The notes under the pieces were generated by a model. It saw nothing but the letters and a program-made list of their open reading frames with translations. It ran no database searches and was not told where the DNA came from. The translations under genes and the position numbers were made by a program. DNA of 64,000 nt from Candidatus Kuenenia stuttgartensis. GTDB taxonomy: Bacteria > Planctomycetota > Planctomycetia > Planctomycetales > Planctomycetaceae. The first letter of the stretch is position 1. The number at the start of each line of letters is the position of its first letter. Below are positions 1 to 64,000 of the stretch, one piece after another. The DNA is taken from contig CAMAVB010000002.1 in NCBI GenBank assembly GCA_945861465.1, forward strand, positions 40,600-104,599. The letters run 5' to 3'.

Positions 1-456
1 TCCGTCCGGTGACCAGATCGCAGTGGCCGCATCGGTCGTGATCTTCGTCAACTGTCTCGCTTCACCACCGGCCGGGTTGATGACCCACAACTGGCTGCTG
101 CCTGATCGAGTCGATTCAAACAGAATCCAGCGCCCGTCCGGGGACCATTTGGGATTGGAGTCCTTCGCCGCTCCGTTCGTCAATTGTCGCGGCGATATTG
201 ATCCGTCGCTGGGGACGAGCCACAGTCGCGATTGAGATTTGTTCTGCTGCGAATCGGTAATCTCAGACACGGCATACGCCACCCAACCACCGTCGGAGCT
301 GATGCTGGGTGATCCCACACGTTTGAATTGAAACAGATCTTCTACTGTCATCGGGCGTTTGGACATCGGATTCTCTGCCGGTGCGGCAAGTTGGGCATTC
401 AAAAGTGCGGGTGAAAGGAGTATCGCGACCAGAGCAAATAACAGGCGGATTCGCAT
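1..456 (-). CDS. S9 family peptidase / TolB-like WD40 domain protein, N-terminal part (runs off left edge)
   Basis: Reverse-strand translation from ATG at 456: MRIRLLFALVAILLSPALLNAQ...MTVEDLFQFKRVGSPSISSDGGWVAYAVSEITDSQQNKSQSRLWLVPSDG...LTNGAAKDSNPKWSPDGRWILFES...; signal peptide plus PD40/DPP-like repeats. In-frame upstream ATGs at 474 and 483. Confidence 0.75.
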   Translation of the reverse strand, partial: MRIRLLFALVAILLSPALLNAQLAAPAENPMSKRPMTVEDLFQFKRVGSPSISSDGGWVAYAVSEITDSQQNKSQSRLWLVPSDGSISPRQLTNGAAKDSNPKWSPDGRWILFESTRSGSSQLWVINPAGGEARQLTKITTDAATAIWSPDG

Positions 457-676
457 GAGTATAGACTTTTCCATCTTGAACATGACAAACAGCAACCGAT
501 TCCGAAAGCGGAACTGAGTCCGTAGCATGTCACGTCTGCGTATCGCTTGTCCAGCGTCCCCCAAAAAAATCGTGGGTGCCGCGAGGCAATCATCAAACAT
601 GATCGGCAGATATTGCTGGTCGGCAAACTCCGTCTTTCCCGATCACGGCGACTGTTCTACATTCCCTATGTAGACC

Positions 677-782
677 TTAGGACCGCTCGAGAAATAACTG
701 TCTCTTTTACACCCCTTACCCCGCCCTCTCCCCCTTCGCAGGGGAGAGGAGGATACGGTCAATTATTTCTCGAACGGTCCTG
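677..782. repeat. Palindromic element: family-A-like arms (TTAGGACCG..GAGAAATAACTGTC / CAATTATTTCTCGAACGGTCCT) around a C-rich 'CCCCGCCCTCTCCCCCTTCGCAGGGGAGAGG' core
   Basis: Inverted arms read directly; arms match those at 29650, 36745 and 39175. Confidence 0.7.
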
Positions 783-854
783 ATCCGGCTCGAAAGTGAA
801 ACAGTGGAGGTCGAGCCGCCGTGTTTCTGGCGGCATGAAGGCGAGGAACGCTGC

Positions 855-1583
855 ATGAGTGTAACCAGGGACGTTGTGACACCCGCGAAACGTCGATCAA
901 ACGTTTGGGCGGGTACGGCATCGACTGTCCGTGAATCGCACGTGGACGTATGGACGATTCAGCGGCTGCCATACCGAGAGCTCAAGCGTCGATTCTGGCA
1001 TATGTGTCCGGGGTTGCTGGCATTTGGTCTGCATGTGGTGTCTCACGCAGATCCAATTTCGCCAACAATGCAGTTGATCATCGTGGGATGTTGCCTCGCG
1101 ATCGCGGCCCGCATCCAGCTGGGCTTTCGACAAATTCGACGTGATGGTGAAAGAACAGGTATTGCGGCTGTCGCTGGCTATTCGCTGTCAGTCCTGTTGA
1201 CGGCGTTAATGTTTCCGCGTCATCTGGAACTTGGACTTGCGGTTCTGGCGATTCTGGCGTTTGGTGATGGGTCCGCAACTCTGGTGGGACTCACGATTCG
1301 CGGACCGAAGCTTTGGTGGAATCGTGGAAAGTCCTGGAGTGGCTTGCTGGGATTTGTCGTGATCGGCTCCCTGATGACGGCGTGGATCTACTGGGGTGAA
1401 ACACACAACCCGGAAGCTGCGGATCCAGCGGTGTCATTTGGCCTCGCGCTGCTGTTGACGTCACCGGCGGTCGTCGCAGCCGCTCTTGCGGAATCCATCC
1501 GCTCGCGCATCAACGACAACATCCGTGTCGGCGCGGCGGCAGCCATCGCTCTGGTCGTCCTGCACAGCTTCCGTCCGCTGTAG
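855..1583 (+). CDS. Diacylglycerol/polyprenol kinase-like (CDP-diglyceride synthetase/dolichol-kinase-like) membrane protein
   Basis: RRFWHMCPGLLAFGLHVV...LAILAFGDGSATLVGLTIRGPKLWWNRGKSWSGLLGFV; multi-TM; start at internal ATG 855 preferred over ORF start 804. Confidence 0.65.
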   Translation: MSVTRDVVTPAKRRSNVWAGTASTVRESHVDVWTIQRLPYRELKRRFWHMCPGLLAFGLHVVSHADPISPTMQLIIVGCCLAIAARIQLGFRQIRRDGERTGIAAVAGYSLSVLLTALMFPRHLELGLAVLAILAFGDGSATLVGLTIRGPKLWWNRGKSWSGLLGFVVIGSLMTAWIYWGETHNPEAADPAVSFGLALLLTSPAVVAAALAESIRSRINDNIRVGAAAAIALVVLHSFRPL

Positions 1584-1865
1584 CAGGCGGGAACCGCTGA
1601 GTTGTCCTGACTGAGAACATGGACAGGATTTGGCGATTGATCGGTTGACGAAAAGCGGAAAACCTACATAATCCGGAAAAGAGGCGGTCAGTCGCGAGAA
1701 CCAGAAAACTGAACGGGTGTCTGTTCTTGCGGGCAAAGGTCGTCTTTTGCCTGTCGTAAGGCTTCTCGAAACCGCTATTTTTGAGCGAACTATTTTCGTG
1801 GGCGGCTCAAACAGACGGCAGATTCGTTACAATTCGAAAATGTTCCCGCTGGGAACGTTTGCATT

Positions 1866-1938
1866 GCGGGTGTAGCTCAGTTGGTAGAGCACGACGTTGC
1901 CAACGTCGTTGTCGAGGGTTCGAGTCCCTTCACCCGCT
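1866..1938 (+). tRNA. tRNA-Gly(GCC)
   Basis: GCGGGTG-TA-GCTC-AGTTGGTA-GAGC-A-CGACG-TTGCCAA-CGTCG-TTGTC-GAGGG-TTCGAGT-CCCTT-CACCCGC-T; full cloverleaf, anticodon GCC. Confidence 0.97.
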
Positions 1939-2052
1939 TTTTTTCGTCGGCTCCCGAAGGCTACGGTGTGCCTTCTCGGAAGTAAGCCAAAGCAAATTAA
2001 GGCATATTCGTTGCAGGTCCGGCAGTTTGAAAGATCTTGAAAAGGTTCCAGA

Positions 2053-3537
2053 ATGAGTTCTGATGTAGCAGAGCAGGCGGTAGCTGACAGCGAAGAAGCC
2101 AAATCTCGCATGGCTTTGAAAGTTGAGATTAAGGAAATTGGAGCGTGCCGCAAGCACATTTCTGTGACCGTTCCGGAAGCCGATATTCGCACGATCCGCA
2201 CCGACGCGCTGGGGGAATTATCCAAAAAAGCCGAGGTTCCCGGGTTTCGCGTCGGAAGAGTACCGATTGCGTTGCTGGAGAAACGATTCAAGAAAGAAAT
2301 CACGGCAGACATCAAGCAAAAAGTTTTGATGGCCAGTCTGGAGCAGCTTTCGGACGAAAGCAAAATCGAACCGATCAACGAGCCTCGCATTGACGTTGAA
2401 AGCCTCGACATTCCGGACACGGGTGACTTTCACTACGAATTTGAAGTGGAAGTTCGACCGGAATTTGATCTGCCGGATTATACGGGAATCGCAATCAATC
2501 GCTCCATCGCTGAACCGACGGCGAAAGAGCTTGAAGAATACAAAGAACAGTTTCTGGATTCTTATGCCGAACGATTCACGGTTGATGAACCGGCGGTCGC
2601 GGGTGACTACGTTATCTGTGACCTGACCTTCGCCCATGACGGCAGAACTATTCGCCAAATCGGCGAACAAAGTCTGCGTGTCATGGCGCAACTGGACTTC
2701 CCGGATGCTGTTCTGGAAGGCTTTGATCAACTGATGGTTGGCGCGAAGGCAGGGGAGACTCGCACGGCAAATATTCAGATTTCCCTGCAGACTCCCATCG
2801 TTGAAATGCGTGGCGAAACGGTCGTTGCGACGTTTACGGTCTCGGAAGTTCAACAATCTCGAAGGCCAGTGATCGACAGAGAATTCTGTGAAAAGCTGAA
2901 TGCGGAGAATGAAGCCGAGCTTGAGACTTTGCTTCGCGATTCAATGACGCGCCAGTTTGAATATCAGCAGCGCCAGGAAGCTCGCCGTCAGGTTCTGGAT
3001 CAGATCATGGCTTCGGCTGACTGGGATCTCCCGGAATCACTTGTTCGTCAGCAGACAGAAAACGCATTGCGGCGAGAAATGCTGGAAATGTCTCAGGCTG
3101 GATTTACACGCGAACAGATCATGGCTCGTGAAAATAAGATCCGCCAGGATGCAGTGGCCACGACAACGCAAGCGCTCAAGGAGCACTTTGTGCTCGACAA
3201 AATCGCAACGGTCGAAGGAATTGAATGCCTGGAATCCGATATTGATCGCGAAATGCATACGATGTCATTTCAAAGTCGTGAACCGGTGCGGCGCATTCGG
3301 GCTCGCCTTGTGAAGTCGGGTATGATTGAGAACCTTCAAGCTCAGCTTCGCGAACGCAAAGCGGTGGATTTCATTCTGGAGCGTGCAACATTTGTTGATG
3401 TACCTCGGGAACCACAGCAGAAGCAGAATCAGACTTCGGCTCGTTTTGCGATCTGCGGTAACATGAATTCCAGCCTGATTGATGATTCTTTTTCCGCCAC
3501 AGTTGCCACGGCTGCCACTAACGACGAATCTGCATAA
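2053..3537 (+). CDS. tig: Trigger factor
   Basis: VEIKEIGACRKHISVTVPEADIRTIRTDALGELSKKAEVPGFRVGRVPIALLEKRFKKEI; typical TF N-domain, PPIase and C-domain; followed by clpP genes. Confidence 0.93.
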   Translation: MSSDVAEQAVADSEEAKSRMALKVEIKEIGACRKHISVTVPEADIRTIRTDALGELSKKAEVPGFRVGRVPIALLEKRFKKEITADIKQKVLMASLEQLSDESKIEPINEPRIDVESLDIPDTGDFHYEFEVEVRPEFDLPDYTGIAINRSIAEPTAKELEEYKEQFLDSYAERFTVDEPAVAGDYVICDLTFAHDGRTIRQIGEQSLRVMAQLDFPDAVLEGFDQLMVGAKAGETRTANIQISLQTPIVEMRGETVVATFTVSEVQQSRRPVIDREFCEKLNAENEAELETLLRDSMTRQFEYQQRQEARRQVLDQIMASADWDLPESLVRQQTENALRREMLEMSQAGFTREQIMARENKIRQDAVATTTQALKEHFVLDKIATVEGIECLESDIDREMHTMSFQSREPVRRIRARLVKSGMIENLQAQLRERKAVDFILERATFVDVPREPQQKQNQTSARFAICGNMNSSLIDDSFSATVATAATNDESA

Positions 3538-3652
3538 ACTTGTCTGTTCTGCAGAGCCAGGCGCGCGTAGGATTACGCGGCGCCTGTTTTTGTTGGCAGA
3601 CACCGGATCTTATTTTTCAACGACGTAAACGTAATACAGCAGGATCAAGCGA

Positions 3653-4264
3653 ATGAAGGACCCGCGATTCGAATATACGCCGATGGCCGCACGAGAATAC
3701 TCCGCCCAGCGTCAGATGACGGTCGGCGATCTGCTGCTTGACAATCGGATTATCTTTCTCGATGGACCAATTCATGACGGCAGTGCGAATCTCGTCATCA
3801 TGAAGATGTTGTTCCTGCAGTCGGAAAATCGCCATCAGGACATTCATCTGTATATTAACTCGCCGGGCGGCTCTGTCACAGCCACATTGGCGATCTACGA
3901 CATCATGCAATTCATCGAATGCGATGTGGCAACATACTGCGTAGGGCTGTCAGCCAGCGGTGGCGCAATTCTTGTCGCCGGCGGTGCGGCGGGAAAACGA
4001 TTTGCTCTGAAACATTCCAAAATCATGATTCATCAGCCGTACGGGCAGGTGGGCGGGCAGGTATCGGACATCGAGATCCAGGCACGCGACATTCTTGCCG
4101 CTCGGCAACTGCTGAATGAAATCCTGGCCAGCCACACCAAACAGCCGGTTGAAAAGATCGCCAAAGATACGCAGCGAGATCACTATCTCACCGCAGTGGA
4201 GGCTAAAACTTACGGTCTGGTCGATGAAATCCTCGACCGAAAACCGAGTGAAAAAAAGAAATAA
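3653..4264 (+). CDS. clpP: ATP-dependent Clp protease proteolytic subunit (copy 1)
   Basis: [59 protein letters not shown]...IMIHQPYG; catalytic Ser/His context present (ASG instead of ASM). Confidence 0.95.
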   Translation: MKDPRFEYTPMAAREYSAQRQMTVGDLLLDNRIIFLDGPIHDGSANLVIMKMLFLQSENRHQDIHLYINSPGGSVTATLAIYDIMQFIECDVATYCVGLSASGGAILVAGGAAGKRFALKHSKIMIHQPYGQVGGQVSDIEIQARDILAARQLLNEILASHTKQPVEKIAKDTQRDHYLTAVEAKTYGLVDEILDRKPSEKKK

Positions 4265-4370
4265 GCTGGCCTGAACCCCGGCGTGGCGTGACCGCTGAAT
4301 TTTCATCGCACGGGATGCGATGCGGCAATTGTCCTGACCCTGAACTTTTCATCTCTGCTGGATTCCGGAA

Positions 4371-4958
4371 ATGACAGTACTTGTTCCTTACGTAATCGAA
4401 AAGAATGGTCGCGACGAACGCGCGATGGATATCTACAGCCGCTTGCTGAAGGATCGCATTGTGATCCTCGGCAGTGGTGTGAATGATGACGTTGCCAACA
4501 GCATTGTCGCTCAGTTACTTTTCCTGCAGTTCGACGACCCGAAGGCTGACATTCATCTGTACATCAACAGCCCCGGCGGTTCCATCACTGCGGGCATGGC
4601 AATCTACGACACAATGCAGTACATCAGCTGTGACGTGGCGACATACTGTATCGGCCAGGCCGCCAGCATGGGCGCAATTCTGCTCACAGCCGGTGCTCCC
4701 GGCAAACGCAATGCTCTTCCAAACGCCCGAATCATGATTCATCAGCCGCTGGCTGGCATGGAAGGCACGGCGACGGAATTGGAAATTCACGCCAAAGAGG
4801 TATTGCGGATTAAGGCAAGGATGAACGACATTCTGCTCAAACACACCGGTCAAACGCTCAACAAGATTGAAGACGACACCGACCGTGACAATTTTATGTC
4901 AGCCGAAGAGGCGAAGCATTACAACCTGATCGACACTGTGCTGGAGCGGCTGACGTAG
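4371..4958 (+). CDS. clpP: ATP-dependent Clp protease proteolytic subunit (copy 2)
   Basis: [86 protein letters not shown]...MIHQPLAG. Confidence 0.97.
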
Positions 4959-5262
4959 TCCTGCACGAAGGGCGTTGCGAGCTTCGCTTCTCACCGGCAC
5001 TTGGATTGAATGCAGAGCCATCTCAAAAACACTTGTCAGCCACTCACTGGCCCCTCCCAGATTCCGCTCCGCAACCACTCGACTCGTACAATTCTGACCG
5101 GAATAATGGCCCACTTTCTGGCCGGAATCGACAGCCCAGTCCTCCTCCTCGCACTTCATTTGTCGTTGAACCAACATTTCGGCAACCATCCAGGCGAGTG
5201 CTCAGTCGCGTATTGATGTGTGCCACAGGTTCTGACAGTGCTTCTCGAGGAGTTCTTCACAA

Positions 5263-6024
5263 GTGTCGCTCGAAAAAGCTGATGCGCTCGTGATTCGACA
5301 GGTGGATTTCAGCGAATCCAGCCGGGTTGTTACGTTTTTCAGTCTGGAATTTGGTAAGTTCGCGGCTTTAGCGAAGGGAGCGAAGCGACTAAAGGGACCT
5401 TTTGATGCTGCTCTTGACCTACTTTCCACGTGTCGCGTAGTCTTTATCAAGAAATCTTCCGGCACCCTCAATCTGCTCACGGAAGCGCGCCTCATCAGCC
5501 GCTTTCAACCGCAGAATTCCGGAGCCGGAGGTGGTTTGAGCAGTCTTTATGGCGGCTACTATGTCGCGGAATTGCTGAGCGGACTTACGGAAGATTTCGA
5601 TCCGGCACCGGAAGTCTATAATCTTGCGATCTCCACGTTGGCGGCCCTTTCATCTCCTGAAAACCTTTCTTCTCCCCTCATTATTCACTTCGAAATCTCG
5701 CTCCTGCGGCTCATTGGTCTGCTTCCTAATCTCTTTGAATGTTCCGTCTGCGGCGAGGCCGTGCAAACTGGCAAAAAGTTTGCACATTGGGTCAGCCAGG
5801 GCGGTGTGCTGTGCGGTGCCTGTCGCCGCGAAGACTTCGCTGGAGTTTCCATTTCGTCAGGCTCCATCGAAATCCTGCGTCGCCTGACTCAGGAATCTGC
5901 AGAGACGATCTGCAACATTGAATTTACAGGAAAACAGTCGGAGGAGTGTCACAAGCTGGCAGTGTCGGCCATCACTCACGCTCTCGGGCGTCGGCCTTCG
6001 ACATTGCGGTACATTCAGATCTGA
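5263..6024 (+). CDS. recO: DNA repair protein RecO
   Basis: MSLEKADALVIRQVDFSESSRVVTFFSLEFGKFAALAKGAKRLKGPFDAALDLLSTCRVVF...FECSVCGEAV; OB fold plus Cys motif. Confidence 0.92.
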   Translation: MSLEKADALVIRQVDFSESSRVVTFFSLEFGKFAALAKGAKRLKGPFDAALDLLSTCRVVFIKKSSGTLNLLTEARLISRFQPQNSGAGGGLSSLYGGYYVAELLSGLTEDFDPAPEVYNLAISTLAALSSPENLSSPLIIHFEISLLRLIGLLPNLFECSVCGEAVQTGKKFAHWVSQGGVLCGACRREDFAGVSISSGSIEILRRLTQESAETICNIEFTGKQSEECHKLAVSAITHALGRRPSTLRYIQI

Positions 6025-6072
6025 CAACATTGACAACATTGACTTTGGCCACGATTCAGGAAAGTTTTCACC

Positions 6073-7449
6073 ATGCAGCTTCGCAGGATGCTCGATCGCC
6101 GAAAGGAACCGGCTCGTCGAACCCGATCGGGCGGTGGGCTCGACGCGCGAAGACATGCCCCTGATTCCGGAATCCGTTGCCTGTTGATTCCGGGGCTGCT
6201 GTTGATCTGCCTGCTGTCGGGCTGCTCGACATTTTCGCGTGACGGCGATTCGGGGATGCTGGATATATCCCGGATGCTCAAACCGGGATCGATCCGCGGG
6301 CCGCTCGAACGCTCGCTCTTTGGCGAAGACAATCCTCTGGAAATGGGACGACGGTTTTCGGAAGCAGAACGCCGCCAGGTTCAGCAGTGCCGTGTCGCCT
6401 TTGAAAGCGGCGACTACGAGCAGGCGATCAAGCTCAGCAAAAAAGCCGCGAAGAAATTCAAAGAGACGTCACTGGGCGAAGAAGCTCAGTTCTATCTGGC
6501 TGAGTCCTATTTTGCTCAGGGAGAACATGGCAAGGCACAGGATGGTTACGATCAGTTGTTCCAGGACTATCCTTCGACGCGTTATGTCGAACCGGCCACG
6601 CGCCGAATGTTCACAATCGCATGCAATTGGCTGGAAGTCACTGAACCGACGGCAAAGAATGCAATTCGCCAGGTGAGCGGAGAAAAGGTGATTGAAGACA
6701 AGACACCCGCCAGGCGTTCGAACGATCCGACAGTTCGCGTCCCCGTACTTCCGAATTTTCACGACAAGTCGCGTCCATGGTTCGACACGCAGGGCAACGC
6801 GCTCAAATGTTTGAAATCCATCTGGATGAATGATCCGACCGGACCCCTGGCAGATGACGCATTGATGCTGACGGCGACATATTATCAACGCAAAAAGAAC
6901 TTTGTCGAAGCGGATCGCTACTTCGAAATTCTGCGGGACGAGTACCCCGACAGCCCGCATCTGGAAGATGCCTTTCTGCTTGGGGCACACGTGAAACAGA
7001 TGAGTTATCAAGGTCCGTACTACGAAGGCCGCGAACTCAAAGGTGCCCAGAAACTGAAGGAACAGTCTCTGCATTTGTTCCCGGCATCTCTCGAACGACC
7101 GCAATTGCGGACAGACCTTCAGAAGATCTATCTGCAGGAAGCCGAACGGGCATGGTATGAAGTTGAGTATTATCAGAAAAAACGCAAACCACGAGCCGTG
7201 GCGATCGCCTGTATTCAGGTGATCAATGAATACCCCGACACGTCGTACGCAAAAGACGCACGAGACACTCTGACAGCCATCGATCGCCGAGAACTCCAGG
7301 GTCTGCCGGAAGTCGCGGAATTCGTTGAATCCTTGCCTGCCAATGAGCCACCACCGTCTGAGTCTTCTGGCAGCAAACAAGGCCCCGTGAAGTCGGTCAG
7401 CCATTCAACGAGTGAAGAGGACCGTGGCGGTCGCATGACGTTCCCATAA
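6073..7449 (+). CDS. BamD-like TPR outer-membrane assembly lipoprotein
   Basis: Lipobox LLSGCS; FESGDYEQAIKLSKKAAKKFKETSLGEEAQFYLAESYFAQGEHGKAQDGYDQLFQDYPSTRYVEPA tetratricopeptide pattern. Confidence 0.75.
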   Translation: MQLRRMLDRRKEPARRTRSGGGLDARRHAPDSGIRCLLIPGLLLICLLSGCSTFSRDGDSGMLDISRMLKPGSIRGPLERSLFGEDNPLEMGRRFSEAERRQVQQCRVAFESGDYEQAIKLSKKAAKKFKETSLGEEAQFYLAESYFAQGEHGKAQDGYDQLFQDYPSTRYVEPATRRMFTIACNWLEVTEPTAKNAIRQVSGEKVIEDKTPARRSNDPTVRVPVLPNFHDKSRPWFDTQGNALKCLKSIWMNDPTGPLADDALMLTATYYQRKKNFVEADRYFEILRDEYPDSPHLEDAFLLGAHVKQMSYQGPYYEGRELKGAQKLKEQSLHLFPASLERPQLRTDLQKIYLQEAERAWYEVEYYQKKRKPRAVAIACIQVINEYPDTSYAKDARDTLTAIDRRELQGLPEVAEFVESLPANEPPPSESSGSKQGPVKSVSHSTSEEDRGGRMTFP

Positions 7450-7629
7450 AATCAGCCATGACACGGTGACATGATTCTTGGCGCGGGCTTCGCCCGCAAC
7501 CGAAACAAGTACGCAGATTTCGCTGAAATCTGCTGTGCCGACTTCGGCGAAGTCGCCCTACATTGAGTCGGCCTCAAAATAATGTTTTGCAAAAAAATCT
7601 TCTCAGGGATTTTGAACTCTCATTGTTTG

Positions 7630-8145
7630 ATGAGCAGAATTCTCAATCGGATGCTTGTCTTCAGCGTCGTCGCCATCGCCGGCTGCGGCTATACGCTTGG
7701 AACGCAGACACTGCACGATGTGCGAACGGTACATGTTCGTGTCTTCCAGTCTGAATCGTACCGTCGAAATCTGGATTATCTGCTGACTGAAGCCGTGCAG
7801 CGCGAGATTCGAACACGGACACCTTACCGGCTGGAAGATGCTGATACTGCTGACACAATTTTGACAGGCCGGATCGTCGATATCCGCAAGTCGGTCCTCA
7901 GCGAGAATCGCTACGATGATCCACGCGAATTGCAACTGATGGTGGGTGCGGAGGTGACCTGGGTCGATCGTCGCAGCGGACAGATTCTGCATCAACAGAC
8001 TTTTCCGGTCGGCCCGCAACTGACCCACCAGGCCAGCAACGTCAGCTTTGCACCGGAAGTGGGCCATTCACTTGCGACAGCTCAACAGGAAGCTGCCCAG
8101 CGCCTTGCGTCTCGAATTGTGGATCTAATGGAGGCCCCGTGGTAG
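7630..8145 (+). CDS. LptE-like (LPS assembly) lipoprotein
   Basis: VVAIAGCGYTLGTQTLHDVRTVHVRVFQSESYRRNLDYLLTEAVQREIRTRTPYRLEDADTADTILTGRI; lipobox followed by GYTLG, LptE/DUF4136-like. Confidence 0.7.
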   Translation: MSRILNRMLVFSVVAIAGCGYTLGTQTLHDVRTVHVRVFQSESYRRNLDYLLTEAVQREIRTRTPYRLEDADTADTILTGRIVDIRKSVLSENRYDDPRELQLMVGAEVTWVDRRSGQILHQQTFPVGPQLTHQASNVSFAPEVGHSLATAQQEAAQRLASRIVDLMEAPW

Positions 8146-8191
8146 CCGTGCCTCACTTCTCCCGCAGCGACTTACTCCGGAAAGCGCCAAC

Positions 8192-8821
8192 ATGCCAATT
8201 GTGACTCCCGTCTCCCAGGACCAGGCGACTGATAAAGCGGCTCAGACGTACGAACGTATCCGCGAAATCTTTGAGGTCTCTGAAATTCCTGAGATTTTTC
8301 AGTACATGGCCAACGTCCCGGCGTTCGTCCATGACTTCTTCATGAATTTCCGTAAGTTTGTACTGACTGCCGGTAAACTTGACGAGAAACGAAAGCTCCT
8401 CATTGCCTGCGCCGTAGCGGGACAGGCGGGCAGCACAAAATGGCTGGAATACTTGCAGACATTTGCGGCTGCGCGCAACGTCACCACTACGGAAGTGACC
8501 GAAGCACTGGCCGTTGGCGCGACCAATTCGATGTACAACGTGCTCTTCAAGTTTCGCGACATCAGCGGCACGGATGTCTTTGACGGCATGGGTGTTGGAT
8601 TGCGGGCGCACACGTTTCAGGGGACGTCGCTGGATGATATGACCGTGGAATTGATCAATTTGTCTCTGAGCGACATTAACGGGTGCAAACCATGCACCGC
8701 AGCTCATGTCCAGAAAGCCCGGCAAACAGGCGTTGGAGATGAAGCGATCTACGAAGCCATCCAGTGCGCGGCAACCATGATCGCCGGAACGCAGTTTCTG
8801 AGATCAGTTGGAATTGCGTAA
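8192..8821 (+). CDS. Carboxymuconolactone decarboxylase / AhpD-like protein
   Basis: KLDEKRKLLIACAVAGQAGSTKWLEY...LSLSDINGCKPCTAAHVQKARQTGVGDEAIYEAIQ; CxxC...H motif. Confidence 0.75.
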   Translation: MPIVTPVSQDQATDKAAQTYERIREIFEVSEIPEIFQYMANVPAFVHDFFMNFRKFVLTAGKLDEKRKLLIACAVAGQAGSTKWLEYLQTFAAARNVTTTEVTEALAVGATNSMYNVLFKFRDISGTDVFDGMGVGLRAHTFQGTSLDDMTVELINLSLSDINGCKPCTAAHVQKARQTGVGDEAIYEAIQCAATMIAGTQFLRSVGIA

Positions 8822-8981
8822 CCTGGATTCACCCGTGCGAAAGACTGCGATTTCGGGCGTAAAGCCTTGATTTCAAGTCCAGAAGCTGCCATCCTTCCGG
8901 GCTTCACTGCTGTTTGGCGTTCGCAGGGAAGTGAATTTCCGGCTATTTTGTCTCAGTTGAGTGTTTTCGGAGTCGTTTGAG

Positions 8982-9320
8982 ATGCATATTCGTAAGGGTG
9001 ACCTGGTTGAAGTTATTTCAGGTGACGATTCAGGTACTCGTGGCCCAGTGATGTCCGTGGATCGAAAAAACGGCAAAGTCGTTATCGAAGGCGTCAATAA
9101 GGTCTACAAGCACGTTAAGCGTGGACATCCTAAAAGCCCGCAAGGCGGTCGGCTGCACAAAGAACTGGCAATCGATGCCTCCAACGTGATGCACATCTGT
9201 CCGAAAACGAATAAACCCACGCGTGTTGGGATCAAAGTTAACGAGGACGGCAGCAAAGAATTGATTGCCAAACGCAGCGGTGCAGCGATTCGCCAGATCA
9301 TGCAAACGAAAAAGGCCTGA
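8982..9320 (+). CDS. rplX: 50S ribosomal protein L24
   Basis: MHIRKGDLVEVISGDDSGTRGPVMSVDRKNGKVVIEGVNKVYKHVKRGHPKSPQGGRLHKELAIDASNVM; KOW domain; start at 8982 preferred. Confidence 0.93.
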   Translation: MHIRKGDLVEVISGDDSGTRGPVMSVDRKNGKVVIEGVNKVYKHVKRGHPKSPQGGRLHKELAIDASNVMHICPKTNKPTRVGIKVNEDGSKELIAKRSGAAIRQIMQTKKA

Positions 9321-9437
9321 CAGGCCGCTCGCAAGTCTTTGGCCAGCGGGGATGATGAATTGCCAGGTGCAGAATTCTGATCGCGCATTTCCTCAATTTG
9401 TTGCCTGGCTCGAACCTGTCCGCGAAGGTCCGCCTCA

Positions 9438-9815
9438 ATGAAGAAAGAGATTGTCTATTGGGCGTGTACCCTGTTGCTGTGCCTGGCATGTGGCGCTATG
9501 GGGGTTTCAAATTATGCGCAACCAGGTGACATGAACGTAGAGATAGCGAAGAGCGGCTATCCGTCTCATTTTTTCAAGTTCCTGGGTGTGTGGCAAGTCC
9601 TTGCTGCAATCGCGATCTCTGTTCCAAAAGTTCCACGTGTCAAGGAATGGGCGTACGCGGGTGTCGTGATCAACCTGATTGCTGGCGGACATCACCACTA
9701 CATGGCAGGTGACGGTCTCAGTAAGATTGCCCTTCCATTCGTCGTGCTGCTGTGTGCACTTGGCTCGTATTTGCTTCGCCCCATGTCTCGTCGTTTGACG
9801 GGCTCAATGATCTGA
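9438..9815 (+). CDS. Small DoxX-like integral membrane protein
   Basis: ORF 125 aa with four predicted TM segments; FFKFLGVWQVLAAIAISVPKVPRVKEWAYAGVVINLIAGGHHHYM pattern of DoxX-like proteins. Confidence 0.6.
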   Translation: MKKEIVYWACTLLLCLACGAMGVSNYAQPGDMNVEIAKSGYPSHFFKFLGVWQVLAAIAISVPKVPRVKEWAYAGVVINLIAGGHHHYMAGDGLSKIALPFVVLLCALGSYLLRPMSRRLTGSMI

Positions 9816-9914
9816 TTCGATTCACAAAACAAGACCGAACAAAAGGTTGAACCGGAGAGTTATGCTCCGCGCGGTCGGATTCGAGGTTTTGTGAGCGGCA
9901 AGGCACCTAGGGGA

Positions 9915-10024
9915 TGTTGATTTAATACCAACCCGAAGCGCCAGCGAGGCAGAAACGGCTGAATTCCTCGCTGACGCTTCGGGTTAGTATGAGTCTGAGC
10001 CCCAATAATCACTAAATCAACAGA
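9915..10024. repeat. Nested palindromic repeat: inner AACCCGAAGCG..CGCTTCGGGTT hairpin (9931-9987), outer TGTTGATTTAAT / CTAAATCAACA arms
   Basis: Inverted arms read from sequence. Confidence 0.65.
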
Positions 10025-10114
10025 CCGCTGGCGCCATGTCGCTCACGTGGTTGATTAGATCAACAGACGGCCAGCGCCTTGCGGCTCGGTTGTGTGGCCG
10101 GGTACAGTTCAGTC

Positions 10115-13100
10115 ATGACTCCCGCACGGAAATATTTTCGCAATGCACTGTCGTCCTACTTCACGTGGGCGGATCATGGGCGCGAATTGTGCTGGTGCAA
10201 TGGGGTGACGATTGCTTTTCACGAGGAGATTTCTCCAGTTCTTGATCGACTTGTGGATCAGAATTTCCCGGACTTTTCGACGCTGGCGCTGAGCCTTGCG
10301 ACGCTGCGGAATTCGTGGCCTGAAGTGGCGGCACAGCTGACTGATGCGTTCACATTTCTGGCGTCGTCACCGATTGCACAAATTCGCAAAGCAGCTGACT
10401 CACGCAACGAGCTGTTCGAGGCGTGGCCTGAATCGTTGCGAAAGTTGAGTTTGCTTTCGAGTTATGTCGAAGTCTATTCACCCTCAACGTTGCAACGTTG
10501 CGAGCTGCTTGCTCTTGTTTTTGGGGAATTCTCCAGCAACTTCGCAGCATCGACGCAGGAAGAACTTGCCACGGCATTTCGATCTGGTCTGCCGGAAGAC
10601 TGGCTCGTAGAGAATGAACGACATTCGGGGGCCGAACTGCTGTTACTTCCAAGAAACCTTGGCTACGCATTGCGGATCGGCCGTCACGAGGAAATCACGA
10701 CATTCGCTGTACCTCGAATTCTGCGGATGTTAAGAATTGCGAATTCTCTTGCAGCCTGCATTCCGTGTGATACCGTCGAACAACTGGACCAACTGCTGAA
10801 GACCGGGATCGCGGATGACATCAAGGCTCCGGAGGATGAGCTGCTGGATGAGCTGCAGGATCAGCGAGCTCAGGCACGCGGTCTGCTTGAACAGCTTTCG
10901 GACGATGCGCAACTCAGTGGATTCGCAAGACTGACGAAGCAACTAATTGCGGCGATCACGCTTCCTCGGACGTTGTCGGTGCCTGATGACCTGCAGATGG
11001 GCGGCATTTCGGACATCTCCAATCGCGGCCGCCTTGACAGTCTTTTGCTGAGTGAGCTGGCTCACGATGACCTGACGCTGGCAGTTCGACTGGCTATGAA
11101 CGAAGCGCTTTACATGCGTCGTGAATCGCCGCCTTCGCCGCAGACGAGAACTCGCAGCGTGCTCATTGATCTCAGCTTGCCCATGTGGGGAATCCCGAGG
11201 CTCTACGCGACTGCTGCCGCAATGGCCCTGCATGTGACAAGTGACAAACAGATTCGCATTCACTGTTTTCGTTCGTCGCTGACCGGGATGAAGGCCACAA
11301 AGCTGACAACTCGCGAGGGTTTGCAGGAACACATGTCGGCTCTTGAACCGACGGAACATCCTGGAGCGTCGCTGCAGTCGTTCTTCCAGGCCATTTTGGA
11401 CGAACCGTTGTCCGCCGAACCCGTACTGATCACCACAAGCGACGTTTTGGAGAGCACCGAGTTTCGTCAGACGCTGGACAAGACATGCATCGGCGATCTC
11501 TGGTTGATCGTAGTCGAACGAGACGGGCGGTTGAAAGTTCTGCAGAGAACTCGCCAGGGGACATCCGTCCGTAAGCAATTGCAGTTGCCGCTGGATGAGA
11601 TTCTGAGTCCTCGAACGGCCGCGAAGATTCGTCGAACGGATCTGCCCGATGACCTTCCCGCGATTTTTCATCTTGCGAAGTTCCCGTTGCTGCTGTCGCA
11701 CGAGATTCGAATTAGTCGACTCTGGAAATGGGGCGAATCTGCCATTGCAGTGACAGACGACGGTCGGTTGATGCACTGGACTGAAAAAGGTCTGGGGGCT
11801 CGACAGTTGGCGACGGGGTTGTCCGGTCGAGGTGATGTGAAGATATTTATTTCGCGAAGGCTGGCAGGCACGACCCTGCAACTCTTGTTTTGCCCGATGG
11901 GAGAGCAGGCTGGAACGTTGGTGACCGTTTCCGGGATGAATGATGACGTGACCATTCAACGAGCCGACTACCGAGTTCCCATCGTATCGGATATCGTCGT
12001 GACCGAACCCGCTCTGCTCGTATTCGGAAAGACTCACGAAGGTCTGGAAGTCTGTTCTGCAATTACACATTACGCATGCGATTTTCTCGGGACTCACATT
12101 CTAGGTCACGATTTCAAGGCACGAACGGGCCGATGCATGTTACATGCTGAGAAGGGCTTTTGTGTCCTCAACTGGGTCGGTGGTCACGCTTCGTGGTTAT
12201 TGCAGAAGCTGCCAGAGCCCTATCAACGTTACGTGGGAGTGGAAGAAGCCAGGTCCGCTGTGGCCGAGATTACATCCGGGGTTTACTTTGCCATCAGCAT
12301 GCGCCAACTCATTGATCCGCAGTTCCAGAAGCGATTTGATACGCTGAATGATGTACTTCAAAATAGGTACGATGTCTATCTGCATTCATTTCTTGAAGTG
12401 TCGGTCGATGGCGATCTAGCGGTCCTGGGGCATGTCGCTCGTGCCAGTTTGGCAAGAACTCGGAGCGTGAGGGATTCGTCGCCGACATCGCCGTTAATTG
12501 CGACGACGGGACGCACAACGGTCGATTTGCGTTCCGGAAAAGTCATTTCCAGTACAAACAACGAATCAACGGGGAACGAGATTGCTCGCATCGAATACGA
12601 ACGTGCGTTCCATTTCGTGCGTCAGCACACTCCACATTATCGGTTTTCACGCATCGGCACCGACAGCGGACGATTGGTGTTGCAGGATCCCAGCGGCGGA
12701 TTGTTTCACGTTGCCTGGGATTCAACGAACCGAGCGATACGATTAGGGCCAGCCGGTGAAACAGCAGCATTGCCGCAGTTGATTGAGTTTATTGAAACGC
12801 CCGCCTGTGTTTCCGAAAAGAACTCGACCTCCAATGAGGCTGAGAGACCCGTTGATGACGCTGACAAATACACAGTGAGGCTTACGGGCGTCGGAGAAAA
12901 CCAAATCTCAATCATTAAGACGATACGCACTGCAACAAACGTGAGCTTGCGTGAAGCAATAAATCTCGCAGAAGGCGTACCAATTGTTTTGAGTCAGGGT
13001 GTCTCAAAGAAATCGGCGGATGCTCTTCAGTCGGAGATCATCAATGCTGGTGGCACCTGTGAGATTCTTCCTTCGCAGTGCATTGACCAGAAAGCAACCG

Positions 13101-13438
13101 CTACAGGTGTCACGCTGCAGAAAGCCGAGTGGGAAAACGGCAGCAAAGCCTGGCTGGATTCCCGAGGCTTGCTGCATCTGAAGAGTGCCAATCGAACACA
13201 TCCGGAGATCACTCTGGTGATGCGTGATGGTCCATTGTCCGGCTGGCTGTCATCCGGCGAAGTTTTTGGAGACAATTATTACTGCGGCAAAGATCCGACC
13301 GCTCAGGGGCTGCGGCGAGTGACCGCAGATTTTGCCTGGAATTCGGCCATTCGGCTATTCATTGAATCCGTGCCATGGAACTTCCACTACAGCTCCGATA
13401 CTGCTCAAACGGGAAATACAGTGTTGCCGGGATACTGA
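10115..13438 (+). CDS. vWA (degenerate MIDAS) + beta-propeller protein with L7/L12-CTD-like domain; MoxR-vWA-beta-propeller ternary-system-like vWA component
   Basis: vWA core RSVLIDLSLPMWGIPRLYATAAAMALHV...PVLITTSDVLES; propeller-like repeats about 11700-12750; KYTVRLTGVGENQISIIKTIRTATNVSLREAINLAEGVPIVLSQGVSKKSADALQSEIINAGGTCEIL (12866-13072) resembles ribosomal L7/L12 CTD. ORF track start 10079; 10115 preferred. Confidence 0.65.
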   Translation: MTPARKYFRNALSSYFTWADHGRELCWCNGVTIAFHEEISPVLDRLVDQNFPDFSTLALSLATLRNSWPEVAAQLTDAFTFLASSPIAQIRKAADSRNELFEAWPESLRKLSLLSSYVEVYSPSTLQRCELLALVFGEFSSNFAASTQEELATAFRSGLPEDWLVENERHSGAELLLLPRNLGYALRIGRHEEITTFAVPRILRMLRIANSLAACIPCDTVEQLDQLLKTGIADDIKAPEDELLDELQDQRAQARGLLEQLSDDAQLSGFARLTKQLIAAITLPRTLSVPDDLQMGGISDISNRGRLDSLLLSELAHDDLTLAVRLAMNEALYMRRESPPSPQTRTRSVLIDLSLPMWGIPRLYATAAAMALHVTSDKQIRIHCFRSSLTGMKATKLTTREGLQEHMSALEPTEHPGASLQSFFQAILDEPLSAEPVLITTSDVLESTEFRQTLDKTCIGDLWLIVVERDGRLKVLQRTRQGTSVRKQLQLPLDEILSPRTAAKIRRTDLPDDLPAIFHLAKFPLLLSHEIRISRLWKWGESAIAVTDDGRLMHWTEKGLGARQLATGLSGRGDVKIFISRRLAGTTLQLLFCPMGEQAGTLVTVSGMNDDVTIQRADYRVPIVSDIVVTEPALLVFGKTHEGLEVCSAITHYACDFLGTHILGHDFKARTGRCMLHAEKGFCVLNWVGGHASWLLQKLPEPYQRYVGVEEARSAVAEITSGVYFAISMRQLIDPQFQKRFDTLNDVLQNRYDVYLHSFLEVSVDGDLAVLGHVARASLARTRSVRDSSPTSPLIATTGRTTVDLRSGKVISSTNNESTGNEIARIEYERAFHFVRQHTPHYRFSRIGTDSGRLVLQDPSGGLFHVAWDSTNRAIRLGPAGETAALPQLIEFIETPACVSEKNSTSNEAERPVDDADKYTVRLTGVGENQISIIKTIRTATNVSLREAINLAEGVPIVLSQGVSKKSADALQSEIINAGGTCEILPSQCIDQKATATGVTLQKAEWENGSKAWLDSRGLLHLKSANRTHPEITLVMRDGPLSGWLSSGEVFGDNYYCGKDPTAQGLRRVTADFAWNSAIRLFIESVPWNFHYSSDTAQTGNTVLPGY

Positions 13439-16400
13439 TTCACGGCGACTCGCCCGCTGACTGGTTGACCACCGTGACCCACTGGGGGCTTGGTACGGAG
13501 ACGCTGCGTTTTCTGGTGATCGATGAAAGTAGCAGGCACTTTCCAAGTGCCGTAGCCGAAAAAATCGCTGAAAACGCGGACGGCACACGGAGTGTGCCTG
13601 CTACTCTGAAGCCAAACCAAGGGCCATCAGGCGAATGCCCGCCGACGGAGCGACGGGGCTACGGGAGTTGCTCAGCACTGATTATTGGCACTGGCCTTCC
13701 GCAAAGCCGTGACGAATTCGAACGCCTGGTGAGCCACAAAGCAGCCATCCCTGTCCTGCCTTTGTTTTATCGCTGCGTCGCCGATCGACTGTTTCTTCCC
13801 ATCGACGCGGAACTCACGCCGCACGTTTCTGATGCAGAGCTTCGAGATCTGCTGCCGTCGGATGTATCCTCAGTCCTCGTGTGGCATCCTGCGGCGGGAT
13901 TGATTCAATTTGAATCGGATCAGATTCCGCATGTGGCCGATCTTCTGCGAAGCCCCCCGATTGCAGAGACACATTGGAATGACGCAAAATTCGGCGAGAC
14001 ACTGAACGATCGAATTCGCAGCCTCAATCCGATTGAATCTGACAGACTGGTCGATATTCTTCAACGGGGACAGGACGACATTGGCAAAGACGCGGGCGAC
14101 ATTTCAAAAGCACCACCAAGTCCGGATGAAGTTCAACATCCAAAGCTAAACGACGCCAAGCGTGCCCTGCAGCGAATGATCGCCAAAGGAATCTTCGGGA
14201 TCACAAGCCGTCTGCCAGAAGGACCGGGCGGCAGTCAGGCTCTGGCAAAAATTCACCAATGGGCGGCGTCACTTTTGAGTAATCTGACTGCTGGTTCCGC
14301 TGCTGGTGCTGGCGTTGCCGGCCAGGAAATTCAGCGAGCGATCAGCAACATCTCTTCGCAGCGGGAGAATGAACTCAAACGCCTCCTGCACCTGCTGAAA
14401 AACGACCCCGACCAGGGCTTGCGATACGCGCTGCCTTTGCATGGAGGTTCTCATCGAGGCCAGGCGAACCCGTCAGGACGGCTGGGTGAGCGGACTCCGG
14501 ATTTTCAACTGGGGCAGCTCGGCGGGGCAGGTCCTGCTGATGGCTGGGATCTTCCGTGGGAATATCACGTCAAGCTGATGCAGAGTTATCGCGATCTGGC
14601 TCAGCGTGAAATACGGCTGGCCAATCATCGGCGAGCGGCCTACATTTACGCGACGCTGCTTGGTGATCTCAACGCTGCGGCGACGGCTCTGGAAGCTGGC
14701 AGTCTTCATCGCGATGCCGCGACGATTTATGAGAAACATCTGAACAATCCGCTCAAGGCGGCCGAGTGCCTTCGCAACGGCGGTTTCTGGGAAGACGCGA
14801 TTGTGATCTATCGTGGGCTAAGTCGCTGGATTGAGTTGGGTGAGTTGCACTTGAAACTCGATCAGCCGGAGGAAGCACGCATCATGTTTTCGAACGAGAT
14901 TCGAAGCTGTGAATCGCGTCGAGATTTTCTGAAAGCCGGTGAGTTGGCCGATCAGCGGCTGCAGGATCCCGACCAGGCCGCAGCACTCCTGACAAAGGGC
15001 TGGAAACTGAATGCTTCGGCCGAAAAATGCTTCCGGGCTCTGTTGGATCTGCATGGTCAGCGAGGTCAGCATGCTCAGTCGAGCCTGGCGATTCAGAAGC
15101 TGGCAGGCGGACCGAACCTGTTCGTTCATCAGCGCGCCGACGCGGTCAAAGTCTGCAGTGAAACGGCTGTGGCCTATCCTGACGCCGGTGTTCGTGATCT
15201 CGCACGTCGGCAGACATGGCAGATTGCGAGCGCGGTGTTGCAGGATGCTCAGTCCGAACTGCATCCCTTCGCACTCGCGGTGATTCGCACGCTGTCAAAA
15301 CAAGACGCACTGCTTCAGCAGGATGCTCAGCGATTTGCAGCGCATCGAGTCAAAATGCTGAAGGTGCAAAAAGATCAACAGCGGAAATCTGCGGCGAAGA
15401 GGACGAAAGTGATCCCGCAGCCAAAGACTGTTGTCAAGACGCTGGTTCCTGTGTGCAAAGTTCAGATCACTCCGCCGAACGCTCCGCAGGGAATGAAATG
15501 GCTGTCTGGTGTGATCTCGCACGGGCATTGTTTTGTGCTCGGCGTCGCCCCGGATGAGTCATTGGTGCTTGTTGAAAGCGCGCAGGCGCTTGTTTCGGAA
15601 ACTCACGGGTTTCCTCGCGCCGCATTCATTCTCCGCGCGGAAGAGAATCTACCATTAAAAACCTGCGAGCTTCGACAGAACGGAATTAGGCCGCGGGCCT
15701 GGCTGCAGTCTTTCCCCGCGTCATCCAACTGGAACAAAGTGGCGTTGGAACGAGTTCGCGGGCAGATGAGGTTTCTGGATGTTCTCGCACCGCAGAACAA
15801 TCTCCTGCTGGATTTTATGCAGCTTTCGACGGGCACAATCTGGGCCTTGTTCATCAATGCGCAGCGCCGCCTGGTTTTGGAAGCGATTGGACTGAACGGG
15901 CTTGTTCGCCAAACGCTGGTGCTCGATCTGGAGTTCAGCACGGACGATAATTTTCTTTATGATCGTTACAAAGTACAGTCGTACCGAATTCATCACGATG
16001 GCGCTCGCGTAATCGTCCTTGCAGGCCGACATGTCTGGCGGGTTGATTCTGTTGAAGCTGCAGTCGTTGATACGTCGAGCGAAATCCTCGTGAAACCGAC
16101 CCCGGTGATTGAGTTTCCCGAGGCTCCCTTGAAGATGGTTGCCTCGCCGGTGAACACCACGCTGCGTCTGGCATTTTCATTTAAAGACAGTGCTCAGGCT
16201 GTTTGGCCGATGTCGAATGAGAGCTGTTCATTCGCATCGGGATTTGATCAACCATTGATTGCCTGTACTGGCAACGGTCTCTTCGTTGCGGCATGTAGTA
16301 CGACAGGACGAATCGCCAGTTATCGGCTGAATGCGGGCATTGCAGTACTCCTGGCCGAATTTGAGCAAGCGATCGATTCCGACCCGATCGTTGATCTCAT

Positions 16401-16479
16401 GCCAGGACCGGGTGGCAACGATTTCTGTGTACTGCACGCATCCGGTCGCCTGCTGAGGCTTCAGATTCCGGTCCGGTAG
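13375..16479 (+). CDS. bpX6-like N-terminal domain + TPR-like region + C-terminal beta-propeller protein
   Basis: N-domain (SVAGILIHGDSPADWLTTVTHWGLGTETLRFLVIDE...LPLFYRCVADRLFLPIDAELTPHVSDAELRDLLPSDVSSVLVWHPAAGLIQFESDQIPHVADLL), helical repeats (YRDLAQREIRLANHRRAAYIYATLLGDLNAAATALEAGSLHRDAATIYEKHLNNPLKAAECLRNGG), C-terminal propeller; overlaps upstream gene by 64 bp. Confidence 0.6.
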   Translation: MELPLQLRYCSNGKYSVAGILIHGDSPADWLTTVTHWGLGTETLRFLVIDESSRHFPSAVAEKIAENADGTRSVPATLKPNQGPSGECPPTERRGYGSCSALIIGTGLPQSRDEFERLVSHKAAIPVLPLFYRCVADRLFLPIDAELTPHVSDAELRDLLPSDVSSVLVWHPAAGLIQFESDQIPHVADLLRSPPIAETHWNDAKFGETLNDRIRSLNPIESDRLVDILQRGQDDIGKDAGDISKAPPSPDEVQHPKLNDAKRALQRMIAKGIFGITSRLPEGPGGSQALAKIHQWAASLLSNLTAGSAAGAGVAGQEIQRAISNISSQRENELKRLLHLLKNDPDQGLRYALPLHGGSHRGQANPSGRLGERTPDFQLGQLGGAGPADGWDLPWEYHVKLMQSYRDLAQREIRLANHRRAAYIYATLLGDLNAAATALEAGSLHRDAATIYEKHLNNPLKAAECLRNGGFWEDAIVIYRGLSRWIELGELHLKLDQPEEARIMFSNEIRSCESRRDFLKAGELADQRLQDPDQAAALLTKGWKLNASAEKCFRALLDLHGQRGQHAQSSLAIQKLAGGPNLFVHQRADAVKVCSETAVAYPDAGVRDLARRQTWQIASAVLQDAQSELHPFALAVIRTLSKQDALLQQDAQRFAAHRVKMLKVQKDQQRKSAAKRTKVIPQPKTVVKTLVPVCKVQITPPNAPQGMKWLSGVISHGHCFVLGVAPDESLVLVESAQALVSETHGFPRAAFILRAEENLPLKTCELRQNGIRPRAWLQSFPASSNWNKVALERVRGQMRFLDVLAPQNNLLLDFMQLSTGTIWALFINAQRRLVLEAIGLNGLVRQTLVLDLEFSTDDNFLYDRYKVQSYRIHHDGARVIVLAGRHVWRVDSVEAAVVDTSSEILVKPTPVIEFPEAPLKMVASPVNTTLRLAFSFKDSAQAVWPMSNESCSFASGFDQPLIACTGNGLFVAACSTTGRIASYRLNAGIAVLLAEFEQAIDSDPIVDLMPGPGGNDFCVLHASGRLLRLQIPVR
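13528..13605. repeat. Palindromic repeat inserted in-frame inside the 13375-16479 CDS
   Basis: AGTAGCAGGCAC tttccaa GTGCCGTAG ... GGCACACGGAGTGTGCCTGCTACT; outer arms AGTAGCAGGCAC/GTGCCTGCTACT are perfect complements; related half-element at 57665-57697. Confidence 0.75.
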
Positions 16480-16569
16480 CAGGCTGCGAACATCGACCTG
16501 CTTTACGCGGCTGAGAACGAGGGATCACCCGGAGTGCGATATACCGCGCGCGGTTGAGGAAGCATATTC

Positions 16570-16681
16570 GTTTAACCGCGTGGGCAACGCCCCGCGCTTC
16601 AAATTTCAAATTTCAAATTTCAAATCTCAAATTTCAAATCTCAAATATGCCAATCGCGGCCCGCTGGGCACGCGGTTAAAC
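16570..16681. repeat. Palindromic element TTTAACCGCGTGGGCAACGCC..GCCCGCTGGGCACGCGGTTAAA with an internal (AAATTTC)n microsatellite
   Basis: Arms and tandem CAAATTT units read from sequence; related elements at 25388-25475 and 56571-56601. Confidence 0.75.
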
Positions 16682-16742
16682 TAGCCAATCCCAACCGCGT
16701 GCGGCATAGCACTCGGTTGTTGCTGGGAATGCAGACCTAACC

Positions 16743-19721
16743 CTATCGATTGATGCCGACGTAGAAGCTGAAGATACGTTCGTCGTCTTCGTCTTCGGCA
16801 AGCACGGGGAAGGCGAAGTCGAACGCGAGCGGGACGGGGCCCATCGCGGGAATGACGATGCGAAGCCCGAAACCCACGCTGGTTCGAAACTTATTGAGCG
16901 AGACACTTTCATCGACCGTCCCGAAGTCTGAAAAACCCACAACGCTGATCATGTCGTCTGCCGTGACTGGCATTCGGTATTCCACAGTGCCGAGAGCCTG
17001 AAACGTACCACCGGTGGTGAACCCGCTTTCGCGTGGGGTCACACCACGATAGGAAAAACCGCGGAACGACTGGAATCCCCCTGCAAAGTAGCGTTCAAAC
17101 GTGGGCGTGTCATTGCCGCTGACGCCGATGTTCCCGGCTAACGTCAGGACATGGCGTCCGGTTCCGTCGGGTCGATTATACATCGTAAAGTACTGCCGCG
17201 CATCTGCTTCGACCTTCGGGAATGTGAAGTCGCCGAACGCCTGCTCGTAACCGCCGTCAAGGTAATGACCTTCCGTCGGCATCATTGAAGAATCTCGCGT
17301 GTCGTGCGTCACAGACGCCCGCAGAGTGGACAGGAAATTGCTTCCAATATAAGGCAAAACGCTGGCGGGCGTCGGAGTCTGCGGGTTGCGCATCTCGACT
17401 TGTTCTAGACGTGCTGCCAATGAGCCCGACCATTCCGGCGTGAACTGTTTTCCAAGGGAAATACGACCGCCGTATCGATCTTCAGTCCAGTCCGGATAAA
17501 AGCGATTGAAGTAGAAGCCACTCACACCGAAGCTGTAATCCGTATACAAAAAATACGGATCCGTCCAGCTGACGGCATACCGACTGACCTGATTACCAGG
17601 TGCGGCTTCCAGACGAAATCGCTGTCCGCCACCACGCCAGGCTCGACCTTCGATGATGTCGGAGAGGGTTGTTGGCGGACGGAGGATGTCGAAGTTCGAT
17701 TCGTCCCACACAAACGATCCGACCAAACCGGAGTTGCTGTTAACACCGGCACCAAACATCAGCCGTCCCGTGCGACCTTCAGTCGCGTTCACATTGATGT
17801 CCAGCCATCCTGGCTCGATTTTGCGGAATTGGCCATCGTACGGGCCCCCGTCGATTTTCGGGTCCGTCTGGTCGAGACTCTGGGCACGCACGACTGGTTC
17901 TGCTGCACCGAAATCCTGCGATGTCTCGAATGCAACAGGCTCAAAAGAAAAGAGTCGCGACGGCGTGACCGTACGAAATCCCATCAGGTCCGATTCATAG
18001 ACGGGATGGGCCACGTCATGATTTAACTCTGCCGGTGGGGTGGCCAGTGGCTCAACTTCACGTTGATAACGCGGTCGAGTTGGCTTGGTTTGTCGTTTTT
18101 CCGCGTCATCTGACTCCGCACCTGTGTCACGGTCACTTACCGTATCGGTTTCACCTTGGCGAGTCGATCGCCGACGACCGCTCTTGATAATTTTTGGATT
18201 TGCCAGATCACCCGGCTGCATCTGCAATCGTTCATACAGCGGTCGAACCGGTTCACTGGCATTCGCCGTGTCGGTTTCGTCTCGGCGAGTCAGCCAGTGA
18301 TAATCTTCGTCCGCACTCTGCGACGCAGATCGTTGGGCGGCGACTGAGAATTCCTGAGTCCAGTCATCGGGACCCGACGGAGGTCCCTGAGCGCGATACG
18401 TTCTCGAATCGCCCGAGAATCCGGACTGGCCTGGCTCGACAGGTTCAAACTGGAACCCGATACCAGCTTCAAACAACTGACTTCCGTTGAGTCGCGACTG
18501 TCCACGCCTGATGATTCTTGGGTCTGCCAGATCGCCCGGTTGAATCTGGAGACGGTCTAACGCAACCGTTTGCTTCGTATGGGGATGATCGCCATCGTAT
18601 TTGATGTTGATGTCGCGAACGTAGCGCGGTCGGTCTTCGTCAATTTCAAAGACCAGATCAACAATTCCAGGCTGTTCAGTAAAGTGCGGAACAGGGGTCA
18701 CTGTTGCAAAAAAGTGACCCTTCTCACCGTAATACCCAAGCATCCGGCGGACATCCTTTGCCAGGGGATACGCGCTGTAATAGTCGCCATTATTCAGTTT
18801 CGATTCGGACCTCAGGCGATTCGTCGCGATTGTGGCATTCCCCTCATAGCGAATTTCACGAACCTTGTATTGCTTTCCTTCAGTGACAACAAAGTGCAGA
18901 TTGACATCAGAACGGTCCTTTGAAAACAAAGGTGTACCCGTGACTTCCACGTCAAAAAAGCCCACATTACGGTAGTACTGTTTCAGAGCCTCAACGTCTG
19001 CCGGAATGGTGTCAGGATTATAGATTCCGCCAAAAATCAGGAAGGCTTCCTTGCTGATCAGATTCTTTCTCAGATCTCCATTCGACCAGAAACTGTTGCC
19101 TTCGAATGTTCTTTGTTTGACCTGAACCTTAGGGCCTTCCTCGATCTCGAAAATGACGTCGCGATCGCCGGAGCTGTCACCTTCGATCAGTGTGACTTTA
19201 ACAAAGTAGTACCCCTTGTCCTTATATTCCTGTTCAATTCGATGGACGGCTTCGTTATTCGCGCGGGCATCGAACGGACTGCCCGCCTTCAAGCCAGTCC
19301 ATGCCTTCAGATGCTTGACCTTGACCTTCTTGTTGCCGCGGAATTCCACGCGTTGCACAATTGGTTTTTCGTGAACCGTATAGACCAGAATCAACCCATC
19401 CGGCGTATCGTCGATTCGTTCGTTAACGTTGAAAAACCAGCGAGTCGACATCAATGATCGTTTGTCTTCGAGCATCAGTTGTTCGGAAATTGGTCGCTGC
19501 GGCTGGGCCTGAATTTTCTGCAGAATGACCGACTCCGGAATTGTCTGATTGCCTTCGATGCGAACATCCGCGATCGTCACTTCACCTTCCTGTTGAGCGT
19601 AGATCATCCCCGGCTGAGACACCAACGCGGCGGTGATCGCAGCAATCAACAGAATGCACGAATTCAGCCACAATTGTGGATGGCGTCGGATTCGCCGAAT
19701 CTGAGCGTGCGAACTTGGCAT
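16743..19721 (-). CDS. bamA: Outer membrane protein assembly factor BamA (POTRA + Omp85 barrel)
   Basis: POTRA-like repeats (EVTIADVRIEGNQTIPESVILQKIQ...), barrel end GGFQSFRGFSYRGVTPRESGFTTGGTFQALGTVEYRMPVTADDMISVVGFSDFGTVDESVSLNKFRTSVGFGLRIVIPAMGPVPLAFDFAFPV. Confidence 0.92.
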   Translation of the reverse strand: MPSSHAQIRRIRRHPQLWLNSCILLIAAITAALVSQPGMIYAQQEGEVTIADVRIEGNQTIPESVILQKIQAQPQRPISEQLMLEDKRSLMSTRWFFNVNERIDDTPDGLILVYTVHEKPIVQRVEFRGNKKVKVKHLKAWTGLKAGSPFDARANNEAVHRIEQEYKDKGYYFVKVTLIEGDSSGDRDVIFEIEEGPKVQVKQRTFEGNSFWSNGDLRKNLISKEAFLIFGGIYNPDTIPADVEALKQYYRNVGFFDVEVTGTPLFSKDRSDVNLHFVVTEGKQYKVREIRYEGNATIATNRLRSESKLNNGDYYSAYPLAKDVRRMLGYYGEKGHFFATVTPVPHFTEQPGIVDLVFEIDEDRPRYVRDINIKYDGDHPHTKQTVALDRLQIQPGDLADPRIIRRGQSRLNGSQLFEAGIGFQFEPVEPGQSGFSGDSRTYRAQGPPSGPDDWTQEFSVAAQRSASQSADEDYHWLTRRDETDTANASEPVRPLYERLQMQPGDLANPKIIKSGRRRSTRQGETDTVSDRDTGAESDDAEKRQTKPTRPRYQREVEPLATPPAELNHDVAHPVYESDLMGFRTVTPSRLFSFEPVAFETSQDFGAAEPVVRAQSLDQTDPKIDGGPYDGQFRKIEPGWLDINVNATEGRTGRLMFGAGVNSNSGLVGSFVWDESNFDILRPPTTLSDIIEGRAWRGGGQRFRLEAAPGNQVSRYAVSWTDPYFLYTDYSFGVSGFYFNRFYPDWTEDRYGGRISLGKQFTPEWSGSLAARLEQVEMRNPQTPTPASVLPYIGSNFLSTLRASVTHDTRDSSMMPTEGHYLDGGYEQAFGDFTFPKVEADARQYFTMYNRPDGTGRHVLTLAGNIGVSGNDTPTFERYFAGGFQSFRGFSYRGVTPRESGFTTGGTFQALGTVEYRMPVTADDMISVVGFSDFGTVDESVSLNKFRTSVGFGLRIVIPAMGPVPLAFDFAFPVLAEDEDDERIFSFYVGINR

Positions 19722-19942
19722 GTTCGGGCCTATGAATTGGGAAAAGACTGAGCGGTCTCAGTCCAACAACGGAAGGGAATTTGTCAGAAATGACAGGAAT
19801 CAGCGGATTGACTTGAGACTGGCGATGAGAGGAGAAGCTGTAGCATTGCAGAATTGTGCGTTATGACTCAAGACGAATGTCGAGAGAAAATTGCTGAACA
19901 ATTGCCGAGCTTTGTCACGCCAACGAATTGGCCTTGATTCTG

Positions 19943-20014
19943 TAGGCCGGACCAAGCGGAGCCGCGTTCCGGCAGGTCGGCCCCTTGCCGGACCTGCGCT
20001 TGTTCCGGCCTGCC
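19943..20014. repeat. Family C hairpin (TAGGCCGGACCAAGCG...TTGTTCCGGCCTGCC)
   Basis: Matches element at 46729-46804. Confidence 0.65.
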
Positions 20015-20026
20015 ACAAAATCAAGT

Positions 20027-20145
20027 CCTTAGGCGAGCGGCGGATAAGTTCTTACCGTACAGCGGACTTCCAAGTCCGCCGAAACAAACGACGGACAAGG
20101 ATGTCCGTCGTACAGCAGGTAAATTCTGATCTTCCGCTCGCCTTA
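20027..20145. repeat. Family B palindromic element, diverged copy
   Basis: CTTAGGCGAGCGGCGGATAAGTTCTTACC...GACGGACAAGGATGTCCGTCGTACAGCAGGTAAATTCTGATCTTCCGCTCGCCTTA; same layout as 34813-34939 and 42423-42550. Confidence 0.7.
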
Positions 20146-20348
20146 CAAACCGCTGGCATTCTGGGTGGTCTGGGAGGGAGTTGTGCGTGGCGCGGAAAAA
20201 ATGATCCTTCGCCATTCGAATGCCGATTCAGAAGAAACCGCAGGATCGGCGTTCACGGAAGAAATGCACAGATCAAGCCAGTGAGACAGCAGCGTCTCAG
20301 GTCTTGACGGACTACATTCTCGATAGAAAAGACGACGGGGTTCAAGCC

Positions 20349-21710
20349 ATGGAACGGCTCAGATCCGTATATCTGCTGGCGTTTTTGGCGCTGGCAGCGG
20401 TCCCCGCAGCAGGGCAGCAGCCCGCGCCACCCGACCCGAACGCACCGACATTCGCGGTCGTTGGTGATATCGAGAATTGCAGGACATATCCGATTCCGAC
20501 TGGTTCGACGCTGACTGTCCGACAGGCGGTGCTGAATGCCGGTCTGGTATCCGAGTTCGTCAATGTCATGCTCATTCGTTCGGCACAGGACGTCCCTCAA
20601 CGGACTCAATTCGTCTCAGCAACATCCAGCGACAACGGTGAACGTGTTGGGAATGGCGACGTGCTGGTTGTGCAGTCGATGTCGCCGCTGACCGCTGCCG
20701 TCAGGAAAAACGCCGCACTTCGATCGGACCTCGGTGTCGCTTTCGTGAGTCTGGAACAGGACGGGATTGTGATCGGCGATGTCCTGCAGGCCACACAGAC
20801 TCTCCCGCCTGCAGACGGGCAACTCAAAGTGATTTGCCGGTTTTCGGAGCAAACACCGATCGCGAAAGCAGAACTCTATCATTCAGTTGCACACGGCGAT
20901 GTGATTTCAATTTCACGGAGCGATCGCGCAGTGCTCACGGGCTTCGGCAACAAGTCGCCTACTGTTTCGGAACGGAAGAGCAGTGGCCCCAAAGTGGCAC
21001 GGGACCCATTTATACCAATGACATTGCCAGCGAGCAATCACTCGTTCGCCAGCAGTCCATCCATGTTTCAGTCACTTCAGTTGCCAGAATCACCTGAGCC
21101 ATTGATGGTTCTTCCGGTGCCGGACGGCGATTCGGCGAAAGCAGACGCAGCTGTGCCTGACCATGCCGAGGAGGCTCCTGCCGTCCGGGTTTCTGCACTG
21201 TCCATCAGTCAGGCTGAGGACGTCGGGGACTCTAGCGCCGTGGACAGCAAGATACGTTTTGCTGCCGAATCCATGGACGTCGCTCCGACCGCACCATCAG
21301 AAATACAAATCGGGGAGGTCGCAAATCGAGCAGCGACCGCGTTCAATTTATGGAATCTGATTTTCATCGGCGGGCTGCTGTTGGCAGGAACACTGATTCT
21401 GGCGGGAACAGTGAAGCCCGAATCTGAAGACGATGCGACATCCAGTAAAACGGCCGGCATTCAGAAAGCGTCTGATGGCAGACATGTTGGTGCGCCGCCA
21501 GCCTCGCACGGAAAGTGGACTGAGTCGCCGGGTCCGCACGGAAAGTGGACTGAGTCGCCGGGTCCGCTGAGTGTTGCCATGCCGGTTTCGCGAACTGCTG
21601 CAACGCTGACAAAGATTGAACCGGCGGTCACACACACGCCGCCGGTTGCCGATTCATCGGGCAGCCTTGATCGAGCCCTGCATTTATTGCAGCACCGGAC
21701 AGATTTATGA
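20349..21710 (+). CDS. SLBB-domain-containing exported/membrane protein
   Basis: Signal peptide MERLRSVYLLAFLALAAVPAAGQQ; PTFAVVGDIENCRTYPIPTGSTLTVRQAVLNAGLVSEFVNVMLIRSAQ resembles an SLBB module; C-terminal TM. Confidence 0.6.
   Translation: MERLRSVYLLAFLALAAVPAAGQQPAPPDPNAPTFAVVGDIENCRTYPIPTGSTLTVRQAVLNAGLVSEFVNVMLIRSAQDVPQRTQFVSATSSDNGERVGNGDVLVVQSMSPLTAAVRKNAALRSDLGVAFVSLEQDGIVIGDVLQATQTLPPADGQLKVICRFSEQTPIAKAELYHSVAHGDVISISRSDRAVLTGFGNKSPTVSERKSSGPKVARDPFIPMTLPASNHSFASSPSMFQSLQLPESPEPLMVLPVPDGDSAKADAAVPDHAEEAPAVRVSALSISQAEDVGDSSAVDSKIRFAAESMDVAPTAPSEIQIGEVANRAATAFNLWNLIFIGGLLLAGTLILAGTVKPESEDDATSSKTAGIQKASDGRHVGAPPASHGKWTESPGPHGKWTESPGPLSVAMPVSRTAATLTKIEPAVTHTPPVADSSGSLDRALHLLQHRTDL
21523..21569 (+). 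repeat. In-frame tandem duplication of 30 bp (CCGCACGGAAAGTGGACTGAGTCGCCGGGT)
   Basis: Encodes HGKWTESPGP x2 inside the SLBB protein. Confidence 0.85.
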
Positions 21711-22050
21711 TGTGCGCGATCGACTTTGACTGCTGCCGGATTCGTTCCGTATTTCGCAACCCGCAGACGACCGACCGCTTGACCATGTTTTCAGCACGCT
21801 GGAATATACGCTGCTTTCGAAATCGAAACAGACTCGGATGACGCTCGAAGCCCGGACAGTTCCGCGTTCACACCGATTCAGCCCTGGCTGACGCTTCGCG
21901 TTCGTGGCATTTTTGACCGCGCCGGGGATAATTTCGTGGAAAATCCAAAAGGGCAGCGTTGTCATTCCTCGAACCTTGAATCATTGGTGGTTATAGTTCC
22001 CAAGTGTTGACTGATTTTGATTTCTTGACTCTCCGATTTGATGGCGTTCC

Positions 22051-23238
22051 ATGAAAATCCATGAATATCAGGCCAAACAGCTGTTTCGCGCTGCGGGCGT
22101 CGCGGTGCCGCAGGGGATTGTGGCGAAAACGGCAGACGAAGCCGGGCAGGCTTTTGCTACTCTCGGCGGACCAATTGCCGTCGTCAAGTCGCAAATCCAT
22201 GCTGGCGGGCGAGGCAAAGGGACGTTCAAAGAATTGCCCGCACAGCGTGGAGTTGTGCTCGTGAAGTCTGCGGCGGAAGCGGCTGAAAATGCGAAACGGA
22301 TGCTCGGGCAGACGCTTGTCACAATTCAAACAGGCGAAGAAGGTAAAGTCGTCAATACGCTGTTCGTCGAGCAGGGTGTGAAGATTGCTCGCGAACTGTA
22401 CCTTGGCATCGTCGTCGATCGTGAAGTCGGCGGGCCAGTGCTTATCATGTCTTCTGAAGGCGGCATGGAGATCGAAGAAGTTGCGAAGCACTCCCCGGAA
22501 AAAATTCTGTCCGAGCCATTCGATGCCGTCGCCGGGCTGTATCCTTACCAGGCACGCAAGCTGGCGTATGCTCTGGGTCTGGACGCCACCGCTGTTCGCA
22601 GTGCCGAAAAATTCCTGCCGCAGATTTGTCGCTTCTTTGTGAATTATGACTGCAGCATGGTCGAGATCAATCCGCTCATCATCACGGAAGACAGTCAGAT
22701 GATGGCGCTCGACGGCAAAGTCACGTTTGATGACAACGCTCTGTTCCGGCACAAAGACGTGGTGGCCCTGCGAGATCTGTCAGAAGAGGATCCGTCAGAA
22801 GTGAAAGCTGCTGACACGGGCCTGAGCTACGTCAAGCTGAACGGCAACATTGGATGTCTTGTCAACGGGGCAGGGCTCGCGATGAGCACCATGGACCTGA
22901 TTAAAATACACGGCGGCGAGCCGGCGAATTTTCTGGACGTCGGGGGCGGAGCGAACGAACAACAGGTCACGGAAGCGTTTCGTATCATTCTGGCAGACAA
23001 GAATGTTAAGGCCGTGCTGGTCAACATCTTCGGCGGAATCATGAAATGCGACGTCATCGTTTCGGCATTGCTGAATGCGTACGAAAAAGTGGGTTTCAAC
23101 GTGCCACTGGTCGTGCGGCTGGAAGGGACGAACGTCGAGAAAGCCCGCGAAATGCTGAAGGCCAGTGGTCGTCCCATCATTAGTGCCAGTGACCTGACAG
23201 ATGCAGCTCAGAAGGTTGTAAAATCCCTGGGTATCTAG
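22051..23238 (+). CDS. sucC: Succinate-CoA ligase (ADP-forming) subunit beta
   Basis: [22 protein letters not shown]...[12 protein letters not shown]...[21 protein letters not shown]...[23 protein letters not shown]...[13 protein letters not shown]. Confidence 0.98.
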
Positions 23239-23290
23239 GCGTTGACAGTGTATTTCAAATTTCAGATCTCAAATTTGTGAAAACAAACTG

Positions 23291-24184
23291 ATGAGTATTC
23301 TTGTTTCCAGATCAACGCGCGTGATCACTCAGGGCATCACCGGGACTTCAGGACTTTTCCATAGCCAGCAATGCCGTGCCTACGCAGCGGAATGTCAGCC
23401 GGGTGTGGATGTTTTCGTCGGTGGTGTCACGCCAGGCAAAGGTGGCACATCCGTCGATGGCTTTGCGGTGTTCAACTCCGTGATTGAAGCTCGCGAGAAA
23501 ACCGGCGCAAACACGTCGATGGTCTTTGTGCCGCCACCGTTCTGTGCAGATGCGATTCTGGAGGCGGCAGACGCAGGGATGGATCTGATCGTGGCGATCA
23601 CCGAAGGCATTCCGGTGATGGACATGCTGCGTGTACGACGTGGACTGGAGAGTTCCAGGTCTCGCCTGATCGGACCTAACTGTCCCGGCGTGATCACGCC
23701 GGGCGTCGCAAAGATCGGGATTATGCCGGGTTACATTCACACACCCGGCACGATCGGGATTATCAGCAAGAGTGGTACGCTGACCTACGAGGCCGCATGG
23801 CAACTGGGCCGCGTCGGCCTTGGACAAAGCACCGCAATCGGCATCGGCGGTGATCCGATCAACGGCACAGACTACATCGACCTGCTTGAGATGTTTCAGA
23901 ACGATCCAGGCACCGAAGGTATTTTGATGATTGGCGAAATCGGTGGCAGTGCAGAACAGCTCGCTGCGGAATACATCAAGTCGTACGTGAAGAAGCCCGT
24001 TGCCGGATTCATCGCGGGACAGACAGCTCCGCCCGGAAAACGCATGGGACATGCCGGGGCGATTATTTCCGGTGGCGGCGGCGGTGCCGCTGAGAAGATG
24101 GAAGCCTTGCGAGCCGTCGGTGTCATCGTCTCTGCCAGCCCCGGCGGCATGGGCGACGCGATGAAACAGGCACTGAAGAAATAA
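23291..24184 (+). CDS. sucD: Succinate-CoA ligase subunit alpha
   Basis: [23 protein letters not shown]...[11 protein letters not shown]...[13 protein letters not shown]...[22 protein letters not shown]. Confidence 0.98.
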
Positions 24185-24512
24185 GTAGATTTCCGTAGCT
24201 TGACTCTCTGAGTCGAGTGCGATTCCTGTAGCTTGTGCGTATCCGTACAATGCGGTCGTAATCGATTTGTTTGTCGCCGTGGCACTCTGCCGGTGATTGA
24301 AGAATCAAGCGTAGGGCGCACTACACTCCGTCATGATGGCGGCAGAGGCGGATCGGAACACGATTTCGGGCGGTTTTTGCCGACTCGGCGCGTACCATTC
24401 CACCGGCTATGTCCAAATCGTCGCGATTTTTTTCAACGGCCCGCTGCAAAGCTAACATGAGGAATTCGCGCGTACGCCACCGTCAATACGACGTTTTAGA
24501 AGCGAGGACGTT

Positions 24513-24577
24513 CGGGGCAGAAAAATGTATGGGCAGAAAAATAGCAGCCATTTTTTGCCCAACATCTTTTTGCCCAT
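24513..24577. repeat. Hairpin repeat GGGGCAGAAAAATGT..GGGCAGAAAAATAGCAGCCATTTTTTGCCCAACATCTTTTTGCCC
   Basis: Two nested inverted GGGCAGAAAAAT / ATTTTTTGCCC units. Confidence 0.6.
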
Positions 24578-24893
24578 GATGTTGAGGCCCGACGATAAAT
24601 CTTAGCCCGGCAGCGGATCGTTGATTTTTTGGAGGGGGCGTTGCCGCCTCAGACGGCTTTGCGGCGAATCGATGCGTGATTGCCGTGGCCTATTTTGCAA
24701 TAGTTCATACCTTCGCGGCCTCGCTTCGCCGACGTCTCGCCGTTGATGTCACTCATCGAAGATTGCGCAATGATTTTCCGTTTTGCTGACGATTTCAATC
24801 AACTCTACGGTTTCTCACCTCATCTTCGCGGAGCCTTTCTTACGTGTCGCCTGCTTTTCTCCACTTCAAATACATTTACGGACATGTACTAGT

Positions 24894-25171
24894 TATGAAA
24901 AAGACCTGACCGCAGCGTTAAAGGCTAAACACGCAGCGGACCTTTTCATCGGAGGCAGCGTCGATCTGTCCAGCGAGACGATCACATTGTGGCGCGGTTG
25001 CCTCCCGCCACTCACGGTTCCGCTCTCGGCATTTGAAAAATCCGGAGACGGGACCAGACCGGTTTTGCCAGGTTTGCAGTGACTGATTTCGGCCAGACGG
25101 TTCGGCTTGGACGCTACGAGGCAGCTGCCGATGCGAACCACTATGAGTTCGATCCCGACTCATCCGGCCTC
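24894..25171 (+). pseudogene. Possible decayed small ORF with a frameshift near 25055-25065, C-terminus merging into a C-rich repeat
   Basis: TSYEKDLTAALKAKHAADLFIGGSVDLSSETITLWRGCLPPLTVPLSAFEKSGDGTRP in one frame, then FARFAVTDFGQTVRLGRYEAAADANHYEFDPD in the next frame. Confidence 0.4.
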
Positions 25172-25387
25172 CGGCCACCTTCTCCCCCTTCCCAGGGGGA
25201 GAAGGGACTTCGAGAAACTTTGTGAAAACACGACGATAAATCCTTAACGGCGTTGCCCAACGGGGTTCACATCGCCTCAGGATGTTTCCGTTCCACCATC
25301 GAAAGTTGTGGACCCCGTTGGGCCTGAGTCCACCCTGTAAGCCAAGTGCTCTTGACTGCACATTTATCTCGCTCGGTTGGCAATGAC

Positions 25388-25475
25388 TCGTTGCACGGCG
25401 TAGCCAACGCGCCGCGTTTGTTCGTATTTGAAATTTGAAATACAAAGGTCGGGGCATTGCTCACGCGGTTAGACG
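25388..25475. repeat. Palindromic element with TTTGAAATTTGAAAT core and arms CGGCGTAGCCAACGCGCCGCG / GGGGCATTGCTCACGCGGTTAGACG
   Basis: Same arm family as 16570-16681. Confidence 0.6.
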
Positions 25476-25507
25476 CCTCGCAAGCGAGTTGATGATGAAT
25501 TTGCAGA

Positions 25508-27373
25508 CTACTGCTGAGGAACACTGGATGCTCCACTTTCGTCGTCCGGAGCAGGGTCGTCCAGACGCACGAGCAGCCAGCTTTCGACCTTTTCGGGGCC
25601 GAAGTGAACCAGTACCGGAGCTTCAGCCTGAGTCAGGTTGTACAAACCAGTCTCGACAACAATGTCCTCGCTCTCACCAAAGCGCACGGCGACTCGTTGA
25701 GTCTCCTTATCGACTTGTCCCTGAATGGTCTGAGTCTCATCTGTTTCTGTGTTATACAGCGTACCGCTGACAATGCCTTCCTTACTGACAGCCAGTTGCA
25801 CGATGCGAGTCGGATCGACGTCGTTCTCACCCGCTGACACTGTGAACGTTCCCAGAGCCAGCCACTCCGCCTTCTGTGCTTCCTCTTCACTGGCAGGCGC
25901 AGGAACCGTTGCCAGGTCCGCCGCGCTTTGGGCGAACTCAGTGCTTGTCGCAACCTCATCCCCGTTGATGTAGACCGAGTTGTCGTTGTAGACGACATTG
26001 CCGCCCTGACCGTAGTCGTAGTAAACCGGCTCAACCCAGACGGTGGGTGGTGCTTGCCATGTGAACCAATTGACACAGGCCGCGTATGTCGGAACGGTCC
26101 ACCAAAATCTCCATGGACGATTGGCGAAGCCATAGCCATAGTTCCAGCCACCCCAGCGACACGGATGGCCGTACCACCAGTTGCCGCGGAAGCAGCCGGG
26201 ATTGCGGTGGTGCCAACGAAAACTGCTGTGAACGCCGACACCCCAGCCCGCCCAAAAGGCCGCTCGGTTCGGATGAACTCCCCGCCAGTTGTGCATTCCG
26301 CCAATCTGATTCTGCCAGCGATTGTTGATGCTGGTCACACGACCTCGATCAAGATTGGCCCACGTCGGACGATTGCTGATGGCGACGTTGTTACCAACAT
26401 TGATCTGCCCGATATTTACCGACCCATTGTTAATGACGTTGTTTCCAATATTGTTTCCATTGCCATTTCCAATGTTTGGTCGATTGCCGATGCCGTTGCC
26501 CACACCCGGTCGATTGCCGATGCCGTTGCCCACACCCGGTCGATTGCCGATGCCATTGTCGATTCCGGGTCGATTCCCGATGCCATTGTCGATTCCCGGT
26601 CGATTCCCGATCCCGTTACCTATGCCTGGACGAGTTGTCCCCGGTAATGGCGCAGGACGCAGCTTGTCCATTCCCAGGAAATCCCCAACGTCACCAGCGG
26701 ATGGCCGACCGCCATTGCCCGGAAGATTTGGACGACTCCCAGCTCCCGGCAAGTTCGCGTTGGGACGACCGCCGTCGGGACGGTTAGGGAGATTCACGTT
26801 AGGGCGGCCGCCGTCTGGACGATTAGGAAAATTCCCGTTGGGACGGTTTCCCGCGCCACCACCCAGTCCGGGAATGCTGGGACGGTTTTCGGGACGATTC
26901 GGCAACGTGTTACCTGGATTGCTGCCTTGACCTGGCAACTTGTTGCCCGGCAAAGTCGTTGGCAACGATGGACGGGTGCCTGGTTGTGATGGCCGTGTTG
27001 ATGGGGTTGATGGCCGCGTCGATGGTTTCAAACCACCAGATGGCCGGTTGACCTCCGGACGACTGGGCGTCGCCGGGCGAGTCGTCGGGCGATTCACCGA
27101 CGGTCCGCTGACGTTCGGCCGACTTGGTGACGGACCACTTGGTGATGGACGACTTGGTGATGGACGACTTGGTGATGGACGACTGGCTCCCATGCTCGGA
27201 GCGCTTGGTCGAGTGGCCGGACGGGAAGCTCCACCGCCCCCGCCACTTCGCGCCGCACCGCCACCACTTCGTGCAGCTCCACCGCCGCCACGAAATCCCT
27301 GAGCGGAAATCTCAACCGAAAACAGCCCCACCATGATCCAAAGCGCAAGAACGCTGAATGTGATTTTTCTCAT
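25508..27373 (-). CDS. Exported low-complexity Gly/Asn/Pro/Ser-rich repeat protein
   Basis: Signal peptide MRKITFSVLALWIMVGLFSVEISAQGFRGGGG; SPSRPSPSRPSPSRPSPSGPSPSRP; GNGIGNRPGIDNGIGNRPGIDNGIGNRPGVGNGIGNRPGVGNGIGNRPNIGNGNGNN. Confidence 0.85.
   Translation of the reverse strand: MRKITFSVLALWIMVGLFSVEISAQGFRGGGGAARSGGGAARSGGGGGASRPATRPSAPSMGASRPSPSRPSPSRPSPSGPSPSRPNVSGPSVNRPTTRPATPSRPEVNRPSGGLKPSTRPSTPSTRPSQPGTRPSLPTTLPGNKLPGQGSNPGNTLPNRPENRPSIPGLGGGAGNRPNGNFPNRPDGGRPNVNLPNRPDGGRPNANLPGAGSRPNLPGNGGRPSAGDVGDFLGMDKLRPAPLPGTTRPGIGNGIGNRPGIDNGIGNRPGIDNGIGNRPGVGNGIGNRPGVGNGIGNRPNIGNGNGNNIGNNVINNGSVNIGQINVGNNVAISNRPTWANLDRGRVTSINNRWQNQIGGMHNWRGVHPNRAAFWAGWGVGVHSSFRWHHRNPGCFRGNWWYGHPCRWGGWNYGYGFANRPWRFWWTVPTYAACVNWFTWQAPPTVWVEPVYYDYGQGGNVVYNDNSVYINGDEVATSTEFAQSAADLATVPAPASEEEAQKAEWLALGTFTVSAGENDVDPTRIVQLAVSKEGIVSGTLYNTETDETQTIQGQVDKETQRVAVRFGESEDIVVETGLYNLTQAEAPVLVHFGPEKVESWLLVRLDDPAPDDESGASSVPQQ
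26479..26628 (-). repeat. 30-bp tandem repeat (about 5 copies) coding for (GIGNRPGxxN)n
   Basis: CCCACACCCGGTCGATTGCCGATGCCGTTG units in register. Confidence 0.9.
27121..27182 (-). repeat. 15-bp tandem repeat (GACTTGGTGATGGAC)n coding for (SPSRP)n
   Basis: Direct reading. Confidence 0.9.
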
Positions 27374-27393
27374 CGTGACAATGCCTTTCGAGG

Positions 27394-28314
27394 CTACTTT
27401 TGTGGTGCAGAATCGGTCGCTGGTGGTGTTGGAACACGGACAACAGTGACAGCTGGTTCAGTCGGCTGAGGCTCACCGCCCACTTCGTGACCGACCAGTT
27501 GAATCGTGAACGAGTCTTCGTCCAGTCGTTCGATAACGTACGTTCCGGAAGCGACGTCGCCGCTCGCCAGTGTCTGAGCCGACTTTGACAACCAGCTGTC
27601 ACCATTTCGCGCCCATGTGGATTCACCGAAAGATCCATCAGAATTGAATGACCAACTGCGAATCTGCTGACCTCGAGGATCCCAGCCGATCACCTGCGTG
27701 CCGGTCATCGCCACGCCTTCATTAGTTTCGACCCTGAACGACCGCAGCAGAAATGCCTGACTATCTGTCCAGCGGAACGACGTTGTGACTTTCACATCGC
27801 CCGAATCATCGACCCACTCGCCGACAAGCCACTCCAGTTCTTTCAAAGCGTCGGCAGTGGACGCAGGTTGAGGCAGCGGCATTTCTTCAACGGTATCCAG
27901 CAACCACTTATCACCCTGTTGAACCAGAATGGCGGTGTACTTCGAAACAATCGGTTCTGCGTCGCTGAGCACGACCGTCGTTTCACCTTCAACACGCGCA
28001 ACGTTTGCTGTGATGAATCGGATTCCGTCAATCGTCGCTGAGAGTTTGAAATTATGGCCCTCTTTCAGCACCTCATTCATATCCGCCTGAATTGCGTCAC
28101 GCCCTTCAGTGCGTTCACCAGTCTCACGATTTGTATGAGTGCCATTTTCCGTCCAGAACCCGCCAACCTTTTCTGGCGTCTTTTGAGTGAAGGCATCGAC
28201 GTATTCGGCGAGTGTCTTTCGCACGGCGGCTTCATCCGCATCGACCGATGGCACAGCAAACGCGCTCAACAAAAAAACAATCGCGACAGAAAATACTCTC
28301 TTCATGTGGAACAA
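27394..28314 (-). CDS. SnoaL-like / DUF4440-type exported protein
   Basis: MKRVFSVAIVFLLSAFAVPSVDADEAAVRKTLAEYVDAFTQKTPEKVGGFWTENGTHTNRETGERTEGRDAIQADMNEVL...; NTF2-like fold pattern plus C-terminal lipocalin-like half. Confidence 0.7.
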   Translation of the reverse strand: MFHMKRVFSVAIVFLLSAFAVPSVDADEAAVRKTLAEYVDAFTQKTPEKVGGFWTENGTHTNRETGERTEGRDAIQADMNEVLKEGHNFKLSATIDGIRFITANVARVEGETTVVLSDAEPIVSKYTAILVQQGDKWLLDTVEEMPLPQPASTADALKELEWLVGEWVDDSGDVKVTTSFRWTDSQAFLLRSFRVETNEGVAMTGTQVIGWDPRGQQIRSWSFNSDGSFGESTWARNGDSWLSKSAQTLASGDVASGTYVIERLDEDSFTIQLVGHEVGGEPQPTEPAVTVVRVPTPPATDSAPQK

Positions 28315-28366
28315 CTCCTGTGGGGTATCATAATCAGAACGCTATTGAAATTCTCGGCGATTCAGT

Positions 28367-29605
28367 TCACTCCGGCGACTTGACGGACTTCACGCAGCGG
28401 AAGCCGACGTGATTGCTGGCCGTGCGAACTTCGCCTTTGCCGCGCGTGCCGACCATGTAACGCGTGCAATACAAATCGGTACACAGGAATGAACCGCCAC
28501 GATGAACTCGTTTCTTCTCCGTCGGTTCCGCTGGATCGAAGGGTGCATTCGGGCCCTGCGGATTGCGCGCCACGCCGCCCTGAGCAGCCAGCGATCCGTA
28601 ATAGTCGGGGCGATACCAGTCGCTTGTCCATTCCCAGACGTTGCCAGCGACGTCGTACAGTCCATATGGGTTCGGAGCGTACTGCTTCACTGGTGCAATG
28701 CCTTTGAATCCATCCGTCCCTGTATCGCGTCCTTCCACGGGAAACTCTCCCTGATAAATGTTGGCCTGGAACTTTCCACCCGGCTGAAGCTCATTGCCCC
28801 AGGCATAAAGCTCTCCCGCCTTGCCGCCACGCGCTGCAAATTCCCATTCGGCTTCTGTGGGCAATCGTTTGCCAGCCCAGGTCGCATAGGCCACCGCATC
28901 TTCGTATGCAATTTGCACGACCGGATAGTCCTCACGCCCTGTGTGATCTATTTCCGGTCCGGTCGGATGTTTCCAGTCAGCTCCTGGGACGTAGCTCCAC
29001 CATTGAAAATAATCGTTTATCGGGACAGGTTGAGGCGTTGGAGCAAAGACCGTGGATCCCGCGATGAGATTCTCCGGTGGCGCTGTGGGAAATTCTTCCT
29101 GCGTCGGCTTCTGCTCGGCAACCGTCACATAACCTGTGGCCTTGACGAATTTTGAATACTGCTCGTTTGTCACTTCCGTCGCATCCATCCAGAAACCGTC
29201 CACCGCAACACGATGGATCGGCAGCGCGTCTCGTGTCACGCCTGGGAGACTGCACAGCGATTCGGATTCTGCGTCACAGCCCATTGAGAATTCACCGCCG
29301 GGAATCCAGACCATCCCCTCTGGCGCTGAGGCTGTGGCAGGGACTGGCTGGGCGACAGTTGGAGCGAATTCGTTCTGTACCGACGACACGGGTGCCACAG
29401 GCACATTGTCCGTGTTTTCCTGCGTGATCGAAACGGGCTTCTCGGGCGATGACGATGGCGTTGAGGGTATCGTCTGAGACGACCGTGAGTACGCGGCCAG
29501 CAACAAGACGAACGCCGCGCTCAGTACCATCAGGCCAACGACGAGCCTCAACGGGAATCCGGACACCGGTTTCTCGACAGAGGGTTCTTTCTTTTGCTCG
29601 CTCAT
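28367..29605 (-). CDS. Formylglycine-generating enzyme (SUMF1)-like protein
   Basis: GMVWIPGGEFSMGCDAESE...HRVAVDGFWMDATEVTNEQYSKFVKATGYVTVAE...RLPTEAEWEFAARGGKAGELYAWGN...GLYDVAGNVWEWTSDWY...RVHRGGSFLC. Confidence 0.92.
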   Translation of the reverse strand: MSEQKKEPSVEKPVSGFPLRLVVGLMVLSAAFVLLLAAYSRSSQTIPSTPSSSPEKPVSITQENTDNVPVAPVSSVQNEFAPTVAQPVPATASAPEGMVWIPGGEFSMGCDAESESLCSLPGVTRDALPIHRVAVDGFWMDATEVTNEQYSKFVKATGYVTVAEQKPTQEEFPTAPPENLIAGSTVFAPTPQPVPINDYFQWWSYVPGADWKHPTGPEIDHTGREDYPVVQIAYEDAVAYATWAGKRLPTEAEWEFAARGGKAGELYAWGNELQPGGKFQANIYQGEFPVEGRDTGTDGFKGIAPVKQYAPNPYGLYDVAGNVWEWTSDWYRPDYYGSLAAQGGVARNPQGPNAPFDPAEPTEKKRVHRGGSFLCTDLYCTRYMVGTRGKGEVRTASNHVGFRCVKSVKSPE

Positions 29606-29649
29606 AGTTGCGGACTGATTCTCAGGATAACTTACTCGAAAATTGGCGC

Positions 29650-29754
29650 TAGGACCGGCGCAGAAATACCTGTCGTCTTCCGGACGTGGGACACGTTTGT
29701 ATCTTGCCCGGCACGATGGAATCGTGCCCCACATATTTCTGTCTCAGTCCTTAG
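29650..29754. repeat. Family A two-hairpin element (copy 1)
   Basis: TAGGACCGGCGCAGAAATA..GGACGTGGGACACGTTTGTATCTTGCCCGGCACGATGGAATCGTGCCCCACATATTTCTGTCTCAGTCCTTA. Confidence 0.85.
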
Positions 29755-30255
29755 ACCCTCTCATCCGCAAAATGCGTACAACCGCGCTGCGGACCTTCCT
29801 TGAACCTGGATCGAATCGAAACCACGCCCGGGAGGTCATGCGTTTTAGCTTAGGCACGCCCTGCAAGCAAGGAATGTACCGAATTCGTGAGACTTCGGGT
29901 TGAATCATGCCGCGGATCCGAATTCTGACGAATCGGGCCACAGCCGATTGCATGGCTGACTAAATGAGGTGAAACGCAGCAGGAAATTCGGGAACTTTGC
30001 GGACTTTCCGGGTTCTGCCGCAGAAGAAAACAATGACGGGATTCGGCATTTGACCAACCAGCATTCTCGCCATATAGTCATTTTAAGGTAAAGTTTGGCC
30101 AAGATTTTTGATACGGTGGTCAATCATGTTCACTCGCTGGCAAACAGACCAGCAGTGAGCACAAAGAAATTTCGATTTCAGGGAAGAAATTGAATCGCGA
30201 GGCATGACGCCGCTCGGTGACACGCTACTGAGACACATGGTCAGAAACTGCGTTT

Positions 30256-31947
30256 GTGGCAGGAATGATCGAGGGGAAAGTCATGCCGATGAGTCCATGG
30301 ATTTGTAAAATCCGGTCGCTCCTGTTCCATGCGCTGGCGGCATTGCTGGTGGCGGCATTGCTGGTGTCGGCGGGAGCGGCAGCAGAGGACGTTTCAGGCG
30401 TTGATCTTTCCCGTTATGCCAATGCCGAAGAAGCAAAACAGGCTGGCGAACAGCTCGAAAGCAGTCGTCAGTGGGTCGAAGCCATCACGCTGTATGAAGC
30501 GTCATTGGAAGCATGGCAAAACGACGAAGGTCTCAAGTACGCTCTGCGTCGCACACGAATTCACTTCGGGGTCGATCGACGCTATTCGGATCGCAGCTTC
30601 GAAAATCAGTTGCTCAGCAAAGGTCGGGCAGCAGCACTGGATTTATACGAAGACATACTTTCCCGTGTTCAAAATGAATACGTTGACACCGTTTCACCCG
30701 GTCGATTTGTCGCACATGGCACCGAAAGTCTGTACATGGCGCTCAAGAATGAAAAGTTTCTTGGTCGTAACGTGCAGCCGGGTCGTGATGCAGCAGTCGA
30801 ACGAGTTCGCAGTGTTCTGATCAAGGACTTCTGGAACCGTCCACTCGAAACGCGAATGGATGCCCGATCGGCGATCACGACCGTCTGCGAGCTCTGCGAT
30901 CGCGAGCTTGGAATTTCCGGGACGGCGGTTGTCATGGAATACATCTTCGGCGGCTGCAATGCGCTCGACGAATACAGCAACTTCCTGACACCCGATCGTT
31001 ACAACGATCTGTTTGGGAGTATTCAGGGCGAGATGGTCGGGATCGGCATCGAGATGAAAGGCGTCAAAGGGCGCGGCATGCATCTGGTCAACGTCTTGTT
31101 GGATAGTCCGGCTGAACAGGGTGGATTACAGCCGGATGATTACATTGTCGCGATCGACGGTCAGGACTGTCGGGACTTTTCTACCGACGATGCTGCGCGC
31201 CTGTTGCGAGGTTCCGGTGGCAGTCGTTTGGAGCTGACCTTCGAATCCCCCGGAGGAACTCAGAAATCCGGTACATTCACTCGACGCCGCGTTCAGATTC
31301 GCAGCATTACCCGCACCGTCATGCTGGATGAAACTCGAGGCATTGGGTATATCAGGATGGAAGGCTTTCAGAACAATACGGCAGAGGAACTGGACGAAGC
31401 GCTGCGGACCCTGGAACGCAAGGGCATGAGGGCGCTGATCTGGGATCTGCGAGGCAATCCGGGTGGTTTGCTCGAAACAGCAGCGGCCGTGATTGAACGC
31501 TTTATCGATCGTGGCGTATTGGTTTCCACAGAAGGTCGTGCACCGGAGCAGTCACAGATCTTTCAGGCACATGGCAACAACGTGCGTCACTATCCGTTGA
31601 CGCTGCTAGTTGACGAAAACAGTGCCAGTGCCAGCGAAATTGTTGCCGGAGCGATCAAGGATCATCGTCGTGGTACGATTGTGGGGCGGAAGACGTACGG
31701 CAAGTGGTCGGTGCAGAGTATCATTCATCTGCCCGGTGAAACCGGCCTGAAACTGACCACCGCGAAATTCTTTTCGCCCGCTCATGGAAACTACGCAGGC
31801 AAAGGCCTGGTTCCGGATGTCGTTGTGCCTTCACCAGAAGATACGCAGGTCACCTTTTTCCGTGGTCGGACTTCTGATGAGATTTCGGCTGATGCTGACG
31901 TCGCCGCCGCGATCGAAGAATTGCAGACTCGCCTCACCCGCAAATAA
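30256..31947 (+). CDS. S41 family carboxy-terminal processing protease (PDZ)
   Basis: GEMVGIGIEMKGVKGRGMHLVNVLLDSPAEQGGLQPDDYIVAIDGQD...GIGYIRMEGFQ...LIWDLRGNPGGLLETAAAVIERFI...LVDENSASASEIVAGAIKDHRRGTIVGRKTYGKWSVQ. Confidence 0.93.
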   Translation: MAGMIEGKVMPMSPWICKIRSLLFHALAALLVAALLVSAGAAAEDVSGVDLSRYANAEEAKQAGEQLESSRQWVEAITLYEASLEAWQNDEGLKYALRRTRIHFGVDRRYSDRSFENQLLSKGRAAALDLYEDILSRVQNEYVDTVSPGRFVAHGTESLYMALKNEKFLGRNVQPGRDAAVERVRSVLIKDFWNRPLETRMDARSAITTVCELCDRELGISGTAVVMEYIFGGCNALDEYSNFLTPDRYNDLFGSIQGEMVGIGIEMKGVKGRGMHLVNVLLDSPAEQGGLQPDDYIVAIDGQDCRDFSTDDAARLLRGSGGSRLELTFESPGGTQKSGTFTRRRVQIRSITRTVMLDETRGIGYIRMEGFQNNTAEELDEALRTLERKGMRALIWDLRGNPGGLLETAAAVIERFIDRGVLVSTEGRAPEQSQIFQAHGNNVRHYPLTLLVDENSASASEIVAGAIKDHRRGTIVGRKTYGKWSVQSIIHLPGETGLKLTTAKFFSPAHGNYAGKGLVPDVVVPSPEDTQVTFFRGRTSDEISADADVAAAIEELQTRLTRK

Positions 31948-31961
31948 TTCAGGCAGACCGC

Positions 31962-32846
31962 GTGGCTTCACCACTGCTTCACAACAGCCACGGATCCAGA
32001 CCGGCGGAAGTCTTTGAAGATTTCTTTTCCGACGGTGTGGTCGCGATTGATTTCGCCGACGAGGCCCGCACTTTGCTCGTCGGTACAGAATCTGGCCACC
32101 TGTGCCTGATGAATCAGAACGGCGATCGCCTTGTCGAAGATCGCAGTTTTGTCGGACTTCGTAAACTGGTCTGGTCCGACAGCGGAAATATCGGCGTTGC
32201 GGTGCTCGGCCACAGCCGCATGGTGTGCTTCGATGCAAGATTAAAACCGCTTTGGGACGCTTCGATCACTGGTCGAATTGTCAGCATCGCAATCTCTCCG
32301 CACGGTAGCCATATCGCGTTCAGCAGCGATTCCGCCAGACTGCATATCGTGACCGCCGATCGTAAGGAAATTGCCAAAGTTGATACGAAACGGGCGATGG
32401 AACATCTGACATTTCTGGGAGAGGCACCGGAACTGATCGGTGCGGCTGAGTTTGGTCAGTTGTGCCGCCTCGATCTGAATGGCAGGGAAATCTGGAACGA
32501 ACGCCTCATGAACAATGCTGGTGACATGGCTGTGTCGGAAGGTGGCAAGCGGATCTTTCTGGCTGCATTCAACCACGGCGTTCAGGTCTATGATCGCTCG
32601 GGCACTCAACTGGGATCGTTCGCCATCGATGGCATCCCGAGCCGCGTATCAGCCTCCGCCACTAAGAGTCGCGTCGCCGTGTTGACGCTGGAGAACCGAA
32701 TTTTCTGGCTCAACTTCGAAGGCACGATCCAGTGGGCCGTCGATATCTCACAGGATCCGCCCGTCCATATCTGCACCGGTCCCCTCGGCGACCGCCTGTT
32801 CATCGCCACTCAATCCGGCTGCGTGTTGCAGGTCGCCTGGCCGTAG
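31962..32846 (+). CDS. WD40/PQQ-like beta-propeller protein
   Basis: Repeats such as GVVAIDFADEARTLLVGTESGHLCLMNQNGDRL...IVSIAISPHGSHIAFSSDSARLHIVTADRKEIAKV. Confidence 0.65.
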   Translation: MASPLLHNSHGSRPAEVFEDFFSDGVVAIDFADEARTLLVGTESGHLCLMNQNGDRLVEDRSFVGLRKLVWSDSGNIGVAVLGHSRMVCFDARLKPLWDASITGRIVSIAISPHGSHIAFSSDSARLHIVTADRKEIAKVDTKRAMEHLTFLGEAPELIGAAEFGQLCRLDLNGREIWNERLMNNAGDMAVSEGGKRIFLAAFNHGVQVYDRSGTQLGSFAIDGIPSRVSASATKSRVAVLTLENRIFWLNFEGTIQWAVDISQDPPVHICTGPLGDRLFIATQSGCVLQVAWP

Positions 32847-33141
32847 TCGATGTCGTTCAAGGAGTAGTCTTGGCGCGGGCTTCGCCTGCAACCCAAAGTA
32901 GACGTCACTCTCCGAGTGACGCAATGCGATTCATTTGGCCAGCTCAGACAGGCGTCACTGACGGAGTCACGTGCTCGTTGATCCGCCGTTATCGCAATTC
33001 ATCGCAATTCATCACTCAGAGAGTGATGGCCACTTTGAACTCAACCTCGTGCTCTCCTGCTGGTCAGGCCAAATCTTCTCAGAATAGCAACGTTCTAAAC
33101 GTTTGCTGAGCAAAGGACTAGCCGAAATTGATTGTGAAATT

Positions 33142-33214
33142 GGGAGGGCGAGGCTCCTGCCGAGCCGAGAATTGGCGATGCTGTCGTCGGCTCGGCAGGA
33201 GCCTCGCCCTCCCG
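33142..33214. repeat. Long near-perfect hairpin GGGAGGGCGAGGCTCCTGCCGAGCCGA..TCGGCTCGGCAGGAGCCTCGCCCTCCC
   Basis: Arms of about 27 nt read as reverse complements. Confidence 0.9.
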
Positions 33215-33236
33215 AAAATCAACGTCGATGACACGC

Positions 33237-34700
33237 TTACGCCTCGTCGATATTGCTGACATGCGAAGCCAGGCCTTCCATCGCTTCGACAAACTCCTGC
33301 AGGAATCGCTGTGAATCTGCCACATTGATCATCGAAGCATCCGTGCGCAGACTGATTGATAATTCGCCGGCGTACTCACCGATCGACACGGCAGCGCGGG
33401 TATTGGGCCGTACGGGAGCGACTCCTGTCAGTCGTTCGACCAGCACATTGCCTGCGATCCACTTGCCATTGTTGAGTGGAAAACGTCCGCTGAAGCGTCG
33501 CCGGATGTCGCCGATATTTGCCAGCACGGCTGTACTCAGGCATGACTTCAGACCCAGAAACATCTTCATCCCGCGCGGGAACTTGCGCAATACCTTAAAG
33601 ATCTTCAGACACACGATCCCTTCACGATTGAAGACGACATCGTTTGTCTGACGGTGAATCGATTTCAGCAGCGCGTCCATGTCATCGCATTCGTGCTGAC
33701 GCCGAGTCACAAATGCGTAACTCACGACGTTTGCCACCGGCATCTGATCGTGAACTCGCGTCCTCATGCTCACGGGAACGCTGAGACGAATCCAGTTCTT
33801 CCCGTTGTCAGGCTGCGTCCTGGAATTCCAACGTCGAATGTGCAGCAGAAACTGTCCGATGAAAAGATCGTTGATCGAAACATCGTGCCTGGCTGCCACG
33901 CCGCGAAGTTTTCGATGCGTGGCTATGGAGATTACGGCTTCCAGAATGGCAGGTGCTGAAGCTGGCGCTCCAGCGGAAGGCAACGCGGCAGATGCGACGG
34001 TGGGAGCCAGCGTCACCGGCTTTCGAAACAACAGGCGTGAGATTTTTCCAACGGTCTTCCTGAGTGATTTCTTCTGCCGTTCGACTGTCGCATCACCGGC
34101 GTCATAGTTTTCACGTTCAAGCAGCAATTCTTTCCGTGGCTCGTCAAACACGGGTCGCTTCGCACCAGCCGCCGCTGTCTTCTGACCATAGCGCGCCAGT
34201 AATTCTCCCAGAATCTGAAGTCCTCCGATCCCGTCGCAGCAGACGTGATGGATGTAGAGGATCAGTCGCGCCGAATTCGGTGAGGCCCGTACAACAACCT
34301 GCAGGCCGGTTTCGGACGTCAGATCAATGGAACGCACCTGCGGCACAAATCCCGAGACAGACGCTTCATCGCCGTCGATCCAGTCCAGACGCCCCGCAGG
34401 CTGCGCTGCCGTGGCTATGGTCGTCGCAGGCGTCCAGCACCAGCCTCGTCCCTGGATTTCCGTGACGCAGCATCTCAGGAACGGATGGCACTGTACGAGT
34501 TCATCCAGAGCCTGCTGCAATGCGGCCTGCTGAAACGCACCTGACAGATGTGCGGCGATAACGAACACCATCGGATGCGACGGTCTGTCATCGACCAGCA
34601 TGTAGTATTCAAAGTCGGAAAGCGGCAGAGGAAACATGATTGTGGTGCTGGCGTCCAGCCGTTGTGTAGGGTGGGACAAGCGACAGCGCCGGCCCGCCAT
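33237..34700 (-). CDS. WS/DGAT-like or condensation-domain-like acyltransferase
   Basis: HHVCCDGIGG (HHxxxDG motif), PLSDFEYYMLVDDRPSHPMVFVIAAHLSG N-terminal pattern. Confidence 0.7.
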   Translation of the reverse strand: MAGRRCRLSHPTQRLDASTTIMFPLPLSDFEYYMLVDDRPSHPMVFVIAAHLSGAFQQAALQQALDELVQCHPFLRCCVTEIQGRGWCWTPATTIATAAQPAGRLDWIDGDEASVSGFVPQVRSIDLTSETGLQVVVRASPNSARLILYIHHVCCDGIGGLQILGELLARYGQKTAAAGAKRPVFDEPRKELLLERENYDAGDATVERQKKSLRKTVGKISRLLFRKPVTLAPTVASAALPSAGAPASAPAILEAVISIATHRKLRGVAARHDVSINDLFIGQFLLHIRRWNSRTQPDNGKNWIRLSVPVSMRTRVHDQMPVANVVSYAFVTRRQHECDDMDALLKSIHRQTNDVVFNREGIVCLKIFKVLRKFPRGMKMFLGLKSCLSTAVLANIGDIRRRFSGRFPLNNGKWIAGNVLVERLTGVAPVRPNTRAAVSIGEYAGELSISLRTDASMINVADSQRFLQEFVEAMEGLASHVSNIDEA

Positions 34701-34710
34701 TCATTCTACC

Positions 34711-34814
34711 AAGGACTGAGACAGAAATAAGTGGGGCACGATTCCATCGTGCCCGGCACGTTATCAACGTGCCCCACGTCCGGAATACGTCCGTTGTTTC
34801 TGCGCCGGTCCTAA
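34711..34814. repeat. Family A two-hairpin element (copy 2)
   Basis: AAGGACTGAGACAGAAATAAGTGGGGCACGATTCCATCGTGCCCGGCACGTTATCAACGTGCCCCACGTCCGG..TTTCTGCGCCGGTCCTAA. Confidence 0.9.
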
Positions 34815-34939
34815 GGCGAGCGGCAGGATAGAACTTACCATTCGCAATTTGTACGACGGACTTCCAGTCCGTCGAGTAGCACCATGCGACGGACTGGAAG
34901 TCCGTCGTACCGGTAAATTCATTTCTGCCGCTCGCCTAA
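34813..34939. repeat. Family B palindromic element
   Basis: TAAGGCGAGCGGCAGGATAGAACTTACCATTCGCAATTTGTACGACGGACTTCCAGTCCGTCGAGTAGCACCATGCGACGGACTGGAAGTCCGTCGTACCGGTAAATTCATTTCTGCCGCTCGCCTAA. Confidence 0.95.
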
Positions 34940-35204
34940 GTGCCCGGATTCGTCAGAATTCGGAGCCGGGCCATGATTCAACCCGAAGTCTCATGACTTC
35001 GGCTACAAGAAAATGTCGCACTCAGACCCGCGCAAGTCTACTCATTCTGCTAAATCGTTTCCTTTCGCGTGCGTTTTACGCAATAATATCGATTACCTGC
35101 CTCAGGTGTGCGTGCTGCGCAAGCAGCGCGGCCTGTTTTTCGTTAAAGTCTGCAGCTCGCGGACTTAAACGTTTTCCCTCCAAGATCCGTACCGGAGCCA
35201 TTGT

Positions 35205-36584
35205 ATGACGACCAACTTCTCCGAAGCCTCACGACGAAGCTTTCTCAAATCATCCACAGTCGCAGCGGCAGCCACCACGCTGCTCAGCGGAGCAGCATCC
35301 GGAATGTATGCCGCTCAGGACAGCACCATTCAGATTGCCCTCGTCGGCTGCGGCGGTCGCGGTACGGGTGCTGCCGGCAACGCATTGTCTGTGGACAACG
35401 GGCCGATCAAGCTCATCGCCATGGCGGATGTCTTCGAAAAGAATCTGACGGCCAGTCACGAAACTCTGAACAAGTCACATGCCAGCGACGGCAAGCTGGA
35501 CGTACCCGAAGATCGTCGGTTCATCGGTTTCGACGGCTATAAGAAAGCGATGGACTGTCTGAAGCCTGGCGACGTCGTGATTCTGACAACTCCGCCGGCA
35601 TTTCGCTGGGTCCATTACACGTATGCCATCGAGAAGGGTCTCAACGTGTTTATGGAGAAGCCGGTCACCGTCGATGGACCGACAACACGGCGCATGCTGG
35701 CGTTGAACGACAAGGCGATTGCGAAAGACCTGAAGGTCGCGGTCGGTCTGATGTGCCGTCACTGCGAAGCACGCCGCGAATTGTTCGACCGCATTCAGAA
35801 TGGCGAAATCGGCGACATCACTATGATGCGTGCCTATCGTATGGCCGGACCCACCGGCACTGCCGCGACTGGCCCGAAACCGGAAGGAGCCAGCGAGCTG
35901 TTGTACCAGATCAGTCGCTTCCATGGATTTCTCTGGCTCAGTGGCGGAGCGGTCAGTGACTTCCTCATTCACAACATTGACGAATCATGCTGGATGAAGA
36001 ATTCGTGGCCCGTCAGCTGCAAAGCCAGCGGTGGACGCCACTACCGCGGCGACAACGTCGATCAGAATTTCGACACGTATTCGATGGAGTACACGTTCGA
36101 CGACGGCACAAAACTGTTCGTTAACGGTCGCACCATTCCCGGCTGTTATCAGGAATTTGCGAGCTATGCGCACGGCACGAAAGGACTGGGTGTGATTTCC
36201 TCCGCATCGCACTGGCCATCGCGCGCCCGCATCTACAAAGGGCACAAAGAAGATGATGCCAATATTGCCTGGCAGTTTCCGCAGCCCGAAACGAACAATC
36301 CGTACGAAGACGAATGGAAGCATCTGATTGCGGCCATCCGTAAGAACGAAAAGTACAACGAAGTCGAACGCGGCTGCATGGCCAGCATCGTGACATCGAT
36401 GGGCCGCATGGCCGCTCATACAGGACAGGAAATGACACTCGAGCAGATGATGAACTGCGAGCACGAATTTGCTCCGGACATCGAAAAACTCACGATGGAA
36501 TCGATGTCACCACTCCAGGCCGATCAAGAAGGCCGATACCCGATCCCACTTCCCGGTCTGGAAAAAAACCGCGAATACGCATAG
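35205..36584 (+). CDS. Gfo/Idh/MocA family oxidoreductase with TAT-type signal
   Basis: SRRSFLKSSTVAAAATTLLSG; IALVGCGGRGTGAAGNAL...EKGLNVFMEKPVTVDGPTTRRML. Confidence 0.9.
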   Translation: MTTNFSEASRRSFLKSSTVAAAATTLLSGAASGMYAAQDSTIQIALVGCGGRGTGAAGNALSVDNGPIKLIAMADVFEKNLTASHETLNKSHASDGKLDVPEDRRFIGFDGYKKAMDCLKPGDVVILTTPPAFRWVHYTYAIEKGLNVFMEKPVTVDGPTTRRMLALNDKAIAKDLKVAVGLMCRHCEARRELFDRIQNGEIGDITMMRAYRMAGPTGTAATGPKPEGASELLYQISRFHGFLWLSGGAVSDFLIHNIDESCWMKNSWPVSCKASGGRHYRGDNVDQNFDTYSMEYTFDDGTKLFVNGRTIPGCYQEFASYAHGTKGLGVISSASHWPSRARIYKGHKEDDANIAWQFPQPETNNPYEDEWKHLIAAIRKNEKYNEVERGCMASIVTSMGRMAAHTGQEMTLEQMMNCEHEFAPDIEKLTMESMSPLQADQEGRYPIPLPGLEKNREYA

Positions 36585-36638
36585 GGTGTGGATCGTCGCG
36601 GGACTCTTCCGGGAGGCCACCGGCCAGGGCAACGCCGT

Positions 36639-36745
36639 TAAGGACTGAGACAGAAATAAGTGGGGCACGATTCCATCGTGCCGGGCACGTTATAAACGTG
36701 CCCCACGTCCAAAAGACGACAGTTATTTCTGCGCCGGTCCTAAGG
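36639..36745. repeat. Family A two-hairpin element (copy 3)
   Basis: TAAGGACTGAGACAGAAATAAGTGGGGCACGATTCCATCGTGCCGGGCACGTTATAAACGTGCCCCACGTCC..TTATTTCTGCGCCGGTCCTAAGG. Confidence 0.9.
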
Positions 36746-37147
36746 ATTTGAGAGAGTGCGAATCACCAGCAACTTGTGGTTCTCGACATCGTACTGATAC
36801 TCCAGTCCGGGGGACAGGACGGGCAGGCGGATTTTGTTCTCTTCGATAATTCGCGTCATGAATTCGTCGTACGAATCTGGATACCGACCTTCTGTGGCAT
36901 GGAACAGGTTGACTGCCTGGTCGATATTCAACCCCGCCAACATTTGCACCATCGGGCCATACGCTTCCAGTGGCCCGGTGATCGGGTTGGTCATCTTGAC
37001 TTCCGGCTTGACGACTTCGTCGCCGGCATTGGGATCAAATTCACCGATTTTGTCGGTAGTCTTTTGTCTCGGGGCTGACGGTTGTTGAGACTCGAAACAA
37101 CCGCACAAAAGGAGCGTGGTCAGTGCCATTGGCAAGTATTGATTCAT
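36740..37147 (-). CDS. Small hypothetical lipoprotein
   Basis: MNQYLPMALTTLLLCGCFESQQPSAPRQ lipobox; start 37147 preferred over 37216. Confidence 0.65.
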   Translation of the reverse strand: MNQYLPMALTTLLLCGCFESQQPSAPRQKTTDKIGEFDPNAGDEVVKPEVKMTNPITGPLEAYGPMVQMLAGLNIDQAVNLFHATEGRYPDSYDEFMTRIIEENKIRLPVLSPGLEYQYDVENHKLLVIRTLSNP

Positions 37148-37677
37148 GGTTTTTTCCTCAAACTGTTTGACTTCGACTGTCCGCATCATATCAGGAACAA
37201 CCAGCCGAATCATCAACCGGGACCCCAGTCATCTTCAGGAGCCAGTGCCGCGCGCAGACAATTACTGATGGCACGTTGCCAAACGCCAGTGAGCCAAGCG
37301 ACAGATGCAACGTTTCTGCCCGCCCCCGGGACGACTGGTCGATCGCCGAATCGATTCCGGACGCAACCTGGCGGAGTTCTCGGAAATGGGTTACGACGTG
37401 ATCGGTTTCGGTCTGATGCCGGAATTCGTGCGGCATGTCCGCTGAAATTCTTCTACGTCATTGCGTGCATTTCTGCCACGATCTGGATGGGTACTGTCGG
37501 CTGTGCAATGAGAACTCTTGCTGGCGGAACGGAACGCATTCACCAGTGGCTGGACTGAGTCGGATGGAAAAACTACTGTTCGCGTCGCGACGGGGAAACT
37601 CTTCTTCGGATAACCTGCAGGCCTGAGACACAGTACATTTCTTATCAAATCAAATCTGGCGAACGCTGAGCGAAGTT

Positions 37678-39018
37678 ATGAAAATTACGATGATTGGAAC
37701 CGGATACGTGGGACTCGTGACCGGAACGTGTTTCGCGGAAAGCGGCAACGATGTGACATGTCTGGATGTCGATAGCCGCAAAGTGCAGCTCCTTAACGAC
37801 GGTGGCGTCCCAATCTACGAACCGGGGCTGGAAGAACTCGTGAAACGCAACGCCGCCGCCGGTCGTCTGAGCTTCACCACCAGCTACGAAGATGCCATTT
37901 CGTCGGCAAAATGTGTCTTTATCTGCGTCGGCACACCACAGGACGAATCCGGAGCTGCCGATCTGCGATACGTGCAAAGTGCATCCGAGAACATGGCTTC
38001 TTACCTACAGCGTGATACGGTCGTTGTCTGCAAGAGCACCGTTCCGGTGGGTACGAACCGCCGAGTTGCCGCATGGATCAAAGCGAAAACAGACACGCCG
38101 TTCAGCATTGCATCAAATCCCGAGTTCCTCAAGGAAGGCGCGGCGATTGATGATTTTACGAAACCCGATCGTGTCGTCGTGGGTGTCGATGATCCCGCTG
38201 CAGCAGACATTCTGCTCGAATTGTACAAGCCTTTTCTGCGTACCGAAAAGCCGTTTATTTCTGTCGGCATCGAAAGCGCGGAGATGATCAAGTACGCCGC
38301 CAACTGCATGCTCGCCACAAAGATCAGCTTTATCAATGAGATGGCAAACATCTGTGAATGCGTAGGAGCGGACATAAACGAAGTTCGCAAAGGGATCGGG
38401 CACGATGCCCGGATTGGATTCTCGTTTTTGTTTCCCGGCGTTGGCTACGGCGGATCATGCTTTCCGAAAGATGTACGAGCCCTCGCGTCGCTGGCTGCTG
38501 AATGCGGCATTGAACCTCGGATTCTGCGAACTGTCGATGAGACGAACAACCAGCAGAAGCATGTGCTCTTTCGCAAACTTCGAGACTACTTTGGCGGTGA
38601 CCTGTGCGGACGCACGATTGCCGTCTGGGGGCTGAGCTTCAAACCGCGCACAGATGACATTCGCGAGGCACCCGCGCTGGTCCTGATTCACAGCCTGCTG
38701 GAAGCCGGTGCGATCGTAAGAGCTCACGATCCTGTCGCTCTGGAAAATGTCCGCAAGGAACTCGGTGACAAAATCACCTACTGTGACCACCACTACGACT
38801 CCTGTGATGGTGCCGACGCAATTGCCATCGTGACAGAGTGGAATGAATTTCGAAATCCGGACTTCGACTACATCAAACGGAAGCTGAAGTCACCGGTCAT
38901 CTTCGACGGTCGCAATTTGTATGATCGCGTTAAGATGGCAGCTCGCGGTTTCCACTACTCCGGGATCGGCCTGCGGGCTTTACCAGTGCCTGGATCTGCT
39001 CCGCGCGGGTCTGAATGA
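37678..39018 (+). CDS. ugd: UDP-glucose 6-dehydrogenase
   Basis: [32 protein letters not shown]...[14 protein letters not shown]...[24 protein letters not shown]...[16 protein letters not shown]. Confidence 0.97.
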
Positions 39019-39068
39019 GGCTCCGCCTTCTCCCTTTGGCAAGGGGTAGAAGGTGGCTGGAGGCCGGA

Positions 39069-39175
39069 TAAGGACTGCGGCAGAATTAAGTGGGGCACGA
39101 TTCCATCGTGCCCGGCACGTTGCAAACGTGCCCCACGCCCGGAAGACGACAGTTATTTCTCCGCCGATCCTAAGG
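39069..39175. repeat. Family A two-hairpin element (copy 4)
   Basis: TAAGGACTGCGGCAGAATTAAGTGGGGCACGATTCCATCGTGCCCGGCACGTTGCAAACGTGCCCCACGCCC..TTATTTCTCCGCCGATCCTAAGG. Confidence 0.9.
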
Positions 39176-39314
39176 GGGGTTATTCGCTGATTCTGACTCG
39201 ATCAAATAATTAACGGCGTTGGCCTACCCGTGTGCTGACGCCTTCCAGTTAATCCTTCGTTCTCAGCCACGTGAAGTAGGTGTCGTCGTTCTCCTCGCGC
39301 CGTGAGTCTGGACG

Positions 39315-40532
39315 TCACTCCGGGGCCAGTTCAGTGCGTGTTGTCATCGTGCGATGGATGCGTTGCCACCAGAACCACGGCTCAGGTTCTGAGATGTCGA
39401 TGCGAAATTCTGCGTCATCCGGCAAAGTCGCCAGCACCCGGCCAATGACTTCGCGCTGAAATCGACCTTGCGGGTAGAGCGGCGAATCTGTTTCAGCCAG
39501 TGACCAGCGATCCAGCTTGAGAACAACCCAATCGTCCACAGGTTCGGGTTTCGAAACATGTTGCTGTATGTCGTGTTCGAGGTACTGGATGTCGGCTTCC
39601 TTGATTCGCAGCACCCATGTTTCCGGGCGCGTTGAATACAGTTGCCATGCTGGCCAGTTATCAGCGATGCCGAAGAGGCCGGACAGCGGAAACAGCCACA
39701 CGAAAAGAGTCGCGGCTCGAAAACTCCAACGCTTTCCTGTTTCCCCGGACGGCAAATATCTTACAGGCCCGGAAAACACCACCGGAATCAGGCACAGGAA
39801 GCACACGTTCCAGATCGACACTGCCGGGTGATGACCAAGTCCCAGAGGCCCCAGGGCCAGCAGCAGCGTTCCGTGCAACAGCATCGCCGACGGCATGCCA
39901 AATCGGCGCGACTTCGGCCAGAGCAGCAGCAGTCCGACGGCTAGTTCTCCGATGTTAAGTGCATGGCACATGATTTCGATTTTGCTTTCGGCCGGGACTT
40001 CAAAGTGGATGCCAGTCATCCTCAGCAACTGGTCCACGATGGCTGCCGACATTCCCTGGTAGGCCACCGGGGCTATGCGGGAAAGCGCCGAGCAGACATA
40101 GATGGACGCCAGCACCGATCGCAGCAGCTGGAGTCCGCTTTCTGGTTTGAAAAAGGAAGCTCCGAGCCCCAGGGCGAACAACCAGTGCCATGCCTGGAGA
40201 CGATGTTGATTCGAAACACACAGCATCAATGCAGCGGCAAGACCCGCAGCTCGCACAGTTCTGACCCATCGCTGTTGTCCGAAAGAGCCAGCGACGATCA
40301 GGCATGCTGCCAACAGCATCCCGACAACGATCCGGTCAGCCACAATGGGCGGCGAGAGGCTGTGGATCAGTGGTATCCGTGGAAAGGAACTGTGACCCCA
40401 CCAAAGCGGCCATGTGGCCGCAATCAACAGGATCTCGAACCCCGCCAGAATCCGCACGGCTTTTCCGCAACGACATTGCCCGTCATTGGAGTAAGTTGCC
40501 GAAGAAGATACATTTTGGGTTATGGACACCAT
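39315..40532 (-). CDS. Multi-TM membrane protein (DoxX/HTTM-like)
   Basis: CGKAVRILAGFEILLIAATWPLWWGHSSFPRIPL...; several hydrophobic helices; C-terminal soluble part. Confidence 0.5.
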   Translation of the reverse strand: MVSITQNVSSSATYSNDGQCRCGKAVRILAGFEILLIAATWPLWWGHSSFPRIPLIHSLSPPIVADRIVVGMLLAACLIVAGSFGQQRWVRTVRAAGLAAALMLCVSNQHRLQAWHWLFALGLGASFFKPESGLQLLRSVLASIYVCSALSRIAPVAYQGMSAAIVDQLLRMTGIHFEVPAESKIEIMCHALNIGELAVGLLLLWPKSRRFGMPSAMLLHGTLLLALGPLGLGHHPAVSIWNVCFLCLIPVVFSGPVRYLPSGETGKRWSFRAATLFVWLFPLSGLFGIADNWPAWQLYSTRPETWVLRIKEADIQYLEHDIQQHVSKPEPVDDWVVLKLDRWSLAETDSPLYPQGRFQREVIGRVLATLPDDAEFRIDISEPEPWFWWQRIHRTMTTRTELAPE

Positions 40533-40990
40533 GCGTCTTGATCGACTGTCTGGAGAGGTGCGGTCGCGATTGATTATTAGAGCAAGTCCTGTCTGCCGAG
40601 CTCATCCTGACCCACATTTTAACTCGTCCGCAGAATCTGTGGGTGAAAATCGATTAGGAATCTGTCTTGACTTGGCAAAACACTGGATTTTGTCGCAAGC
40701 GAGCGTCTTGGAATGTAACGATCAAGTTTAAACAACGGCTCGCTCACTCGCCATCACGAAATCCACCGCCATGTAGCCGATTTCACCCACAGATTTGGCG
40801 GAAGACCCACATTTTTGAGCGCGGTGTTGCCGGAGGAAACGGAGGCGGTCTAAATTCTGTGTTCCCGCGAAAACGGCTCTTTGGTTGCCCGAAATGGTTT
40901 CCGTTGTCATTATCCGCCTCTGCCTGATCACCGTCCCGGGGTATTCCGTCACCCATTTCGTACCTTCCGCCAGGATTACTGAAGCTAACC

Positions 40991-42379
40991 ATGAAAACTC
41001 GCCTTTCGATCATGATGTTTTTTGAGTTCTTTATCTGGGGAGCATGGCTGCCAGCCAGCTTTGGCTTCTTTGGCGGCAGTGCGCTGAACTTCACGGAGAC
41101 CACCCAGTTGTTCGGGCTTGAGATTCCCTGGCAGGAAATGGGTTTGACACTCGCGTTTCCAGTTTCAGCCATCATCGCGATGTTTTTTGCAAATCAATTC
41201 GTGGATCGAAACTTCGCGGCGGAAAAATACCTGGCATTCAGCCACTTGCTCGGTGGAATATCGATGCTTGGTTTTGGGTATCTGTCGTGGTCATCATTCC
41301 AGGGACCAGAGCCGATCGTGCCGAGCTACTGGTTGTTCTTCGGATGCATGGCTGTGCATTGCCTGTTTTATGTGCCGACGATTTCTGTCACGAACAGTAT
41401 CGCATTCGCAAATATTCAGGACGCCCAAAAAGACTTTGGCCCGGTGCGCCTGTGGGGCACGATCGGGTGGATCGCTGCTGCGTGGCCGTTTGTGTTTATC
41501 CTGCTGGATTGGTCAAAGATTCCATCAATGGAGGAGGCTGGTGGATTCACGGATTGGCTGGGGACAGCATTTAAAACCGGGCTTTCTGGTCAGGCTCTGA
41601 ATCAGGGCAAGAGTTGGGCATTCCTGACCTCAGGGATCGCATCGCTTTGTCTGGCTGCATTCAGCCTGACGCTGCCTCACACGCCACCGAAGCCAGCAGC
41701 GCCTGGTCAGGGTTTGGCGTGGCTGGAGTCCATGAAACTGCTCAAGCACCCATTTTTGTTCGTCCTGTTTATTGTCACTCTGATCGATGCGACCGTGCAT
41801 GACGGCTTCTTCTTTTTTGCGTTCAAATATCTGGAAGATGTCGGTGTGCCGGGCAACTGGGTTCAGGCGGCGATGAGTATCGGCCAGGTCGCAGAAATTG
41901 CCACGATGGCGTTTCTGGGACTTGTGCTGAAGCGACTGGGATGGCGATACACGATGATCATAGGAATTCTCGGGCATGCTGTGCGGTTCGGAGTTTTCGC
42001 CTTCTTCCCGGATCCAAAGTGGGCCGTCGCGGTGAACGTTCTGCACGGGATTTGCTATGCGTTTTTCTTTGCTACGCTCTACATTCTGGTGGACGAAGTA
42101 TTCCCGAAAAATTCGCGAACGAGTGCTCAAGGCCTGTTTAACTTTCTGATTTTGGGGATGGGCCCGATCATTTCGCGATTCCTGTGGCCGGTGCTGCGAG
42201 ATCAATATACAGAGCCCGCGACTGTACTGGCCGCAGAAGGCGAGATAGCGAATCCGCTTGCAGGGATGCTGCAATATCGCGAACTTCTGCTCTATCCAGC
42301 CGGTGCCGCGTTGGTTGCAGCCGTGCTTCTGCTGCTGTTCTTCCATCCGCCGAAGAACTCGGCATCAAATGAATCGTAG
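40991..42379 (+). CDS. MFS transporter, nucleoside:H+ symporter-like
   Basis: MKTRLSIMMFFEFFIWGAWLPASFGFF...FGPVRLWGTIGWIAAAWPFVF...GQVAEIATMAFLGLVLKRLGWRYTMIIGILGHAVRF. Confidence 0.85.
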   Translation: MKTRLSIMMFFEFFIWGAWLPASFGFFGGSALNFTETTQLFGLEIPWQEMGLTLAFPVSAIIAMFFANQFVDRNFAAEKYLAFSHLLGGISMLGFGYLSWSSFQGPEPIVPSYWLFFGCMAVHCLFYVPTISVTNSIAFANIQDAQKDFGPVRLWGTIGWIAAAWPFVFILLDWSKIPSMEEAGGFTDWLGTAFKTGLSGQALNQGKSWAFLTSGIASLCLAAFSLTLPHTPPKPAAPGQGLAWLESMKLLKHPFLFVLFIVTLIDATVHDGFFFFAFKYLEDVGVPGNWVQAAMSIGQVAEIATMAFLGLVLKRLGWRYTMIIGILGHAVRFGVFAFFPDPKWAVAVNVLHGICYAFFFATLYILVDEVFPKNSRTSAQGLFNFLILGMGPIISRFLWPVLRDQYTEPATVLAAEGEIANPLAGMLQYRELLLYPAGAALVAAVLLLLFFHPPKNSASNES

Positions 42380-42422
42380 CCGTTTCTTCAAGATCGACTT
42401 GCACTCAACCCCAATTCGTTGC

Positions 42423-42550
42423 CTTAGGCGAGCGGCAGGATAGAACTTACCATTCGCAATTTGTACGACGGACTTCCAGTCCGTCGAGTAGCACCATGCG
42501 ACGGACTGGAAGTCCGTCGTACCGGTAAATTCATTTCTGCCGCTCGCCTT
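42423..42550. repeat. Family B palindromic element, near-identical to 34813-34939
   Basis: CTTAGGCGAGCGGCAGGATAGAACTTACCATTCGCAATTTGTACGACGGACTTCCAGTCCGTCG...CCGGTAAATTCATTTCTGCCGCTCGCCTT. Confidence 0.95.
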
Positions 42551-42642
42551 GACAGAGCGCTAGTGCGAATCTCCGACAGTCGCCTTCTTCATTTTTGCAT
42601 CGCAGATAAGTAGTGCAGCAAAACTGATGATGGCGATTGGAT

Positions 42643-44658
42643 TCACTTCACGAGTTGATTCGGTATCGACCAATTCACTCGTCCAAGCCAGACGGTGCCG
42701 TCGGCTCCTTTTTGGTGTGGCTTATCGCTGACGAGGAACTCGGCATCCGTGACCCATGATTGCTCGTTAGTAATGGCCGCCGCGCCGAAGTTGCCCAGCA
42801 TGACGCCGCGTTCCGGTAAAAGGATTTGCTCGGTTCTGCGAAGCACCTGCAGAGTTTCCGGATCGACCTGAGCAATAAAGAGTGGAGCGCGATTTCGCAT
42901 GATATGGTCATTGTTTGCGCCGCGTCGAGTGTACGTCAGGAATAGTCCGCCGCTGTGAGTGAGCCAATGCGATTGAGTGTTGTAGCTCCCCAGATCCTGG
43001 TCGTCATCAAACGTCCATTCTCGGACCGGCTCGAAGTGCAGTCCGTCATCGCTCGTCGTCACAAAGGCCGCCGTGTCGTGGCGCAAGGTGAGGTAGTATT
43101 TGTCTTGAAATCGTGTCAGCGAAGGTTCGTAAAAACCACGTCCTCCCGGCGTGGTCAGTTCGTCACCATGCGCGAGGTACTTGAGTTCCTGCCCGTCGAA
43201 CGCACAATGCAGAATTGTTGCGGTGTAATCGCCGCCATTCGACCCCTGGAAATAGACGGGAATCAACAACGTCCCATCTGCCTGCTCAAGCCACTGCACA
43301 CAACCCGGCGCGACAAGAAAGAATTTGCCATCGGTCTCGGGCATCGCCAGCATCTTCCATGCGGTCCATTTGTCAGACTTTGGGTCGTAGGTCGCGTAAG
43401 CACATTCGTGCGACCGCGGCTTATCGACAAGTTGGTCTCCCTTTGGACCGTAGCGCAGCTTGACGCCCACCGCGAGAAGTTTTTCGCTGTGCGTGAGCCA
43501 ACCGGGCGTGACGTCGCAGACGGCGATCGTTTCGTCCTTTTCGCCCGGTCGCGAAGCCAGTTCCGGAATCTCGGTCGGACCAGTCCATGTTTCGCCAAAA
43601 TCGTTGGTGCGCAGGTAGTACAGGCCGGAATAGTGATCGCTGACGCCGAGGTGTTTCTGAATCGTCATGACCACCGCTGGCTGGCCTGACTCGCCGTGAC
43701 CCGGCAATGCAGCAACGCGAGGATGAAACCAACAGGACTTTGCGTTGAGTTCTTTGAACACTGCATTGGCCTGCACCTTGAACGGGAGCACTTCCGGACC
43801 GGCCAGCACGAGGAGTGATTGAGCCGCGCGGATGCGTGCATCGGGAAACGGATCATCCAGCATTGCTTTCAGGCGGTCGGCCGCACCTATGGCCCGCGCG
43901 TCACTCGCGAATGTGGCTGCATAGGTTCGGATGGAATTATCTTCGCTGGTCAGGTTTTTCTCCAATGACTTCAGTCCGTCAGGATCGCCGAGAATTGCCA
44001 GTGCGTGTTCGAAATTCGCCCGTGTCGTGGCATCCGGACAGCGTGTCAACTGTGCCTTGAGGCGCGGAATGTCGCTGCTGTCGCCGATCTGTCCCAGGAC
44101 CCATGCGGCGATGGTGTAGTTTTGAGGATCGCCGTCGCCCAACAAATCCCGCACCGTTTGCAGCGGCGGTGCATATCTGCATCGCACCAGTGCTCCGGCA
44201 GCCATCAATTTCAATTTGATATTATCGTTCTGCTCGTACGCCCGCAGCATGGGCTGAAGATCGCCCACTTCAAACACCTTGAAGAGACTCTCAGCAGCAT
44301 GGACATGGCCGTAACTCTTGTCGCCGGTGAGGATGTCGCGCATCACAGGAAGGACCGAACGGTCGCCAGCTCGCGCGATTTCGCGCGCGATGCCGCACAG
44401 ATGCTGGTCGTCCGTTTCTGTCGTCAGTTTCGGGGTGAGATATTCGATAACCTCAAGGCCGTGACCTCCCAGTGTCAGGCCTTCCGCAGCGTGCATGGAT
44501 GGCCAGAATTCCTCGCCCCGCAAACCGGATCGGAGAACAATCAGGCATTTCTCGCGCGTTGCTGAATCAAGTGTGATTCGAGTGAAATCCTGAGCATTGC
44601 AGGAGAGCATCGGAAGGAGCCAGACAATGATTGAAACGACTCGGACAACTGCATTCAT
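42643..44658 (-). CDS. HEAT-repeat + exo-sialidase/BNR-like beta-propeller exported protein
   Basis: N-terminal HEAT-type repeats (LKLMAAGALVRCRYAPPLQTVRDLL...), C-terminal YYLRTNDFGETWTGPTEIPE..., FVTTSDDGLHFEPVREW, LTHSGGLFLTYTRRGANNDHIMRNRAPLFIAQVDPETL. Confidence 0.75.
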   Translation of the reverse strand: MNAVVRVVSIIVWLLPMLSCNAQDFTRITLDSATREKCLIVLRSGLRGEEFWPSMHAAEGLTLGGHGLEVIEYLTPKLTTETDDQHLCGIAREIARAGDRSVLPVMRDILTGDKSYGHVHAAESLFKVFEVGDLQPMLRAYEQNDNIKLKLMAAGALVRCRYAPPLQTVRDLLGDGDPQNYTIAAWVLGQIGDSSDIPRLKAQLTRCPDATTRANFEHALAILGDPDGLKSLEKNLTSEDNSIRTYAATFASDARAIGAADRLKAMLDDPFPDARIRAAQSLLVLAGPEVLPFKVQANAVFKELNAKSCWFHPRVAALPGHGESGQPAVVMTIQKHLGVSDHYSGLYYLRTNDFGETWTGPTEIPELASRPGEKDETIAVCDVTPGWLTHSEKLLAVGVKLRYGPKGDQLVDKPRSHECAYATYDPKSDKWTAWKMLAMPETDGKFFLVAPGCVQWLEQADGTLLIPVYFQGSNGGDYTATILHCAFDGQELKYLAHGDELTTPGGRGFYEPSLTRFQDKYYLTLRHDTAAFVTTSDDGLHFEPVREWTFDDDQDLGSYNTQSHWLTHSGGLFLTYTRRGANNDHIMRNRAPLFIAQVDPETLQVLRRTEQILLPERGVMLGNFGAAAITNEQSWVTDAEFLVSDKPHQKGADGTVWLGRVNWSIPNQLVK

Positions 44659-44677
44659 GGAAAATCCCCGGATGAGT

Positions 44678-44743
44678 GTTTAACCCGAGCCAACGGCAAG
44701 GCGTCGGGCTGAAGGAATCCTCGCCGTTGGCTCGGGTTAAACG
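44678..44743. repeat. GTTTAACCCGAGCCAACGGC..GCCGTTGGCTCGGGTTAAACG hairpin
   Basis: Direct reading of arms. Confidence 0.85.
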
Positions 44744-44785
44744 AAAATGGCCCATTCTTCAAGGAAGTTGTAGGTATTGCCTTGC

Positions 44786-45583
44786 TCACCATGCCGTCCA
44801 CCCTCCGTCAACGAGCAGATTCTGCCCGGTAATATAACTTCCCGCATCGCTGACTAACATCAACAGAGGGCCCTTCAGTTCGTGTGGCTCCCCCATGCGA
44901 CCGGTCGGACTCTTTAGTTTCAGTCGCTCGACCATCTGCTGTGGAGCTTTCTCCGATGGAAACGGACCGGGACTCAGGCAATTCACGCGAACATTATCCT
45001 TCGCCCAATAGACTGCCAGATGCCGCGTCATGTGAACGATGCCACCCTTGAGCGTATGATATTGCACCGGACTGGCAGCACAGATGCCATCGTAAGCATC
45101 GGGGTATGAACCGACCACGCCATACATCGACCCGATCATCACGATCGATCCCGCCGCTTTTCGGCTGACAACATGATCTCGGAGGCGGCGCGCCAGGAGA
45201 AAATAACCGGTCGCGTTCTGCAAATCCTGATTAAATGCCTCTGCTGTCACGCTGGTCAGATCGAGCGCGTGCCCCTGCTGACCGTTGTTGATCAGAATAT
45301 CCACCTGCCCGACTGCAGCGACTGCCGCGTCGAAACCCTCGTTCAGGGACGACTCGTGGAGTTGATCAAGTGCCACAGCGTAATGTACCGCGCCGCCAGG
45401 GGAGGGCAATTCATCGGCGATGCTTTGAGCACGGGTCCGATCCCGACTTCCAATCACAACGGTGGCTCCGGCCTCGGCGAGCGCCCGCGACATCGACTGG
45501 CCGAGATACCCGGACCCGCCGGTGATCAGCGCAACGCGACCTGTCAGGTCAAAAAGTATCTGGATCGTAGGTTCACTCATCAT
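44786..45583 (-). CDS. SDR family oxidoreductase
   Basis: LTGRVALITGGSGYLGQSMSRALAEAGATVVIGSRD...VDILINNGQQG...SPVQYHTLKGGIVHMTRHLAVYWAKDNVRVNCLSPGPF; start overlaps upstream stop (ATGGCATGATGAG). Confidence 0.9.
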   Translation of the reverse strand: MMSEPTIQILFDLTGRVALITGGSGYLGQSMSRALAEAGATVVIGSRDRTRAQSIADELPSPGGAVHYAVALDQLHESSLNEGFDAAVAAVGQVDILINNGQQGHALDLTSVTAEAFNQDLQNATGYFLLARRLRDHVVSRKAAGSIVMIGSMYGVVGSYPDAYDGICAASPVQYHTLKGGIVHMTRHLAVYWAKDNVRVNCLSPGPFPSEKAPQQMVERLKLKSPTGRMGEPHELKGPLLMLVSDAGSYITGQNLLVDGGWTAW

Positions 45584-46503
45584 GCCATCTGCCGCTGAGC
45601 CTGTGCAACAATGTCCACGCCGACCAACGCACTCCATGCCGCAAGTAAGCGCTGAGTGACGGGACCCACGCGCCCGTCGCCAATAGCCAAGCCGTTAAAC
45701 CGAGTCGCGGGCATGATACAGTAAGGTGTGCTGGTAAAGAAGACTTCGTCCGCCGTGTAGAAGTCATAAACCTGCAGGCGTGCTTCACGGACATCGATTC
45801 CGAGGTCGTCGGCTAGTTCCATCACCGTCTCTCGACTGATCCCCGCGAGACAGTTTTCGGTCGTTGGCGTCAGCAATTCTCCATCCACGACCGCAAACAG
45901 ATTGCCACCTTTGTTTTCTGAAACATAGCCGTCGACATCCAGAATGACACATTGAGCGTCGGGATCCACCAGCCGCGCCTCGGTATCCGCCAAAGTGTAG
46001 AAAAGCCGGCTGCGATTCTTAATTCTCGCATCCAGTGACTGTGCGGGCACAGCTCGACTCATGGAGGTCACCGCGTGGCAGCCTTCGGTGTAGTATCTGA
46101 CCCAGCCGCGCAGGTCCATATGATTGGTGAAGATCATGATCGTCGCGGCATTGGTCTGCGAGGTACTGGGCCCGGGCTTCATCAGCCCCCGTGAAATATT
46201 GTGGACGATCCAGCAGTCATCGTCGGAGTCCATCAGACTGCGATTGGCATCTAGGACCTCCAGCGTGATCCGCGTCAGCTCGGACGGTGACAAACCCGGA
46301 TCGACGCGACTGACTTTGAGCGACCGGTACAGTCGAGAGATATGCTCATCAAGGCGAAATGGTCGATGTCGAAACGTCCGAGTCGATTCAGTGAGACTGT
46401 CGCCCAGCATGACGGCGCTGTCGAAAATCGAGATTTTCGCTTCGGATTCAGGGACCATCTTCCCGGAAAGATAGACCTGTCGCTGTTGAATCGTGTTGTC
46501 CAT
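45580..46503 (-). CDS. Class IV aminotransferase (BCAT/D-amino-acid aminotransferase-like)
   Basis: VYLSGKMVPESEAKISIFDSAVMLGDSLTESTRTFRHRPFRLDEHISRLYRSLK...DARIKNRSRLFYTLADTEA...VSENKGGNLFAVVDGELLTPTTENCLAGISRETVMELADDLG. Confidence 0.93.
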   Translation of the reverse strand: MDNTIQQRQVYLSGKMVPESEAKISIFDSAVMLGDSLTESTRTFRHRPFRLDEHISRLYRSLKVSRVDPGLSPSELTRITLEVLDANRSLMDSDDDCWIVHNISRGLMKPGPSTSQTNAATIMIFTNHMDLRGWVRYYTEGCHAVTSMSRAVPAQSLDARIKNRSRLFYTLADTEARLVDPDAQCVILDVDGYVSENKGGNLFAVVDGELLTPTTENCLAGISRETVMELADDLGIDVREARLQVYDFYTADEVFFTSTPYCIMPATRFNGLAIGDGRVGPVTQRLLAAWSALVGVDIVAQAQRQMA

Positions 46504-46623
46504 GGATTATCAAAACCTTCTGTGTGTTCACATGCAACTGAGAGTGATCTTAGAGAGACTGTCTGTCCAAGTCACCCTACTGCCTTGGGGACTGTCGTTT
46601 TAGTCTCCTGGATCGGCATTTTC

Positions 46624-46688
46624 GTTTAACGGCGAGCCGCAGGCGTAGGCGAAACTTGGCCCTGACGCCTGCGGCTTGCCATTAAGAG
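46624..46688. repeat. GTTTAACGGCGAGCCGCAGGCGTAGGCG..ACGCCTGCGGCTTGCCATTAAGA hairpin
   Basis: Arms read directly; related to 52305-52375. Confidence 0.8.
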
Positions 46689-46728
46689 ATTAAATCCTCA
46701 ATCCCCCTGGCAAGACGGTATTTGGGAA

Positions 46729-46804
46729 TAGGCCGGACCAAGCGCAGCGCCGTTCCGGCACGTGGCGGCACTGCCGGAACGGCGCTGCGCTTGGTCCGGC
46801 CTAC
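46729..46804. repeat. Family C hairpin TAGGCCGGACCAAGCGCAGCGCCGTTCCGGCA..TGCCGGAACGGCGCTGCGCTTGGTCCGGCCTA
   Basis: Near-perfect arms of about 30 nt. Confidence 0.9.
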
Positions 46805-46851
46805 AGACTCAACGCCAACTCGTCGCTTTGACAACGACTAGTGGGTTGGCA

Positions 46852-47763
46852 TCATTGTATCTCCTGTACAACGCCGACCGATTCGCCGACATGAACACGG
46901 GGAAATGTTCTCAGAACGAGCACAATGCCAGACTGCGTTGCCTTGACGACGGCCGGCGCGCTGCCGTCCAGAGGGTAGATTGTACCGAGGGGATCACCTT
47001 GACGAACAGCATCGCCGAGTTTCACGTGCGTTTCAAAGTATCCAGTGACGGGGGAAGGGTTGCAAACCTGCATGTGCCCGGCGTTCGGCTGAGAATCCTC
47101 AACAAAATGTATGAGGCGACGTGCGGGACGTTCGCGGTCGAGCATTCCCAGGACAGACATCACATTCAGACAGCCATCGACATAAGCCTCGACGCCCGCC
47201 GGATTACAAGTGGCTGAACCCAGATACTCACAGTAGATCGCTGGAATGTTCGCATCCCGCGCGACCGAGAGAGACCGGCCATCCAGTGCAGCCGACGTTC
47301 CCCAGATGACAGGCAGATTGAAGGCGTGTGCCATGCCTCGCTGTGTTGCGAGGATATCCGGATTTGTGTGCAGCATGTAGCCGGCCAATGGGTACACACT
47401 CAGTTCCGTGCCGCCGGTATGCAGATCAACGTAGTAGTCCGCGCTGCGGATTGCTTCGCTGAGTGCCCAGGCCGTCTGTTCGGTAACGCTGCCATCCGAT
47501 CGACCGGGACAGGTTCGCGCAAGGTCAAGTCCATCTTCACCGCAGCGATGGCCTCGTAAAAATGCCGATTTATTCACGACAGGGATCAGAGTGACTGTCC
47601 CTCGGAAACCCGATACAGTCCTGTCAGAATCCGAGAACAAGGTCACCAGCCGGCGTATTGCAGCGATCGGTTCAAACTCATCCCCGTGAACGCAACCAGT
47701 GATCAACAGCCGAGGTCCGGCGACCTGCGAACGGAATTCGAATTCCCGGAGCTGCAGCGTCAT
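46852..47763 (-). CDS. Succinylglutamate desuccinylase / aspartoacylase (AstE/AspA) family protein
   Basis: RLLITGCVHGDEFEPIAAIRRL...VTLIPVVNKSAFLRGHRCGEDGLDLARTCPG...SADYYVDLHTGGTELSVYPLAGYML. Confidence 0.9.
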   Translation of the reverse strand: MTLQLREFEFRSQVAGPRLLITGCVHGDEFEPIAAIRRLVTLFSDSDRTVSGFRGTVTLIPVVNKSAFLRGHRCGEDGLDLARTCPGRSDGSVTEQTAWALSEAIRSADYYVDLHTGGTELSVYPLAGYMLHTNPDILATQRGMAHAFNLPVIWGTSAALDGRSLSVARDANIPAIYCEYLGSATCNPAGVEAYVDGCLNVMSVLGMLDRERPARRLIHFVEDSQPNAGHMQVCNPSPVTGYFETHVKLGDAVRQGDPLGTIYPLDGSAPAVVKATQSGIVLVLRTFPRVHVGESVGVVQEIQ

Positions 47764-48560
47764 CGTCCGGATTCCGTCAGCGGAATGATTGACTCAGCGC
47801 GGCAGTCTTTGAAGCGGAAGCAACCGTCCACAGGCAAGATAGTCCCTGTGATGTAGTCCGCCTCGTCGGACACGAGGAATGCTGCGGCGTTGCCGATATC
47901 TTCCGGCAATCCCAGCCGTCCCCAGGGCAGACGCTGGCCTTCGTTGGCGATCGTTTCGTCTGAGAACGCGATGTGTTCCCCCGGCGTGTCGATCCAGCCG
48001 GGTTCTATCGCATTGACGTTGATGCGGTATGGTGCCAATTCGACGGCGATCGATCTCGTCAGGTGATTCAGCCCCGCTTTGGCAGCTCCATAGGCAGCAC
48101 ACAGACTGATGGGCATCTCGGCCTGTACGCTTGAGACAAAGACGATCTTGCCTCCACCGCCGCGCGCAACCATATGGCGCCCCACCAGTTGGCTCATGTG
48201 GAATCCGCTGGTCAGTGTTCCGTTGAGGGTCCGTTCGAATTCTTCGGGCGGGTAATCAAGAAACGCACAACGGCGACTGTACGCAGGGTTGCTCACGAGG
48301 ATGTCGATTCGCTCAAAGGCTGCAAGTGCCGCAGTCAGCAGTCGTTCACAGCCGGATCGGGAAAAGACGTCGGCTTCGATGGCGTGGCAGGTGCGTCCCA
48401 GTAATCGGATCTCGACGGCCGTCGCCTCAAGGTCCGGACTGCCGGGACGATCATTGATGACGATGTCCGCTCCGCGCCGCGCAAGTTGCATGGCGCAGCC
48501 TTTGCCGATTCCCCGACCAGCACCGGTGACGAGGGCGACTTTGCCGATCAGGTTCATCAA
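47760..48560 (-). CDS. SDR family oxidoreductase
   Basis: GKVALVTGAGRGIGKGCAMQLARRGADIVINDR...YGAAKAGLNHLTRSIAVELAPYRINVNAIEPGWIDTPG; ATGA overlap with AstE-like gene. Confidence 0.95.
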   Translation of the reverse strand: MMNLIGKVALVTGAGRGIGKGCAMQLARRGADIVINDRPGSPDLEATAVEIRLLGRTCHAIEADVFSRSGCERLLTAALAAFERIDILVSNPAYSRRCAFLDYPPEEFERTLNGTLTSGFHMSQLVGRHMVARGGGGKIVFVSSVQAEMPISLCAAYGAAKAGLNHLTRSIAVELAPYRINVNAIEPGWIDTPGEHIAFSDETIANEGQRLPWGRLGLPEDIGNAAAFLVSDEADYITGTILPVDGCFRFKDCRAESIIPLTESGR

Positions 48561-48581
48561 GAAGCTTCCTGTGTACTGGTC

Positions 48582-48683
48582 TTAGGATCGGCCCGGAAAT
48601 AACTGTTGTCTTCCGGACGTGGGGCACGTTTTTAACGTGCCCGGCACGATGGAATCGTGCCCCACTTATTTGTGTCTCAGTCC
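48582..48683. repeat. Family A two-hairpin element (copy 5)
   Basis: TTAGGATCGGCCCGGAAATAACTGTTGTCTTCCGGACGTGGGGCACGTTTTTAACGTGCCCGGCACGATGGAATCGTGCCCCACTTATTTGTGTCTCAGTCC. Confidence 0.9.
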
Positions 48684-49435
48684 ACAAAAGCTGCGGCGCA
48701 GTCCTTGAGCATATTCATCACGGCACCGAATTCTCCTCCGTGATTGAGTAACTGGCCTCCCTGTTTCTGACGTTGTTTCAGAATCTCCGGAGTCCCCGTT
48801 GGCGCGCCCCACGCTTTGCCGTGCCGCTTGCAAGCGTTCGCCACGCGATCATAAGCTGACTCCAGCGTGCCCTCGCTGGGATCGAGTTTCATTCTCAGGC
48901 CAAGGTCACCCGGCCCGATGAATAAACCATCGACTCCCGGGACGGCGGCAATCTCGTCCACGTTCTGCACGGCTTGCAGTGTCTCGATCTGTACGACAAG
49001 GAAGGTCTCTTCATTGGCGTGTTTCACAAATGAATCGGAGTCACCAACATAGAAATCTGCGTCGAGTCCCGCTCCATCAAGGCCACGGTCACCAATCGGA
49101 GGAAACTTCACCGCATCGACCAGCATCCGGGCTTTCTCCGCCGTGTTGACATGAGGAATCATCAGCCCGGCCGCGCCGTCTTCGAGATAACGGTACAGTC
49201 GGGTTTTCTCCAGCGTGGCCGGTCTGACCATGATGTCGATGTCATGCAGGTGCGAATAGGCCAGCAGCGCCTGCACGTCACGATCCGAGAAATTCCTGTG
49301 TTCAAGGTCAAGCCAGATACAGTCGAAGCCGAAATGAGCCGCCTGCTTGACGAAGAACGGCATGTAGTGACCAAGGCAACACATTCGCACAGTCTGGTTG
49401 CTCCGAATCCGGGAGAGTGTTTTACTTTTTCTCAT
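48677..49435 (-). CDS. HpcH/HpaI aldolase/citrate lyase family protein
   Basis: FFVKQAAHFGFDCIWLDLEHRNFSDRDVQALLAYSHLHDIDIMVRPATLEKTRLYRYLEDGAAGLMIPHVNTAEKARMLVDAVKFPPIGDRGLDG...VQIETLQAVQNVDEIAAVPGVDGLFIGPGDLGL. Confidence 0.95.
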   Translation of the reverse strand: MRKSKTLSRIRSNQTVRMCCLGHYMPFFVKQAAHFGFDCIWLDLEHRNFSDRDVQALLAYSHLHDIDIMVRPATLEKTRLYRYLEDGAAGLMIPHVNTAEKARMLVDAVKFPPIGDRGLDGAGLDADFYVGDSDSFVKHANEETFLVVQIETLQAVQNVDEIAAVPGVDGLFIGPGDLGLRMKLDPSEGTLESAYDRVANACKRHGKAWGAPTGTPEILKQRQKQGGQLLNHGGEFGAVMNMLKDCAAAFVD

Positions 49436-49526
49436 AACGTCATATGGTCCTGTAGATTTGGGATGTCAATGCTTGATTTTCGAGTAGGCCGGATGAGGGG
49501 GTTGTCCTGCCTGACATCGTGCGAAA

Positions 49527-49621
49527 AAAGCCCCCTCACCCTGCCCTCTCCCCCAATTCGTTTGCGGCGACGCTGCGTCATCATAAAGTGTCCAAACAGG
49601 CAAACGAATTGGGGGAGAGGG
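49527..49621. repeat. Hairpin CCCCTCACCCTGCCCTCTCCCCCAATTCGTTTG..CAAACGAATTGGGGGAGAGGGG
   Basis: Arms read as reverse complements. Confidence 0.8.
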
Positions 49622-49708
49622 GACACGTTTTGTTCGTTCCAGATGGAACAAATCCTGGCCAGAGATGTCCATGCAGAATGCGTCTGTTTGGCGCAGCCCA
49701 GTCCCACT

Positions 49709-51175
49709 CTACTGTATTCTCAGCAGCGATTTTCTCGTTCGTACAAATAAAGCACCGTCAGCGATCGCGGGTGTGCCGAGGATTGAGTCACCCATGTCAT
49801 TGACCGCCAGCACTTCGAGCTCCGGCGCGTTCTTCAACACAACAATCTTTCCGTTTTCACTGGCAATATAGATTTTATTATCGCCTGACACCGGAGATGC
49901 AAAGTAGTCGCCTGCATTTTCGATGCGGACGGGGCCGAAAAGTGGCTTGCCTTCCCCGACTTCAAAGCAAGTGGCAATCCCGCCCGCTTTGATCAACAGC
50001 ATTCGGTCGTTCACGACAAGGGGTGAGACAATGTGGTCCGTGTGTTTGGTGGAATGCTTCCAGAGGACATGCGTCTGAGTCACATCGCCTCGGCCTCCCC
50101 CTTTGACCGCGAGCACAAATTCATCTTCGGCGATCACCGCATCAAATGCCGCGCCGGCCGCGTTGCCGGGAGGCAGGAAGGCGATATCCAGTTCGCGGCC
50201 TTCGAGGACACCATCCTTGTTCAGATCGCCTCGCTCAAACGTTTTCTTGTAGAACGCTTCCGGCACGGGACGCTTGCCGAAGAACTTCTGCACCTCATCC
50301 TTCGAGACTTTGTGGTCGCTGTTCCCTGTTTCTGCCTGATCGATGGACGCCAGCCATTGACTGGCGATCCCTTTGCTCTGCAGGGAGACGTACACGATTC
50401 CGTCGCGACTGACGGGCGTCGTCTTGATGTTGCGCAGCAGCGTCTTAGCCTGCCACAGCCGCTTGCCGGTGGACGGTTCGTATCCGATCAGCATCCCGGT
50501 ACCGGCAACAACAATCTCGTCACCGCTGGCTGTTTCGCAGATCACCGGGTGCGAATAGTTGACCGCCATGTCATTGCGATCATCCTGCCACCGAATCTCC
50601 CCGGTGTGTTTATCGAACGCATACAACGCCGGATGCAGGTCGTCGTCCTGACAGAACAGGACCAGATCCTTGTAGAGCACAGGCGACATTCCCGCGCCCC
50701 ATTTGAACACGAAATACGGAACCGGCAGTTCTTTTCGCCAGACATCCGCACCGGTCTTCGCATCAAGCCCCACCATGCCGAGCGTAGAGAAGTAGAAGTA
50801 GACACGTTCCGAGTCGGCAGCAGGTGTCGTCCCGGCATGGCTGTTCGTCAGATGAATTTCGTCAACGTCGCCTATCGGCCATGACCGCATCCAGAGTTGT
50901 TGGCCCGATGCCGCGTCGAACGCGAACAGGCCAACCGTCTTGTCATCAATCATGGCTGACGTAAAAACTCGCCCTGCGGCAACCACCGGACAACCGATCC
51001 CGTCGCCGAGCTTCACAGACCATTTCACATGCTCAGTAGCCGAAAAGTGAACCGGAAGCGGAGAATCTGTTTCGGAAACTCCCGAACAATTGGGACCGCG
51101 AAACTGTGGCCAATCCTCAGCCGACACAGGGGCAATTACCGTAATTACTGAAGCAATGAACGCCATTCGTGTCAT
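49709..51175 (-). CDS. PQQ-like beta-propeller exported protein with inserted EF-hand
   Basis: EDWPQFRGPNCSGVSETDSPLPVHFSATEHVKWSVKLGDGIGCPVVAAGRVFTSA; DLNKDGVLEGREL Ca-binding loop; start at 51175 preferred. Confidence 0.88.
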   Translation of the reverse strand: MTRMAFIASVITVIAPVSAEDWPQFRGPNCSGVSETDSPLPVHFSATEHVKWSVKLGDGIGCPVVAAGRVFTSAMIDDKTVGLFAFDAASGQQLWMRSWPIGDVDEIHLTNSHAGTTPAADSERVYFYFSTLGMVGLDAKTGADVWRKELPVPYFVFKWGAGMSPVLYKDLVLFCQDDDLHPALYAFDKHTGEIRWQDDRNDMAVNYSHPVICETASGDEIVVAGTGMLIGYEPSTGKRLWQAKTLLRNIKTTPVSRDGIVYVSLQSKGIASQWLASIDQAETGNSDHKVSKDEVQKFFGKRPVPEAFYKKTFERGDLNKDGVLEGRELDIAFLPPGNAAGAAFDAVIAEDEFVLAVKGGGRGDVTQTHVLWKHSTKHTDHIVSPLVVNDRMLLIKAGGIATCFEVGEGKPLFGPVRIENAGDYFASPVSGDNKIYIASENGKIVVLKNAPELEVLAVNDMGDSILGTPAIADGALFVRTRKSLLRIQ

Positions 51176-51272
51176 CAATTTGCTCCGCTGAAAAGGAGTC
51201 GGAAAACGGGCCGCTTCCATTGTGACAACTTCAGGACGTTGTGTGAAGCGGACCGAAACCCGCCAAGGATAG

Positions 51273-52172
51273 TCATCGGACGAACCAATGAACGGCATTC
51301 TGAGTGACGTGGTCGGAGAATTTCAGCGAATACGGATCGCAGCGGCGATACACGACATGTCCATCGCTGCGAGCCATCAACCAGCCGAAGTCCCAGCTGC
51401 CGGTCGCGTATTGCATTGGTACGCCGGGGCGAACTCGAACCAACGGGTGCGAACCCGTGATGAAGAGTTTCTGTTCGGTATAGTAATAAGCCGAACCACC
51501 CTGGACGAAGACCTCGTGTTGCAGCGTGGTCGCCGCATGGGACGCAAGATCCGCGCAGAGGTTGTCGATCCCCAGTTTGATCGCACATCCCGAGGAAAAC
51601 GCATCCACCAGCTCTGCGAGGGATCCTGACAGCACTTCTCCCGTCGCTGAGTGATGCAACACCTCACGCCAGCAATCGTGGACGCAGAATCGAAAGACGT
51701 CAAAGTCGTAGACAAAGTTGTGCGACGGTGCATTGGTACCGTGATCCCAACCGTCGGACGCATGGTACTTCGGCATGTCGTCCTGACACACGGTCAAGGA
51801 TGGACCGGGTGAATCAACGGGCGATTCCCCGTCGAGGTACGGCCTCGCAATGGCCTGCGATCCATCCTGGTTGTACAGAAAAAACGACATCGACGATCGA
51901 GGGCCAAACCCAATGGGCAGCTCAATGGGCTGCCGGAGACTCATCACGCCGGCGGACCATGTCTTGTCAATTCGATAGGTCACGCCGAATTCCGCGACCT
52001 CGCGAATCCGTTCAGAGCAGGGCGATCGGACGTCAATGTGTTCATTATGCAGGAACTCAGTGTAAATCCGCAGGTCTGCCGCACGACCGATTGCATCTGC
52101 AAGTTCGTTAGTGCTGCCGGAAGTCACATTTCTTCCGGAATCCAGTTCAAGAGCACATCGCCAGGCGGTCAT
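51273..52172 (-). CDS. Conserved hypothetical protein
   Basis: Single 299-aa ORF with normal composition in the same orientation as the cluster; no family recognised. Confidence 0.6.
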   Translation of the reverse strand: MTAWRCALELDSGRNVTSGSTNELADAIGRAADLRIYTEFLHNEHIDVRSPCSERIREVAEFGVTYRIDKTWSAGVMSLRQPIELPIGFGPRSSMSFFLYNQDGSQAIARPYLDGESPVDSPGPSLTVCQDDMPKYHASDGWDHGTNAPSHNFVYDFDVFRFCVHDCWREVLHHSATGEVLSGSLAELVDAFSSGCAIKLGIDNLCADLASHAATTLQHEVFVQGGSAYYYTEQKLFITGSHPLVRVRPGVPMQYATGSWDFGWLMARSDGHVVYRRCDPYSLKFSDHVTQNAVHWFVR

Positions 52173-52304
52173 GTTTGGTCCTCGGGTGCCGTCAATTCAG
52201 GGTCATGCTACATTCCGACGGCAAATATCGCTATCGTGCGTCGTCCGGTGTCCAAGTGTGCCATCGCAACAGGTGGTCTTAAGCACCAATGCAGAAGTTT
52301 TTTA

Positions 52305-52375
52305 GTTTAACGGCGAGCCGTAGGCGTAGGCGGAAGCACGCTGGATTCGCCTACACCTACGGCTCGCCGTTAGAC
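52305..52375. repeat. GTTTAACGGCGAGCCGTAGGCGTAGGCG..CGCCTACACCTACGGCTCGCCGTTAGACG hairpin, itself within outer AAGCACCAATGCA / TGCACCAGTGCTT arms (52280-52410)
   Basis: Direct reading. Confidence 0.85.
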
Positions 52376-52443
52376 GATTTGTGCCAACTTACTTATGCAC
52401 CAGTGCTTAGATGCTGGAGTCCAGGGATTTTCAGGGAGTCTCT

Positions 52444-53481
52444 ATGCAAACAATCGGTGTCGGAATCATTGGCAGCGGTTTTATGGGGCTGACCTACAGT
52501 GAGGTCGTGGCGAGGCATGCACAAGGCTGCCGCTTGATCGCCATCACCGGCGGTCGGCGAGCCGAACAGTTGGCCGCGGACTATAGCGTGCCGGCAGACT
52601 CGTCCGTCGATGCATTGCTCGCGCGGGACGATGTTCATGCCGTCGTGCTGGCAACTCCGGATCTGGACCGTCTGGACCTGACCAGAAAAGCGGCTGCCGC
52701 CGGAAAGCACGTCCTTGCCGAAAAGCCCATGGCTCCGACTGTTGCCGAATGCGATCAGATGATTTCTGCGTGTGCCGCAGCGAACGTCAATCTGGCCGTG
52801 GTGAAGACTGAACGATTTCGAAAGATCACGCGGAAGGCGAAGGAGTTGATTGACGACGGAACACTCGGGCCGCTGCAGATGCTCCGCACGGTCTCCGCGT
52901 TTCCATTGCCGATGTCCAGGCAACTGTTTGAAGAGCGATCATGGATGGCAGATCCCCGAGGCGGTGGCCTTTTCATGGGAATGGCGTCGCACAACACCGA
53001 CTTTCTCCGCTGGCTGACCGGCCGCAATGCCGTGAAAGTCTTTGCACAGGCGACGACCTACAGCGACATCCCCGGCCCACCGCTTTCCGTCATGGCACAA
53101 ATCGTGTTCGAGGACAACATCATGGCACAGATGTGGATCACGGGAGAACTTCCGAATCCGAGTTTGCCCAGCAGTGAGGTTCGATTTCAGGTCTTCGGTC
53201 GCGATGCGATGATTGATCTCGAGAATTTTGAGTACCTTGACGTCGGCAAAGGCGACAAGTGGGAACGCATCTATACGCCGGAACGATTCGACTACCTCAA
53301 GGAACCGAAATCGCCGATTCGCCTGTATCCGCATATTGGTGTCATTCAGGAATTCATTGACAGCATTCGAGAGCAGCGACCGCCGTGCGTCGGCGGTGCA
53401 GAAGGCCGCGCCGCTGTTGAGATCTGCGAAGCCTGCCTGATTTCGGCGAAGTCCGGTGAGGCCGTCACGTTACCCCTATGA
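52444..53481 (+). CDS. Gfo/Idh/MocA family oxidoreductase
   Basis: MQTIGVGIIGSGFMGLTYSEVVARHAQGCRLIAITGGRRA...GKHVLAEKPMAPTVAECDQMI; start 52444 preferred. Confidence 0.92.
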   Translation: MQTIGVGIIGSGFMGLTYSEVVARHAQGCRLIAITGGRRAEQLAADYSVPADSSVDALLARDDVHAVVLATPDLDRLDLTRKAAAAGKHVLAEKPMAPTVAECDQMISACAAANVNLAVVKTERFRKITRKAKELIDDGTLGPLQMLRTVSAFPLPMSRQLFEERSWMADPRGGGLFMGMASHNTDFLRWLTGRNAVKVFAQATTYSDIPGPPLSVMAQIVFEDNIMAQMWITGELPNPSLPSSEVRFQVFGRDAMIDLENFEYLDVGKGDKWERIYTPERFDYLKEPKSPIRLYPHIGVIQEFIDSIREQRPPCVGGAEGRAAVEICEACLISAKSGEAVTLPL

Positions 53482-53511
53482 AGCGACTGGAAGTTGTTAT
53501 CTTCCCCGTTC

Positions 53512-53568
53512 CGTAGCTGAATTCGTAAGAATTCAGAACATCCCTGAATTCTTGCGAATTCAGCTACG
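53512..53568. repeat. Hairpin CGTAGCTGAATTCGTAAGAATTCAG..CTGAATTCTTGCGAATTCAGCTACG
   Basis: Arms read as near-perfect reverse complements. Confidence 0.9.
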
Positions 53569-53604
53569 ATCAGTTTTAAACCGCCTTTCGCCAACGAAGA
53601 CTTG

Positions 53605-55137
53605 ATGAGCGAATTGACAACAAACGGTTCTCCAGCCACTTGTGGACTCTCCTGGCCAGAGCAGCGTCGGAATCTGATTCTGTTTGCGGTCTGCACGGGG
53701 ATGCAGTATCTGGCGGCTCCCGTGCTGTACGTTGGCATCACTCAGGCATCATTATGCGATAGCCTCGGAGCCAACGCGCGAACTTCGAATCTGCCGGGGA
53801 CTCTCTTTTTTGCGATGACGGCAATGCCGGCGCTGTTTGCGTGGTTGTCGCCGCGAGTGTCGTCTCTGAAACGGAATCTGAGCCTGTTCTACGGAACGTC
53901 GGCTCTGATGCTGGCGTCGCTGGCCATCACACTCGCGCTGCCTGTCTCCAATCAGTTTAAGCTGGCCATAGTCGTTCTGCAGGGCGGCGTTTCCGGTGCC
54001 GTAATGCCAGCAGCCATTGCACTGTTGTGGGAAGCGATGGTACGCGGGTCGGACGAGTCTCGCCGCGGTCTGGCACTCAGCCTGGCATTTGGAGCGGCAC
54101 CGTTGATGGCGGTTGTCGGTTCGTTCGGCCAGACAGCTCTGATGGGGGGTGACCTGTTCGGATGGCATTTCACACGCCTCGCGTATCCGACGAACTTCAT
54201 CATTCTGTTTGCGGCCGGTGCGCCTGTAATGGGATTGGTGGCGATCTTCTCGCAGTTCTTCGTGATCTCCCCCGTCGAACACGAACAGCCACGGGAGCCG
54301 GTTTCCTCGGTGATTGGCTTGCTGATTGGTCTGCCTCTGATGTTCGCGGCAGTCGCGCTGATGCAATTCTCATCGGTTCCTGATGAGGCCGTGACCGAGG
54401 GGCTGTCGTCCGCATGGTTGCTCACTGGAGCAGAGCTTCGCGCGGCGGGAGGCATGTGTGCCTTTGGTGCGGCGCTGGCGTTCATCTACCATTTCCGGTC
54501 GATCCTTCAGCAGCGCGTACTGTTATTCGCGACGCTCGTCACGATTTTGATCTACGCGGGAAATGTCATTCCGTCGAACATGAACCTTTATACCACGGAA
54601 GCTGTGGGCGATCTTCCGCGGGATTGGGCCGGAAAGCAGAACATGCTCCGCTTCAGCTTCAAGGTCGTCGCAGGTGCTGTGCTTGGTTGGGTACTCACTC
54701 GCACGAATCCGCGAGTCGGCATCCTCGCGACCTCGTCGATTTTTCTGTCCGCTCAGGTTTGGGCGATTTTCGTGACAGGACCGTGGTATCTGGTCGCGTC
54801 GGGACTCCACGGCGCGGGGGAATTAGTGGGAGTCTACGCGCCGAACTACATTGTTTCTGCATCTCGGCGAGATCAGTTGCGGCGAAACATGGCGTTCGTC
54901 ACGATGCTGATGGTGCCAGCTGCACCGGCCGGTTATCTTTATGGAGCCATCGTGGACGGCGTGAAGCAGGCCGGCTGGACGGCCTTCGGGATGAACAGCA
55001 CATCTCTCGGATTTCGCCTCAGCTTTCTTGTGTGTGGTCTGTTGATCTTAAGCGGCATCCTGCTGGCGGTCTTGCTGTTACCCGCCAGACCGAGACCTCA
55101 ATCTTCAATCCTCAAACCTGCAGAAACTCAACTATGA
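53605..55137 (+). CDS. MFS-type multi-TM transporter
   Basis: About 12 hydrophobic segments; ATGA overlap with following PLP gene. Confidence 0.75.
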   Translation: MSELTTNGSPATCGLSWPEQRRNLILFAVCTGMQYLAAPVLYVGITQASLCDSLGANARTSNLPGTLFFAMTAMPALFAWLSPRVSSLKRNLSLFYGTSALMLASLAITLALPVSNQFKLAIVVLQGGVSGAVMPAAIALLWEAMVRGSDESRRGLALSLAFGAAPLMAVVGSFGQTALMGGDLFGWHFTRLAYPTNFIILFAAGAPVMGLVAIFSQFFVISPVEHEQPREPVSSVIGLLIGLPLMFAAVALMQFSSVPDEAVTEGLSSAWLLTGAELRAAGGMCAFGAALAFIYHFRSILQQRVLLFATLVTILIYAGNVIPSNMNLYTTEAVGDLPRDWAGKQNMLRFSFKVVAGAVLGWVLTRTNPRVGILATSSIFLSAQVWAIFVTGPWYLVASGLHGAGELVGVYAPNYIVSASRRDQLRRNMAFVTMLMVPAAPAGYLYGAIVDGVKQAGWTAFGMNSTSLGFRLSFLVCGLLILSGILLAVLLLPARPRPQSSILKPAETQL

Positions 55138-56243
55138 ACTCAGGCATCTGGCGATTTTCAAAATGGCTCGATCCGGTGACGACGTCAGCCCGCATGACAC
55201 TCGGGGAGGGAAATACTCCGATCGTAAGATCCCGTCGCCTGGGTCCGTCCGTCGGGCTGAAAAACCTGTTCTTCAAACTGGAATTTACGAACCCCAGCGG
55301 CTCGTATAAGGATCGCTTCGCCTGCGCGGCAATCTCCGACATGGTCGCATGCGGCAAGACAGAGTGCATTGCCATGTCAAGCGGAAATACCGGCGCTGCG
55401 CTTGCCGCGTATTGTGCTTTGGCGGGAATCTCGTGTGAGATTGCGATTGTCGAAAAAGCACCCGAGGGAAAACTGAAGCAGATGCTGGCCTACGGTGCCA
55501 CGCTGTTTCGAGTCCGAGGTTTCGGGATTGACAGCCAGTTGTCAGAACAGGTCGTCGAGTGTCTGAAAAAGTTGAGTGCCCGGCCGCAGTCTCAGATGCA
55601 GATCAGCGCGTTCGCTTACAGCCCGGTTGGCATGAGCGGCGTGAAGAGCCTGAGCCATGAACTGGTTGAGCAAGCAACCACGATCGACCGCAATTCATGG
55701 GATCACGTCTTCTGCATGGCAGGCGGTGGCGGGCTGACGCTGGCGGTCTCACTCGGATTCGAACAACTTCATGATGCGGGTGAATTGTCGGTGTTACCGC
55801 GCGTCGAATGCGTACAACCGGAAGGGAACAATACGATTGCCGGTCCGCTGCGCAATGGAATCAAGGTGGCACAAGCGGTGCAATGCACCAGCCAGATCAG
55901 TGGCCTGCAGGTGCCGCAGATCATTGACGGCAATGAAGTGATCGCCGCGTGCAGGCGAAACGGCGGGACCGGACATCTGGTCGAGGATCACTTCGTCTGG
56001 GAAACTCAGTCACGTCTGGCTCGCGAAGAAGGAATCTTTGCCGAACCCGCAGGCTCAACCGCAGTCGCCGGTGCATTGCAGGCAGCGAAAGCAGGAATTC
56101 TCGATCCAGAAGCCAACATCGTCTGTCTGATTACCGGTTCGGCGTTCAAAGATCCGCCATCACTGGATGCCATGGTGCAGCACACATCCGCTCCCATAAT
56201 CGAACTCCGGGATCTCCAGCGCCGGGTCGCCGAGACTTGCTGA
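55134..56243 (+). CDS. Threonine synthase-like PLP-dependent enzyme
   Basis: RMTLGEGNTPIVRSRRLG...FFKLEFTNPSGSYKDRFACAAIS...IAMSSGNTGAALAAYCALAGI; the ORF track's 54414 start reads through the MFS gene out of frame; 55134 ATG preferred. Confidence 0.92.
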   Translation: MNSGIWRFSKWLDPVTTSARMTLGEGNTPIVRSRRLGPSVGLKNLFFKLEFTNPSGSYKDRFACAAISDMVACGKTECIAMSSGNTGAALAAYCALAGISCEIAIVEKAPEGKLKQMLAYGATLFRVRGFGIDSQLSEQVVECLKKLSARPQSQMQISAFAYSPVGMSGVKSLSHELVEQATTIDRNSWDHVFCMAGGGGLTLAVSLGFEQLHDAGELSVLPRVECVQPEGNNTIAGPLRNGIKVAQAVQCTSQISGLQVPQIIDGNEVIAACRRNGGTGHLVEDHFVWETQSRLAREEGIFAEPAGSTAVAGALQAAKAGILDPEANIVCLITGSAFKDPPSLDAMVQHTSAPIIELRDLQRRVAETC

Positions 56244-56382
56244 GCGGCTAGAGGCTAGAGGCTAGAGGTGAGCCGGGGCTGCGATTTCGGTAGCTTGGAA
56301 ATTCATGTCCGAGATATTGGCCAGACACGGTCGATTTGTTGCAATGGCCCGCTGAATGACTGGGGCAGATTTGGGAAACTCT

Positions 56383-56450
56383 CGTTTAACCCGTGGCCGA
56401 AAGGCCAGGCCGCACAATTACAACCTGGCCTTTCGGCCACGGGTTAAACG
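56383..56450. repeat. CGTTTAACCCGTGGCCGAAAGGCCAGG..CCTGGCCTTTCGGCCACGGGTTAAACG hairpin
   Basis: Near-perfect arms. Confidence 0.92.
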
Positions 56451-56654
56451 AATTGGGTTGTAATTCATCGGAAATAAAGCCTCTGCAATCCCAGCAATGA
56501 AGCGGTACGTTGAAACGAATGACTTTCCCGTAAACACGCACGTAGAATCCTGTAGGGTTTGTGAATTACACAGCGCGGGGCGTTGCCCACGCGATTAAAC
56601 GATTGTGCCATCCTCAACCGCGTTAGGTATCGTACGCAAGGAGGCGTTGGATCC

Positions 56655-57572
56655 ATGGGGACATTGAAGCATCTTCAGATTGTCTGTGTCACGGTCTGTG
56701 TCTGTCTTCTGTTCGCCAGTGATTGTGGCGGGCAGGTATCACCGTCCGACGGTCAGACGGATGAATTCATTGTGCTTCAGGAATGTCGCGTGACGTTGTT
56801 TCAGTCAGCAGTGCTGGCCAGTACGCGATCCGGAATAATTGACCGAATTGATGTGCTGGACGGTGACGTTGTACCGGCGGGTTTGCAGATCGCACAGATC
56901 CGCGCCGACCTGGCCGGTGCCGAGGTCGCCACTGCCCACCTGAAGGCGAGGAACGACATTGATCTGAGATATGCAGTTAAACTGAGTGAATTGGCACAGC
57001 TGGAATACTCCCGGGCCCTTGCGCTCAACAAGGAAATTCCCGGAGCTCAATCCGAACTCACGGTCAAGAATCTCAAGATTGCTGCCGAGCGTGCTTTGCT
57101 GCAGATTGAACTGGCTTCGCATGGCCTTGAAGTTTCAAAGCTTGAACTTGAAACGGCTCGCATCTCACTTGCTGGATACTCCGTCAAGGCTCCGTTTGAG
57201 GGCGTGATTCTGCGCGTGCAAAAGTCCGTCGGTGAATCAGTTCAGGAAGGCGAACCAATTGCCGATCTCGCAAATCTGAACGAGCTGAAAGTCGAGGGGT
57301 TTCTGCCGCTGGAGGCTGCATGGATGGTCCGTCGGGGATATCCGGTTGAAGTGCAGGTTGAGATTCCGGGAATCGAACTGGAAGTGGAGAAGGTCCGCTT
57401 CACCGGAGAAGTTGTTTTCGTGGACTCTGAGGTTCAGGAAGTCAGTCAAAAGGTCCGTGTCTGGGCCAGAGTCGCCAATTCCAGGGGCCTCTTGAAGTCC
57501 GGACTCATTGCAACCATGCGCATCCCACGCGGCGAACATCAGAAAGTCGCGGTCAAGTCGAAACGGAAGTAG
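56655..57572 (+). CDS. HlyD/RND-type periplasmic adaptor-like protein
   Basis: VLASTRSGIIDRIDVLDGDVVPAGLQIAQIRADLAGAEVATAHL...YSVKAPFEGVILRVQKSVGESVQEGEPIADLANLNELKVEGFLPLEAAWMV. Confidence 0.85.
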   Translation: MGTLKHLQIVCVTVCVCLLFASDCGGQVSPSDGQTDEFIVLQECRVTLFQSAVLASTRSGIIDRIDVLDGDVVPAGLQIAQIRADLAGAEVATAHLKARNDIDLRYAVKLSELAQLEYSRALALNKEIPGAQSELTVKNLKIAAERALLQIELASHGLEVSKLELETARISLAGYSVKAPFEGVILRVQKSVGESVQEGEPIADLANLNELKVEGFLPLEAAWMVRRGYPVEVQVEIPGIELEVEKVRFTGEVVFVDSEVQEVSQKVRVWARVANSRGLLKSGLIATMRIPRGEHQKVAVKSKRK

Positions 57573-57664
57573 CGGAACCTGCTGGCGTGGACAGATTGCA
57601 ATCCCTTATACTCCGCGTAGTTGAAGATGGCACGCCCAGTGCTAGCTTTCGGTCACGTGCGACA

Positions 57665-57697
57665 AAAGTACCAGGCACATTCCATGTGCCGTAGCCA
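57665..57697. repeat. Half-element related to the palindrome in 13528-13605
   Basis: AAAGTACCAGGCACATTCCATGTGCCGTAGCC vs AAAGTAGCAGGCACTTTCCAAGTGCCGTAGCC. Confidence 0.75.
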
Positions 57698-57727
57698 GTC
57701 CCTGCCGTTTCAATTCTTGTCACTTGT

Positions 57728-57778
57728 GTCGCCTTTCGTTCCGCGAGAGAACACTGCTTTCGCGGAGCGAAAGGCGAC
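57728..57778. repeat. Hairpin GTCGCCTTTCGTTCCGCGAGAG..CTTTCGCGGAGCGAAAGGCGAC
   Basis: Direct reading of arms. Confidence 0.85.
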
Positions 57779-57847
57779 ATTGGCAACCACGAGCGTCATA
57801 AGTCGTTCCGGAAATTCAGCCAACAGGTCCATTACAGGTTCGCTCAC

Positions 57848-58612
57848 ATGAAGGTTGAATTTCTTCCATCAACCGTCGGGACCCCTGCCACAAAGCAGTT
57901 TTGTATTTCGGCAGTGGTCAACGACACAATTGCGATTGACGCCGGATCCATTGGATTGCTGTGGCCGGTGGAGAAACAGCTGCAGATCCGGCATGTCTTT
58001 CTTTCCCACAGTCATCTCGATCACATTGCGTCGCTGCCACTGTTTCTGGACAACGTTTACAGGCTGGGCCCCGATTGCCCGGCGGTCTACGCCTGCGAAG
58101 CAACAATCAAGTGTCTGCGCGAAGATGTTTTCAACGACCGCCTGTGGCCGGACTTCATTCGGTTGTCCGAAGAAGAATCTCCGTTTCTCCAACTTCAGAC
58201 GCTGAAGCCGGAAGTGCCCGTCAAACTGCATGGTCTGACCGTCACACCGATACCGCTCAACCACATCGTGCCGACGATGGGCTTTATTCTGCAGGACGCG
58301 GAAAGTACCGTGGCTGTGGTGTCTGACACGAGTCCGACACACCGCATCTGGGAAGTGCTGGCTGCCACAAAGAACCTCCGTGCAGTGATTCTCGACTGCA
58401 GTTTCCCGAACTCACACCGTTGGCTCGCGGATAAATCCGGACATCTCTGCCCGGAACTCTTCGCAGACGAAATCCAGCGATTGCCTGAGTCGGTGCATGT
58501 CATTGCATACCATCTGAAGCCCTGTTTCTTTAGTGAGATTGAACACGAACTCAAAGCCATTCGCCGTGACAATCTGGAGATCGGCGTTACCGGTCGTGAA
58601 TATGTCTTCTGA
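57848..58612 (+). CDS. Metallo-beta-lactamase-fold hydrolase resembling class II cAMP phosphodiesterase
   Basis: AIDAGSIGLLWPVEKQLQIRHVFLSHSHLDHIASLPLFLDNVY...PIPLNHIVPTMGFILQDAESTVAVVSDTSPTHRIWEVL. Confidence 0.8.
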   Translation: MKVEFLPSTVGTPATKQFCISAVVNDTIAIDAGSIGLLWPVEKQLQIRHVFLSHSHLDHIASLPLFLDNVYRLGPDCPAVYACEATIKCLREDVFNDRLWPDFIRLSEEESPFLQLQTLKPEVPVKLHGLTVTPIPLNHIVPTMGFILQDAESTVAVVSDTSPTHRIWEVLAATKNLRAVILDCSFPNSHRWLADKSGHLCPELFADEIQRLPESVHVIAYHLKPCFFSEIEHELKAIRRDNLEIGVTGREYVF

Positions 58613-58625
58613 TTAGGCAGACAGG

Positions 58626-60416
58626 ATGTTAGAGATCTTTGTGATCGGTCCGGAGACGACGCAGCAATTCAGCGTGCCACTCCTGGAAGCGAAGACGTTG
58701 CGACTCGGCCGGTCGTCGCACTGCGAGATTCCCGTACCGTGGGATCGCGCAATCTCCCGCATCCATGCAGAAGTGACGCTGTCGCACGGATACGTCCTGA
58801 TCAGAAAGCTGGACGCAGCCCAGAACCAATTGGTTTTCAAGAACAAGGAAACCTCATCGGTCAACCTGCAGGTTGATGAAGAATTCAAAGTTGGTCAAAC
58901 GACGTTTCGACTTGGATCGACCAGTGATTCGACCACCGACGTCCCGCGGGATTCGGCGGTCAACGAATACACGTTCGCGCCGGGGGAACTGCGCAGCGTC
59001 CCGTTTGTGCAGACGCAAGGGCGGTCGCTCGAACTCCTTGCCACGATTCCGCAACTCATGCGGGAGTCGCGGAATGACCCTGAGTTTGCGGCGGCAATGG
59101 TCAAACTACTGCTTGAGGCTATCCCGCGGTGCTTTGCAGCCGCAGTCGTTGTATTCGATAATGTTCGGGAACAGGAAGACCTGGCAGCAATTCCCGAACC
59201 ATCACTTATGCGATGGAACAGCCGCGATGAAGGCAGCAGTCAGTTTCGGCCAAGCCGTCGCCTGATGGCGACAGCCTTAAGAACGAAACAAAGCGTCCTC
59301 CATATCTGGGATTCGTCGGCCGAACAGGCAGCCTTCACAAATCTTGGCAACCTCGACTGGGCCTTTTGCTCGCCGCTCGTGGACGAATCCTCGCGCGGCT
59401 GGTGCCTCTATCTGAGCGGCGCCTTTGATTCACTCCGACCGACTTCGATGAAGACTGAGCTCCAGGAGCCCATGCGATTTACGGAACTGATGGCACAGTT
59501 CGTTGGTGCCACACGTTCCGTCCGAATGCTGCAGCAGACGCAGACACGCATGTCCAGTTTTTTCCCGCCTGCGGTCGTCAAGACGATAACCAACGAAAAC
59601 GCAGACGCCATGCTGCAGCCGCGGACCAGCAAAATCACGGTGTTGTTCTGTGATCTCCGGGGCTTTTCGAGGAAGATGGAACAGTCTGACGGAGACCTGC
59701 CCGCGTTCCTGTTGAAAGTCAGTGCCGCACTGAGCGCAATGGTCCGTTGCATCATGCAGCACGGCGGCGTCATTGCAGATTTTCAGGGAGACTCGGTACT
59801 CTCATTCTGGGGCTGGCCGCAGGCCACTGACGACGGCCCGTTGCATGCATGCTGTGCCGCGATGGACATCCGAAAACAGTTCGCTGCTGGCCAGGCGGAT
59901 GAAAGCCATTCGCTGCACGGCCTGACAATTGGGATCGGAATCGGCCACGGAATCGGCATCGCAGGCCAGATTGGTCCGCCGGAACAGAGCAAGGTCGGTG
60001 TTTTCGGAGCGGTCGTCAATCAGGCATCGCGTCTGCAGGGCATGACCAAGATGTTTCGAACGCCCATTCTGCTCGATGACGCAACAGCTGCCGTCATCCG
60101 GGAACGCGGACACCTGAACAATCTGCGCTGCCGCCGCGTCGCCCGCGTGCGGCCTCGAGGCATGGAGACCGCCGTGACCATCAGTCAGTTGTTATGGCCG
60201 GAAGGTACAGACCGCGAACTTTCAAATCTGCAACTCGAACTTCACGAACGCGCAGTTGACATGTTCATCTCCGGCCAATGGGCTGAAGCCGAGGAAATCT
60301 TCGGGACACACCTTGCCCAGGATGAACCAAATTCAGTCCTCCGCGACATGATCGCCCTGGGCAACAAGGTTCCGCCGAATCCCTGGGACGGCGTCGTCAC
60401 ACTTCGGCCAGAATGA
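58626..60416 (+). CDS. FHA - (GAF-like) - class III adenylate/guanylate cyclase
   Basis: FHA: LRLGRSSHCEIPVPWDRAISRIHAEVTL; cyclase: KITVLFCDLRGFSRKME...DFQGDSVLSFWGWPQ...VFGAVVNQASRLQGM. Confidence 0.92.
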   Translation: MLEIFVIGPETTQQFSVPLLEAKTLRLGRSSHCEIPVPWDRAISRIHAEVTLSHGYVLIRKLDAAQNQLVFKNKETSSVNLQVDEEFKVGQTTFRLGSTSDSTTDVPRDSAVNEYTFAPGELRSVPFVQTQGRSLELLATIPQLMRESRNDPEFAAAMVKLLLEAIPRCFAAAVVVFDNVREQEDLAAIPEPSLMRWNSRDEGSSQFRPSRRLMATALRTKQSVLHIWDSSAEQAAFTNLGNLDWAFCSPLVDESSRGWCLYLSGAFDSLRPTSMKTELQEPMRFTELMAQFVGATRSVRMLQQTQTRMSSFFPPAVVKTITNENADAMLQPRTSKITVLFCDLRGFSRKMEQSDGDLPAFLLKVSAALSAMVRCIMQHGGVIADFQGDSVLSFWGWPQATDDGPLHACCAAMDIRKQFAAGQADESHSLHGLTIGIGIGHGIGIAGQIGPPEQSKVGVFGAVVNQASRLQGMTKMFRTPILLDDATAAVIRERGHLNNLRCRRVARVRPRGMETAVTISQLLWPEGTDRELSNLQLELHERAVDMFISGQWAEAEEIFGTHLAQDEPNSVLRDMIALGNKVPPNPWDGVVTLRPE

Positions 60417-60510
60417 AGAGAAATTGGGCCTGAGGATCAATCTCGCGCATGATGAACCAGGCGCATCCGATGCGATCGACACCGACATTCTCCCATGTGA
60501 CCCACTTCAT
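60397..60510 (-). pseudogene. Truncated ChrB C-terminal-domain-like remnant (37 codons)
   Basis: Minus-strand ATG 60510: MKWVTWENVGVDRIGCAWFIMREIDPQAQFLFILAEV*; resembles the start of the ChrB C-terminal domain, then stops within the 3' end of the cyclase gene. Confidence 0.55.
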
Positions 60511-60941
60511 GATTCTCGACCTCCATCAGCAGCCAACAGTTCTTCGCGTGTCTGTGGCCCAAGTTCGGAATTGAAATAGTCTCGCTGTTGCGCGTTCTGA
60601 AATCGCTTCGAAAGGGCACTGAGATCGCGATCTTTCCTCTTCAGTGCTGCAAGAATCTCCCGATACTCCGTGTTTACCGGCTCGACGAACTGCTTCTGAA
60701 GTGACTTTGAATCTGCGGCATACGCCTGGTCTGCGTCAAACAGTATGGCATCGCCGCCAAGCTCAGTGATTTCAGCAGACAGCCACTGAAATTGTTCTCG
60801 TGTTCGCGACGTGTTTGGCAGAACCCACGCAGCGTCCTGCAGCGCGATGGCCCCCAGCTGCTTGAGCTTCCGCCATATGGAAACTCGGCCAGCCGAAGGT
60901 TCACGCGGGATTTTGTAAATCAGCAGCAGCCATCGCGTCAC
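60507..60941 (-). CDS. ChrB N-terminal-domain protein
   Basis: MTRWLLLIYKIPREPSAGRVSIWRKLKQLGAIALQDAAWVLPNTSRTREQFQWLSAEITELGGDAILFDA; adjacent to chrA-like gene. Confidence 0.8.
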   Translation of the reverse strand: MTRWLLLIYKIPREPSAGRVSIWRKLKQLGAIALQDAAWVLPNTSRTREQFQWLSAEITELGGDAILFDADQAYAADSKSLQKQFVEPVNTEYREILAALKRKDRDLSALSKRFQNAQQRDYFNSELGPQTREELLAADGGRES

Positions 60942-60959
60942 GGCGGATCCCCAGGGGCA

Positions 60960-62201
60960 TCAGCGAACAAACGGATAGATCAGAAGTCCCGCCAGTGCCG
61001 CAGCCAGAATCACAACGGGTTCCGGCAGTTTCCTGAACTTAAGCAACAAGCCGACCGTAATCAGCAGTATGACAATTTTTGGGACTTCCGGGGTCCAGGC
61101 ATTCGCAAAGATGGTTCGACGACCCAGAACAAGACAGGCTCCAGCGATGGCCCCCACTGCAGCAGCAGTCACGCCATCGACAAAAGCCACGATGCCAGGA
61201 CGTTTGCCATGCTTTTTGAAATAGGGTGCAGGAATGATGGTCAGGAGATAGCAAGGAAGAAATGTGGCGAGTGCGGCTACCGAAGCGCCAGCCAGCCCGG
61301 CTCCAAACCCCGCCCCTTCTGCCGTCACAATGTAACCGATGAATCCTACGGTGATGACAACAGGCCCCGGTGTGATCATGGCGACAGCGACAGCATCCAG
61401 AAACTGCTGGTCATTGAGCCAACCGTATTCTTTGACAACGCCACCATAGAGAAACGGGACAATCGCCAGCCCACTTCCAAATACGAAAGCGCCGGCCTTC
61501 GTAAAGAATATGGCAATCTGAGTTAGAAGTTCGTTCAGGGACGCCTTGACTGCTGGAGCCATTGCCAGAATTGGAAACGCCAGTCCCGCAGCAGTGCCCT
61601 CGGCCTTCTTCCACGGTGGCGTTCGGAGAGCCCAGACGATCAGTCCCGCTCCGAGAAACAGCCAAACGCTTTCACTCTCGGTGACGACGGTCGTGGCCGC
61701 ACTCATCAGATAGATGGCCCACATCAAGCGATTGGTACCAATTGTTTTCTGAGTGAGCTTGTAGGCACTGATGGTGATGATCCCGATCACGCTGGCTCCG
61801 ACACCGTAGAAGACCGCCTGCATCCAACTGATGCCACCGAACGCAACGTAGGCCCAACCGAGCACCAGCACCATCAAAAAAGAGGGTAGTACAAACGTCA
61901 CACCGACCAGCGTTGCTCCCAGAACACCATAGTGGACATATCCAAGATAAATCGCCAATTGCGCCGCCAAAGGCCCCGGCATTAACTGCGCGAGAGTCAG
62001 GCCTTCTTTATACTCGGCTTCAGAAATCCAGTTCCGTTGCTCGACCAGATCGCGGTGCATATAGCCGACAAGTGCCACCGGCCCGCCAAACCCGATTGTC
62101 CCAAGTTTCAGGAAGTAAAGAACCAGTTGACTGAGTCGATACACGAGTGGTTCTGTTTCAATCTGGTCAGTTGCTGTTTTTTCTGTTGTCACGAGGATCA
62201 T
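60960..62201 (-). CDS. chrA: Chromate transporter ChrA-like
   Basis: FLKLGTIGFGGPVALVGYMHRDLVEQRNWISEAEYKEGLTLAQLMPGPLAAQLAIYLGYV...FGSGLAIVPFLYGGVVKEYGWLNDQQFLDAVAVAMITPGPVVITVGFIGY; start 62201 preferred. Confidence 0.93.
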   Translation of the reverse strand: MILVTTEKTATDQIETEPLVYRLSQLVLYFLKLGTIGFGGPVALVGYMHRDLVEQRNWISEAEYKEGLTLAQLMPGPLAAQLAIYLGYVHYGVLGATLVGVTFVLPSFLMVLVLGWAYVAFGGISWMQAVFYGVGASVIGIITISAYKLTQKTIGTNRLMWAIYLMSAATTVVTESESVWLFLGAGLIVWALRTPPWKKAEGTAAGLAFPILAMAPAVKASLNELLTQIAIFFTKAGAFVFGSGLAIVPFLYGGVVKEYGWLNDQQFLDAVAVAMITPGPVVITVGFIGYIVTAEGAGFGAGLAGASVAALATFLPCYLLTIIPAPYFKKHGKRPGIVAFVDGVTAAAVGAIAGACLVLGRRTIFANAWTPEVPKIVILLITVGLLLKFRKLPEPVVILAAALAGLLIYPFVR

Positions 62202-62771
62202 GCTCCACTGCAGGCAAGTAACCACGGTTACAAAATGTAGTATGCATTCAGAAACGGAATCTGCAATACTGGAACCCGAAGATGTTTTGCCGCAGCAAAA
62301 GTCGGGAACTGCGATGTCGCTGCACCGGCCACCATTTCTTAGAAGACATGCCAAGCATGCCATCAATCCGATCACACCTGCGGCACGCGTCGCCAAATGG
62401 TTCGATGCAGAAACGCGAAGTGACCAGATTTCTGGCGGCTCTGGAGATCGACCCTCCCGATTCGATATTCTGACGCTTGGCTTCGCGCTGTTTCCTCAAC
62501 TGCCGTTGGCATTTCCCGGAACGGCGAGAAGTGCCGATGGAAGCGACGGCAGTGAATTGCCGTCCTGCCGGACTCGCATTCCTTCCATGTCGAGTTGACC
62601 GTTTGTATCAATTATTCCGATTATTCTGGCATCGTTGGTTCATTTGCGAAGCAAATCAACCGCGTCTTTTTCTGCTGACCGGACAACCGGAGGCGGGAAC
62701 GGATTCCCGTAAAAAATGTCACGTAGAGGGAATCATGTCTCTGCCCGATTGCCACGGAAGGTGAAGGTCCG

Positions 62772-64000
62772 ATGATAAAGTTCAGCCCCAAATTCTGCAT
62801 GGGACTTTGCAGCGGGCTGTTGTCAATCGTTCTGCACACATCCTTCGCCTGCGCACAGGACGATCACAGTGATGTGTCGCAAAGCCTGATGGCACAGGCG
62901 TTTTCTTCAGAGCCAGACTGGCTGACTGTCAGTACTGACTCCCAATCAGGCACTCTGCTGACCGATTCTCTCCGAGTCACTGCACCTGATGGCTCGTCAG
63001 ATGAGCTTGAGCTGTCGGGTGCGCAACGCCCTGGAGCCGAAGCCAATCCTTTTGAAGCCAACCTGAAGCAACTGCAGAAACGCATTGATGATCTGGAGGC
63101 TTCAGAGAAAAAGCGAGCTGATTCGGACAAGAAGAAGAAAGAAGACGAATCGAAAAAAGCTGAAGGCTGGCAGGATATGTCCACGGACAAGTGGACCGTC
63201 AAGATGGGCGGGCATGTCCAGATGGAATACATCAATTGGGCCAATGCGGACCCAGCGATTCCCAATACCCAGGACTATTTTGAATTCCGTCGATTGCGAC
63301 TTGTGGCAGACGGCACGGGATACGGCCAGTGCGACTTTCGGCTGCAGATGACGCTGGAGCCGGAAACCTTAGGGGCAAACCCCGCCGGGGCCGTGACTAC
63401 CCCCGAGGTCAAGGATGCCTATTTCTCGATGAATGAAATCCCCGGACTGGGACGTGTCCGGATCGGAAACTTCTTCGTCCCGTTTGGACTTGAACAGGTC
63501 ACAAATGACACAATGAACATTTTCATGGAACGCTCCATTCCGACTCAGGGGGTTTTCACTGCGGATCGAGAAGTCGGCATCGCGTTGTATAACTGTACTG
63601 ACGACCAAAGCGTGACGTGGGCCACTGGAATCTTCTTTGACAGTATCAGTGAAAGTCTGAAAGAGCGAATTGATGACAATCAGGGTTACCGCATCAGTGG
63701 GCGTCTGACATGGACTCCGTTTTATGATGAACCGTCGAATGGTCGGTACCTGATTCATACGGGCATCGGTGTTTTGCACACACAGGATCAGGACCGCAGA
63801 GTCCGCGTCCGTGCCCGGCCTCAGGTTCACGAAGGTCCGTTCTTGATCGACAGTGGTCCCATGGCCGCGAGTTCCTACACCACCGGAAATCTGGAATTTG
63901 CGGCGGTGATGGGACCAGTCACGCTGCAAAGCGAAGCCTACGCTTCCAGTGTCAACATGACATCTGGCGGGGCACAGACGCTGACCGGCGCATATGCTCA
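62772..64000 (+). CDS. OprO/OprP-like phosphate-selective porin, partial (runs off right edge)
   Basis: MIKFSPKFCMGLCSGLLSIVLHTSFACAQ signal; coiled coil NLKQLQKRIDDLEASEKK; WTVKMGGHVQMEYINWANAD...YFEFRRLRLVADGTGYGQCDFRLQMTLEP...DAYFSMNEIPGLGRVRIGNFFVPFGLEQVTNDTMNIFMERS. Confidence 0.85.
   Translation, partial: MIKFSPKFCMGLCSGLLSIVLHTSFACAQDDHSDVSQSLMAQAFSSEPDWLTVSTDSQSGTLLTDSLRVTAPDGSSDELELSGAQRPGAEANPFEANLKQLQKRIDDLEASEKKRADSDKKKKEDESKKAEGWQDMSTDKWTVKMGGHVQMEYINWANADPAIPNTQDYFEFRRLRLVADGTGYGQCDFRLQMTLEPETLGANPAGAVTTPEVKDAYFSMNEIPGLGRVRIGNFFVPFGLEQVTNDTMNIFMERSIPTQGVFTADREVGIALYNCTDDQSVTWATGIFFDSISESLKERIDDNQGYRISGRLTWTPFYDEPSNGRYLIHTGIGVLHTQDQDRRVRVRARPQVHEGPFLIDSGPMAASSYTTGNLEFAAVMGPVTLQSEAYASSVNMTSGGAQTLTGAYA

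Follow-up and report, generated by a model that had tools for sequence, protein, structure and literature searches.

A planctomycete vWA–bpX3 gene pair as the probable detached half of a MoxR–vWA–beta-propeller ternary system

In the window, a 64,000-nt stretch of a Candidatus Kuenenia stuttgartensis contig, two large genes that are both open and overlap by 64 bp (Table 1) very probably encode the vWA component and the third component of a MoxR–vWA–beta-propeller ternary system, the operon of which has been broken, with its motor half now serving the pair in trans from another place in the genome. Such systems were described as subsystem 4, the beta-propeller-containing ternary systems, by Kaur et al. 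(2020; PMC7159879), and are represented in Pfam by bpMoxR (PF20030) and bpX0–bpX4. The pair has rplX, a DoxX-like gene, and bamA as neighbors, and neither bpMoxR nor an AAA_3 MoxR was matched on the whole 104.6-kb contig. In these respects the locus is as the first-pass annotation had described it, and its assignment of the pair to the vWA/bpX propeller family also holds. The matches to the bpX0, bpX1, bpX3, and Ribosomal_L12 profiles are far above chance, and each of the two proteins has a propeller. Other searches of the pair were less informative: matches in NCBIfam were limited to the L12 domain and chance-level hits, a single-sequence search of the PDB recovered the L12 domain for ORF1 and nothing for ORF2, and PADLOC gave no match, which speaks neither way on conflict versus housekeeping.

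Table 1. Features of the gene pair and its flanks (positions within the window).
Feature	Position	Strand	Evidence or remark
MITE-like repeat, left breakpoint	9912..10029	.	right terminal repeat AATCAACAGACCGCT at 10015-10029; about 86 bp 5' of vWA ATG
ORF1, vWA component, 1107 aa	10115..13438	+	intact ORF; alternative start TTG 10079 possible
bpX0 N-terminal helical domain, residues 30-167	10202..10615	+	PF19915 1.2e-7, 32.6 bits vs cut-off 27
vWA-like alpha/beta domain, residues 344-480	11144..11554	+	ivWA 0.0037, below cut-off; beta-alpha order in model
MIDAS Asp D352	11168-11170	+	invariant in 57/57; register match to canonical vWA, weak statistics
D443, second acidic residue of vWA-like domain	11441-11443	+	
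Beta-propeller region, approx. residues 536-880	11720..12754	+	AlphaFold strands; Foldseek; weak BamB profile match
Ribosomal L7/L12 C-terminal-like domain, inserted, residues 920-984	12872..13066	+	PF00542 4e-14
bpX1 C-terminal beta domain, residues 1002-1084	13118..13366	+	PF19917 4.7e-18
ORF2, third component, 1034 aa	13375..16479	+	intact ORF; homologues 3' of vWA gene in related loci
bpX3 N-terminal domain, approx. residues 6-230	13390..14064	+	PF19919 6e-31
TPR-like helical solenoid, approx. residues 395-674	14557..15396	+	AlphaFold; WDR19/IFT144 TPR profile 1.9e-7
C-terminal WD40-type propeller, approx. residues 690-1034	15442..16479	+	Foldseek RACK1/Asc1
bamA, right flank	16743..19721	-	Omp85/POTRA

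The vWA component has the domain order bpX0–vWA-like–propeller–L12 domain–bpX1 and is 38-41% identical to the vWA proteins of the nearest subgroup. Its bpX0 and bpX1 domains are above cut-off, and these, together with the propeller recognized by model and Foldseek, are present as in the described system; its bpX1 domain is the sole copy in the genome. The propeller was modeled by AlphaFold with pLDDT mostly above 90 and matched DDB1/AztD in Foldseek, with overlaps of high rmsd. The description of ORF1 as a vWA core with a propeller-like region is thus borne out for the propeller, whereas the vWA core did not reach the cut-off by sequence even when the segment was searched in isolation; the order of strands and helices agrees with a vWA, as does the register of the MIDAS Asp. 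The MIDAS is degenerate as had been claimed (DLSLP instead of the canonical DxSxS), but this is not special to the locus: among the 57 homologues the Asp is invariant, the +2 position is mostly Gly (43/57), and the +4 position is mostly Arg (47/57; Pro in 6/57). The degenerate MIDAS is a trait of the family. The first-pass annotation overlooked the bpX0 N-domain, the L12-like insertion, and bpX1; the insertion was found in only one of 43 homologues scanned and has low pLDDT in the model.

In the third component, the N-terminal domain had been likened to bpX6. It matches bpX3 instead, as do all 50 ORF2 homologues, while no bpX6 match was obtained even at E<=10. The TPR-like middle and the C-terminal propeller were both correctly recognized: AlphaFold predicts the solenoid with pLDDT above 90 across most of its length as well as the propeller, which is of the RACK1/Asc1 WD40 type in Foldseek (TM up to about 0.65 of target). 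There is no clear membrane segment in this protein, with a best 19-residue hydropathy of 1.17, and values above 1.6 occur in 13 of 50 homologues. An effector domain was found in neither window protein.

The motor half is present in the same genome. The bpMoxR gene is represented by two halves at the ends of contigs C69 and C221 (141 and 167 bits) that overlap by 5 bp and continue in frame by comparison with a relative (G005), and it is flanked by bpX2 (8e-42) and bpX4 (3e-43), both open. The draft assembly is broken up into 474 contigs and one of the breaks falls within this gene, so that we can only infer that bpMoxR is intact. Its P-loop reads GPPGTAKS, in keeping with the GXXXTAKS variant reported from beta-propeller MoxR-vWA systems (PMC7159879).

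Related loci show how these genes are usually arranged. The usual order is bpX4–bpMoxR–bpX2–vWA–bpX3, and of the 68 loci with at least 3 kb of upstream sequence, 64 have bpMoxR on that side of the vWA gene. Across the phylum, all 25 tested genomes with the vWA component possess a strong bpMoxR. No bpMoxR was recovered at E<=1e-15 from two vWA-bearing genomes, G060 (locus L081) and G064 (L110); these were not counted as MoxR-less because their loci end at a contig edge shortly upstream of vWA and the genomes may be incomplete. Clustering of the core genes, a usual but non-defining trait, is lost in the window genome, and split loci also occur in G059, G061, G062, and G063. At least three genomes besides the window genome are broken at the bpX2–vWA boundary, each keeping its own matching bpMoxR, and these breaks are apparently independent. 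In phylogenetic trees, vWA and bpMoxR share the same sister groups, and the genome's own bpMoxR ranks first of 76 for the window genome and three other split genomes. Part of this co-inheritance of the two halves reflects species descent. Compared with intact sisters, the window lineage shows no lengthening of its vWA, bpMoxR, or bpX3 branches. Since the two halves group with the same relatives and no rate rise is seen, the motor half (bpX4, bpMoxR, and bpX2) probably continues to serve the pair in trans.

The flanks suggest how the operon was broken. In G011 and G014, the nearest relatives without the system, an 829-aa gene, tRNA-Cys, and a 281-aa gene are followed directly by bamA, whereas the window genome has the first part of this block next to bpX4 and has bamA next to bpX3. 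Because each end of the operon now adjoins one flank, the operon formerly lay between these two flanks, and the comparison suggests that it once stood whole beside bamA and was broken between bpX2 and vWA. A truncated copy of the MITE-like repeat that precedes vWA lies at the other breakpoint (C221:2016-2030), and the terminal repeat has 97 matches in the genome with at most one mismatch and none in a reversed control. The junction orientations fit direct exchange or translocation better than a simple inversion.

The same repeats raise the possibility that the organism itself has an unbroken operon and that the split arose from a misjoin in assembly. The assembly is a draft, one repeat family is at both breakpoints, and the new junctions show the direct-exchange topology expected of a repeat chimera. 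However, the longest exact words common to the two junctions are 11 bp (direct) and 16 bp (inverted), too short for the usual assembly chimera, and two separate misjoins would be required; moreover, csrA-gfo, which adjoins the C221 breakpoint, is an older pairing also seen in G014, and other assemblies show the same split, both halves lying inside contigs in the case of G061. We therefore consider an artefact unlikely. Decay of the system after the break appears just as unlikely: co-regulation was presumably lost and repeats are inserted between bpMoxR and bpX2 as well as before vWA, but the two window genes, like bpX2 and bpX4, have open frames, the branches of vWA, bpMoxR, and bpX3 are not lengthened, and several split lineages keep both halves.

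Other readings concern the partner and the function. The pair had been viewed as an orphan or stripped-down variant, or as a new two-component architecture, and a long contig free of MoxR would fit this; as to gene content, it is refuted by the dedicated bpMoxR, bpX2, and bpX4 that this genome encodes elsewhere. Consistent linkage to a MoxR in relatives, which the first-pass annotation had itself named as a refuting result, was found, and bpMoxR occurs in all 25 tested phylum genomes with the vWA component; a genuine orphan is highly improbable. The suggestion that a MoxR is recruited in trans is probably correct as to the trans arrangement, but the partner would be the system's own bpMoxR, displaced by the operon break. 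Use of a generic paralogue instead is scarcely less improbable than an orphan: the genome contains at least 13 strong AAA_3 MoxR matches, of which bpMoxR alone exceeds 100 bits with the bpMoxR model and best fits the vWA phylogeny. A more serious alternative, quite possible although we lean away from it, keeps the same machine but gives it a housekeeping role, as a chaperone in the assembly of an envelope or scaffold complex. The scaffold-like TPR/WD40 partners without effector domains are consistent with this, as is the statement that subsystem 4 has no conventional effector (Kaur et al., 2020; PMC7159879); by contrast, the patchy presence of the system (9/59 relatives, 28/392 phylum genomes) is more in line with accessory conflict or niche systems.

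In the mechanism that we favor, bpMoxR would form a hexameric AAA+ ring, which the divergent vWA protein, perhaps together with bpX2 and bpX4, would couple to the TPR/WD40 scaffold protein, and ATP hydrolysis would lead to remodeling or release of the scaffold or its cargo. Such a complex may act in conflict, the role proposed for these systems by Kaur et al. (PMC7159879); our literature search found no experimental test of bpX systems. The likeness to subsystem 4 extends to a vWA component that combines an N-terminal helical domain with a C-terminal propeller, a beta domain, and an L12-type insertion, a third component made up of an N-domain, TPR, and a propeller, the GXXXTAKS bpMoxR, the divergent vWA, and occurrence in planctomycetes. 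The present system differs in that the core genes are on two loci, the bpX3 protein is without a clear membrane segment, and the L12 insertion is planctomycete, whereas the paper reports it from bacteroidetes (PMC7159879). The FtsH ternary systems (subsystem 3, ivWA PF19997) have a faintly related vWA core and, according to Kaur et al. (PMC7159879), the same P-loop variant, but bpX0, bpX1, and bpX3 domains are found here instead, and no FtsH pair or Ubl conjugation genes lie beside the window genes or bpMoxR. The third component is likewise a bpX3/TPR/WD40 protein and not one with paired FtsH AAA+ domains. With canonical MoxR-vWA pairs (RavA-ViaA, MoxR-BatA type), the principle of an AAA+ ring and a vWA adaptor would be shared, while the DxSxS MIDAS is absent here and propellers and bpX domains are added.

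The system is already known, though uncharacterised, and the recurrent split is the point of interest. One speculative reading, which we regard as rather unlikely, is that breaks between bpX2 and vWA delimit two functional modules, a motor (bpX4-bpMoxR-bpX2) and a sensor/scaffold (vWA-bpX3), separately regulated in some lineages; in the window genome, the L7/L12-like domain would then tie the scaffold to ribosomes or translation GTPases. The split loci are also a warning that neighborhood-based searches for these putative immune systems miss or misread such cases. A supposed MoxR-less exception becomes an instance of the rule that the vWA/propeller component occurs with bpMoxR in nearly every genome examined, a rule that holds even with a broken operon, and the split genomes provide natural evidence on which parts are inseparable: bpMoxR with bpX2, and vWA with bpX3.

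The two large overlapping genes of the window (G000:C2:40600-104599) belong to a known kind of system, the MoxR-vWA-beta-propeller ternary system (Kaur et al., 2020, PMC7159879), which here is not MoxR-less and clearly exemplifies an operon split that recurs. The family was correctly recognised in the first-pass annotation, as was the 64-bp overlap; the architecture agrees with that of Kaur et al. in every point tested. Gene 1, the vWA component, has Pfam matches to bpX0 (1e-7), the ribosomal L7/L12 C-terminal domain (4e-14) and bpX1 (5e-18), and gene 2 to bpX3 (6e-31), all four exceeding the curated cut-offs; the bpX6-like N-domain proposed for gene 2 was not seen, bpX3 standing in its place. 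In the AlphaFold models (mean pLDDT ~81 for both), gene 1 has a helical N-domain, followed by an alpha/beta domain whose strands and helices run in the order of a vWA and by a propeller region; the L12 insertion falls in a stretch of poor model quality, and the bpX1 beta domain comes after it. Gene 2 is built from the bpX3 domain, an extended helical solenoid and a propeller of WD40 type. Foldseek supports the models, likening the propellers to those of DDB1/AztD (gene 1) and RACK1-type WD40 proteins (gene 2), and a profile of gene 2 homologues matched the TPR part of WDR19/IFT144 (1.9e-7). The propeller-like region suspected in gene 1 and the TPR-like middle and C-terminal propeller suspected in gene 2 are thus borne out, and N-domain, TPR and propeller also make up the third component of Kaur et al. 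(PMC7159879). The L12 domain was confined to the window protein among 43 homologues scanned with Pfam, and searching the collected loci with phmmer gave no other match; its host here is a planctomycete, whereas Kaur et al. (PMC7159879) know it from bacteroidetes members.

The vWA core is faint by sequence: ivWA of FtsH systems matches at 0.0037, short of its cut-off, and a profile comparison with canonical vWA domains encoded in the genome gives weak statistics (p 0.016) but aligns D352 on the MIDAS Asp. The proposed vWA assignment holds in fold order and in the register of D352, less so in sequence. D352 is conserved in all 57 homologues compared; Gly mostly replaces Ser at +2, and Arg mostly replaces it at +4 (Pro in six, the window among them). 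Therefore, the degenerate MIDAS noted earlier is real, but it is a trait of the whole family rather than peculiar to this locus; one or both metal-binding aspartates are absent in a subset of the vWA domains of these systems (Kaur et al., PMC7159879).

Features of the split system and its surroundings
Feature	Location	Remark
Gene 1 (vWA component)	window 10115-13438	intact
Gene 2 (bpX3 component)	window 13375-16479	intact
MITE-like element, 15-bp terminal repeats AGCGGTCTGTTGATT	window 9912-10029; G000:C221:2016-2030	copies at both breakpoints
DoxX-like gene	window 9438-9815	between rplX and vWA gene; absent there in closest relative G011
Short tandem repeat CAAATTT/CAAATCT	window 16600-16650	between bpX3 and bamA
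Palindromic repeat	locus L019 880-980	between bpMoxR and bpX2, genes normally touching or overlapping

The absence of a MoxR near the pair was rightly observed, and extends to the whole 104.6-kb contig. Elsewhere, however, the genome encodes one true bpMoxR (PF20030), which is divided between two contigs: the first part of the gene (141 bits) stands at the end of C69 and the second (167 bits) at the beginning of C221. These ends share a 5-bp overlap, and the joined reading agrees with the intact bpMoxR of relative G005; its P-loop is GPPGTAKS, the system's MoxR having GXXXTAKS (Kaur et al., PMC7159879). bpX4 (3e-43) lies upstream on C69 and bpX2 (8e-42) downstream on C221. All five core genes are therefore present, at two places, and the orphan or two-component reading is not supported; bpX1 is single-copy in this genome.

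Linkage to a MoxR in relatives, named in the first-pass annotation as weighing against its own reading, was indeed found. A scan of public genomes yielded 80 loci from planctomycetes, verrucomicrobia, bacteroidetes, acidobacteria and others; all five genes are present in 58, and among the 68 whose sequence extends 3 kb or more upstream of the vWA gene, 64 have bpMoxR there. The order bpX4-bpMoxR-bpX2-vWA-bpX3 occurs without large gaps in G005, G021 and G052, with additional genes in G025, and among the recognised genes of G039, G040 and G034, where the simple BLAST step overlooked bpX2 or bpX4, or the contig ended before bpX3. In an even sample of the phylum, bpX1 occurs in 28 of 392 genomes; all 25 of these taken on have a strong bpMoxR, which in 23, including every single-contig genome, lies on the same contig ~6 kb or less from bpX1 (the exceptions are G154, with bpMoxR at a contig end, and G051). 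We consider the components, gene order and co-inheritance of the system established. A second class of bpMoxR-like proteins (~185-210 bits; G005:C378, G154:C13, G105:C35, G169:C30, G102:C32, G107:C1) occurs besides the true bpMoxR, and is possibly the MoxR of another ternary system.

G011 and G014, the two closest relatives in which the system is absent, have an 829-aa gene, tRNA-Cys, a 281-aa gene and bamA next to one another, while in the window genome the side with the former three adjoins bpX4 and bamA adjoins bpX3. Therefore, the operon formerly had the 281-aa gene on one side and bamA on the other, and a later break separated bpX2 from vWA. Today csrA and gfo, which also occur as a pair in G014, come after bpX2, and rplX and the DoxX gene come before vWA; the neighbours first reported (with bamA) were correct. 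The split is unlikely to be an assembly error, as the junctions have exact words of merely 11 and 16 bp in common. The MITE-like copies at both breakpoints make a repeat-mediated rearrangement plausible; the terminal repeat has 97 matches in the genome (at most one mismatch), often ~107 bp apart end to end. Beside rplX, comparison of window 2053-9320 with L066 showed the genes of window 2053-4958 inverted in G011, which indicates strong rearrangement in the genus.

The four scanned loci lacking an upstream bpMoxR (L079, L098, L105 and L135) all have one elsewhere in their genomes: the separate half is bpMoxR-bpX2 in G059, bpX4-bpMoxR-bpX2 in G061 and G062, and bpMoxR alone, on the stretch read, in G063; in G061 both halves lie within long contigs. 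In trees, wherever a split genome is well sampled, its vWA and bpMoxR both group with the same, intact relatives (the window with L077 and L080, L098 with L090, L105 with L092 and L149), and L079 groups with L078 in the vWA tree; therefore at least three further breaks appear independent. When 76 partners were ranked by distance profile, the bpMoxR of the same genome came first for the window, L079, L098 and L105; for the truncated L135 its rank is 11. No clear rate increase was found in the window lineage. Two intact loci, one of them L090, sister of the split L098, carry inserts of 1.0 and 1.5 kb at the bpX2-vWA joint; the bpMoxR-bpX2 joint had no gap above 300 bp in any locus compared.

PADLOC gave no match to the system, and our literature search found no experimental work on bpX systems. 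In other MoxR-vWA pairs, a peptide is captured by the vWA protein and then remodelled by the MoxR ring using ATP (Kaur et al., PMC7159879). Here, the bpMoxR ring would use the divergent vWA protein to act on the bpX3-TPR-WD40 scaffold; the propellers of the scaffold and of the vWA protein may pair with each other, a suggestion of Kaur et al. (PMC7159879). Candidate outputs are immunity or the assembly of a cell structure, and the patchy occurrence of the system leans toward an accessory role.
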